Origin: Candidatus Doudnabacteria bacterium
GTDB lineage: Bacteria; Patescibacteriota; Doudnabacteria; UBA920
Assembly (NCBI GenBank): GCA_031291995.1
Contig: JARLHZ010000010.1
Span: 1 to 37,154 of the forward strand
DNA: 37,154 nucleotides
Direction: 5' to 3'
Below, in pieces: positions 1 to 37,154 of this stretch. The number at the start of each line of letters is the position of its first letter. Position 1 is the first letter of the stretch. The position numbers and the translations under genes were made by a program. The notes below the pieces were generated by a model. That model was given only the letters and a program-made list of their open reading frames with translations. It was not told the DNA's origin and searched no databases.

Positions 1-84
1 ATAGCTACAATCACTACAGAATCCACACATCATTAAAAATGCCGCCGTCAGCATTTGCCGACCGGCAGCGAAATCAAGTATCAT
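1..84 (-). CDS. Possible N-terminal fragment of a gene running off the left edge
   Basis: An ATG at position 84 on the minus strand opens a frame of 28 codons that stays open to the window edge. The translation is hydrophobic in the middle and has three Cys near the edge. No family is recognisable from so short a piece, and it could be a chance open frame. Confidence 0.3.
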   Translation of the reverse strand, partial: MILDFAAGRQMLTAAFLMMCGFCSDCSY

Positions 85-260
85 TAACTTAACCTAAAAA
101 ACCGCTTACAAGGTGTCTAAAGAAATGGGTACCTTACACATAGAAATTACTCTTATTGGGTTTTCCAAAATCGTCTATTATAGATAGGTAACTTATTTCC
201 TAAAATTCCCAAAAAATGCCACAATTAAGGCACAATTAATTGATAAGACGAAACAAAATT

Positions 261-728
261 ATGGAAAATAATACTATAAATCAGCCTGTGATACCGGATA
301 GTCAACTGGCGCCAGCCAAACCAAATAATGGAGGCTCTATATATTTTCCACCAAACCCTAAAAGGCAGGCTGGGGAAATTATTGTTGGCATTCTTCTTTT
401 TTGCTTGGGTTTCTATGTTTTGTATTTGGGTTTTGTCATGGGCTCGAAGACTACGCCCCAATACAATCAGGCTGCATATGGTAGCTGCATAGTCAACGGC
501 GGAAGCGATAGTAAATGTCTTTCAGAATTACACCAAACTTCCATACCTAGCGCACCTTTGATCATATTAGCCATTATTATAATCCTTATCGCCATAACTC
601 TCTTTAACGTTGCTTGGGCGCGTAGCCAAGGGCCTATGTCCTACAGTATTGCTTCCAATTTAAGAGGCGGCCCGATGCTTCTACTAGCAGTCGGGGTACA
701 ATATATTTGGAAACAAATTTTTAAATAA
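261..728 (+). CDS. Small membrane protein of unknown function
   Basis: A 155-residue protein if the ATG at 261 is used; an upstream in-frame TTG at 240 would add seven basic residues and seems less likely. The first 37 residues are polar and Pro/Asn-rich. A hydrophobic segment follows at about 40-62 and a second at about 100-122, with a shorter hydrophobic stretch near the C-terminus. The loop between the two main segments carries two Cys (in SCIV and KCLS) that could form a disulfide if it is outside the cell. I do not recognise the family. The gene stands alone, and no strong promoter or terminator is visible beside it. Confidence 0.6.
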   Translation: MENNTINQPVIPDSQLAPAKPNNGGSIYFPPNPKRQAGEIIVGILLFCLGFYVLYLGFVMGSKTTPQYNQAAYGSCIVNGGSDSKCLSELHQTSIPSAPLIILAIIIILIAITLFNVAWARSQGPMSYSIASNLRGGPMLLLAVGVQYIWKQIFK

Positions 729-834
729 CGACCTCGTAAAATAACTGAAGTCAGATATTGAAGCGGTGGGGTCTTATAATAATCCGTAAAAAGATAAGGG
801 ATTGTCGGCGTGAAACGGTAAATTAATCAGACCA

Positions 835-898
835 TTTTGGAACGCCAAACGCCAAGCGTGGGACACAACCCTTAAGGCGTGTTCCAAATGTTCCAAAA
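835..898. repeat. Imperfect palindrome of GGAAC words
   Basis: TTTTGGAACGCC at 835-846 faces GGCGTGTTCCAA and a further GTTCCAAAA ending at 898. The outer nine bases (835-843 and 890-898) are perfectly complementary, and the right side carries the GTTCCAA word twice. Confidence 0.6.
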
Positions 899-909
899 CA
901 ATAGACTAG

Positions 910-931
910 ATCCCGGCTCGGAGGCCGGGAT
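910..931. repeat. REP-like hairpin
   Basis: ATCCCGGC (910-917), a six-base loop, then GCCGGGAT (924-931): a perfect 8-bp stem, followed by TGACA. The form resembles short dispersed intergenic hairpins found in many bacterial genomes. There is no U-tract, so it is not a typical terminator. Confidence 0.55.
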
Positions 932-1041
932 GACACAAACCGCGGCCGACCGAGAGGCTTGAGTTCGGCCGCTTTTCAAAAGCCCCAAAATCCCTTACAA
1001 TACTCCAAGACAGCCGCTTCGTGAGCGGAGTGCTCCACCAC

Positions 1042-1072
1042 TGCTTCGCCAAGGCTACGCAGTGCAAGCACC
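1042..1072. repeat. 31-base direct repeat, copy 1
   Basis: Identical over 31 bases to 1186-1216. It begins TGCTTCGCC, contains AAGGCTACGCAG and ends AAGCACC. Both copies are followed by a diverged GCGCGTTAT about 12-17 bases downstream, so the duplicated unit may originally have been longer. Confidence 0.8.
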
Positions 1073-1185
1073 GCCATACCACGCGCGTTATCATAGCCAA
1101 AGATTTAACTATTGATAGCGAAGCAGTGCCCTTCGTAGCTCCAACGCAGTTGGAGCGAAGTAGGGCCATTAACGTTGTTAAGGTA

Positions 1186-1216
1186 TGCTTCGCCAAGGCT
1201 ACGCAGTGCAAGCACC
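1186..1216. repeat. 31-base direct repeat, copy 2
   Basis: Perfect second copy of 1042-1072, 144 bases downstream. Related TGCGAAG/CTTCG words occur upstream of the tRNA gene at about 36264-36322, which suggests a dispersed intergenic word family in this genome. Confidence 0.8.
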
Positions 1217-1259
1217 AAATTGCCGAGCGCGTTATAGAATCAATATTTTAATTCAAACC

Positions 1260-1283
1260 AAAAGCCGGGACTGCCCGGCTTTT
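1260..1283. terminator. Terminator-like hairpin
   Basis: A perfect 10-bp stem: AAAAGCCGGG (1260-1269), loop ACTG, CCCGGCTTTT (1274-1283). The A and T runs at both ends make it potentially active in both directions. No gene ends immediately before it on the plus strand. Confidence 0.6.
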
Positions 1284-1320
1284 AAAATTGTTCGATAAAT
1301 TTATTAAACTGTTGACCGTG

Positions 1321-1395
1321 GTAGGCTTACGCGCTTGGCCGAATACGAGGCATTTTCCGCGGATTTTGCGATTAGACGAAACGCGTAAGTCCTAC
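1321..1395. repeat. Imperfect palindrome reaching into a stop codon
   Basis: GTAGGCTTACGCG (1321-1333) faces CGCGTAAGTCCTAC (1382-1395) with one extra base on the right side. The right arm contains the minus-strand TAG stop (1392-1394) of the adjoining membrane-protein gene, as do several other palindromes in this window. Confidence 0.6.
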
Positions 1396-2378
1396 GCGAT
1401 TAAATATTTCCTGTTTATCCTGACCGCGTAATACCCCACCAGCATAATCAGCAGGCCGGCCAAGACCAAAGCCAGCGGCCAGCCCAGGCCGGAGGTAAAA
1501 TATTCGCCGGTCAATTTTAAAATATAACCGATTAGAAATATTGTGCCAAAAACCAGGAATGCCTTGCTTTTGGCGTAGACGCTCAAAAAAATCACGCCGA
1601 ACACGACCAAAGGATAAATTAATTCCCAAAAGGCGTTTTGATTGGGCTGCCAGCCGCCAAGAGCCAGGGCCGAACCAAGAAAAAACAAGCTGCCAAAACC
1701 ATAAAGCACCCCAACCAAGGCCTTCTGGGCTGTTACGGCTAAATAACGGCCGACGAGCATATAAACCAGCCCAATAACCAATATTTGGTATTCCCAGACT
1801 TTGGAATAATCCGAGCCGCTCAGGCTTTCCCCGACCAACCATGCTATTAAATAATGGAATAACGCGGTCGCGAACGCGATGCTAAAAAAAAGTAAAATTA
1901 CCTTCTGCTTAAAATACCAAAATATGCCAAAAAATACCGCGGTGAGCATGGCGTAAATTGCCACCCATAAAACGTTGCTGGATAAGTCAAAACCCGCTTC
2001 CTTAAATGTTACGCCGACGCCAAGCGGGGCAAGCATGCCAAACAGCAGAAAAAAAGCGTCGGATGGCTTTTTTAAATTTTCATAACGGTTTAAGAGGACA
2101 GCCACAATCAGGGAGGCTATACTGCTGCCCAGGGTGATAAAGATCCGTAAAAAACTGCTGAAATTGTCCCAATTTTGGTAGCACAAAACAATAATCCCCA
2201 AAAAGACAATCGCGCCGCCTATGTAATAAAGAATTTCCGCGATGGATAAATTTTTAGACGAAGCTATCTCATGCGCCGCGGTCGGCGCTCCGCTGAACGC
2301 GGACATAACATCCGCGTGGCTTACTTGCCCGCTTTGGGCCATTTGGGAAATTTCCGACAGCAATTGTTGTTTGTCCAT
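1392..2378 (-). CDS. Polytopic membrane protein, DUF2157-like
   Basis: 328 residues. A soluble N-terminal stretch of about 45 residues (starting MDKQQLLSEISQMAQSG, helical in character) precedes about nine or ten hydrophobic segments running to the C-terminus, ending with a basic tail (RINRKYLIA). The design, a short cytoplasmic N-terminal helical domain followed by many membrane helices, matches DUF2157-type predicted membrane proteins, whose function is unknown. It lies 35 bases downstream of another minus-strand gene and is probably co-transcribed with it. The family call rests on architecture, not on a diagnostic motif. Confidence 0.65.
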   Translation of the reverse strand: MDKQQLLSEISQMAQSGQVSHADVMSAFSGAPTAAHEIASSKNLSIAEILYYIGGAIVFLGIIVLCYQNWDNFSSFLRIFITLGSSIASLIVAVLLNRYENLKKPSDAFFLLFGMLAPLGVGVTFKEAGFDLSSNVLWVAIYAMLTAVFFGIFWYFKQKVILLFFSIAFATALFHYLIAWLVGESLSGSDYSKVWEYQILVIGLVYMLVGRYLAVTAQKALVGVLYGFGSLFFLGSALALGGWQPNQNAFWELIYPLVVFGVIFLSVYAKSKAFLVFGTIFLIGYILKLTGEYFTSGLGWPLALVLAGLLIMLVGYYAVRINRKYLIA

Positions 2379-2413
2379 AAGCTCATTATTAATTAATATT
2401 TTGTTATCTGTAT

Positions 2414-2938
2414 TTATTCCTCCCAGCCTAAAAACTTAAAATTTGAATACGCGCTGCCGGTCAGCTTTAAATTCAGCTTTACGGCCCGGTTATTACCCTT
2501 AATATACCAGCTATTATAATCCCCGCCGCCCCCGCCGAATAAAAAGTCACCGCCTCCACTGTTGCCTTGTTGCACAAAATAGCCATCGGGTGAAGAATTG
2601 GTCGGGTCTAACGTGTACATTTGCGCTTGGGCCAAAGTTACTTCTGTAGCCTGGCCTTTTGCCACATCATATAAATAAAAATTTACCGGCCCAGTTTGGG
2701 GTACGGGCGGGTAAGCGCTCGTTTGCGCCGGCGGCGTGTAAATTAACCGGCCGCCGCTGACCTGGTATCCGGTGCTGCCGTAGCCGTAATCGTAAACCGA
2801 ATTGCCGGTCATATACAAAAAATTATATTTGGGATGTTTGCCCGCTCCGGGCATATAAATAAACGCCGCCACAAGTATAATCATTAATACCGGCACCGCC
2901 AACGCTATATATAAAGGAAGTTTTTGTTTATTTATCAT
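2414..2938 (-). CDS. Membrane-anchored extracytoplasmic protein of unknown function
   Basis: 174 residues. A single hydrophobic segment at about 8-28 follows a short basic N-terminus, so it is either a signal anchor or an uncleaved signal peptide. The remainder is Gly-, Tyr- and Pro-rich with a glycine run near residue 135 (GGGGGD) and looks extracytoplasmic. No family is recognised. A TATAAT lies at 2950-2955 on the minus strand, only about 12 bases before the ATG, so the message would have almost no leader. It is followed by the DUF2157-like gene, and the two may form a small operon. Confidence 0.6.
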   Translation of the reverse strand: MINKQKLPLYIALAVPVLMIILVAAFIYMPGAGKHPKYNFLYMTGNSVYDYGYGSTGYQVSGGRLIYTPPAQTSAYPPVPQTGPVNFYLYDVAKGQATEVTLAQAQMYTLDPTNSSPDGYFVQQGNSGGGDFLFGGGGGDYNSWYIKGNNRAVKLNLKLTGSAYSNFKFLGWEE

Positions 2939-3034
2939 ATTGTTAATTTATTATATCTTTCTTAATAATAGCACTTTTCCGCCAAATAATGTACAATAGA
3001 TTGGTAAAAGTCAGAAAGTTGGCGTGATTTAAAG

Positions 3035-3092
3035 GATTGACATATAAATACATGTCAATCATTTAAATTTTGTCATTCTTGTCAATCATTCT
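3035..3092. repeat. GATTGACA-word palindrome upstream of rluB
   Basis: GATTGACAT (3035-3043) and ATGTCAATC (3052-3060) are perfectly complementary nine-base arms. They are followed by further TTGTCATT and TTGTCAATCATT words up to the start codon at 3093. The same GATTGACA word builds the elements at 29722-29857 and 32008-32094. The left arm could alternatively act as a -35 (TTGACA at 3037-3042) or an operator, but no good -10 follows at the right distance. Confidence 0.6.
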
Positions 3093-3776
3093 ATGGAACG
3101 CGTCCAAAAATTTATCAGCAGCGCCGGCGCGGCCAGCCGCAGGAAAGCCGAGGAGTTCATAAAGTCCGGCCAGGTGTTTATTAATGGCAAAAGGGCTAAG
3201 CTGGGCGACAAAGTGGACCCGGCGGCGGATGTGGTAAAAGTTTATGGTAAGATAATCAAACCCGCCGGGGAAAAAATATACGTCGCTCTCAACAAACCGA
3301 AAGGCGTAGTAGTCAGCAAAAAAGACCCGCGTCATCGCAAAACGGTTTTTGATTTATTGCCGGAAGAATTAAAAACCAAAGTCTGGAATGTGGGACGTTT
3401 GGATTACGACACGGAAGGCCTGCTCATTATGACTAATGATGGCGATCTGACGCAGGCTCTGGCCCACCCGAGTTTTGAACACGATAAAGAATACGAAGTT
3501 ACAACCAACGAAGCCGCGACCGAAAGCCAGCTGGAAAAACTGCGCACCGGAGTGGAAATTGCCACGGGCACCACGTATCCGGCCAAGGTAAAAACCAAAG
3601 GCGGCAAAATTTACATAACCATTCATGAAGGCAAAAAAAGACAAATTCGCCGCATGTTCGAAGCCGTCGGCCTGTCCGTCCAAAACCTCAAGCGCATCCG
3701 CATAAACAACCTCATCCTTCCCCCGGACTTAGCCGTGGGCCACTACAAAATGGTCGCAAAATCCGATATTTTATAG
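3093..3776 (+). CDS. rluB: RsuA/RluB-family rRNA pseudouridine synthase
   Basis: Converts a specific uridine in rRNA to pseudouridine. The 227-residue protein has an N-terminal S4 RNA-binding domain (about 1-60, opening with ERVQKFISSAGAASRRKAE) and a catalytic domain with the family signature GRLDYDTEGLLIMTNDG at about 108-124, whose Asp in RLDYDT is the catalytic residue. KKRQIRRMFEAVG near 185-197 is the second conserved motif. Length is typical. The family contains RsuA (16S) and RluB/RluE/RluF (23S) members; RluB is the most likely label, but the target base cannot be read from sequence. The ATG at 3093 is directly preceded by a repeat element and lacks an obvious Shine-Dalgarno sequence. 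Confidence 0.88.
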   Translation: MERVQKFISSAGAASRRKAEEFIKSGQVFINGKRAKLGDKVDPAADVVKVYGKIIKPAGEKIYVALNKPKGVVVSKKDPRHRKTVFDLLPEELKTKVWNVGRLDYDTEGLLIMTNDGDLTQALAHPSFEHDKEYEVTTNEAATESQLEKLRTGVEIATGTTYPAKVKTKGGKIYITIHEGKKRQIRRMFEAVGLSVQNLKRIRINNLILPPDLAVGHYKMVAKSDIL

Positions 3777-3795
3777 AAACAGTTTCAAAAAAAGT

Positions 3796-3824
3796 ACGCG
3801 AGGCAGCCGGAAGGCGCCTCGCGT
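3796..3824. terminator. Bidirectional terminator between rluB and the desaturase gene
   Basis: A perfect 9-bp stem, ACGCGAGGC (3796-3804) and GCCTCGCGT (3816-3824), with an 11-base loop. It has T residues on the plus side and a run of A residues on the left, giving a U-tract on the minus strand. It lies between two convergent genes and can serve both. Confidence 0.75.
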
Positions 3825-3859
3825 TTTGGATAAGTTTGTGCGGCAGTCATAACCGCCTC

Positions 3860-4585
3860 CTACCGGATGATTCTCATCGGCACTACGTTCTTGGCTTTAG
3901 CCAGACCGCAGCTTTCCAGCACGCGGATAAGTACCCACGCCGGATCATACTCGAACGTCTTCACAGACATCTTCGGCCGGGAAGGGTACGCGTGATGGTT
4001 GTTGTGCAACCCCTCGCCCGCTGTAAGTAACGCGATGGACTGCAGGTTGGTGGCCTTGTTGGGGAAATTGCGATAGCCCACCATGTGGCACACGCTGTTA
4101 ATGCTCGAATTCAGGAAAATATAGAGCACTACGTGCGCGAACCACGCTGTAAATCCCCACCAGATGCCGAACATCGCAGTAAAGATTAGGATTCCGCCAA
4201 TCCGGCCTATCCACTTACCATGCGGAATGCAATCGATTACATCGTCCTTCCAGTCCGGCGTGTACTTTGCGACCATCGCCGCATCCGAAGCGGCGGCGTG
4301 GTACATGAAATAGTTGCCAAACAGCACGGTCCACATGCCGCGCAGGTAAGGACTGTGCGGGTCGCCCTCGACGTCGGAGAAGTGATGGTGCTTGCGGTGC
4401 ACCGCAGCCCACTGGCGCGGGACAATTCCGGTAAACAGCGCCAGCTCCAGGTGCATCAGGAACCCTACGATCGGGTGAAGTTCCAGCCCCCGGTGCGTTT
4501 TGCACCGGTGGAGGTAAATCGTCGTGAAAAATACCGACGTTTGAAGGATCACCAGAGTGATGACCCCCATTGCCAAGAGACTCAT
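3860..4585 (-). CDS. Acyl-lipid/acyl-CoA delta-9-type fatty acid desaturase
   Basis: A membrane di-iron enzyme that uses O2 and electrons to introduce a double bond into an acyl chain. All three histidine boxes are present: HRCKTH, HRKHH and HNNHH (in EGLHNNHHAYP). Hydrophobic segments lie before and between the boxes as in the stearoyl-CoA desaturase family. I choose the ATG at 4585 (241 residues) because AAAGGGGG sits 10 bases upstream; an in-frame GTG at 4606 would place that Shine-Dalgarno inside the gene. A clear Shine-Dalgarno is unusual here. The gene appears more GC-rich and different in codon style from its neighbours, which suggests acquisition by transfer (inference). The requirement for O2 fits the oxidase operon at 16385. 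The electron donor and substrate are not identifiable. Confidence 0.88.
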   Translation of the reverse strand: MSLLAMGVITLVILQTSVFFTTIYLHRCKTHRGLELHPIVGFLMHLELALFTGIVPRQWAAVHRKHHHFSDVEGDPHSPYLRGMWTVLFGNYFMYHAAASDAAMVAKYTPDWKDDVIDCIPHGKWIGRIGGILIFTAMFGIWWGFTAWFAHVVLYIFLNSSINSVCHMVGYRNFPNKATNLQSIALLTAGEGLHNNHHAYPSRPKMSVKTFEYDPAWVLIRVLESCGLAKAKNVVPMRIIR

Positions 4586-4631
4586 CTTGATGAATCCCCC
4601 TTTCACCAGTAAGTATACTTGCCCAACAATT

Positions 4632-4660
4632 AAAAAGCCAACCTCTTAGCAGCTGGCTTC
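4632..4660 (-). terminator. Terminator of the broken deaminase gene
   Basis: On the minus strand AAGCCA (4659-4654) and TGGCTT (4640-4635) form a short stem followed by a T run (TTTTTAATTG). It lies about 20 bases past the stop codon at 4679 and ahead of the desaturase gene, which therefore probably has its own promoter. Confidence 0.5.
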
Positions 4661-4678
4661 ACAAAAAGGGAAAAAAAT

Positions 4679-5434
4679 TTATGAGACTAAATCATAAGGG
4701 GCTGGAGTATATCCTTGCTTCCAGGGCAAATCATTTTGATATTTATCTAGGGACAAGAACTTTTTCATTGCCATTTCCTCATTTGGCAAACCTAAAACAT
4801 CTTGCTCTGTGATATCCTTTTTTAATTTTATCTTCGGGACCCAAACTTCTCCGCCGTTGTTATCGGTCCCCATAAATTCCAAGTCATCTTGATCTTCATA
4901 TACCAAAGCGTCATCATTTACAAATATTATTTTGGTCTCGTCGCTCATAATTCCCTGTTTAACCAAATCCCTAAACAAATTTCTACAACTCATGCAGGAA
5001 TGTAAAACCGTCTGGCTATGATTAGCATCCTCCGCATGTTGACCTATTTTAGTATGATGTGAAGCCACCACAATTCCAGATATATACTCCGCACCGCCTA
5101 AAATAACCGAGCTACAGGCATTATTTTAAGCACACAGTTTATCCCAAGCATTCTGTTGATGCTCCCGAGGTTTAAAATTATGAGCGGATTCTTCAACGAA
5201 ACCGCCATCGACATGGGAATTTACCGCTATTACACTTGAACCGACACGAAAACCCCTGTAAGAAATCGCCTCGATGTGTTTGAGAATAGCATTAAGAATC
5301 AAGGAATTTTTTCTCTTTTCAAATTGCTCTCGCCCTCTTTCAATCCTTTTGACTACTTGCTCGGGTGAAAATTTGGGCCGTTCAGACGTTTGACCGAGCG
5401 TCTCAAGGTCTACCGTTTCGAATCTATTAGGCAT
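4679..5434 (-). pseudogene. Cytidine-deaminase-like gene interrupted by a stop codon at the catalytic Glu position
   Basis: One reading frame of 251 codons is split by a single in-frame TAA at 5126-5128 (codon 103). The first part ends SYRGFRVGSS...WDKLCA, then the stop, then NNACSSVILGG and, at codons 146-151, SCMSCR. Cytidine deaminases have Y-x-x-F-x-V-G-A, then a CAE/HAE motif (zinc Cys and catalytic Glu), then PCxxCR (two zinc Cys). Read this way the zinc Cys are codons 101, 147 and 150, and the stop replaces the Glu of CAE. GAA to TAA is one base change. The frame before and after is otherwise clean, including a 100-residue C-terminal tail that I do not recognise. The gene starts 5 bases after the ABC exporter gene. 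Explanations are a recent null mutation, a sequencing or assembly error, or recoding. Restart at the GTG at 5071 would give only the C-terminal half. Confidence 0.7.
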
Positions 5435-5439
5435 ATATG

Positions 5440-7269
5440 TTATTCTTCTTCCCCCAATTCCTGCCCCGCGCGGAGGCGCTGGGTTTGGAGGTTGTAAATT
5501 CTTGAGTATTGGCCGGCTTTTTCAAGGAGTTGTTTGTGGGTGCCGCGCTCTTTAATTTCGCCGTTGACCAGTAACACAATTTCGTCGCTGTCTATGACCG
5601 TGGCAAAACGGTGGGCCACGGTAATGGAAGTTACGCCTTTGCTGACTTCCAAAATTGATTTCCGGATTTCTTCTTCCGTGTGGCTGTCCAGTGCCGAGGT
5701 CGCCTCGTCGAAAATTAAAATATCGGGCCGCTTAATAATGCTGCGGCCGATGGCAATGCGTTGCTTTTCTCCTCCGCTTACCATTAAACCCCTTTCCCCG
5801 ACTTTTGTAAACAGGCCGTTACTGAGCTTGGCCAAAAACGGCTGCAAACTGGCTCGCTCGGCCGCGTCTTTCACCAAATCATCCGGCGCGTCAAAAGTGC
5901 CGTAACGAATATTGTCCGCTATGGTCGTATTAAACAACACGTTATCCTGCAAAACCAAACCAATGCGCTTATGCAGGCTGTGGGTGTCGTAATCTTTTAT
6001 CGGGCGGCCGTCGATTAAAATTTCGCCGGATGTCGGCTCGTAAAATCTCAGCAAAAGTTTAATCACCGTGGACTTGCCGCTGCCGGTCTGCCCGACCAAA
6101 GCCAGCTTTTTACCGGGCTCAACCAGAAACGATATGTTATTTAAAATTTGCCTTGAGACCTTCATTCCATGTTCATCCGCAATTTTATCCGTGTCCATCT
6201 GTCCCTCCCCGTAATCAAATGACACATTTTTGAACTCAACGCTCCCCTGCAGTTTATTTATCTTAATGGCATTTGGAATATCCTTAATGGTTACCGGCTC
6301 GTCGAGGACGCTCTGTAACCGGTCCACTGCGGCTATGCCTTCGGTGTATTTGGTGTAAATGTCGCCCAAATCATAGAGCGGCTGGTACACGGCAAAAGAA
6401 TAAAAATTAAACAGGATAACGTTGGCAAAAGACAATAAATTCCGGTAGGCCAAAACCGCGCCCCACCACAAAAGAACCACACGGGCCAAATTCACCACCG
6501 TACCCTGGGCAAACCCCAGGCCCTGGTATGCCAGGGTCTTTTTTTTCAGACGCAAATGCTGCAGCTGGTTGTCGTGCCGCAAGTTTTCCTCTTCGCGCCC
6601 CTCCGAAGAAAAAGACTTAACCAATTCCACGTGGGTAATGGCTTCAAAACTTGAGCCGAACATTTGTTCGTTAATTTTGTTTATCTCCACCTGCGTCTTT
6701 TTTATTTTCCGCGTGAACAGCCAGGTCACAAAAAAGAACAGCGGAATAAACCCGAACAGCGCCACGCCAATGCGCCAGGCTTTCCAAAACACAATAATAA
6801 ACACGACAACAATGGAAAAAGAGTTTTGAAAAATTTTGTCGAACATCACCTGAAACAGAGCCGTAACGTCATCACGGGCTTTGCTGAGTTTGCGGAACAG
6901 CTCGCCGCCTTTTTCACGGCTATGAAAGGACATCGGCAGTTCCAAAACGTGATGGTAAGCGTGCTCCAGCACGCGTATGCCAATCCGGTCGGCCACGGTA
7001 TTCACAAAATAGGTCTGTAAATTTTTGAACGTCCGCGCGCCAAAGGCCACCGCCACCCAGGCCACCACAATTAACATCAGGCTATGGAAAAACACGGCGG
7101 AAGACGGGAAGGTTTGGGCCTGCGCCAAATACTTGCTAATAATTGTGGCAAAAAAGAACGGCTCGATTAACGATAGGCTCTGGCTCAAAATAACAAACAC
7201 AAAAATCAGCGCGATTTTGCCGCGCTCCCCCTGCCAATATTTGGATAGGAATTTGAGGTATGGAAACAT
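5440..7269 (-). CDS. MsbA-like ABC exporter (fused membrane and ATPase domains)
   Basis: A 609-residue half-transporter that would work as a homodimer in the cytoplasmic membrane, exporting lipids or drugs; substrate unknown. The membrane domain (about 15-310) has six hydrophobic segments. The nucleotide-binding domain shows Walker A GQTGSGKST (393-401), Q-loop Gln441, signature SGGEKQR (498-504), Walker B ILIFDEATSALD (517-528) and the switch His553. Between the start of the ATPase domain (FKNVSFDYG) and the strand RQILNNISF there are about 18 extra residues (355-372) encoded by word-like DNA (GATGGACACGGAT, GCGGATGAACATGGA) resembling the spacer elements; family members usually have only a few residues there. 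The deaminase-like gene follows after 5 bases, so the two are probably one transcript. Confidence 0.9.
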   Translation of the reverse strand: MFPYLKFLSKYWQGERGKIALIFVFVILSQSLSLIEPFFFATIISKYLAQAQTFPSSAVFFHSLMLIVVAWVAVAFGARTFKNLQTYFVNTVADRIGIRVLEHAYHHVLELPMSFHSREKGGELFRKLSKARDDVTALFQVMFDKIFQNSFSIVVVFIIVFWKAWRIGVALFGFIPLFFFVTWLFTRKIKKTQVEINKINEQMFGSSFEAITHVELVKSFSSEGREEENLRHDNQLQHLRLKKKTLAYQGLGFAQGTVVNLARVVLLWWGAVLAYRNLLSFANVILFNFYSFAVYQPLYDLGDIYTKYTEGIAAVDRLQSVLDEPVTIKDIPNAIKINKLQGSVEFKNVSFDYGEGQMDTDKIADEHGMKVSRQILNNISFLVEPGKKLALVGQTGSGKSTVIKLLLRFYEPTSGEILIDGRPIKDYDTHSLHKRIGLVLQDNVLFNTTIADNIRYGTFDAPDDLVKDAAERASLQPFLAKLSNGLFTKVGERGLMVSGGEKQRIAIGRSIIKRPDILIFDEATSALDSHTEEEIRKSILEVSKGVTSITVAHRFATVIDSDEIVLLVNGEIKERGTHKQLLEKAGQYSRIYNLQTQRLRAGQELGEEE

Positions 7270-7272
7270 ATA

Positions 7273-7364
7273 AACCGCGGATCTGCTCGCGGATATCCGA
7301 CGCGGATCAAATCGCGGATCTGCGTTAAGATCGGCGTATTGGATCCGCGTGAAGCTCCGCGGTT
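7273..7364. repeat. CGCGGATC-word palindrome filling the spacer between transporter genes
   Basis: The ends are perfect nine-base inverted repeats: AACCGCGGA (7273-7281) and TCCGCGGTT (7356-7364). Inside, CGCGGAT occurs four times in one direction (near 7276, 7286, 7301 and 7315) and ATCCGCG once in the other. The element fills the whole spacer: it starts three bases from the exporter's ATG and its other end includes two bases of the stop codon (7363-7365) of the preceding gene. Confidence 0.75.
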
Positions 7365-8637
7365 ACTTAAAATGAAACACCAGCCCGCCGATGACCGTGG
7401 CCGTGACCGCAATAGTTATCGCGACGGCGCTAATGCGCAAAAACCATTTGGAAAAACCCCTGGTAATATAGCGCGCGCCCATAATTTCCGGGCTTTCGGA
7501 AAAACGAATCAGGAAATAAAAAATTACCGGCACCATGGCTCCGTTCAAATAATCGGCGTACAAGGTCAGGCCGAACAGGTTAATTTTCGGAAACAGCGCC
7601 ACAATCAACCCAATAAGAATTTGGACTATAAAAAAAGAATAAAATACTTTGCCTTTCAGGAAACTGGCGTTTAAAGTACGCTCGTAACCGAACAGCTCCG
7701 TAAACACATACGCCGTAGCCAAAGGAACAATCGTTAAACCTAAAAATGAAGCCGCGAGCAGGCCGACGGCAAATAAACCGTAAGACAAATCGCCTGCCAG
7801 CGGGCGGATGGCCAGTGCCGCGGTCGCCGCGTCGGTTATGACTTTGTGGTTAACAAACACCGTGTAGGTGACGGCAATGGCTATCATCCAGGAAAAAAAG
7901 TTCGTTAAAATTGCTCCGGAATATACTTCGGCTTTTTCCTGGTTTAAATGTTCCGGCTTCAGCCCCTTGTCCGCAATGTAGCTATGGACAAAAAATTGCC
8001 CCCAGGCCGTAACCGTGGTGCCGAGCACCGCAATCAGGGTAAACCAGTAATGCAAATTTGTAATATAGGCTCTTTCAGGGACAAACAGGCTGAGTTTTAT
8101 GGCCTGGCCCCAATTGGGGTGCGACAATACGGCGGAAAAAATATAAGTGGCGTAAAATAGGATGGTTATTAAAAAAATCCGCTGGAGATTTTTATAATTC
8201 AGAATTATAACCAAAGCGATGAGCAGCAGGCAGCTGAGAATTAAAACCAACTCCCAGGGCAGCCAGGGAACGGTATCTAAAAGCTGGATGGAAGATTTCA
8301 GGCCGGTGACATCCTGCAGTACAACTCCCTGGTTGACTACAAAGTAAGCAATAAATAAAAAAACGGCCGTCCTGACGCCGTAGTGTTCGCGTATTAAATC
8401 GCCCAAACCGGAACCGGTGACAATGGCGATGCGCGCGCCTATTTCCTGGGTAACCGCCAGTAAAACCGTAGTCAAAATAATAAAATACTGGGAGCTCATC
8501 CCGTAAAGAGCCGCGGCCACGCTGTAAGTCGCAACACCGCCGGCATCATTGTCGGCCATGGCAGTAATCAGCCCCGGTCCGGCTACAGCCAGGAAAATCA
8601 AAATTTGCCGCTTGTATTTTTTCCAAAAGTTTGCCAT
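7363..8637 (-). CDS. Nramp-related divalent metal (probably Mg2+) transporter
   Basis: A 424-residue membrane protein with about eleven helices and the Nramp fold. Helix 1 carries GPGLITAMADNDAGG (20-34) in place of the usual DPGN motif. The helix-6 motif is GTTVTAW (206-212) where classical Nramps have a Met that coordinates Mn2+ or Fe2+. Loss of that soft-metal ligand is the hallmark of Nramp-related Mg2+ transporters (NRMT), so Mg2+ is the likely cargo. The upstream partner supports this: a soluble MgtE-N/CBS protein whose domains form the Mg2+ sensor of MgtE channels. The two genes are separated only by a palindromic element and are probably one operon. An older-style label would be MntH, which I consider less likely. 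Confidence 0.85.
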   Translation of the reverse strand: MANFWKKYKRQILIFLAVAGPGLITAMADNDAGGVATYSVAAALYGMSSQYFIILTTVLLAVTQEIGARIAIVTGSGLGDLIREHYGVRTAVFLFIAYFVVNQGVVLQDVTGLKSSIQLLDTVPWLPWELVLILSCLLLIALVIILNYKNLQRIFLITILFYATYIFSAVLSHPNWGQAIKLSLFVPERAYITNLHYWFTLIAVLGTTVTAWGQFFVHSYIADKGLKPEHLNQEKAEVYSGAILTNFFSWMIAIAVTYTVFVNHKVITDAATAALAIRPLAGDLSYGLFAVGLLAASFLGLTIVPLATAYVFTELFGYERTLNASFLKGKVFYSFFIVQILIGLIVALFPKINLFGLTLYADYLNGAMVPVIFYFLIRFSESPEIMGARYITRGFSKWFLRISAVAITIAVTATVIGGLVFHFK

Positions 8638-8650
8638 AAATCATATTAAC

Positions 8651-8730
8651 TTTACGGAATACGGAAGAGATACGGATATACGGAGGGCACACAGGTTCCG
8701 TATATCCGTACAATCTCCGTATTCCGTAAA
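8651..8730. repeat. ACGGA-word palindrome with two 34-base arms
   Basis: The left arm (8651-8684) and right arm (8697-8730) are complementary over 15 bp, then five mismatched bases (AGAGA against GATTG), then 14 bp; the loop is 12 bases. Each arm consists of TACGGA-type words. It fills the spacer between the MgtE-N/CBS gene (stop 8736-8738) and the Nramp-like gene (start 8637). Confidence 0.9.
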
Positions 8731-8735
8731 GAAAG

Positions 8736-9956
8736 TTAAGCCGAAGGAAACAGCTGCCGCATAATGTCGTCTATCGTCACCACGCCGGCCAGTTTTTTAT
8801 CTTTGTCCAGCACCGCCGCGGTGTACAAATTATATTTAGTCATCAGCTTGATAATTTTTTCCGTGCTGTCCCCCGGCTTTAACGAAGAATGGCGCGGAAA
8901 TTGCTTGGCCAAATCTGTCATTAACGCGCCCGGTTTTGCCAAAAGCAGCCTTCGGACGGAAACAATACCCTTAAAACCGCCGCTTTCATCGGTTATATAA
9001 ACATGGACTATGGAGCGCATTTTCTCGGACTGCTTCCGGATTTCATCTATGGTTTGCGCAACCGTCCAATCCGGACGGGCACTGACAAAGTCAACGGTCA
9101 TAAGCCCGCCGGCCGTATTGTCGGGATAGGAAATAAGCTTTTGCAAATTTGTGGCGTGTCCCACGTTAATATCGCCCAAAAGTTCGCTCGCCTCCTGGCT
9201 GGACAGGGTTTTTACCAGGTCTACCAGTTCATCGCTGGACATTTTGGACAAAATTTTTCCCGCCTGCTCGGGACCCAAGTATTTAACCAGAAGGGTCTGA
9301 AGCGTTGGGTCTACCTCTTCCAGCACCTTGGCAGCCTCAGCCGAGTCCAAAGACGCCAACAGGCTGGAACCGTATTTTATATCCAAATCTTCCACAATAT
9401 TTGCCAAATCCGCCGGATGCAAATGAGCGAGCTGCTCGGCCACGGTACTTAACTGTAACGGACCTCTGTTGTCTAACAATTTAGCTTCCCGAAAATCTAT
9501 CAAATTTACCTTAAACGGAACCGGAACCGTACTGCCGCTCCAGCCCAGCCGCCTAAGCAGTCCCCGAAAACTTGCGTCAATCCCGACCACGCACATTTTG
9601 TTTTCAAAGACGCTGATGCGCAAATCGTTGACCCTGACCACGCGAGTGCCGACAACATCCACAATCTGCCGGTCCAAAATGTCTTTTTTTAAATATACAT
9701 ACTGGTGCCCCGATGGTAGCTGGCTTAAAAATGCCTTGTTGAACAAATTTTTCAGGGTAATTTGGCTGCCGTCAAAATTAGCCACGTATTCATAAGGGAC
9801 AAATTTTGTTTGGCGGTCCCTGGTTTTTATGACCAAAAACTCCAAAGGCGCGAAGTTGGCTTCTTTGGGGCTGATTAAAATATCCTGGAGCTTGCCGACT
9901 ATTTCGTCGGAACTGTCATAAATTTTGTTATTTAAAAGCTCGCTGATGTAGGGCAT
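8736..9956 (-). CDS. PRC-barrel / MgtE-N / CBS-pair protein, likely Mg2+ sensor for the adjacent transporter
   Basis: A soluble regulator with no membrane segment. Two PRC-barrel-like regions (roughly 1-80 and 85-160, with GKLQDILI and GTRVVRV) are followed by an MgtE intracellular N domain of helical repeats (about 170-280, including HPADLANIVEDL and LSSQEASELLGDI), then a CBS pair (about 280-405, with TAGGLMTVDFV and GVVTIDDIMRQLF). In MgtE channels these domains bind Mg2+ and gate the pore; here the pore domain is missing and an Nramp-related transporter follows, so it probably acts in trans. I prefer the ATG at 9956 (406 residues), because the GTG at 9983 (415 residues) lies in CCGTTGTG-type word repeats. 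The GTG cannot be excluded. Confidence 0.85.
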   Translation of the reverse strand: MPYISELLNNKIYDSSDEIVGKLQDILISPKEANFAPLEFLVIKTRDRQTKFVPYEYVANFDGSQITLKNLFNKAFLSQLPSGHQYVYLKKDILDRQIVDVVGTRVVRVNDLRISVFENKMCVVGIDASFRGLLRRLGWSGSTVPVPFKVNLIDFREAKLLDNRGPLQLSTVAEQLAHLHPADLANIVEDLDIKYGSSLLASLDSAEAAKVLEEVDPTLQTLLVKYLGPEQAGKILSKMSSDELVDLVKTLSSQEASELLGDINVGHATNLQKLISYPDNTAGGLMTVDFVSARPDWTVAQTIDEIRKQSEKMRSIVHVYITDESGGFKGIVSVRRLLLAKPGALMTDLAKQFPRHSSLKPGDSTEKIIKLMTKYNLYTAAVLDKDKKLAGVVTIDDIMRQLFPSA

Positions 9957-9963
9957 ATACAAC

Positions 9964-10008
9964 GGAATTTTATAAAGGGACACAACGGAAAACTACGGAA
10001 CCTACGGA
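9964..10008. repeat. Short run of ACGGA words upstream of the sensor gene
   Basis: ACGGAA, ACGGAA, ACGGAA and ACGGAC occur between about 9962 and 10008, the same word as in the palindrome at 8651-8730, but here in one direction only, with no complementary arm. Confidence 0.45.
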
Positions 10009-10070
10009 CAGATTCTTAGAATATTTAACCTGATAAGCAGCCTTATATTAGCATATTTGACTTTATTGGG

Positions 10071-10424
10071 CTAATAGCGATTTGCTCCGGGAGCCCTTAT
10101 GAGGCGGCGGCCGATTATGGAAACTACGGTAACAATCAAGCTGCCGAAAAACGCCGCCCAAAAACCTTCCACATGGAAGCCTTTTACGAAACTGGCGGCC
10201 CAAAACATCAGAGCGTTTATTACCAGCAGAAAAAAACCAAACGTCACAATGCTCAACGGCAGGGTCAAAAGTTTGAGCAGCGGACCCACTGTGACATTTA
10301 ATATGCCGAGGACAACGGCAACTAATATCGCGGTCCAAAAACCGCTGACGCTTATGCCGCGGACGACGCTGGCAGCCAGCAGAACCCCGAGGGCAGTGAA
10401 CAATATCCTAAATATAATTTTCAT
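10071..10424 (-). CDS. PF04020 (phage holin 4-like, YvlD-type) membrane protein
   Basis: 117 residues with four hydrophobic segments, about 5-25, 28-48, 55-78 and 85-108. The conserved middle NVTVGPLLKLLTLPLSIVTF followed by LLVINALMFWAASF is characteristic of the PF04020/YvlD family of small four-helix membrane proteins. The name holin reflects similarity only; chromosomal members have no established lytic role and are often linked to envelope stress. The gene is divergent from the malic enzyme gene, with 63 bases between them. Confidence 0.85.
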   Translation of the reverse strand: MKIIFRILFTALGVLLAASVVRGISVSGFWTAILVAVVLGILNVTVGPLLKLLTLPLSIVTFGFFLLVINALMFWAASFVKGFHVEGFWAAFFGSLIVTVVSIIGRRLIRAPGANRY

Positions 10425-10487
10425 GATTGAAGTATAACATTTTACGAAATTTTTATAAACCCCGATTGTTTGCTAAAATAGCTGCAT

Positions 10488-11627
10488 ATGGATTATCCGG
10501 GCAAAAAATCCCTCAAGCTGCATGCCAAGTTTAAGGGTAAAATGGAAATAAAAATCAAAGTCCCGTTATGGACTATGGCCGACCTTTCCCTGGCATATAC
10601 CCCCGGCGTGGCCGAGGTTTGCAAAAAAATCGCCGCCAATGGGGCGCTTGCCAAAAAATATACCATCAAAAACAATACGGTCGCCATTATTACCGACGGC
10701 AGCGCCGTGCTGGGCCTGGGCAACATAGGGCCGCTCGCGGCTTTACCGGTTATGGAAGGCAAGGCCATTTTGCATAAACGATTTGCCAATATTGACGCCT
10801 TCCCGATTTGCCTGGATACCCAGGATACCGAAGAAATCATCCGCACCGTAAAAAATATCGCTCCGGTTTTCGCGGCTATTCATTTGGAAGACATTGCCGC
10901 GCCGCGCTGTTTTGAAATTGAACGGCGGCTGCGGGCCGAGCTGGACATTCCGGTGCTCCACGACGACCAGCACTGCACGGCCGTGGTGGTTTTGGCGGGA
11001 TTGATAAACGCGTTAAAAGTTTCGCGGCTAAATAAAGCGCAGGCGAATGTGGTAATCAACGGCGCGGGAGGCGCGGGCATTGCCATTGGCCGCCTGCTTT
11101 TGGCTTATGGTTTTAAAAACCTGGTGCTGTTGGACAGCCAAGGTTCCATATATAGAGGGCGGAAAGGACTGTCCGCCGAAAAGCTCAAGCTGGCTAAATT
11201 AACCAATCGGCAAAAAATCTCCGGCGACCTGCCGGCCTGCCTGAAAAACGCCGACATATTCATCGGGGTAAGCAAGGGCGGCCTTCTCAAGGCCGAAATG
11301 GTTAAACAAATGAATAAAAATCCGGTAATTTTTGCGCTGTCTAATCCGATCCCGGAAATAATGCCGGCTGAGGCCAAAAAAGCCGGGGCGCGGATTATTG
11401 CCACCGGCCGCGGTGATTTCCCCAATCAAATTAATAATGTCCTGGTTTTCCCCGGCCTATTCCGCGGCGCTTTGGATAACAACGTTCGGGAAATTACCGA
11501 GGCAATGCTGTTAAAGGCCGCCAATAACCTGAGCGCCCTTGTTAAATTTCCGACTGTCCACAAAATCCTGCCCGATTTGTTTGATACTTCTGTCGCCCAA
11601 GCCGTAGCCGGAGCCGTCAAAAACTGA
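10488..11627 (+). CDS. Malic enzyme, short form (oxaloacetate-decarboxylating)
   Basis: Oxidatively decarboxylates malate to pyruvate with NAD(P)+. 379 residues, lacking the phosphotransacetylase tail of long MaeB. Seen in order: YTPGVAEVC (catalytic Tyr, near residue 37), [16 protein letters not shown] (catalytic Lys), the metal ligands in [12 protein letters not shown] and [15 protein letters not shown], and the dinucleotide fold [15 protein letters not shown] (about 190-204) with VLLDSQG. This may supply NADH to the NDH-2 and oxidase chain elsewhere in the window, but NAD against NADP preference cannot be decided. The start at 10488 agrees with the family start (YPGKKSLK...). A TAAAAT at 10474-10479 could be a -10. 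The stop is TGA. Confidence 0.92.
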
Positions 11628-11796
11628 AGTAATAGCGATAAAAGCCAACCCGGATGGGCGGACAAATTTTTTTGCCCCGCGTCTTGCCGATGAACAAATT
11701 TTCCTTTATCACCATTGTTAACCGGCAGGGCGTAGAGGCAAACCAAACTTTGTCCGGCAGCCCGGACCAAAAATACACCTGTTCGTAAAAACCATC
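11628..11796. other. Spacer with a doubtful 44-codon open frame
   Basis: An ATG at 11654 opens a frame to a TAA at 11786-11788 (44 residues, containing MNKFSFITIVNRQG). It has no recognisable family and no ribosome-binding site, so I do not call it a gene. It could be a decayed remnant. Confidence 0.35.
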
Positions 11797-11822
11797 AAAC
11801 CGCTTGACGGCAAGCGGTTTTT
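11797..11822 (+). terminator. Rho-independent terminator before the MarR operon
   Basis: A perfect 10-bp stem, AAACCGCTTG (11797-11806) and CAAGCGGTTT (11811-11820), with loop ACGG and a five-T tail (11818-11822). It ends transcription coming from the malic enzyme side. Its stem-loop also contains the -35 element of the next promoter. Confidence 0.8.
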
Positions 11823-11861
11823 GGTATATTATTAGTTTATCTAATAATTTGATTATCTAAT
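11804..11861 (+). promoter_or_regulatory. Promoter and probable MarR operator
   Basis: TTGACG (11804-11809), a 17-base spacer, then TATTAT (11827-11832). From the -10 region onward come ATTAGTTTATCTAAT (11831-11845, ends ATTAG/CTAAT inverted) and a direct repeat of TTATCTAAT (11837-11845 and 11853-11861). The position over the start point and the leader is that expected for autorepression by the MarR protein encoded at 11871. The -35 is inside the upstream terminator hairpin. Confidence 0.65.
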
Positions 11862-11870
11862 CATACGGAA

Positions 11871-12287
11871 ATGGGCACAAATTCAAATGAAAAAATTGTC
11901 TCCCTGTTTTTTACCGTATCCCGAAGCCTAAAACAAAAAATGGACCTGAGCAGCCCGTTTTTTCAGCTGCCCCTGGCCCACGCGGAAACGCTACGCCTTA
12001 TCCGTGAAAAGAAAAGGGTGCCGATGAAGCAAGTGGCCGATTTTTTGGCCATTACCCCGCCGTCGGCTACGGCGCTGATTGGCCACCTGGCCAAAGCCGG
12101 TTATGTCCAAAGGACGTCCGGCAAAAACGACCGCCGGGCGGTCTACCTGTCCCTGACAAAAAAAGGGGCCTCGGTCATGCAAAAAGCGGTATTGGACCAT
12201 TGTAAGGTTTTTAGCAAGCTTTTGGATAAAATCAGCGACAAGGAACATTTGGAATTACTTAACATATTAACTAAACTAGCTAAATAG
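11871..12287 (+). CDS. MarR-family transcriptional regulator
   Basis: 138 residues, the usual length of a MarR dimer subunit. The winged helix-turn-helix covers about 35-100: MKQVADFLAITPPSATALIG is the helix-turn-helix, and the wing contains SGKNDRRAVYLSLTKKG with the conserved DRR motif. Flanking helices (about 5-25 and 105-135) form the dimer interface. It is the first gene of an operon with two membrane-fusion proteins and an EmrB-like pump, an arrangement like emrRAB, so it probably derepresses the pump in response to a toxic ligand. The next gene starts 5 bases after its stop. Confidence 0.9.
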   Translation: MGTNSNEKIVSLFFTVSRSLKQKMDLSSPFFQLPLAHAETLRLIREKKRVPMKQVADFLAITPPSATALIGHLAKAGYVQRTSGKNDRRAVYLSLTKKGASVMQKAVLDHCKVFSKLLDKISDKEHLELLNILTKLAK

Positions 12288-12292
12288 AATCT

Positions 12293-13852
12293 ATGAGAAA
12301 ACACACCACATTCGCGGCGGTCGGTATTGCGGTTATTCTTGTTGCCGGAGCCTTTGTCAGCCATTCATTGAGCCAAACTCCGCAAATCAATTTTACGACC
12401 GTAACCAAAGCCGACATAACGCAGGCAGTCAATGAAGACGGAATTGTCGACGCGGCGCAGGATCTTTCACTGTCGTTCCAATCCGGCGGAATTGTCTCCC
12501 AGGTAAATGTAAAAAGCGGAGATACCGTTAAAAAGGGGCAGATTTTAGTAAAGTTAGACTCTGCCGCGGCCTCGGCGGCGCTCAGCCAGGCTCAGGCAGC
12601 GTTATCCGTAGCCCAAGCCAATTATAATAAACTGATAAACGGCGCTACCGGCGCCCAGTTGAATGTGTCACAGGCAGCGCTGCAAACCGCGCAAACCGCT
12701 CTGGATAACGCCAAAAAAACCCAAACCGCGACCATTGCGCAGCAAAATTTGATAGTCAGCAACGCGCAAATCACCCTGTTTAACTCAGGACTGGCCGCTA
12801 CGCCATCCGCGGGCAACGTCTCTTCGGCCGGCCCGACAATATCCGGAACCTACACCGGCACTGCCGAAGGTCAATACAATATTATAATTTCGAACAGCGG
12901 CTCGGGGGAAAACTTTTCGTACAGCGGTCTGGAAAACGGCAGCGCCGCGGTAACCACCACCGCCCCATCGCCCCTGGGCACAAAAGGCCTGTACATCCAA
13001 TTTCCTTCTTCCACTCTTCCCAGCAATGACACTTGGACGGTCAATATTCCCAATACCAAAGCTTCAACTTATTTGGCCAACTTAAACTCGTACAATGCCG
13101 CGTTACAGACTCAAAATCAAGCTGGCGTAAGCGCCCAGGCGGCGATTGATAACGCCCAGGCGGCTCTGGCGCAGGCTCAATCCGCTTTGCAGCTGGCGCA
13201 AACTCCGCCCCGTCCGGAAGATATCGCCTCCGCCAAAGCCCAGGTTGATTCCGCGGCGGCCCAGCTCCAGACCGCGCAAAATAATTACAATAACAACGTA
13301 CTAACCGCCCCGATAGACGGAATCATAACGTCGGTGGATACTAAAATTGGCGAGACAGTGGCCGGCAGCACCCTGGTACCGGGAGTCGATGCCGTAAAAA
13401 TGATATCCGGACAAAACCTTGAAGTCGTCGCCTATTTGTCTGAGGCCGACATCGGCAAAATAAAAGTTGGCGACCCGGCCACGGTCACGTTAAGCGCCTA
13501 TGGCAGCAACACGCCATTTAACGCTTCGGTAATTGCCATCGACCCGGGAGCAACCGTAACCAATGGTGTGTCAGCTTACAAAACCACGCTGGAATTCGCC
13601 CAGTTAGATGACCGCATTAAGACGGGCATGAACGCCAATGTGCTTATTACGGATGAAACACGCGCCAATGCCCTGGTTATCCCCCAATCGGCGGTAATTA
13701 CCAAAGGCGACCAGAGCTTTGTCTTAACCCCGGATCAAAACGGGAAAGTCCAGGAAACGCAAATTCAAACCGGCATTAGCAGCTTAGACGGCAGAATAGA
13801 AGTTCTGTCAGGCTTGAGCGAAGGACAAAAAATAGCGACTTTCGGCAATTAA
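12293..13852 (+). CDS. Membrane-fusion (HlyD/MacA-type) adaptor with an inserted domain at the hairpin tip
   Basis: 519 residues. A membrane anchor lies at about 7-27 (VGIAVILVAGAFVSHSL). The lipoyl-like first half (VSQVNVKSGDTVKKGQILVKL, about 62-84) leads into an Ala/Gln-rich helix (about 85-165). Then comes a beta-rich, Gly/Ser/Tyr-rich insert (about 180-253, including SGTYTG, YSGLENGS and PLGTKGLYIQF). A second Ala/Gln-rich helix follows (about 254-335), then the second lipoyl half (LTAPIDGIITSVDTKIGE) and beta-barrel domains. The insert sits where the hairpin of Gram-negative adaptors meets TolC. The adaptor at 32101 has the same insert at the same position. Probable partner: the MFS pump encoded at 14713. 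Confidence 0.88.
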   Translation: MRKHTTFAAVGIAVILVAGAFVSHSLSQTPQINFTTVTKADITQAVNEDGIVDAAQDLSLSFQSGGIVSQVNVKSGDTVKKGQILVKLDSAAASAALSQAQAALSVAQANYNKLINGATGAQLNVSQAALQTAQTALDNAKKTQTATIAQQNLIVSNAQITLFNSGLAATPSAGNVSSAGPTISGTYTGTAEGQYNIIISNSGSGENFSYSGLENGSAAVTTTAPSPLGTKGLYIQFPSSTLPSNDTWTVNIPNTKASTYLANLNSYNAALQTQNQAGVSAQAAIDNAQAALAQAQSALQLAQTPPRPEDIASAKAQVDSAAAQLQTAQNNYNNNVLTAPIDGIITSVDTKIGETVAGSTLVPGVDAVKMISGQNLEVVAYLSEADIGKIKVGDPATVTLSAYGSNTPFNASVIAIDPGATVTNGVSAYKTTLEFAQLDDRIKTGMNANVLITDETRANALVIPQSAVITKGDQSFVLTPDQNGKVQETQIQTGISSLDGRIEVLSGLSEGQKIATFGN

Positions 13853-13879
13853 TAACCGATCAAAATTTAATCATCATTT

Positions 13880-14572
13880 ATGGACAATTCAAAACCTGAA
13901 GATCAAATAGTCAAAGCCGTGGAAAACACGGAAGGCAAAATAGAAAAAACCGAACGGGGAATCCTGCAAAATAAATGGGTCAGGAGCGGCGGTGCCGTGG
14001 TTTCGGTATTGGTCGTTGTGGGAGCGCTGCTTTATTGGCAAATGTCCAGCACCAGGGTCGGAATAGACACCTCGCTAATCAGCGCTCCGGTCATTGACCT
14101 GTCCCCGACCGCGCCCGGCCAGCTGGAAGAAATATTCGTTAACGAAGGCGACATGGTGGCGGCAAACGCGCCGGTGGCCAAAGTCGGCGATGAAATTATA
14201 AAAGCCAAAATCGCCGGGGAAATTATCAGCGTGCAAAACAACATCGGCAAAAGTTTTAATCCGGGACAGACTGTAGTCAGCATGATAGACCGCGGGCAGC
14301 TGCGGGTAATTGGTACGATTGACGAAAATAAAGGCCTGGACCAGATTCATGTCGGCCAGCTGGCCAGCTTTACCGTGGACGCGTTCGGCTCAAAACAGTA
14401 CCAGGGAGTAGTGGACGAGATAAGCCCGAGCTCCAACCAATCCGACGTGGTATTTAATATTTCATCGCAGCGCGAAGAGCAGCAGTTCAACGTAAAAGTC
14501 CGCTTTAACACCGACGCTTACCCCGAATTAAAAAACGGCATGAGCGCGAAACTGACAATATTCACAAAATAA
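13880..14572 (+). CDS. Short HlyD-type adaptor lacking a coiled-coil hairpin
   Basis: 230 residues: a charged cytoplasmic N-terminus (about 1-34), a membrane anchor (about 35-53, VVSVLVVVGALLYW), then an extracytoplasmic part. The two halves of the lipoyl-like domain (LEEIFVNEGDMVAANAPVAK and AGEIISVQNNIGKSFNPGQT) are directly joined with no helical hairpin between them. A beta-barrel domain follows (VIGTIDENKGLDQIHVGQLA and NVKVRFNTDAYPELKNGMSA). It lies between a full-size adaptor and an EmrB-like pump. It may form mixed rings with the larger adaptor or be the pump's direct partner. A hairpin-less adaptor is compatible with a cell lacking an outer membrane. Confidence 0.82.
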   Translation: MDNSKPEDQIVKAVENTEGKIEKTERGILQNKWVRSGGAVVSVLVVVGALLYWQMSSTRVGIDTSLISAPVIDLSPTAPGQLEEIFVNEGDMVAANAPVAKVGDEIIKAKIAGEIISVQNNIGKSFNPGQTVVSMIDRGQLRVIGTIDENKGLDQIHVGQLASFTVDAFGSKQYQGVVDEISPSSNQSDVVFNISSQREEQQFNVKVRFNTDAYPELKNGMSAKLTIFTK

Positions 14573-14692
14573 ATTTCCAATTACAAATTTCAAATCAAAC
14601 CCAAATAGTTAAATGTCAAAATTTAAGACTTTGACATTTAATTTTGAGCATCTATTTGAAATTTGAAATTTGATATTGGAAATTTGTAATTT
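14571..14692. repeat. AAATTTC/AATTACAAAT-word palindrome between adaptor and pump genes
   Basis: The core TAAATGTCAAA (14610-14620) and TTTGACATTTA (14630-14640) are perfect 11-base arms. Outside them, CAAATTTCAAAT-type words on the left (14571-14595) face ATTTGAAATTTG-type words on the right (14653-14692), with extra copies on the right. The left end overlaps the TAA stop of the adaptor gene (14570-14572), and the right end stops about 20 bases before the pump start. Confidence 0.8.
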
Positions 14693-14712
14693 TAGTTCCG
14701 ACCCAAAAGATT

Positions 14713-16224
14713 ATGACAGAAACCTCAACAACGGCAATAAAACCTCCTGCTGAACCCTCCTCCCTCAAATGGTGGATTCTGTTAACCGTGATTGTGGGAA
14801 CCTTCCTCGGCCGCCTCGACCAGACGATTGTCAACCTCGCCCTGCCGAAAATTATTACGGATTTTAATATCTCGGTTTCCGCCGCCGGCTGGATTGCCAC
14901 AGCCTACATTTTGGCCAACGCGATTTTCGTGCCCATTTGGGGAAAACTTGGCGACACCATTGGCCGAAAAAAAGTTTATATTTTGGGCTTTACTATTTTT
15001 ATTTTGGGCTCGGTTTTAGCCGGTCTGTCTTGGAACTTAAGCTCCATGATAAGTTTTAGGGTTATCCAGGCCATTGCCGGGTCGGCAGACTATCCGACCG
15101 CCATGGCGATTTTAGCCGTAACGTTCCGCGGTGAAAAGGAACGGGCCCAGGCTTTGGGCATTTGGTCTTCTTCATTTGCCGCGGCGGCGGTTTTCGGCCC
15201 GCTTATTGGCGGCCCGCTGATTGACAACTTCGGCTGGAGGAGCGTTTTTTTAGTTAATCTTCCCGTCGGACTTTTGGGTTTGTTTATGGCACTGACTTTC
15301 ATAAAAGAATCCGTCTCCGAAAAGAAAACTGAATTTTTCGACTGGTGGGGAGCCATTACTTTGGGTACCGCGCTTTCGGCGCTGGTTTTAATTCTTGACC
15401 AGGGGCCGAGCTGGGGCTGGACTTCCTGGGAGGCGTGGGCGTGCTACGCCGCCATTGTAATTTTTACCTGGGTATTTATCCGCATCGAACACAGCGTTCC
15501 GGAGCCGATTGTCGATTTAAAATTTTTCAAAATCCCCGCTTTTGTCAATACGCTAATTAACAATTTTATCGTGTTTATGGGCATGATGGGCGGCGTATTT
15601 TTAATTCCGATTTTTGCCCAAACTTTTTTGGGTTATTCCGCCACCCAGAGCGGCTACCTCTTTATTCCCATGGCCGCGGGCTTGATGGTGGCCGCGCCGA
15701 TTGGCGGGAATTTAGTGGGACGGGTCAAACCGAATATTGTAATCGCCTTAAGCACGTTTGTGGCTGGTGTCGGCATTTACTGGTTCCGGTTTTTGGACCC
15801 GCGTTCAACCGCGATTGATATTATGATTCCCCTGTCGGTCATGGCCTTCGGTTTGGGTTTTGGCATGGCGCAAAGAACTAACGCCATTGCCGCCGTCGTT
15901 CCAACGGAAGAAATAGGCGTTGCCTCTTCCATTTTAGCCCTGGCACGCAACGTGGCCGGCGCGTTCGGCATTGCTGTGTTCGGCACGGTGCTGACCAATA
16001 CCGTAAATTCCAACGTCCTAAATATCGCCCAGCGCAGTTTTGTAAACAGTTCCAATCCTCAAGATTACCAAAAATTTATCGGCCTCATAATCTTAAAAGC
16101 CGAGGTTTCCGCCTATGGTTACGTCTTCCTGCTCGCGTCTATATTAATATTCATCGGCGCCGTAGCCGCGATTTGGATAAAAATAGACAAAGAGCGCACA
16201 GACGTGCATATTATGGTGGAATAA
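14713..16224 (+). CDS. EmrB/QacA-family MFS multidrug exporter (DHA2, 14 helices)
   Basis: A 503-residue proton-drug antiporter of the cytoplasmic membrane. Family signatures: LDQTIVNLALPKI in helix 1 (motif D1-like), GKLGDTIGRKKVY (motif A) after helix 2, and GPLIGGPLIDNFGWRSVFLV (motif C) in helix 5, diagnostic of export rather than import. Hydrophobic segments are consistent with fourteen helices. In operon with a MarR regulator and two adaptors, it corresponds to the pump of an EmrAB-like system. Substrate unknown. The ATG at 14713 follows a palindromic element and has no Shine-Dalgarno sequence. Confidence 0.9.
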   Translation: MTETSTTAIKPPAEPSSLKWWILLTVIVGTFLGRLDQTIVNLALPKIITDFNISVSAAGWIATAYILANAIFVPIWGKLGDTIGRKKVYILGFTIFILGSVLAGLSWNLSSMISFRVIQAIAGSADYPTAMAILAVTFRGEKERAQALGIWSSSFAAAAVFGPLIGGPLIDNFGWRSVFLVNLPVGLLGLFMALTFIKESVSEKKTEFFDWWGAITLGTALSALVLILDQGPSWGWTSWEAWACYAAIVIFTWVFIRIEHSVPEPIVDLKFFKIPAFVNTLINNFIVFMGMMGGVFLIPIFAQTFLGYSATQSGYLFIPMAAGLMVAAPIGGNLVGRVKPNIVIALSTFVAGVGIYWFRFLDPRSTAIDIMIPLSVMAFGLGFGMAQRTNAIAAVVPTEEIGVASSILALARNVAGAFGIAVFGTVLTNTVNSNVLNIAQRSFVNSSNPQDYQKFIGLIILKAEVSAYGYVFLLASILIFIGAVAAIWIKIDKERTDVHIMVE

Positions 16225-16354
16225 TTTTCGGTGAAATTTTTTTTAAAAAATCCGTAATAGTTTATGCCGGGAACTTACCGGCAAGTTAATAATCGAGCCA
16301 TGCCGCAACTGATTGGCAAAGCGACAACCAGGCGTGGCGAAGGGCACAAGGCCG
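16225..16354. other. Spacer before the oxidase operon with weak hairpins
   Basis: GCCGG (16266-16270) faces CCGGC (16278-16282), and an overlapping AACTT/AAGTT stem is possible. Neither has a proper U-tract, so termination of the pump operon here is uncertain. No open frame of interest. Confidence 0.4.
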
Positions 16355-16363
16355 TGTTATAAT
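16355..16363 (+). promoter_or_regulatory. Extended -10 promoter of the quinol oxidase operon
   Basis: TGTTATAAT: a perfect TATAAT (16358-16363) with the TGn extension. There is no good -35 at 17 bases (TGGCGA), as expected for extended -10 promoters. Transcription would begin about 15 bases before the cyoA ATG. The identical nonamer precedes the NADH dehydrogenase and prepilin genes. Confidence 0.65.
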
Positions 16364-16384
16364 GGATAAAAGGCCTTTGAGCTT

Positions 16385-17305
16385 ATGATATCCAAACAAA
16401 AAATCGGACTTTATATTTTTCTGATTCTTGACGCGGTTTTAGTCGTCTTATGTTTTTTGCAGGTTTTTCATCCTATCTTCGGTCTTGAAGACTTTGGCTT
16501 ATTTAATGCCAAAGGACCAGTGGCCGCGGCCCAGGCCAGGCTGATTGTGACGGCATTTTTACTAATGTTAATTATTGTAATTCCGGTACTCACTGCCGGT
16601 TTTTTTGTTGCTTTTAAATACCGGGTCGGACGGAATGAAGATTACGACCCGGAGTGGGGACAAAAACACGGTTACTTAAAATTTTTTATGTGGGCATTTC
16701 CGGTTTTAATAATAATTTTTATTTCCATATTGAATTTTAAAAGCGCCCATAGTTTGGATCCGGCTCAGGCAATATCCGCGGGTAGTCCCCCGCTGACTAT
16801 CCAGGTTGTGGCGTTGCAGTGGAAATGGCTGTTTATTTATCCCGGCCAGAACATCGCGACTGTAAATTATATAGACATCCCGCAAAACGTGCCTCTACAT
16901 TTTGAGCTTACGGCCGACGCGCCTATGAGTTTGTTTTGGATCCCCCAGCTGGGCGGTGAAATGGCGGCGATGCAGGGAATGGTTACCGGGATAAATTTAA
17001 TGGCCACGCAGACAGGAACCTTTACCGGACAGAATTCCGAAATCAACGGCGAGGGTTACGCGCGTATGAAATTTACGGTAAATTCAACCTCACGGGCCAA
17101 TTTTGATGCCTGGGTTGCGGGAGTCAAAAAAAATTCGCCGATGTTGAACGAAGAAGAATATAATAAATTAATTCCGCCCAGCCAAAACAATGCGCCCGCC
17201 TATTATGGCAGTGTTGACGCAAATCTGTATAATAATGTTGTAATGAAGTTTACGGCTCCAAGTTCAGCCGCTGCAAGTAGTGTTCCCGCGATGTATATGA
17301 AATGA
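16385..17305 (+). CDS. cyoA: Cytochrome bo3-type quinol oxidase subunit II
   Basis: 306 residues. Two membrane helices (about 8-28 and 53-78) are followed, after DYDPEWGQKHGYLKF, by a third hydrophobic stretch (about 98-112) and a cupredoxin domain. In cytochrome c oxidases this domain binds CuA through a CxExC motif; here the equivalent region reads GQNSEINGEGYARMKF with no Cys, so CuA is absent and the enzyme must take electrons from quinol. LQWKWLFIYP, LFWIPQLGGEMAAMQGM and the start of subunit I downstream support the CyoA assignment. No clear lipobox is seen, unlike E. coli CyoA. The Ser/Ala-rich C-terminus is short. First gene of the operon. Confidence 0.9.
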   Translation: MISKQKIGLYIFLILDAVLVVLCFLQVFHPIFGLEDFGLFNAKGPVAAAQARLIVTAFLLMLIIVIPVLTAGFFVAFKYRVGRNEDYDPEWGQKHGYLKFFMWAFPVLIIIFISILNFKSAHSLDPAQAISAGSPPLTIQVVALQWKWLFIYPGQNIATVNYIDIPQNVPLHFELTADAPMSLFWIPQLGGEMAAMQGMVTGINLMATQTGTFTGQNSEINGEGYARMKFTVNSTSRANFDAWVAGVKKNSPMLNEEEYNKLIPPSQNNAPAYYGSVDANLYNNVVMKFTAPSSAAASSVPAMYMK

Positions 17306-17354
17306 AGCTTTCTCATTCCGGGACACACCGGCTTTAACAAATCTTAAAACATAA

Positions 17355-19316
17355 ATGCACTTCCTATTAGGCAATTTAACACTTGAGTCCTTACCCCACG
17401 AATGGTTTACCGTGGCGGGCACCGCGACCCTGATTTTGGGAGGTTTGTTTGTGGGCGGTTTACTGACATACTTTAAACGCTGGGTGTGGCTGTGGAAAAA
17501 CTGGCTCACGTCCACGGATCCCAAAAAAATCGGCGTGATGTACATTATAGTGGCGTCGCTGATGTTGTTCCGGGGCGCGGTGGACGCGGCCATGATATGG
17601 CTGCAACAATCCATTGCCGTTGGCGCGCACAACGGCTATTTAAGCCCTGACCACTTCCAGCAAATTTTTACGGCCCACGGAGATATTATGGTGTTCTTTG
17701 CCACCATGGGATTTTTGTTTGGACTCATAAATATTATTGTGCCGTTGCAAATCGGCGCGCGCGATTTGGCTTTCCCGTTTTTGAACAGTTTGGGGTTTTG
17801 GTTGTACGTGGCCGGCGCCATTTTAATTAATATGTTTTTTGCCTTTGGCGGCCAGTTCGCCTCGGCCGGCTGGCTATCGCTCCCTCCCCTGTCCGAAATC
17901 GCCTACAGTCCGGGCGTGGGCGTGGATTACTGGATATGGAGCCTGCAAATCAGCGGACTCGGCACGCTCATTGGCGGCATTAATTTTATTGTCACAATTT
18001 TAAAAATGCGCGCGCCGGGCATGAAGTTAATGGACATGCCGATGTTTACCTGGACTTCGCTTTGCAGCATGTTGCTTGTAGTTTCCGTGTTTCCGATACT
18101 GGCCATAACCATAAGCCTGTTATGGCTTGACCGCTACTTTGGCATGCACTTCTTTACTTCCGGTTTCGGCGGAAACCCCATGATGTACGTAAATTTAATT
18201 TGGATGTGGGGGCACCCCGAAGTCTATATTTTGGTTCTGCCCACCTTTGGCGTTTATTCCGAAATCGTTTCCACATTTTCGCAAAAAAAACTGTTCGGTT
18301 ACACGTCCATGGTTGTTGCCGCTTTTGGCATTACCGCGCTGGCGTGTTTGGTTTGGCTTCATCATTTTTTTACTATGGGCGCCGGTTCCGATGTCAACGC
18401 TTTTTTTGGAATTATGACCGGCGTAATTGCCATCCCCACGGGCGTGCAATTTATAAACTGGGTTGCCACAATGTACAAAGGCAAAATTACATTTATCTCG
18501 CCTTTGTATTGGTTTATGGGCTTTTTAGCCTGCTTTGCCTTTGGCGGCATGGCCGGCGTGCTTATGTCTTTGCCCGGCGCGGATTACCAGCTGCACAACA
18601 GTTTATTCCTGGTTGCCCATTTCCATACCATGATAGTCAGCGGCGCGCTGTTCGGAATTTTTGCGGGCATTACATACTGGTTTCCCAAAGTCACGGGTTT
18701 TAAATTAAACGAATCTTTGGGCAAAAAAGCTTTTTGGTGCTGGCTGATTGGCTTTATCCTGTCGTTCGGCCCGCTCTATATTTTGGGATTTTTGGGCGCC
18801 ACCCGCAGACTTGACCATTACGACGCGCCCGGCTGGCAATGGCTGTTTATTACCGCCGGCATCGGACTGTTAATAATCGGCTTGGGCGCGCTGTTTCAAG
18901 TCGCGCAAATAATTGTCAGTATTAAAGATAGAAAACAAAATGTCGCGGGCAACGACCCCTGGAACGGACGAACGCTGGAGTGGTCAACAAAATCCCCGGT
19001 GCCTTTTTACAATTTTGCGATAATTCCGACTGTAACCAACCGCGATCAATTTTGGGAGGATAAACAAGCTAAAACCCAAAACCTAAAACCCAAAACCTAT
19101 TCCGATATTACCATGCCCAAAAATACCGCTATGGCCATTTATTGTTCCGGCTTTATCTTTGCCGCGGGCTTTGCGTTTGTTTGGCATATCACCTGGTTGA
19201 TATTTGTAGGATTAATTGGCGCTATGGTTTGCGTAATCATCCGCGGACTTGATGAGCATACGGAATATACAATTACCGCCGCGGAAATAGAGAAGATGGA
19301 AAATATTAAACCCTAA
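17355..19316 (+). CDS. cyoB: Quinol oxidase subunit I with Gln in place of the K-channel Lys
   Basis: A 653-residue catalytic subunit that oxidises quinol, reduces O2 and moves protons. By comparison with E. coli CyoB from memory, the haem and CuB ligands are all present: His108 (TAHGD), His287 and Tyr291 (WGHPEVY), His336-His337 (WLHHFFTMG) and the two His of AHFHTM. The four quinol-site residues (E. coli Arg71, Asp75, His98, Gln101) are present as Arg73, Asp77, His100 and Gln103. The D-channel entrance (Asp137 of GARD and Asn144) is kept. The K-channel Lys (E. coli Lys362, in PTGVK) is Gln365 (PTGVQ, codon CAA at 18447-18449). The C-terminal region keeps the long CyoB form ending EIEKMEN. 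At 19069-19098 the coding DNA is a word repeat (AAAACCCAAAACC). Confidence 0.95.
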   Translation: MHFLLGNLTLESLPHEWFTVAGTATLILGGLFVGGLLTYFKRWVWLWKNWLTSTDPKKIGVMYIIVASLMLFRGAVDAAMIWLQQSIAVGAHNGYLSPDHFQQIFTAHGDIMVFFATMGFLFGLINIIVPLQIGARDLAFPFLNSLGFWLYVAGAILINMFFAFGGQFASAGWLSLPPLSEIAYSPGVGVDYWIWSLQISGLGTLIGGINFIVTILKMRAPGMKLMDMPMFTWTSLCSMLLVVSVFPILAITISLLWLDRYFGMHFFTSGFGGNPMMYVNLIWMWGHPEVYILVLPTFGVYSEIVSTFSQKKLFGYTSMVVAAFGITALACLVWLHHFFTMGAGSDVNAFFGIMTGVIAIPTGVQFINWVATMYKGKITFISPLYWFMGFLACFAFGGMAGVLMSLPGADYQLHNSLFLVAHFHTMIVSGALFGIFAGITYWFPKVTGFKLNESLGKKAFWCWLIGFILSFGPLYILGFLGATRRLDHYDAPGWQWLFITAGIGLLIIGLGALFQVAQIIVSIKDRKQNVAGNDPWNGRTLEWSTKSPVPFYNFAIIPTVTNRDQFWEDKQAKTQNLKPKTYSDITMPKNTAMAIYCSGFIFAAGFAFVWHITWLIFVGLIGAMVCVIIRGLDEHTEYTITAAEIEKMENIKP

Positions 19317-19317
19317 T

Positions 19318-19905
19318 ATGAGCGAAACCACCTTGGAGCACCATCACGAAAAAACCGAAAACGCCCGCTTTGGCTTCTGGGTTTATTTAATGACGGACCT
19401 GATTATGTTCAGCGCGCTGTTCGCCGCTTACGCGGTCTTACGTAATAATACCTTTGGCGGGCCGGGCGGCGGCGACATTTTTAACCTGCCTTTTGTATTA
19501 ACCGAAACTTTTATTTTATTGACCAGTAGTTTTACCTGCGGCTTGGCGACTGTATCGATAAACCAAAAAAAACTTAAGCAGGCGCTGTGGTGGTTAGGAG
19601 CGACATTCTTGCTCGGCGCGAGCTTCTTAATAATGGAACTTACCGAATTTCATCGACTGATTGCCGACGGCAACGGACCACAGCGCAGCGCCTTTTTGTC
19701 ATCTTACTTTACCTTGGTTGGCGCGCACGGACTGCATATTGCGGTTGGATTGCTGTGGATGATTATTGCGGGAATTGTCGCCTATAAACGCGGTTTGACC
19801 GAAAAAACCGCCAGTCAACTCACCCGCCTGGCCCTGTTCTGGCACTTTTTAGACTTAGTCTGGATTTTTATTTTTACAATAGTTTATTTAATCGGGGTAC
19901 TCTAA
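19318..19905 (+). CDS. cyoC: Quinol oxidase subunit III
   Basis: 195 residues with five hydrophobic segments, the size and form of CyoC. FGFWVYLMTDLIMFSALFAA at the start and HGLHIAVGLLWMI plus FWHFLDLVWIFIFTIVYLIG in the last helices are the family signatures; the Glu in LIMELTEFHRL is the conserved helix-III Glu region. It starts one base after the cyoB stop, so translation is probably coupled. It stabilises subunit I and contributes to quinol oxidase assembly. The N-terminus is His-rich (EHHHEK). Confidence 0.93.
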   Translation: MSETTLEHHHEKTENARFGFWVYLMTDLIMFSALFAAYAVLRNNTFGGPGGGDIFNLPFVLTETFILLTSSFTCGLATVSINQKKLKQALWWLGATFLLGASFLIMELTEFHRLIADGNGPQRSAFLSSYFTLVGAHGLHIAVGLLWMIIAGIVAYKRGLTEKTASQLTRLALFWHFLDLVWIFIFTIVYLIGVL

Positions 19906-19908
19906 AGC

Positions 19909-19975
19909 AGATATTAATGGATATTGGGATATTGATAGATATTGTCCCATAGGCAAGATCCAAATATCTTAATAT
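19909..19975. repeat. GATATT-word palindrome between cyoC and cyoD
   Basis: Four GATATT words on the left (19909-19942, including GATATTAATGGATATTGG) face AATATC words on the right (19963-19975). It fills the spacer between the cyoC stop and the cyoD ATG at 19985. GATATTAATGGA also occurs in the element at 37002-37090, 17 kb away. Confidence 0.65.
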
Positions 19976-19984
19976 CAAAAATTT

Positions 19985-20332
19985 ATGCCTACATTTAAAT
20001 CTTATCTCATTGGGTACATCGCTTCAATCCTGTTGATACTTTTGGCGTACTTGCCGGTGCAAATTCATTTGGCTTCAGGACACCGGTTGTTGTCCCATGG
20101 ATTCATTATGGGAGCCGTGATTCTATTGGCTATTGTCCAAATGATCGTTCAACTGATATTTTTTCTCCATCTCGGCAATAAAAACTCCCGATGGAATATA
20201 GTATTTTTAATTTCCACCATCGGCATTGTCTTAATTGTTGTTGCCGGTTCGGTTTGGATTATGACGAGTTTAAACAACAGCATGTCATCGCAGCAGATTG
20301 ATAACTACATGCAGGATCAAGGGAGCTTTTAA
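19985..20332 (+). CDS. cyoD: Quinol oxidase subunit IV
   Basis: 115 residues with three hydrophobic segments: about 8-28, 40-62 and 73-95. FKSYLIGYIASILLILLAY and FFLHLGNKNSRWNIVFLIST are typical of the CyoD family, including the conserved HL before the charged loop. It probably assists assembly of the CuB site. The context is decisive: cyoC is upstream and cyoE starts 3 bases downstream. Confidence 0.9.
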   Translation: MPTFKSYLIGYIASILLILLAYLPVQIHLASGHRLLSHGFIMGAVILLAIVQMIVQLIFFLHLGNKNSRWNIVFLISTIGIVLIVVAGSVWIMTSLNNSMSSQQIDNYMQDQGSF

Positions 20333-20335
20333 ACT

Positions 20336-21190
20336 ATGTTAAGAAACTATTACGCGTTAACTAAACCGGGTATTATTTACGGCAACGCCATAACCGCCGC
20401 AGCCGGATTTTTTCTGGCCGCCAAGGGCGAGATTGACTGGAAATTGATGCTAATGATGCTTGTCGGTTTGTCGTTAGTAATCGCTTCCGGGTGCGTGTTT
20501 AACAATTATATGGACCGCGACATAGACGGGCGCATGGAGCGCACCAAAAATCGCGCGCTACCGAGCGGCGCGGTGTCGCCCAAAGCCGCGATTATTTTTG
20601 CCGGTTTGCTTTTGTTTTTGGGGGTAATTGCTTTATATTTCCATACCACCAATAAAGCGCTAATCGCCGCCCTGGTCGGATTTTTTGTTTACGTATTTTT
20701 GTACACGCCGCTCAAGCGGCGGACGGTTTACGCGACATTAATCGGGAGCATTGCCGGAGCCACTCCCCCGGTTGTGGGTTACGCCGCGGTAACCAACCGC
20801 TTTGATTCGGGCGCGCTGATTTTATTTTTAATTTTGGTCTTCTGGCAAATGCCGCATTTTTACGCCATTGCCATTAGGCGAATTAAGGATTACAACGACG
20901 CGTCCATTCCCGTTCTGCCAATTACCAAAGGCATTTATGCCACAAAAATCCAAATGGCGCTCTATATTATAGGGTTCATAGTCGCTAGCGCCATGCTCAC
21001 GCTTTTTGGTTACGCCGGATATTTGTATTTTGCCGTTTCAACTTTGCTCGGTCTGGCTTGGCTGTGGAGATCTGTCCGGGGTTTTAAAACAGCCGATAAT
21101 ACGCTTTGGGCAAAAAAAGTGTTTTTATTTTCCTTAATTGTCCTCACTTCGCTTTGTGTTATAATTCCAATTGATCAATTAATTAAATAA
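20336..21190 (+). CDS. cyoE: Protohaem IX farnesyltransferase (haem O synthase)
   Basis: A 284-residue UbiA-type membrane prenyltransferase that adds farnesyl to haem B, giving the haem O used by bo3 oxidases. The first Asp-rich motif is NNYMDRDIDGRMERTKNR (57-74). The middle YTPLKRRT, GATPPVVGY and the second loop FWQMPHFYAIAIRRIKDY are all present. About nine hydrophobic segments. No haem A synthase (CtaA) is seen in this window, so haem O, not haem A, is the expected product. It starts 3 bases after the cyoD stop. Confidence 0.94.
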   Translation: MLRNYYALTKPGIIYGNAITAAAGFFLAAKGEIDWKLMLMMLVGLSLVIASGCVFNNYMDRDIDGRMERTKNRALPSGAVSPKAAIIFAGLLLFLGVIALYFHTTNKALIAALVGFFVYVFLYTPLKRRTVYATLIGSIAGATPPVVGYAAVTNRFDSGALILFLILVFWQMPHFYAIAIRRIKDYNDASIPVLPITKGIYATKIQMALYIIGFIVASAMLTLFGYAGYLYFAVSTLLGLAWLWRSVRGFKTADNTLWAKKVFLFSLIVLTSLCVIIPIDQLIK

Positions 21191-21238
21191 GATTGCTTCG
21201 TCGCCGGACAGGATCCTGGCTTCTCGCAATGACACATT
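21191..21238. repeat. Dispersed-type intergenic element after cyoE
   Basis: Begins GATTGCTTCGTCGCC and ends TTCTCGCAATGACA; ATTGC (21192-21196) faces GCAAT (21226-21230), and CAGGATCCTG at the centre is self-complementary. Similar GATTGC...GCAATGAC units are common dispersed elements in unrelated bacterial genomes. It starts directly at the cyoE stop. Confidence 0.5.
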
Positions 21239-21260
21239 AAATATCAACAAATATCTTTCT

Positions 21261-21524
21261 ATGATTTTAATATTCCACATCTTAGTCGCTTTATCCAGCC
21301 TGGGCTATACAGGTTACGTGTTTTTTTCCCCTTCCAAAGGAAAACTCCATATTGCTTATACTTTAGTAGTGTTGACGGTTATTTCCGGCACCTTTCTGAT
21401 AGTTACCAAGCCGGCCCACATGACCCAAACTTGCGAGGAAGGTCTGGCTTATTTGGCAATTGTGGCTTATGGGATTGTGGCAGCCCGTCACAAATTAAAA
21501 TTAGCAGAGCAACTAAAAATATAA
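21261..21524 (+). CDS. Small membrane protein at the end of the oxidase operon
   Basis: 87 residues with three hydrophobic segments: about 2-22, 29-47 and 60-75. His6, His30 and His53 lie in or next to the helices (IFHILVAL, KLHIAYTLV, PAHMTQTC), which leaves a haem- or metal-binding role possible but unproven. I do not recognise the family. Position after cyoE and before a shared terminator suggests a role in oxidase assembly or haem handling. Confidence 0.65.
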   Translation: MILIFHILVALSSLGYTGYVFFSPSKGKLHIAYTLVVLTVISGTFLIVTKPAHMTQTCEEGLAYLAIVAYGIVAARHKLKLAEQLKI

Positions 21525-21532
21525 TCATCTAA

Positions 21533-21566
21533 AAAGCGCTATCCGCCACACCGCCGATAGCGCTTT
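21533..21566. terminator. Bidirectional terminator between the oxidase operon and pyrD
   Basis: A perfect 11-bp stem: AAAGCGCTATC (21533-21543) and GATAGCGCTTT (21556-21566), 12-base loop. T residues follow on the plus strand and A residues precede, so it can act for both convergent transcripts. Confidence 0.75.
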
Positions 21567-21581
21567 AATTAACAGTCCCAC

Positions 21582-22676
21582 TTATTTATTATCCGCACCA
21601 ACGGCCTGGGTGATACTGGTAAAACCGTCCCGATGAAGCATCTGGGCTATCCCCTGGTTTATTTGGCCAATGAGCTGCGGGCCTTCAAAAATCATGCCGG
21701 TAACGAGCTGGACTAGGTTGGCGCCTAGGCGGATTTTTTTGTAGGCATCCCGGGCATTAAACACACCGCCGCAGCCGATAATAATTTTTTTGCCGCCGTA
21801 AAATTTATAAACTTTTGTAATCAGGTCGTTTGTCAGAGGCTCCACGGCTTTGCCGGAAAAGCCGCCTTTGCCCTGGTGATTAAACTTGTTAACCTTTGTC
21901 AGGTTGGTGCAGACAAAACCGTCAACGGGATATTTTTGGCAGACCGACAAAATTTTCATCAATTGATCCTCGGCCAGGTCGGGAGAGAGTTTGACAAAAA
22001 CCGGCTTTATTTTGGGAATGCTAAAAAGTTTTTGGAGCAGCAGGTCCAGATTTTCCGGTTCGGCAAAAATCGGCTTTTCTTCGCAGGTGTTGGGACAGCT
22101 AATGTTTATGGTAAAGTAATCGCCGACGTCCGCGAAAGTTTTGTAGGTAAAAAAGTAGTCGTCAATTCCCGCAGCCACAACCGAGGTCTCCGGGTTGTTG
22201 GTCTTGGCAACGCTAATGCCGACAATAAATTTAAATTTTAACTTGCTGAGTTTTTCCCGGACAGCGACGGCGCCAAAATTTTTCAGGCCGTAATTGACCC
22301 GGAGGGTCTGCTTTTCCGGCAAACGGTATAGGCGGGGCTTTTGGTTTCCCACGTAAGCTTTGGCGGTAATAGAACCCACTTCTTCAAAGCCGAATCCCAC
22401 TTCAGGCAAAATTTGAGTCAGTTTGGCATCTTTGTCGAACCCCGCGGCCAAGCCGATGGGGTTTTTAAATTTCAGGCCGGCGACGGTTTGCTCAAGGCTC
22501 TTGTCCTGATAGTTACAAAAAACCGCCGTAAGTTTGCGGGTAACAACATTTGTGCCAAAAAAATATCCACAACTGCTTACAAAGTCGTGGACAGCCTCTG
22601 GATCAAATACAAAGAATATGGGCTTGAGAACTTTTGTGTATAGAAAACGCTCTATACTGAACAATATTTTCTTCAT
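21582..22676 (-). CDS. pyrD: Dihydroorotate dehydrogenase, class-2 form with a Cys catalytic base
   Basis: Oxidises dihydroorotate to orotate in pyrimidine synthesis. The 364-residue protein has the N-terminal amphipathic extension of class 2 (membrane, quinone-linked) enzymes (LFSIERFLYTKVLKPIFFVFDPEAVHDF) and class 2 landmarks GLAAGFDKD (76-83), VGSITAKAYVGNQKPRLYRL and the C-terminal IRLGANLVQLVTGMIF. The catalytic base, Ser in class 2 (E. coli Ser175 in NISSPNT), is Cys194 here (NISCPNT, codon at 22095-22097), as in class 1. I choose the ATG at 22676, not the upstream start at 22814, because it matches the family start and follows a good promoter. It probably feeds electrons to the same quinone pool as NDH-2. 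Confidence 0.9.
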   Translation of the reverse strand: MKKILFSIERFLYTKVLKPIFFVFDPEAVHDFVSSCGYFFGTNVVTRKLTAVFCNYQDKSLEQTVAGLKFKNPIGLAAGFDKDAKLTQILPEVGFGFEEVGSITAKAYVGNQKPRLYRLPEKQTLRVNYGLKNFGAVAVREKLSKLKFKFIVGISVAKTNNPETSVVAAGIDDYFFTYKTFADVGDYFTINISCPNTCEEKPIFAEPENLDLLLQKLFSIPKIKPVFVKLSPDLAEDQLMKILSVCQKYPVDGFVCTNLTKVNKFNHQGKGGFSGKAVEPLTNDLITKVYKFYGGKKIIIGCGGVFNARDAYKKIRLGANLVQLVTGMIFEGPQLIGQINQGIAQMLHRDGFTSITQAVGADNK

Positions 22677-22685
22677 GATAGTCCA

Positions 22686-22715
22686 ATTATAGACGATATT
22701 TAATTTTTTTGCCAA
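22686..22715 (-). promoter_or_regulatory. Promoter of pyrD giving a nearly leaderless message
   Basis: On the minus strand TTGGCA (22715-22710), an 18-base spacer, then TATAAT (22691-22686). The ATG begins at 22676, nine bases after the -10, so the transcript would carry only about 0-4 bases before the start codon. Confidence 0.65.
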
Positions 22716-22790
22716 TTTCGAAACAATATTCGGTTTTTTTGCGTATAATTGAATAAGTGGCAGTATTAAAATCATTAATAATGACATCCT

Positions 22791-23420
22791 ATGACCATAA
22801 AAAAACTTAGACATTCATGCATGGCAATTAAAGAGGGAGCTTTAACCATCTTAACCGACCCGGGGATGTATAGTGCCGATGAAACCAAATCATTAACAGG
22901 TATAGATGTCGTCTTAGTCTCCGACGAACACCAAGACCATTTTGATATTCCTTCCGTTAAAATGCTCTTAAAAAATAACCCGGGCCTACGGATTATTACC
23001 CAGCAGGCGGTAAATAAATTACTTGCCGACGAGGGTATAAAATCGGAATTATTGTTGGACAAACAATCCATGGAAATTAACGGGGTAAAAATCGAGGGTT
23101 GCGGGGTAAAACACGCGGTGCTTCATTCCTCTATCCCCCAGTCGGACAACACTGGCTACATAATCGCGGACAGATTTTTCTATCCGGGTGATGCCCTGAC
23201 CATTCCTCACAAGAAAATCGAAGTCCTGGCCCTGCCGGCCGCGGCGCCATGGCTTAAACTTTCCGAAGCCATAGATTACGCCCTGGCCATTAAACCCAAA
23301 ATTTGCTTTCCTGTCCACGATGGCATGTCACCCAGTCCTTTTATGGCCAAAATGATCGGCATGGTTCTGGAAAAAAACGGCATCAAGCTAATATTGCCGG
23401 ATGGTGAAATGGAAGTCTAG
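22791..23420 (+). CDS. UlaG-like metallo-beta-lactamase-fold hydrolase
   Basis: 209 residues. The fold is indicated by the N-terminal strands (LRHSCMAIK, ILTDPG), the metal motif SDEHQDHFD (44-52), the second His in KHAVLHSS, the bridging Asp in YPGDAL and the C-terminal His in FPVHDGM. The first His of HxHxDH is Asp45, giving DxHxDH; the remaining ligands look intact. The closest type I recognise is the metal-dependent hydrolase group around UlaG and YtkL-like proteins, which often act on phosphorylated or cyclic substrates; the substrate is unknown. It is divergent from pyrD and ends before a repeat-rich spacer. Confidence 0.78.
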   Translation: MTIKKLRHSCMAIKEGALTILTDPGMYSADETKSLTGIDVVLVSDEHQDHFDIPSVKMLLKNNPGLRIITQQAVNKLLADEGIKSELLLDKQSMEINGVKIEGCGVKHAVLHSSIPQSDNTGYIIADRFFYPGDALTIPHKKIEVLALPAAAPWLKLSEAIDYALAIKPKICFPVHDGMSPSPFMAKMIGMVLEKNGIKLILPDGEMEV

Positions 23421-23688
23421 CCGCTTCATCAAACACTGACTCGCGCATATAAAGGTTCCCCGCCGCAAGCAGCGGGGTATTACTGCAAAGACATCGCTAC
23501 AATTGCGCGGCGAGCCGCGCGGTATTGAACCTGTATTAGCTCCTCGGCTCGCTCGGCCATAAATGGCCGGACTCGCTCTACGTCGCTAATAACAGACTCG
23601 CTTACGTCGTTAATAAACAGTCAGACTTGACTTAGGCCAATGCCTTTGCAATAATTTATTTGACATTTGATGATTGTCGAATTATTTT
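23421..23688. other. Repeat-rich spacer upstream of the homing endonuclease
   Basis: Non-coding. Contains hairpins CCCCGC/GCGGGG near 23459-23478, GCGCGGC-GA-GCCGCGC near 23506-23521 (7 bp) and CGGCCAT/ATGGCCG near 23553-23568. A diverged tandem repeat of about 25 bases (ACTCGCTCTACGTCGCTAAT, then ACTCGCTTACGTCGTTAAT) lies near 23571-23622. A TTGACA at 23660-23665 with TATTTT 17 bases on is promoter-like but too close to the ATG at 23689 to serve it. Confidence 0.6.
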
Positions 23689-24684
23689 ATGTATTTTAAT
23701 GAGTGGGGAAAACAAGAAATTATTAGGTTAAAAAGGCTTTACCCTCAAATGCGGGTAAAAAACCTGATCAAATTTTTCCCTAAACGTAATAAAGCAACTA
23801 TTGCGGCCAAGGCTATGAATCTCGGATTACTTTCGGCTAAGACCTGGCAAAACACCGACAATAAGCTTTTATGCTCTAGATTTGCTAATTCGTCCAAGAA
23901 AGAATTATTAAGCTTATTTCCCCGAAGGACATGGCCGGCCATTTTAGCTCAAGGGGAAAGACTGGGCATAAAAAGAAATAGAAATAAGCCAAGGTTAAAT
24001 ATAAATGAAAACTATTTTAGCAAATGGTCGCCTAATATGGCTTATATTCTTGGTTTTATTTTGGCGGATGGCTGTATTATTAAAGGCACTTACAAAGGAT
24101 ACAGCGACTCCCTGAAGTTCGGGGTTCAACTTAAAGATAAAGATATTTTGGAAAAAATTAAAATTGAATTGCGTTCCGGGCACCGTATATCAATTATTAG
24201 AAATGCTGCGCATTTATGCATTACGAGCCAAAAAATAGTTGACAGTTTGAAGCATTTAGGCATAACATATCAAAAGAGCTTAAACGAGATTGTCCCCGAT
24301 GTGCCTGACAAATATAAAAGGGATTTCGTTCGCGGGGTTATAGATGGCGATGGCGGGATCTCTTTTGATAAAAGAAGTTACCCCACCTTGGCATTATGCG
24401 GTGGAAAAAATACTGTCAGTTTTGTCAGAGATTACTTTTGGATAAAACAGAGGGCTTTCTCTGTTGTTGGAAAAAGGAAGTTTTCACCAAAAATTAACAA
24501 ATACTTATACGGCATTACTTATAGAGCTAATACTGCGAAAAAAATATCGCTTTTTTTATACAAAAATACAGCTTTATACCTTGACAGAAAATACAAATTG
24601 GCTCTAAGATGCCAAAACATCCAAATAAGACAAAGAATTAATTCGTCCCTCTATGAAAAATGGCAAGCATCTCATTCTGGTTGA
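23689..24684 (+). CDS. LAGLIDADG homing endonuclease with two N-terminal helix-turn-helix-like regions
   Basis: 331 residues from the ATG at 23689 (a TTG at 23674 is an alternative). The two LAGLIDADG helices are YILGFILADG (119-128) and FVRGVIDGDG (213-222), each with the metal-binding acidic residue, so a single chain could cut an asymmetric DNA site. Upstream are two similar segments (about 4-45 and 55-93, with KNLIKFFPKRNKATIAAKA and LLSLFPRRTWPAILAQGE) that resemble SANT/Myb-like DNA-binding helices. It is AT-richer than its surroundings. The last 32 bases overlap the start of topA in another frame. No intron or intein host is visible, so it appears free-standing. Confidence 0.85.
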   Translation: MYFNEWGKQEIIRLKRLYPQMRVKNLIKFFPKRNKATIAAKAMNLGLLSAKTWQNTDNKLLCSRFANSSKKELLSLFPRRTWPAILAQGERLGIKRNRNKPRLNINENYFSKWSPNMAYILGFILADGCIIKGTYKGYSDSLKFGVQLKDKDILEKIKIELRSGHRISIIRNAAHLCITSQKIVDSLKHLGITYQKSLNEIVPDVPDKYKRDFVRGVIDGDGGISFDKRSYPTLALCGGKNTVSFVRDYFWIKQRAFSVVGKRKFSPKINKYLYGITYRANTAKKISLFLYKNTALYLDRKYKLALRCQNIQIRQRINSSLYEKWQASHSG

Positions 24685-26956
24685 AAGTCCCACAAAATCC
24701 AGAACAATCCAAAAATTTTTAGGATCCGGCTACATAGTAGAAGCCAGTTACGGGCATGTCAGGGATCTCCCAAAAAGCAAAATTTCAATTGATACTGAGC
24801 ACAATTTTAGACCTGTTTATATAATTCCCCCAAAAGCTAAAGAAATAGTAGCTAAATTAAAAAACCTGGCAGAGGGAGCCTCCTCTATTATATTGGCGAC
24901 TGATGAAGACCGCGAAGGAGAGGCAATTTCCTGGCATTTGGTACAGGCTTTGGGGTTGGGAGATGAAGCCGAAATCGCCAAAGGCAAGGAAGACAAGCGC
25001 ATAAAACGCATTGTTTTCCACGAAATTACCAAATCCGCCATCGATGAGGCCATGAAAAATCCTCGCGATATCGACCTGAATTTGGTGGATGCCCAGCAGG
25101 CCAGGCGCGTTTTGGACCGGCTGGTCGGCTACGAATTGTCTCCGTTTTTGTGGCGCAAAATCCGCTACGGCCTTTCCGCCGGACGCGTGCAATCGGTGGC
25201 CGTAAGATTAGTGGTGGAACGCGAGCGCGAAATACAAAAATTTAAAGTTGACGAGTACTGGAGTATAGAAGCGAATCTGTCGCGAATAAATGAGGCGAAG
25301 ACCTTTGTCGCGAAATTAAACGCGATAGACGGCAAAGCGATAGGCAAAATGGGTATTCCCGCGGAGGCAGATGCCAAAAAAATAGTTGCTGACCTTAAAG
25401 GCGCGGAATACGAAGTTTCGGAAATCACCAAAAAAGAAGTTAAGCGCACTCCCGCTCCCCCGTTTATTACCTCCACGCTCCAGCAGGAAGCCGCGCGCAA
25501 ACTCGGTATGTCGGCCAAACAGACCATGGTCATTGCCCAGCAGCTTTACGAAGGCATTAACATTGGCAGCGAAGGCCACCAGGGATTAATTACTTACATG
25601 AGAACCGACAGCCTTAATTTGGCCCAATCGGCCCTGGCTTCCATTAAAAATGTCGTTGCGCAGGAATTTGGCCAAGACTACACGCTCGACGCGCCGCGCT
25701 ACTACACCAATAAAAGCAAGGGCGCCCAGGAAGCCCACGAAGCTATCCGTCCGACCGATGTTTTACGCAAACCTTCCGATATTAAAGAATATCTCGACAA
25801 AGGCCAATATAAAATTTACGACCTTATTTGGAAACGCACCATTGCCTGCCAAATGGCCCAGGCAGTTTTGGAACAAACGGCCGTGGATGTGCAAGCAGAC
25901 AGCAAACAGCAGACAGCAAACCGTTACCTGTTCCGGGCCAACGGCCAGGTCATAAAATTTGACGGGTTCATTCGCGCCTACACCGAGGGCGAAGACGAAA
26001 AAGCCGAAGACGAAATTGAGGGCGTCTTGCCGGAATTGTCGGCGGATGAAAAATTAAAACTTCACGAATTAAATCCCCTGCAGCATTTTACCGAACCGCC
26101 GCCGCGCTTTACCGACGCTACTTTAATCAAAACTCTGGAAGCCGCCGGCGTTGGCCGCCCCTCCACTTACGCCCCTACGCTGTCCACTATCCAGGATCGC
26201 GGCTATGTGAATAAAATCGACAAAAAATATTCGCCGACCGAAGAAGGATTTTTGGTTAACGATATGCTGGTGGAAAATTTTCCGGAAATCGTGGATTTAA
26301 ACTTTACCTCGCACATTGAGGAAGAATTTGACGATATTGCGGAAGGTAAAATCAAATGGGTGGAGGTTATGAAGGAATTTTACGGGCCATTTAAAAAACA
26401 TTTGATTGAAAAAGAAGAAACCGTGCAAAAGACCATTGAGGTCTCCACCACGCCCTGTCCGCATTGCGGCAAAATGATGCTCATAAAATACGGCCGCATG
26501 GGAAAATTTTTGGCTTGTCCCGAAGAAGGCAGCAAAGTTACCCAGCCGATGCCCGAGGAAGCGGCCAAAATTAAGGAATTACAGGAAAAAACCAAAGGCG
26601 AACTATGCCCTATTTGCGGCAAGCCCATGGAAGTTAAGCGCGGCCGGTTTGGCTTCTTCCTGGGCTGCGTGGATTACCCCAAGTGCAAAGGCATCAGTAA
26701 AATCTGGAATAAGACAGGCTTTAAATGTCCGTCGTGTTTGGAATCCGCCGACAGAAAGGACAAGCCCGGCGACATTGTTGAAAAAAAATCCCGCGGCCGC
26801 GGCAAAGCTTTCTTTGCCTGCACCCGCTTCCCGGACTGCACGTTCGTAATGAACGTTAAACCGGAAAGTCAGCAGCATCTGGACGAAGCATATAAGAATT
26901 GGAAAGAAAATCCCCCAAAACCGAAAAAAATCTGGAAAAAGAAAAAAACCGAGTAA
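24653..26956 (+). CDS. topA: DNA topoisomerase I (type IA)
   Basis: 767 residues. Relaxes negative supercoils by single-strand passage. The TOPRIM domain has the catalytic Glu in LILVESPTKS (8-17) and DEDREGE (84-90); the active-site Tyr is Tyr315 in ITYMRTDS. Three zinc ribbons follow at about 600-750: the first (CPHCG...FLACPEEG) shows only three Cys, the second (CPICG...CVDYPKC) and third (CPSC...CTRFPDC) four. The C-terminus is Lys-rich. An imperfectly translated-looking segment, QADSKQQTAN, comes from a 14-base-period DNA repeat at 25895-25921. The ATG at 24653 gives the family N-terminus and lies inside the homing endonuclease frame; the first 250 bases look AT-richer than the rest. Confidence 0.95.
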   Translation: MKNGKHLILVESPTKSRTIQKFLGSGYIVEASYGHVRDLPKSKISIDTEHNFRPVYIIPPKAKEIVAKLKNLAEGASSIILATDEDREGEAISWHLVQALGLGDEAEIAKGKEDKRIKRIVFHEITKSAIDEAMKNPRDIDLNLVDAQQARRVLDRLVGYELSPFLWRKIRYGLSAGRVQSVAVRLVVEREREIQKFKVDEYWSIEANLSRINEAKTFVAKLNAIDGKAIGKMGIPAEADAKKIVADLKGAEYEVSEITKKEVKRTPAPPFITSTLQQEAARKLGMSAKQTMVIAQQLYEGINIGSEGHQGLITYMRTDSLNLAQSALASIKNVVAQEFGQDYTLDAPRYYTNKSKGAQEAHEAIRPTDVLRKPSDIKEYLDKGQYKIYDLIWKRTIACQMAQAVLEQTAVDVQADSKQQTANRYLFRANGQVIKFDGFIRAYTEGEDEKAEDEIEGVLPELSADEKLKLHELNPLQHFTEPPPRFTDATLIKTLEAAGVGRPSTYAPTLSTIQDRGYVNKIDKKYSPTEEGFLVNDMLVENFPEIVDLNFTSHIEEEFDDIAEGKIKWVEVMKEFYGPFKKHLIEKEETVQKTIEVSTTPCPHCGKMMLIKYGRMGKFLACPEEGSKVTQPMPEEAAKIKELQEKTKGELCPICGKPMEVKRGRFGFFLGCVDYPKCKGISKIWNKTGFKCPSCLESADRKDKPGDIVEKKSRGRGKAFFACTRFPDCTFVMNVKPESQQHLDEAYKNWKENPPKPKKIWKKKKTE
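25895..25921. repeat. 14-base-period tandem repeat inside topA
   Basis: GCAGACAGCAAAC occurs at 25895-25907 and again at 25909-25921. The 14-base period is not a multiple of three, so the two copies are translated in different frames (ADSKQ and QTAN). It resembles the word repeats of the spacers. Confidence 0.7.
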
Positions 26957-26969
26957 CCACTCGGTTTTT
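26944..26969 (+). terminator. Terminator of topA, starting inside the coding sequence
   Basis: A perfect 11-bp stem: AAAAACCGAGT (26944-26954) and ACTCGGTTTTT (26959-26969), loop AACC. The left arm holds the last codons and the first base of the TAA stop (26954-26956). Confidence 0.85.
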
Positions 26970-26997
26970 CTTTAAATACACTAAGCAAACCCTGTCT

Positions 26998-27037
26998 TTG
27001 GTAGACAAAACGTGCGGCCGCACGTTTTGTCTACCAA
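26998..27037. repeat. Perfect 40-base palindrome
   Basis: Twenty bases (TTGGTAGACAAAACGTGCGG) followed immediately by their exact reverse complement, with no loop; the centre is GCGGCCGC at 27014-27021. It lies between the convergent topA and NADH dehydrogenase genes, just after the topA terminator. There is no U-tract. It could form a cruciform or bind a dimeric protein. Confidence 0.9.
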
Positions 27038-27118
27038 TTTCATTTAATACTATTAAGATTGGCATTCGATGTTTGTTTCTGCCTCAAAAATAATATTACA
27101 ACATTTTTGAGACCGTTT

Positions 27119-28351
27119 CTAATCATTTCTGGAATATATTTCCATCTGAAAAATTACCGCTTGTAAGGCTTTCCACCAGCCGACTACCGATATGTAATAG
27201 CGCAGATGCGCCAGTTTGTCGACAAGATAGGCGAACCAACCGGTTAAGTACAAACCGTTATAACTCATTATCGCCCACTTGCCGCCAACGTTGACAATGA
27301 ACCCGTGCATGATGTTCCTATACGGCTTGGGCGGTTTCAGATTTTTGATTATATATGGCAGCGCGTAAGCCAAATATTCCGCCTGGTCCTGGGCATCCTG
27401 GGCGGACGACGGCACGGGGTGGCCTTTGCCGTCTAACACGCACGCGATGTCGCCCAAAGCAAATATTTCCCGATGGCCTTTAACCTGGAAAAACTCGTTA
27501 ACCGGCAAGCGGCCTTTCCGATCCAAATCCCCCACTGCCAGATGGCTGTCGCAGGCTTTTATGCCGGCGGTCCACACTAAAACATCGTAGGCGATTTTAT
27601 CGCCGGTCATCAGCTCCACAAAATGTTCATCAACCGCCGTAACCCGGGCCGACAGCCTCACCCTCACGCCCAATTCCTGGAGCCGGCCATAAGCATCGCG
27701 GCTTAAACGCGGGTCAAAACCCGGCACCAAAGCGTTAGCTCCTTCAATAATTTCTATTTCGATCTTCTCTCTTGGATAACGGTTTTTCCATGCCATAAAA
27801 TCCGCCAAACCCCGCAGTTCGCCGGCCAATTCCACTCCGGTATAGCCGCCGCCCGCTACAACCAGCCGCACGGTCTTTTTTTGAGAATCAAATTTATGAG
27901 CCTGGACGCTAAACTCAATCTGATTGCGAACCCTCAGCGCGTCAGGCAAATCTTTAAGCACCAAGGCATTTTTTTCCGCGCCCGGAATATTAAAAAAATC
28001 GCTTTGCGAACCCAAAGCCAGAACCAGATAATCGTAATTGATTTGCTTGCGGTCAAGTTCCAGCAATTTTTTTGCCGGGTCAATATGATTTAATCCGCTT
28101 TTTACAAATTTGATTTTTTTGTTGTTAAAAATTTTGGCGTATGGAATAGTAATACTTGTGGTCATTTGGCTGACCGTAGTAATTTCCTCTTCGGCTGTCG
28201 CCACCTCGAATAAATTCGGCGTAAAAAGATGATAATCCCGTTTATCAACCAGGGTCAGTTCAATATTTGGATTAGTCCGAAATTTCTTTTCGAGACTTAA
28301 AATTGTTTGCAGCCCCCCGAATCCGCCACCGACAATTACTATTTTAGTCAT
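27119..28351 (-). CDS. ndh: Type II NADH dehydrogenase (NADH:quinone oxidoreductase, non-pumping)
   Basis: A 410-residue single-subunit flavoprotein on the membrane surface that passes electrons from NADH to quinone without pumping protons. The FAD-binding fold opens with IVIVGGGFGGLQT (4-16), the NADH fold is VVAGGGYTGVELAGEL (164-179), and the second FAD contact is FALGDIACV near 295-303 with the AQDQAEYLA stretch after it. The C-terminal segment (SYNGLYLTGWFAYLVDKLAHLRYY, amphipathic) is the usual membrane-attachment region. With the oxidase at 16385 it forms a complete NADH-to-O2 chain. It shares the TGTTATAAT promoter type with cyoA. Confidence 0.93.
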   Translation of the reverse strand: MTKIVIVGGGFGGLQTILSLEKKFRTNPNIELTLVDKRDYHLFTPNLFEVATAEEEITTVSQMTTSITIPYAKIFNNKKIKFVKSGLNHIDPAKKLLELDRKQINYDYLVLALGSQSDFFNIPGAEKNALVLKDLPDALRVRNQIEFSVQAHKFDSQKKTVRLVVAGGGYTGVELAGELRGLADFMAWKNRYPREKIEIEIIEGANALVPGFDPRLSRDAYGRLQELGVRVRLSARVTAVDEHFVELMTGDKIAYDVLVWTAGIKACDSHLAVGDLDRKGRLPVNEFFQVKGHREIFALGDIACVLDGKGHPVPSSAQDAQDQAEYLAYALPYIIKNLKPPKPYRNIMHGFIVNVGGKWAIMSYNGLYLTGWFAYLVDKLAHLRYYISVVGWWKALQAVIFQMEIYSRND

Positions 28352-28388
28352 TTTTGTTTCTTACATTTACAAATAGTCTTACTTTACA

Positions 28389-28397
28389 ATTATAACA
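28389..28397 (-). promoter_or_regulatory. Extended -10 promoter of the NADH dehydrogenase gene
   Basis: On the minus strand TGTTATAAT (28397-28389), identical to the cyoA promoter nonamer. Transcription would start near 28382, about 30 bases before the ATG. It directly adjoins the T-run of the terminator of the upstream permease gene. Confidence 0.65.
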
Positions 28398-28425
28398 CAA
28401 AAAAACATCTTATCGGTAAGATGTT
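28397..28425 (-). terminator. Terminator of the MacAB-like operon
   Basis: On the minus strand AACATCTTA (28425-28417), loop CCGA, TAAGATGTT (28412-28404), followed by seven T residues (28403-28397). It lies 32 bases after the last permease gene and runs directly into the next promoter. Confidence 0.8.
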
Positions 28426-28456
28426 AAAATGCCGGGACGATAAAATGATAAGAAAA

Positions 28457-29716
28457 CTATTCATATTGGAGAGCCGTAATCGGATCCATTTTCGACGCTT
28501 GGCGGGCCGGCAGCACGCCAAAGGAAATTCCGATGGCGGCCGAAACTCCCACAGCCAATAAAATTGCGTAAACCGGGACGCTGAACGTCCAGGTTAGGCC
28601 GGAGGAAGTGGCGATTAAAGAAATTATCCAGCCCAAAAATCCGCCGAATAAAATCCCGATAACGCCGCCGATTATAGTGACTAAAATTGATTCCATTAAA
28701 AATTCACTAAGGATGTCGGAATTCTTCGCGCCCAAAGCTTTTTTTAAGCCAATTTCCGCGGTGCGCTCGGTTACGACCACATACATAATATTCATAATAC
28801 CCACCCCGCCCACTATTAAAGAAATAGCGGCTATGGCTATAAGTAAAATAGTAATTCCGTTAAAAATTACGTTAAACGTAGCCAATGCCTGCGCCTGGCT
28901 CTCTACCGTAAAATCGTATTTAACCGGATCGGTAATGCTATGGTTGTAAGCCATAATATTATTAATCTGGGCGGTGGTCACATCCGACAAATTAATATCT
29001 TTAAGCTGGACAACGCCGATGGCCAAATAATCTATGCCCAATAGTTTTTTCTGAGCGGTTCCCAGAGGAAGGTACAAACTATCGTCGGCCGTGCCGCCGC
29101 CGGCAAGTCCTAACGGATTATAAACTCCGATGACCTGGAAATTCAAATTTCCCACGTGTATTAACTGGCCTATGGGGTCAGTTTGATTAAATAAATTCTG
29201 AGCCAGAGTATCGCCTAAAATTGCCACCTGAGCCGCGCTATTGTCTTCGGCTTGGGTGTAAAAACGGCCTTCTTTTAATGTGTGCTGGTCGATTTGGAAT
29301 TTACTGGCGGACGCGCCGTAATACATGGCGCTTTTATCGGTATTGCCGTAGCTGACGACCGCCTGGCCGATAACCTCGCCATAGTCGCCGACAACGTTGT
29401 TTAATTTGGCAATGTCATCCAAGTCCCGCTGCTTAAAACTGGTAATGACAACTCCGGAAAATGCGGCCTCGCTGGGACCGCCCCCCGCCGAGCTGGCCGC
29501 GCGGTTTTTGGTGGTCGGCGGAACGCGCGTCTGAATAAACAGGGTATTACTGCCTAAAGCATTGACCTGATCGTTAATTAAACTCCGAAACCCCGCGCCG
29601 GCGGACAGCACTAAAATCACCGTGGAAATGCCGATCATAATTCCAAGTGTCGTCAATACCGTCCGAGCCGGATTGGCGGACAGCGCTTTTATGGATTGTT
29701 TGAAGGCGGTAAACAT
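28457..29716 (-). CDS. MacB/FtsX-family ABC permease (second copy)
   Basis: 419 residues, without an ATPase domain. An N-terminal membrane helix (about 18-38, TTLGIMIGISTVILVLSAG) is followed by a large extracytoplasmic MacB-like periplasmic core domain (about 45-280). Three C-terminal helices follow, containing the FtsX signature around GGVGIMNIMYVVVTERTAEI and GLKKALGAKNSDILSEFLME. The parallel permease at 29888 has the same layout, and the only ATPase of the operon is at 31279. The two permeases may therefore form a heterodimer around one ATPase pair. It is separated from the upstream permease by the 12-copy 9-mer array. Confidence 0.9.
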   Translation of the reverse strand: MFTAFKQSIKALSANPARTVLTTLGIMIGISTVILVLSAGAGFRSLINDQVNALGSNTLFIQTRVPPTTKNRAASSAGGGPSEAAFSGVVITSFKQRDLDDIAKLNNVVGDYGEVIGQAVVSYGNTDKSAMYYGASASKFQIDQHTLKEGRFYTQAEDNSAAQVAILGDTLAQNLFNQTDPIGQLIHVGNLNFQVIGVYNPLGLAGGGTADDSLYLPLGTAQKKLLGIDYLAIGVVQLKDINLSDVTTAQINNIMAYNHSITDPVKYDFTVESQAQALATFNVIFNGITILLIAIAAISLIVGGVGIMNIMYVVVTERTAEIGLKKALGAKNSDILSEFLMESILVTIIGGVIGILFGGFLGWIISLIATSSGLTWTFSVPVYAILLAVGVSAAIGISFGVLPARQASKMDPITALQYE

Positions 29717-29721
29717 AGATT

Positions 29722-29829
29722 GATTGACAAGATTGACAAGATTGACAAGATTGACAAGATTGACAAGATTGACAAGATTGACAAGATTGACAAGATTGAC
29801 AAGATTGACAAGATTGACAAGATTGACAA
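29722..29829. repeat. Twelve perfect tandem copies of a 9-mer
   Basis: The unit GATTGACAA is repeated 12 times without error (108 bases) between the two permease genes. A truncated GATT follows. Read on the minus strand it would encode Ser-Cys-Gln repeats, but it lies in the leader of the permease gene and I do not regard it as coding. Confidence 0.95.
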
Positions 29830-29857
29830 GATTTAACGACTGCTATTCTTGTCAATC
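29821..29857. repeat. Complementary arm facing the 9-mer array
   Basis: GATTGACAAGA (29821-29831, last array unit and flank) pairs perfectly with TCTTGTCAATC (29847-29857). Because the array is periodic, the single right arm could pair with any of the 12 units. Further related words (TCTTTTAACTC, AAATCTTGTTAATT) follow to about 29885. Confidence 0.8.
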
Positions 29858-29887
29858 TTTTAACTCTTTTAAATCTTGTTAATTATT

Positions 29888-31174
29888 TCACTCGTACCTC
29901 AATGCTTCTATCGGATTTAAGCGGCTGGCTTTAAAAGCGGGATACAGGCCGAACACGACTCCCGTCAGTATTGAAACGCCGACCGCTAAAATAACGGAGG
30001 TCACGGAAACGACAAAGGCCCAATCGTATCCAAGCGCGTGCATTAACAGTGACACAAGGTAGGAGACAATAACACCCACAATAATTCCCACCAACCCGCC
30101 CAGGCTGGTCAGTGTGCCCGCCTCCAATAAAAACTGGTTGCGAATGGCGCTGTTGGTCGCGCCGACCGCTTTGCGCAGGCCGATTTCCCGGGTACGTTCG
30201 CCGACTGTGGCCATCATGATATTCAATATGCCGATGCCGCCGACTATTAGGGACACCGCCGCCATCGCCGTTAAAAATAAAGTCAGCGCGTTGGTAATGG
30301 TGCTTAATATGCTGACCGCGTCGGCAATGTTGCGCACGGTCCAATCCACATCCGCGTCGGATTTTATATGGTGCTGCTGCCTCAACACCGCGTTAACGTC
30401 GCTGATGGTCTGATTGACGTTATCCGAAGAGTCAACCTTAATATTTATGGCCTGCAAATAATTTATTCCTAAAATCTGCTGTTGGCCGAGAGCCAACGGC
30501 AATAATATTTGGTCGTCCTGGTCCTGGAAAAATGAACTGCCTCTCGGGGTAATAACGCCGATAACGCGCAACGGGATGCCGCCGGGCTGTTTTTGGGAGG
30601 AACTGCGAACCTTGACAATCTGGCCAACCGGATCGGTTCCGCTGCCGCCAAACAGTTCATTGGCTACGGTTGAACCCAATACCACAACATTGGCATTGCC
30701 CTGGTCCTGCTGCTGGCTAAAAAACTGACCTTCCTGCATGGTAAAACTTATGACATTGGGATAATTATAATCGGTACCGACAAAATTAGTGTCAACGGTC
30801 TGGCTTTCCCAGGCCACGGCAACACTCCCCCGGACGGTGGCGTTAACCGCGGCAGCATGGGGAACTCTGGAAGTATCACGCAAAGCCGCGGCATCGTTGG
30901 TGGTCAAAGTGGTTATCATAACCCCAAACAGCTGCGCGGGAGGGCCTTTGTCATTGCTTTTTCCGGGCTGAACGCTGAGCAAATTGGACCCGAGTTTGGT
31001 AACCTGTCCCAAAACCAAAGCCTGGGCTCCGGCGCCCAGGGCGATAATAATTATAACTCCCGCTACTCCGATGACAATCCCCAAAATCGTCAAAAACGAC
31101 CGGCCTTTGCGGGCCAGCAGGGTGCGGAAAATAAGACTGAATGTGCTGAAAAAATTCATATGTAGTAATCCCAA
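29888..31174 (-). CDS. MacB/FtsX-family ABC permease (first copy)
   Basis: 428 residues with the same architecture as the permease at 28457: membrane helix about 22-45 (LTILGIVIGVAGVIIIIALG), an extracytoplasmic domain about 50-295, then three helices with the signature GGIGILNIMMATVGERTREI and GLRKAVGATNSAIRNQFLLE. No ATPase domain. In MacB-type systems the permease does not carry substrate through the membrane but works mechanically on a periplasmic adaptor, fitting the adaptor gene at 32101. A start at the internal ATG at 31159 (MNFFSTFSLIFRTLLA) is also plausible and agrees better with the usual MacB N-terminus. Confidence 0.88.
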   Translation of the reverse strand: MGLLHMNFFSTFSLIFRTLLARKGRSFLTILGIVIGVAGVIIIIALGAGAQALVLGQVTKLGSNLLSVQPGKSNDKGPPAQLFGVMITTLTTNDAAALRDTSRVPHAAAVNATVRGSVAVAWESQTVDTNFVGTDYNYPNVISFTMQEGQFFSQQQDQGNANVVVLGSTVANELFGGSGTDPVGQIVKVRSSSQKQPGGIPLRVIGVITPRGSSFFQDQDDQILLPLALGQQQILGINYLQAINIKVDSSDNVNQTISDVNAVLRQQHHIKSDADVDWTVRNIADAVSILSTITNALTLFLTAMAAVSLIVGGIGILNIMMATVGERTREIGLRKAVGATNSAIRNQFLLEAGTLTSLGGLVGIIVGVIVSYLVSLLMHALGYDWAFVVSVTSVILAVGVSILTGVVFGLYPAFKASRLNPIEALRYE

Positions 31175-31282
31175 ATATACAAATCAACACAAATATACAA
31201 ATTGCTACACAATATTTAAACAGGTCGCGGATGTCACAAAGATTTGTATATTTGTTTCTATTTGTATATTTGCGAATACTAC
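31162..31282. repeat. AAATATACAAAT-word palindrome between ATPase and permease genes
   Basis: CAAATATACAAAT occurs at 31172-31184 and 31190-31202, and its reverse complement at 31242-31254 and 31260-31272. The spacing of 18 bases is the same in both arms. GTAGTA (31162-31167) and TACTAC (31277-31282) extend the pairing outward. The right end contains the TAG stop of the ATPase gene (31279-31281), and the left end reaches the start of the permease gene. Confidence 0.88.
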
Positions 31283-31995
31283 TTAACCAACTCTTTATCC
31301 GGACTTGCAATGGTCCTGGTTTTCACCGCTTCGTCGGAAATAATATTTCCGTCTTTTACCCGGATTATCCGTTTGGCGTGGTTAGCCGTATCCATTTCGT
31401 GGGTCACCAAAATAATAGTATGGCCGTCATCGTTTAATTTCTGTAAAATTTCCATGACAATATTGCCGGATTTGGAATCCAAATTCCCCGTCGGTTCGTC
31501 CGCGAAAATTACCGCCGGATCGCAAACCAAAGCCCGGGCGATGGCAACGCGCTGTTTTTCCCCTCCCGAAATCTGGTTTGTAAAATAATCCAGCCGATGG
31601 GACAGACCCACGGATTCCAAAGCTTTTTTCGCCAATTCATCCTGATTTTTTTTCTTGCTGTAAATCAGCGGCAATTTAACATTATCCAAAACCGTGGTCC
31701 GGGTAAGTAAATTAAAAGATTGGAACACAAACCCGATGCGTTCATTTCTTAATTCCGCCAAATAATCGTCGGTAAACCCCTTGGTGTCGCGGCCTTCAAA
31801 TTCATATAAGCCGCCCGTCGGCCGGTCTAAAAAACTCAAAATATGCATTAACGTCGACTTGCCGCTTCCGGAAGGCCCCATAATGGCGACAAACTCGCCC
31901 GTCTCAATGGCAAAAGTCAATCCGTGCAGCACCGGTGTGACCACGTCTTCGTTAATGTAATCTTTTTTAAGCTCTTGGACTTTGATTAAATTCAT
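31279..31995 (-). CDS. ABC transporter ATPase of the MacB/LolD type
   Basis: 238 residues from the ATG at 31995, which gives the usual family N-terminus [13 protein letters not shown]; the longer frame to 32067 would run through a repeat element. Walker A is GPSGSGKST (40-48), the Q-loop QSFNLL, the signature [14 protein letters not shown], Walker [14 protein letters not shown] and the switch His in VTHEMD. The LolD/MacB group is recognisable by [12 protein letters not shown]. It is the only ATPase in the operon and would serve both permeases. Confidence 0.92.
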
Positions 31996-32007
31996 AATAA
32001 GAGATAC

Positions 32008-32094
32008 ATTGACAAGATTTAAATAATTTAAATGATTGAGCAAGATTTTCCCGACCAATCCTGTCAATGATGCACAATCATGTCAATCTTGTCA
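32008..32094. repeat. GATTGACA-word palindrome between adaptor and ATPase genes
   Basis: TGACAAGATT (32010-32019) faces AATCTTGTCA (32085-32094). Between them are further words of the same type (GATTGAGCAAGATT, CCTGTCAATGAT, ATCATGTCAATC). It is of the same word family as 3035-3092 and the 9-mer array at 29722. Confidence 0.7.
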
Positions 32095-32100
32095 CTTATG

Positions 32101-33627
32101 TTATTGCTTTATATATGTCACTATCGTCTCGCCTTCGCTGAGCCCCGAGGTAATTTCCACCATGCCGCCATCGGCGTTGAGCCCTGTTTGAACCTGAACC
32201 TGATGATAGGTTCCTTTTTTAATATCATCAACCACTCTTACGTATTGGTTGTTGTTTTGGTTAATTATCGCGCTGCTTGGCACGGCTAAAACGCCGGTTT
32301 TTTTGGCGACCAGGACGGTCATATTCACGGTCATCCCCGGTTTAATATCCGGGATGTTTGGCAATGTGGCTTTGACCAGATAGTTGACCACGCCGGAAAC
32401 GACCGTGGAGGCGGGGTTAACGGTTAAAACTGTACCCGCAAAATGCCGGTCGGGACCCAGGGCGTCAAAAGTGTAGTCCACCGACTGCCCCGACTGAATG
32501 GAAGCGATATCCGCTTCGCTGACATCCGCTTCGGCATGCAAATCGCTGACATCCTGTAAAATTAAGACTTCCTGGGAAGCGTTTGCTTGTTCACCGACTT
32601 TAATGTCCACTTGGGTAATTGTCCCCGAAACCGGAGCCGTTATGACCGTATTACTCAAAGCGGCCTGCGCGGCCTGGACTTGGCCCTGAGCAACCAAAAT
32701 TTGCGCCTGGGCGGACGCGACATCGGCGGGTTGGGCCGCCTGGGTCTGCAAATTAAGCGCCGCCTGGGCCGCGGCTACGGCATTTTGCGCGGCCGCCACC
32801 TGGCTGGCCTGGGTTTGCAAAGCCGCCTGGTAAGCGTTGTAATTGGCTACGTAATTGGTAGCCTGGGTATTGGGAACGGCCAGGGTCCAGGTATCGTAAG
32901 ACGAAAAAGTGTTTGAGGAAAATTTAATCAACAGACCCTTGGTGCCAAGCGGCTGGGGAGAGGTGCTGACAATGCCACTGCCGTTCTCCAGTCCGCTGTA
33001 TTTAAAACCTTCACCGCCGCCGGTCGAATAAATGGAAATATCATAAACCCCCTGGTCGGCTCCGGTATAGGTGCCGGAAACCGTGGCGGTTACTGTGTCC
33101 TGATTGCCGCTGCCCGCCACCGCGCTGAGTGTCGAATTCAGCAGCGCGCTGTAGGCATTGCTTACCTGTACCTGCTGCTGGCTGGTGGCGGCTTGCAGGG
33201 AATTCTGCGCATTACTCAAATTAACCTGGGCCACCTGGATACTGGCGCTGCTCGAACCGGCTATGACTTTTTGATACGCCGCCTGGGCCTGGGCTAAACT
33301 GCCGCGAGCCGTGGTTAAATTGGCCGCCTGGGTACTTTGGTCAACCGTCGCCAAAACCTGGCCGGCTTTAACTTTGTCGCCCGCCTGGACTTTCACAACC
33401 GAAACCACGCCGCCGGTCTTGAAACTCAATTGCAAATCGGTCCCGCTTACGACCTGGCCGGTACTCAGCACTGTCTGTTGAAGATCCTGCTTGGTGGCAA
33501 CCGCGGTTTGAATATTCCCGGCGGTGCTTTTTCCGGATTTAACCCGGTAAACTATAAAACCTGCGACCAATAAAATAATTATTGTCCAAATGATTTTCTT
33601 TTTAGTAAAAAAACCGCGGATATTCAT
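32101..33627 (-). CDS. Membrane-fusion (MacA/HlyD-type) adaptor with an inserted domain at the hairpin tip
   Basis: 508 residues. Anchor about 11-27 (IWTIIILLVAGFIVYRV), first lipoyl half (VVKVQAGDKVKAGQVLATV), a long Ala/Gln helix, a beta-rich insert (about 179-254, with SGTYTG, YSGLENGS and PLGTKGLLIKF), the second Ala/Gln helix, the second lipoyl half (ITAPVSGTITQVDIKVGEQA) and beta-barrel domains. It is paralogous over its whole length to the adaptor at 12293, although the two work with different pump classes: MacB-like permeases here, an MFS pump there. First structural gene after the AbrB-type regulator, 30 bases downstream. Confidence 0.9.
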   Translation of the reverse strand: MNIRGFFTKKKIIWTIIILLVAGFIVYRVKSGKSTAGNIQTAVATKQDLQQTVLSTGQVVSGTDLQLSFKTGGVVSVVKVQAGDKVKAGQVLATVDQSTQAANLTTARGSLAQAQAAYQKVIAGSSSASIQVAQVNLSNAQNSLQAATSQQQVQVSNAYSALLNSTLSAVAGSGNQDTVTATVSGTYTGADQGVYDISIYSTGGGEGFKYSGLENGSGIVSTSPQPLGTKGLLIKFSSNTFSSYDTWTLAVPNTQATNYVANYNAYQAALQTQASQVAAAQNAVAAAQAALNLQTQAAQPADVASAQAQILVAQGQVQAAQAALSNTVITAPVSGTITQVDIKVGEQANASQEVLILQDVSDLHAEADVSEADIASIQSGQSVDYTFDALGPDRHFAGTVLTVNPASTVVSGVVNYLVKATLPNIPDIKPGMTVNMTVLVAKKTGVLAVPSSAIINQNNNQYVRVVDDIKKGTYHQVQVQTGLNADGGMVEITSGLSEGETIVTYIKQ

Positions 33628-33657
33628 AAATAATTAAAATTAGTTAATGGGTAATAA

Positions 33658-33972
33658 TTAGCGCTCGGACTGAGGGAACATTTTTGACATATTTTTTAAA
33701 ATATAATTTTTGACTTCTTTGTTTGCGCCGCTGCCGGCCAAATTTTTCATGATAACATTTACAAAACTTTCCAATTGGTCTGTCTTTATCAGACCCAGGG
33801 CCTTGCCGAACTTCCCCATAACCATAAGCTGATCCCCCTGATTCAGACCCAAATCTTTGCGGGCCTCGGCTGGAATAACCACCTGGCCTCTGGCACCGAC
33901 GGTAGTGGTACCGTATAGTTTGTCCTGGCTGGTCATTTTTTTGTGGATTTTTAAATGCAGGCTGCTCTTCAT
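33658..33972 (-). CDS. AbrB/SpoVT-type transcriptional regulator
   Basis: 104 residues from the ATG at 33972. The swapped-hairpin AbrB domain is at about 19-60: YGTTTVGARGQVVIPAEARK followed by LGLNQGDQLMVMG. The C-terminal half is helical (SFVNVIMKNLAGSGANKEVK), unlike short MazE antitoxins, and no toxin gene adjoins. I prefer this start because GGAAAGGG lies five bases before it (33978-33985); longer frames to 34026 would overlap the promoter -10. It is the first gene of the MacAB-like operon, with an operator-like palindrome over its own start point. Confidence 0.85.
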   Translation of the reverse strand: MKSSLHLKIHKKMTSQDKLYGTTTVGARGQVVIPAEARKDLGLNQGDQLMVMGKFGKALGLIKTDQLESFVNVIMKNLAGSGANKEVKNYILKNMSKMFPQSER

Positions 33973-33998
33973 AAATACCCTTTCCATTAACCATGATT

Positions 33999-34050
33999 GA
34001 TAAGTATGATGTTTCATACTTATCATACTTCATTTTAGGTCAATTGTCAA
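33999..34050 (-). promoter_or_regulatory. Promoter with overlapping operator of the AbrB-MacAB operon
   Basis: On the minus strand TTGACA (34050-34045), a 17-base spacer, then TATGAT (34027-34022). A perfect 11-bp inverted repeat, GATAAGTATGA / TCATACTTATC with a 4-base centre (33999-34009 and 34014-34024), covers the end of the -10 and the expected start point. A protein bound there would block transcription; the encoded AbrB-type regulator is the obvious candidate. Confidence 0.8.
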
Positions 34051-34051
34051 G

Positions 34052-35482
34052 CTAAAGCGCCGATTTAATTTTTTCAGCAATGCCGTTTTGATTGAGTATT
34101 TCGTTTTCCGTAACTGATAACATATTATTTTTTCTTAAGGCAGACGGGGTAATGACCCGGTAAATTTCCGGGAGCTGGGAATCAATGCTTTCCGCGACCG
34201 TTATTTGTTCAGCCAATTTTGCATATTTGTAATAAAGATCCCTGTCATCCAATAAAAATAAATCCAGCCCCGTGGGTTTGTAAATTTTTCCAGAACCATC
34301 CGCTCCCAAAACCAGGCTGCCTTCGGCAAAATTGTCCGTGGGCACCGCGGCTATCCGGTTAAATGTTTCCAACTCGCCCCGCTCTTTGAGCAGTTCCAAA
34401 AACCTCTCCTTAATCTCTGTCAGCCAATTTACCTGGTTAAAGCCCCCCAGACAAGTAAAGCCATAGTACAGCAGCACCAAAAAACACGCCAAACTGCCCG
34501 GATATATTTGACCATCCGCCAGCAACCGACTCACGTCATTGCCAAAAAAAGTGGCAGAAAAATTCTCAACGGACAACTTTTGTCCTTGCCTGACTAAACG
34601 TACGCGGCGGCGATTTGTATCCAAACCCCAAAACAAGAAACTTCCCTTGTGTCCCGCACTAAAGGCGCCCATACTGCCGAAAAAAAACTTCTCGATGCTG
34701 TCCCAACCATTGGGCGTAAAAAATAATTTATGCAAAATATGGTTGCTGTCCGCGGCAATATCGCCAACAATAATATCGACGACCAATTCTTCCAAAGGGA
34801 CATATAAGAGTCGCGGCGCCGACGGAAAAATTTTTGACCAGAGAGCCGGGGCAATAAATGCCGCTTGTTCGGAAAAATTTTTTAGTTCAAATACGCGCGG
34901 ATTTTCAAATACCCCCTCAATTAGCCCGGACACCCGGCGCTTTCGCTCCGGCGATAAAAAATCAGCGGCTAAGATTTTGGCCATGACGCGTTCTACGTCG
35001 CCGGGACCAAACCCGGCAGCCGCCAAAACCGCCTCGGTTTTAATTTTGTCCGGAAAAAAAGAGAACCGGCGCGTTTGCCCGTCAGTTCCGGTCAACAGCA
35101 GACAGCCGGGCCAGGAGGAGTTATTTAACGACACGCCGGCCGTAGACAGGCAGACTAAATACTTCAAATTCGGGCGAAGACTGTAAATTAAATTGGAATT
35201 AACAAAGAAAGGGTGGTTTAAAATTCCGTGGTGGTCAATAGTCGAAACCAGCGGATGGAGGGCAAGTTGGGACATAACATCTCCGACAGGGATATCGGAG
35301 CCGGATCGTAATATAAATTTTTTTAAATAGGAAAAAAAGACCTCGGTGTGCTCCGAAGGTTCGGAAATTTTCCAATTATCCGCGTAATCGGCCAGGCTTT
35401 GATTGCCGGATTGCCGATAAATTTCGGCCAACGTTTTTTGCCTGGCAAACACTTGAGCCCTGAGTTCGGACAAGTTATCCAT
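34052..35482 (-). CDS. Unrecognised 476-residue soluble protein
   Basis: I do not recognise this family. It has no signal peptide and no clear membrane helix. The most motif-like part is LVSTIDHHGILNHPFF (78-93), a His/Asp-rich stretch that could bind a metal, followed by NLIYSLRPNLKYLVCLSTAG. Other Gly-rich blocks are GFGPGDVERV (near 158) and SMGAFSAGHKGSFLFW (near 275). The C-terminal third contains PTDNFAEGSLVLGADGSGK. It looks like a complete enzyme rather than a structural protein, but no function can be assigned. It has its own promoter, and the start codon lies seven bases after the -10. The downstream AbrB operon has a separate promoter. Confidence 0.7.
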   Translation of the reverse strand: MDNLSELRAQVFARQKTLAEIYRQSGNQSLADYADNWKISEPSEHTEVFFSYLKKFILRSGSDIPVGDVMSQLALHPLVSTIDHHGILNHPFFVNSNLIYSLRPNLKYLVCLSTAGVSLNNSSWPGCLLLTGTDGQTRRFSFFPDKIKTEAVLAAAGFGPGDVERVMAKILAADFLSPERKRRVSGLIEGVFENPRVFELKNFSEQAAFIAPALWSKIFPSAPRLLYVPLEELVVDIIVGDIAADSNHILHKLFFTPNGWDSIEKFFFGSMGAFSAGHKGSFLFWGLDTNRRRVRLVRQGQKLSVENFSATFFGNDVSRLLADGQIYPGSLACFLVLLYYGFTCLGGFNQVNWLTEIKERFLELLKERGELETFNRIAAVPTDNFAEGSLVLGADGSGKIYKPTGLDLFLLDDRDLYYKYAKLAEQITVAESIDSQLPEIYRVITPSALRKNNMLSVTENEILNQNGIAEKIKSAL

Positions 35483-35489
35483 ACTCTAT

Positions 35490-35495
35490 ATTATA
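35490..35495 (-). promoter_or_regulatory. -10 element giving a leaderless message
   Basis: TATAAT on the minus strand (35495-35490), followed by seven bases and then the ATG at 35482. The expected transcription start coincides with the start codon. No good -35 is seen (TTTTTA at 17 bases). Confidence 0.5.
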
Positions 35496-35508
35496 GCTGT
35501 CCTAAAAC

Positions 35509-35542
35509 AAAATAAAAACCCCCGCCCGAAATGGGGACGGGG
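35509..35542 (-). terminator. Terminator of the prepilin gene
   Basis: On the minus strand CCCCGTCCC and GGGCGGGG pair with a bulged base around an ATTTC-type loop (35542-35519), followed by TTTTTATTTT. It lies 15 bases past the stop codon at 35558 and directly before the next promoter. Confidence 0.7.
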
Positions 35543-35557
35543 ATTAAATATGGAATT

Positions 35558-36085
35558 TTATTGAACCCCGACGGGAGTTAAAATGTGAATACCGGGACCA
35601 TAATTACCGGTCTGGGCGCCCAGGCAAAAGTAATAGTCGTAACTGGAATAAACCTGGGTAATGCCATCGGGCGCCAAGAACTCGGTTCCCGTCGGCAAAT
35701 AATAATAAGTGCCGCCCATAACGTTGCCTGGAACCGGCGGCGGATAACTTGTCTGGCCGCACGCGCCATCCGGCGGCATTGGCGCATTTGGCGCGCTGGC
35801 AATGTAAGTAGGAATTAAAGGTGTGGGCACTCCGGTTGTGGTCGGATATCCGTAAAAGGAACTAAAATACAAATTTAAGCCGGTGTTCATTTGGGTCATA
35901 TCCGCCAGTCTTTTGGCGTCACGGCTTTTGGCTTGTCCGGACATGGCGGCTATCAAAGCAATCGAAGCCAGTAAAGCAATAATGGCGACCACGACCATAA
36001 GCTCAATTAAAGTAAACCCATCTTGATCCGCGCCAGGATAAGCAACATTATGCCGCAGATTATTTATTTGTTTTTGGTTTCTCAT
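35558..36085 (-). CDS. Type IV prepilin / pseudopilin
   Basis: 175 residues from the ATG at 36085 (an upstream frame to 36103 adds six residues). A 23-residue leader ends in Gly, and the cleavage site is G-FTLIELMVVVAII (24 onward) with the conserved Glu at position 5 of the mature protein (Glu28), the N-methylation and processing signature of PilD-type peptidase substrates. The hydrophobic helix continues to about residue 50. The head domain is Pro/Tyr/Gly-rich with a Cys pair (GACGQT and YYFCLG) likely to form a disulfide. No other pilus genes are near, so the assembly machinery must be encoded elsewhere. Confidence 0.9.
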   Translation of the reverse strand: MRNQKQINNLRHNVAYPGADQDGFTLIELMVVVAIIALLASIALIAAMSGQAKSRDAKRLADMTQMNTGLNLYFSSFYGYPTTTGVPTPLIPTYIASAPNAPMPPDGACGQTSYPPPVPGNVMGGTYYYLPTGTEFLAPDGITQVYSSYDYYFCLGAQTGNYGPGIHILTPVGVQ

Positions 36086-36105
36086 TGCAGAAATTTTACA
36101 CAATT

Positions 36106-36114
36106 ATTATAACA
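36106..36114 (-). promoter_or_regulatory. Extended -10 promoter of the prepilin gene
   Basis: TGTTATAAT on the minus strand (36114-36106), identical to the elements before cyoA and ndh. The ATG is 20 bases beyond the -10, so the leader would be about 14 bases with no Shine-Dalgarno. Confidence 0.65.
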
Positions 36115-36175
36115 AACAATCATAAATTTTCCTAGTGGATAAGCATCCATGATAAGCATCCAAAAAACCCCGGCC

Positions 36176-36204
36176 TTGATAAATTCGGCCAATTGTTGTA
36201 GAAT
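36176..36204 (+). promoter_or_regulatory. Probable promoter of the tRNA-Lys gene
   Basis: TTGATA (36176-36181), a 17-base spacer, TAGAAT (36199-36204). It would give a leader of about 110 bases, which includes a TATAAT at 36243-36248 (an alternative -10 without a good -35) and CTTGCGAAG/GCGAAGC repeats at 36264-36322. Confidence 0.5.
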
Positions 36205-36263
36205 ATCAGAGATTATAGGAATCTCCAATCGTTGAACGCAAGTATAATCCTGTTAAAACCAGT

Positions 36264-36322
36264 CTTGCCTTGCGAAGCTTCAGCGAAGCAGGGTCTTGCC
36301 CTGCGAAGTCTTGACGAAGCAT
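36264..36322. repeat. GCGAAG/CTTGCC word repeats just upstream of the tRNA
   Basis: GTCTTGCCTTGCGAAG, GCGAAGCAGG, GTCTTGCCCTGCGAAG and GACGAAGC follow one another up to the first base of the tRNA. The AAGCTTCAGCGAAGC core can fold back on itself. Confidence 0.5.
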
Positions 36323-36398
36323 GGGATGGTAGCTCAGTCGGTAGAGCAGCGGCCTTTTAAGCCGTTTGTCGTGGGTTCGATCCCCACCCATCCCACCA
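36323..36398 (+). tRNA. tRNA-Lys (anticodon UUU)
   Basis: 76 bases with the CCA end encoded. Acceptor stem GGGATGG (36323-36329) and CCATCCC (36388-36394); D arm GCTC/GAGC; anticodon stem GCGGC/GCCGT with loop CTTTTAA and anticodon TTT (36356-36358); T arm GTGGG-TTCGATC-CCCAC. All stems pair, with one G-U at the base of the anticodon stem. Discriminator A36395. A strong terminator begins at its final base. Confidence 0.97.
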
Positions 36399-36435
36399 AA
36401 AATTAAAACCCCAATGTTATGGGGTTTTAATTTTT
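36398..36435 (+). terminator. Terminator of tRNA-Lys
   Basis: A perfect 15-bp stem AAAAATTAAAACCCC (36398-36412) and GGGGTTTTAATTTTT (36421-36435), 8-base loop. The first A is the last base of the tRNA CCA. Confidence 0.85.
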
Positions 36436-36436
36436 G

Positions 36437-36476
36437 TCCTGAGCGAGGCCGGCTTTGTCGGGCGAGTCGAAGGGCA
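36437..36476. repeat. Dispersed-type intergenic sequence
   Basis: CCTGAGCGAGGCCGG...GGGCGAGTCGAAGGGC resembles the common CCTGAGCGAAGTCGAAGGGC intergenic motif, here with an internal GCCGGCTTTGTCGGGC segment. No coding role. Confidence 0.4.
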
Positions 36477-36580
36477 TAATAAATTCCAGTTTAGCCAATA
36501 TTAAAAGTATTAAAAAAATTACTTTTCGGACACCATCTGTTTGGTAGACTGGCGCTGATAGTAATAAAATAACAAAAAAG

Positions 36581-36589
36581 TGCTATAAT
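36581..36589 (+). promoter_or_regulatory. Extended -10 promoter of the lipoprotein gene
   Basis: TGCTATAAT: a perfect TATAAT (36584-36589) with the TGn extension, 22 bases before the ATG. No -35 is evident. Confidence 0.6.
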
Positions 36590-36611
36590 ACCGTTAATTA
36601 AACTTAACGAT

Positions 36612-36995
36612 ATGAAAAAATTCCTGTTTGCAGTGCCTTTAGTGGTTTTGTTGGCTGCCGGATGCAATTCCGCCACGCCGCCGGCAAGCCAAAGCAATAA
36701 CCAGCCGGCTTCCGAATCGACCAATAACCCCTCACCCACCCCCGCAACCACGCCCACAACAGAATCGTCCGACAATAGCGGCTCCGGCGTGTCCATGGCT
36801 GGATCCGACGTCTGGCAGGCGACTTTACTGGCCTCCGACAATTCGGCCAAAGGAAATTATATGATTTCCGTATCCGGACACAATCTCTATTTAAATACCA
36901 GCCGCGACTATAGCACCCTGGTCGGCAAGCCGGTTAATGTGAGTTATACCGGCGATATAAATAATTTCACGCTCGGCGATATTACGGCGCAATAA
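36612..36995 (+). CDS. Small lipoprotein of unknown function
   Basis: 127 residues. Signal peptide KKFLFAVPLVVLLAAGC with lipobox LAAGC, so Cys18 would be lipidated and the protein anchored on the outside of the cytoplasmic membrane. Residues 20-58 are a Ser/Thr/Pro/Asn-rich linker, which would span the wall region. The remaining 65 residues (VWQATLLASDNSAKGNYMIS and onward) are beta-rich and could be a small OB-like domain, but no family is recognised. Confidence 0.8.
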   Translation: MKKFLFAVPLVVLLAAGCNSATPPASQSNNQPASESTNNPSPTPATTPTTESSDNSGSGVSMAGSDVWQATLLASDNSAKGNYMISVSGHNLYLNTSRDYSTLVGKPVNVSYTGDINNFTLGDITAQ

Positions 36996-37001
36996 TTACT
37001 T

Positions 37002-37090
37002 AAAAGATATTAATGGAAATTTGTTGATATTAATAGATATTAGTTTGTACCGAATATCCGTTAATATCTCAATATCCGCTAATATCTTTT
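37002..37090. repeat. GATATT-word palindrome
   Basis: AAAAGATATTA (37002-37012) and TAATATCTTTT (37080-37090) are perfect outer arms. Between them are GATATTAATAGATATTAG on the left and GAATATCCGTTAATATC, CAATATCCGCTAATATC on the right. It lies between the lipoprotein gene and the next start at 37101 and shares words with the element at 19909-19975. Confidence 0.8.
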
Positions 37091-37100
37091 TTAAATCCCT

Positions 37101-37154
37101 ATGATTTTAGAAACTTTTAAAAATTTTTCCGATTTTGAACTGCTCGACAGCGGT
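37101..37154 (+). CDS. N-terminus of a probable RlmI-like class I methyltransferase (partial)
   Basis: Eighteen codons from an ATG to the window edge, reading MILETFKNFSDFELLDSG. The YELLDSG-type opening is known from a group of RlmI-like S-adenosylmethionine-dependent rRNA methyltransferases. The fragment contains no catalytic motif, so the assignment is tentative. Confidence 0.4.
   Translation, partial: MILETFKNFSDFELLDSG

Follow-up and report, generated by a model that had tools for sequence, protein, structure and literature searches.

The closest described systems are the tetrameric cytidine deaminases (CDAs), exemplified by B. subtilis Cdd (1jtk), yeast CDD1 (1r5t), and the families PF00383 and TIGR01354. 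In tetrameric CDAs, Glu55 is essential and acts as a proton shuttle, Cys53, Cys88, and Cys91 bind zinc, and Asn42 and Glu44 of an N-x-E motif bind the substrate (PMC9897663). We analyzed a CDA-like gene with one internal stop codon in a 37,154-nucleotide stretch of Candidatus Doudnabacteria DNA (the window), which belongs to a 105-kb contig (C25) of a 1.49-Mb genome in 39 contigs with an estimated completeness of 94%. The protein read through the stop has the fold and motif order of tetrameric CDAs, including FxVG, the Cys of C-A-E, the CxxC zinc ligands, and the substrate-binding Asn. It differs from them by a TAA at the Glu codon and by an N-x-K motif, the latter as in nearly all Patescibacteria relatives; compared with the solved CDAs, to which it is 13-23% identical, it also has an extra loop insertion, a beta-hairpin, and a C-terminal extension. 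Blasticidin-S deaminases and the PRK06848-type cytidine deaminases have the superfamily and the active-site motifs in common with the window protein, but the latter falls far under the PRK06848 family cut-off (16 vs 131 bits). Its nearest relatives are two Doudnabacteria proteins (L004 of genome G007 and L003 of genome G034) that have an intact CAE and the N-x-K-P motif, whereas they are only ~29-31% identical to it, shorter, unbroken, and encoded in another gene slot. Taken together, the evidence makes it probable that the window gene is a recently inactivated accessory CDA-like gene, lost by an ordinary nonsense mutation.

The gene occupies 251 codons on the minus strand (4682..5434), followed by a terminal TAA at 4679-4681. 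Minus-strand translation of positions 4679-5434 reads M...LCA-TAA-NNACSS...SCMSCR...DLVS-TAA with no further stops. This is in line with the sequence-only reading, which had described a 251-codon frame interrupted only by one TAA and had placed the TAA at 5128: the internal TAA is codon 103 (5126..5128, minus strand). The open reading frame before it (5129..5434, minus strand) encodes a truncated product of 102 residues. The second half (4682..5125, minus strand) is open and homologous, its earliest in-frame starts being GTG at codons 122/123 and ATG at codon 148. Given the dinucleotide composition of the gene, an open continuation of 149 codons has a chance probability of about 1e-4, and in the alignment the homology of the relatives spans the stop on both flanks. 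The frame is identical on either side of the TAA, and the ATG right after it is out of frame. Neither a frameshift nor a recoding signal was found around codon 103, and the frame has no second internal stop. Since GC3 is also alike in both halves (0.373 and 0.378), the loss appears to be recent, which bears out the earlier argument that an uninterrupted second half points to a recent or tolerated change.

The stop falls on the catalytic glutamate codon, the equivalent of Glu55 in tetrameric CDAs. The stop column is Glu in all five Doudnabacteria relatives found in whole genomes and in 9/9 Patescibacteria relatives in a larger alignment, where none of the nine has a stop; the Glu context is C-A-E, or C-G-E in one relative (G004). 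The column is anchored by the invariant Cys101, Cys147, and Cys150, and the later CxxC Cys pair is kept in all relatives. A profile of these sequences matches solved cytidine deaminases (2d30, 1jtk, 1r5t, and others) with E-values down to 8.8e-13 and places the stop column on their CAE Glu. All three zinc ligands are present in the read-through frame, namely Cys101 of the C-A-[E] motif (5132..5134, minus strand) and Cys147-x-x-Cys150 of SCMSCR (4985..4996, minus strand), and the last two fall after the stop. The glutamate of C(A/G)E is thus missing from the window gene, with TAA in its place, as had been proposed from the letters of the gene; the comparison with relatives suggested then gave Glu in every case. 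The Glu of QHAED, named in the sequence-only reading as a possible refutation, was considered as the catalytic residue and rejected on alignment, because it sits in a four-residue loop insertion absent from the relatives; the insertion region (residues 129-140) is of low confidence in the AlphaFold2 model.

The structural comparison agrees with this assignment. The AlphaFold2 model of the read-through protein, in which Gln was written for TAA, had a mean pLDDT of 76.5 and a pTM of 0.78; residue 103 opens helix 102-112, and Cys147/150 lie at the start of helix 148-159. The best Foldseek matches were all CDAs (E 1.9e-7, probability 1.00, TM 0.6-0.76 on target length), and the top of the list held only CDAs and blasticidin-S deaminases. 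The read-through protein is accordingly predicted to have the cytidine-deaminase fold. It had no Pfam match and remained under the cut-offs of PF00383, TIGR01354, and PRK06848, the last being its sole NCBIfam match (E 0.0066 to 0.011; 15.8 bits against a cut-off of 131). The zinc ligands, the modeled CDA fold, and the homology to solved CDAs uphold its identification as a deaminase. In the substrate-binding motif, Asn86 is kept and Lys88 replaces the Glu of N-x-E, and Lys occupies that site in 9 of the 10 aligned rows. Because N-x-E is replaced by N-x-K, the substrate of this family may differ from plain cytidine.

In the reading that we favor, Cys101, Cys147, and Cys150 of the ancestral enzyme would have held the zinc ion, and Glu103 would have shuttled a proton in the hydrolytic deamination of a cytosine-type substrate. 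A single nonsense substitution would then have changed the Glu codon to TAA, so that translation would end after 102 residues and leave a fragment that lacks the Glu and keeps only one of the three zinc ligands, from which no active enzyme is expected. The allele is presumably fixed or common in the population, the product would be absent, and the substrate was probably of cytosine type. As is characteristic of a nonsense pseudogene, the gene has intact relatives and loses essential residues through the disabling change.

How surprising the position of the stop is was estimated by counting nonsense changes, with codon 103 taken as Glu as in the relatives. Stop-creating changes made up 109 of the 2259 single substitutions possible in the gene; one of these lies at codon 103, and the number rises to four when the Cys codons of the three zinc ligands are included. 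Judged after the fact, the chance of such a coincidence is thus about 1% if only codon 103 counts and 4% if all the key residues do. The low chance of a random hit on the catalytic codon that had been remarked upon is borne out (1/109) but is no sign of special selection: any stop within the first ~150 codons would abolish activity equally, so the position is no evidence of selection, and reading selection for loss of activity from this codon is unsupported. The stop position would then be a coincidence. It is quite unlikely, albeit compatible with an ordinary nonsense mutation, that the loss of deaminase activity was itself selected, for instance if the enzyme was a burden or a mutagen for the cell producing it. 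Two domains encoded in the same chromosomal slot in related genomes (the second of G001 and the first of G018; see below) have lost catalytic or zinc residues, as such selection would predict, but these decayed domains are partners in two-domain proteins rather than nonsense alleles, and the stop position is uninformative at 1/109 for the codon and 4/109 for the key residues. A striking stop on a catalytic codon needs neither recoding nor special selection, and an ordinary recent nonsense mutation gives such a coincidence about once per hundred.

The genome is metagenome-assembled, and a single substitution in an undecayed frame is exactly how an error would look. It is nonetheless unlikely that the TAA stems from sequencing, consensus building, or binning, or belongs to a minority allele in a population with an intact gene. 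No conserved gene had an internal stop in 117.7 kb of coding sequence of the window genome (G000) compared with relatives in 137 segments; from this, the estimated chance that an error put a stop into a gene of comparable length is at most 2% or so. The only broken genes in the 117.7 kb were GIY-YIG-like elements and one short, questionable match (86 residues); the other stops in these alignments lay upstream of start codons or at match ends. GIY-YIG endonuclease-like relics carry one in-frame stop (L028:12180-12446) or three (L022:16534-16770), and a tRNA-Pro gene lies about 35 bp from the latter relic.

In-frame stops showing signs of read-through are reportedly widespread in bacteria (Belinky et al. 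2021, PMC7918605), and those genes resemble the window gene in having a homologous frame that is open except for one stop. The window gene differs from them in that its stop is not conserved (present in 0/9 relatives) and no UAA-reading tRNA was found; the recoding routes named in that work use TGA and TAG, not TAA. Among 44 tRNA matches in the genome, with anticodons called by ARAGORN or, where ARAGORN missed them, taken from Rfam alignments, the UUA anticodon was absent. Moreover, in the 0.66 Mb of the genome that was sampled, more long ORFs end in TAA (181 of 294) than in any other stop codon. Despite the open and homologous second half, decoding of the TAA as Glu or Gln to give a low-level functional enzyme is highly improbable, and the recoding that the sequence-only reading had listed among its explanations finds no support. 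Among the tRNA matches, three stand consecutively at L128:4141-4368 (G000:C16:29141-29368); two of them, with anticodons UGU and GUG by alignment reading, were not called by ARAGORN and have an unusual T-arm without the usual UUCGA.

Both halves of the gene are open, as would be required if a new function had been gained by the truncated 102-residue protein or by a C-terminal half translated from a restart. There is very little chance of this, given that the N-terminal piece ends at the start of the active-site-forming helix of the AlphaFold2 model and that the possible restarts (GTG 122/123 or ATG 148) have no clear ribosome-binding site; ATG 148 lies within the zinc motif. None of the relatives carries the halves as separate genes, an arrangement that had been named as a possible refutation of a stopped deaminase gene.

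The gene was accessory, as follows from its low GC3 (0.375 vs 0.57-0.74 in its neighbors), the lack of a close relative in the genus, and the presence in the same genome of a separate intact PF00383 deaminase (G000:C24, E 6.6e-25). Seven further genomes of the genus were searched and gave no close ortholog, the nearest sequences being those of G007 and G034, nor was one found in 49 genomes of the order; 380 genomes of the phylum gave only distant ones, and GTDB contigs, IMG/VR, phages, and plasmids gave no close ortholog. The flanks have no mobile-element-like repeats, and the deaminases matched no PADLOC defence model.

Directly upstream is an ABC exporter gene (5440..7269, minus strand), whose stop is 5 bp from the deaminase ATG; owing to this spacing, the two genes are probably on one transcript. 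Downstream lies a fatty-acid desaturase gene (PF00487; 3860..4606, minus strand), for which no counterpart was found in the rest of the genus (seven genomes). A pairing of such deaminases with ABC exporters as a rule was rejected, since outside the bacterial family the relatives adjoin unrelated genes. Within the family, the gene occupies a syntenic but variable slot (3777-5440 in the window) between the NRAMP/ABC exporter genes and a gene for an RsuA-type pseudouridine synthase, and CDA-like deaminases are present in 6 of about 12 readable slots. In addition to the window genome, these are the slots of G001 (L049:709-1803) and G018 (L158:3132-4229), both encoding two-domain proteins; G003 (L070:2283-2855) and G004 (L069:5362-5847), for which synteny was checked on the exporter side only; and G016 (L073:5656-6369), where the deaminase gene follows the NRAMP gene with no ABC gene between. 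Other genes fill the slot in G002 (a transposase, at a contig end), G005, G006, G007, G012, and G015.

The 22 genomes of the family have ten CDA-like loci, the PF00383 housekeeping-type gene left out of the count, and six of them are in the slot. If loci were placed at random, the chance that five of the remaining nine fell there would be about 2e-12, a figure that assumes independence, which shared descent breaks. The slot and related sequences form at least three groups in a poorly supported tree with long branches (window, G016, G007, and G034; G004, G044, and G033; G001 and G003). Domain 2 of G001 and domain 1 of G018 have no zinc motifs, while in domain 2 of G018 DAE (Asp-Ala-Glu) replaces CAE and SCALC is intact. 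These patterns are consistent with either repeated replacement or one old fast-changing gene. A more far-reaching proposal, which we regard as speculative, is that genes turn over in this slot: a variety of CDA-like deaminases, some with an altered N-x-K substrate pocket, would be acquired time and again, remodeled into tandem-domain proteins, and lost, because the need they serve is passing and their activity costly; that need might, under the same proposal, be nucleoside-antibiotic detoxification or conflict with phages or neighbors. If so, the stop at the catalytic codon in the window would be one of these losses. Highly divergent CDA-like enzymes are retained in streamlined Patescibacteria, in this family repeatedly at one chromosomal place, and the recurrent slot makes the cellular role of these enzymes testable, so that the context matters more than the stop itself.

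Several further features of the window were noted. ORFs at 16385-21190 resemble cytochrome oxidase subunits II, I, III, and IV and a heme farnesyltransferase; cytochrome oxidase genes are unusual for Patescibacteria. Operons for cytochrome bo3 oxidase have been reported in soil Doudnabacteria (PMC8407418). At 23674-24684, an ORF containing LGFILADG appears similar to LAGLIDADG endonucleases and overlaps the start (24653) of a putative topoisomerase I gene. Finally, a minus-strand ORF at 29574-29855, close to the start of a MacB-like permease gene, contains a run of repeated CQS triplets encoded by a 9-bp tandem unit.
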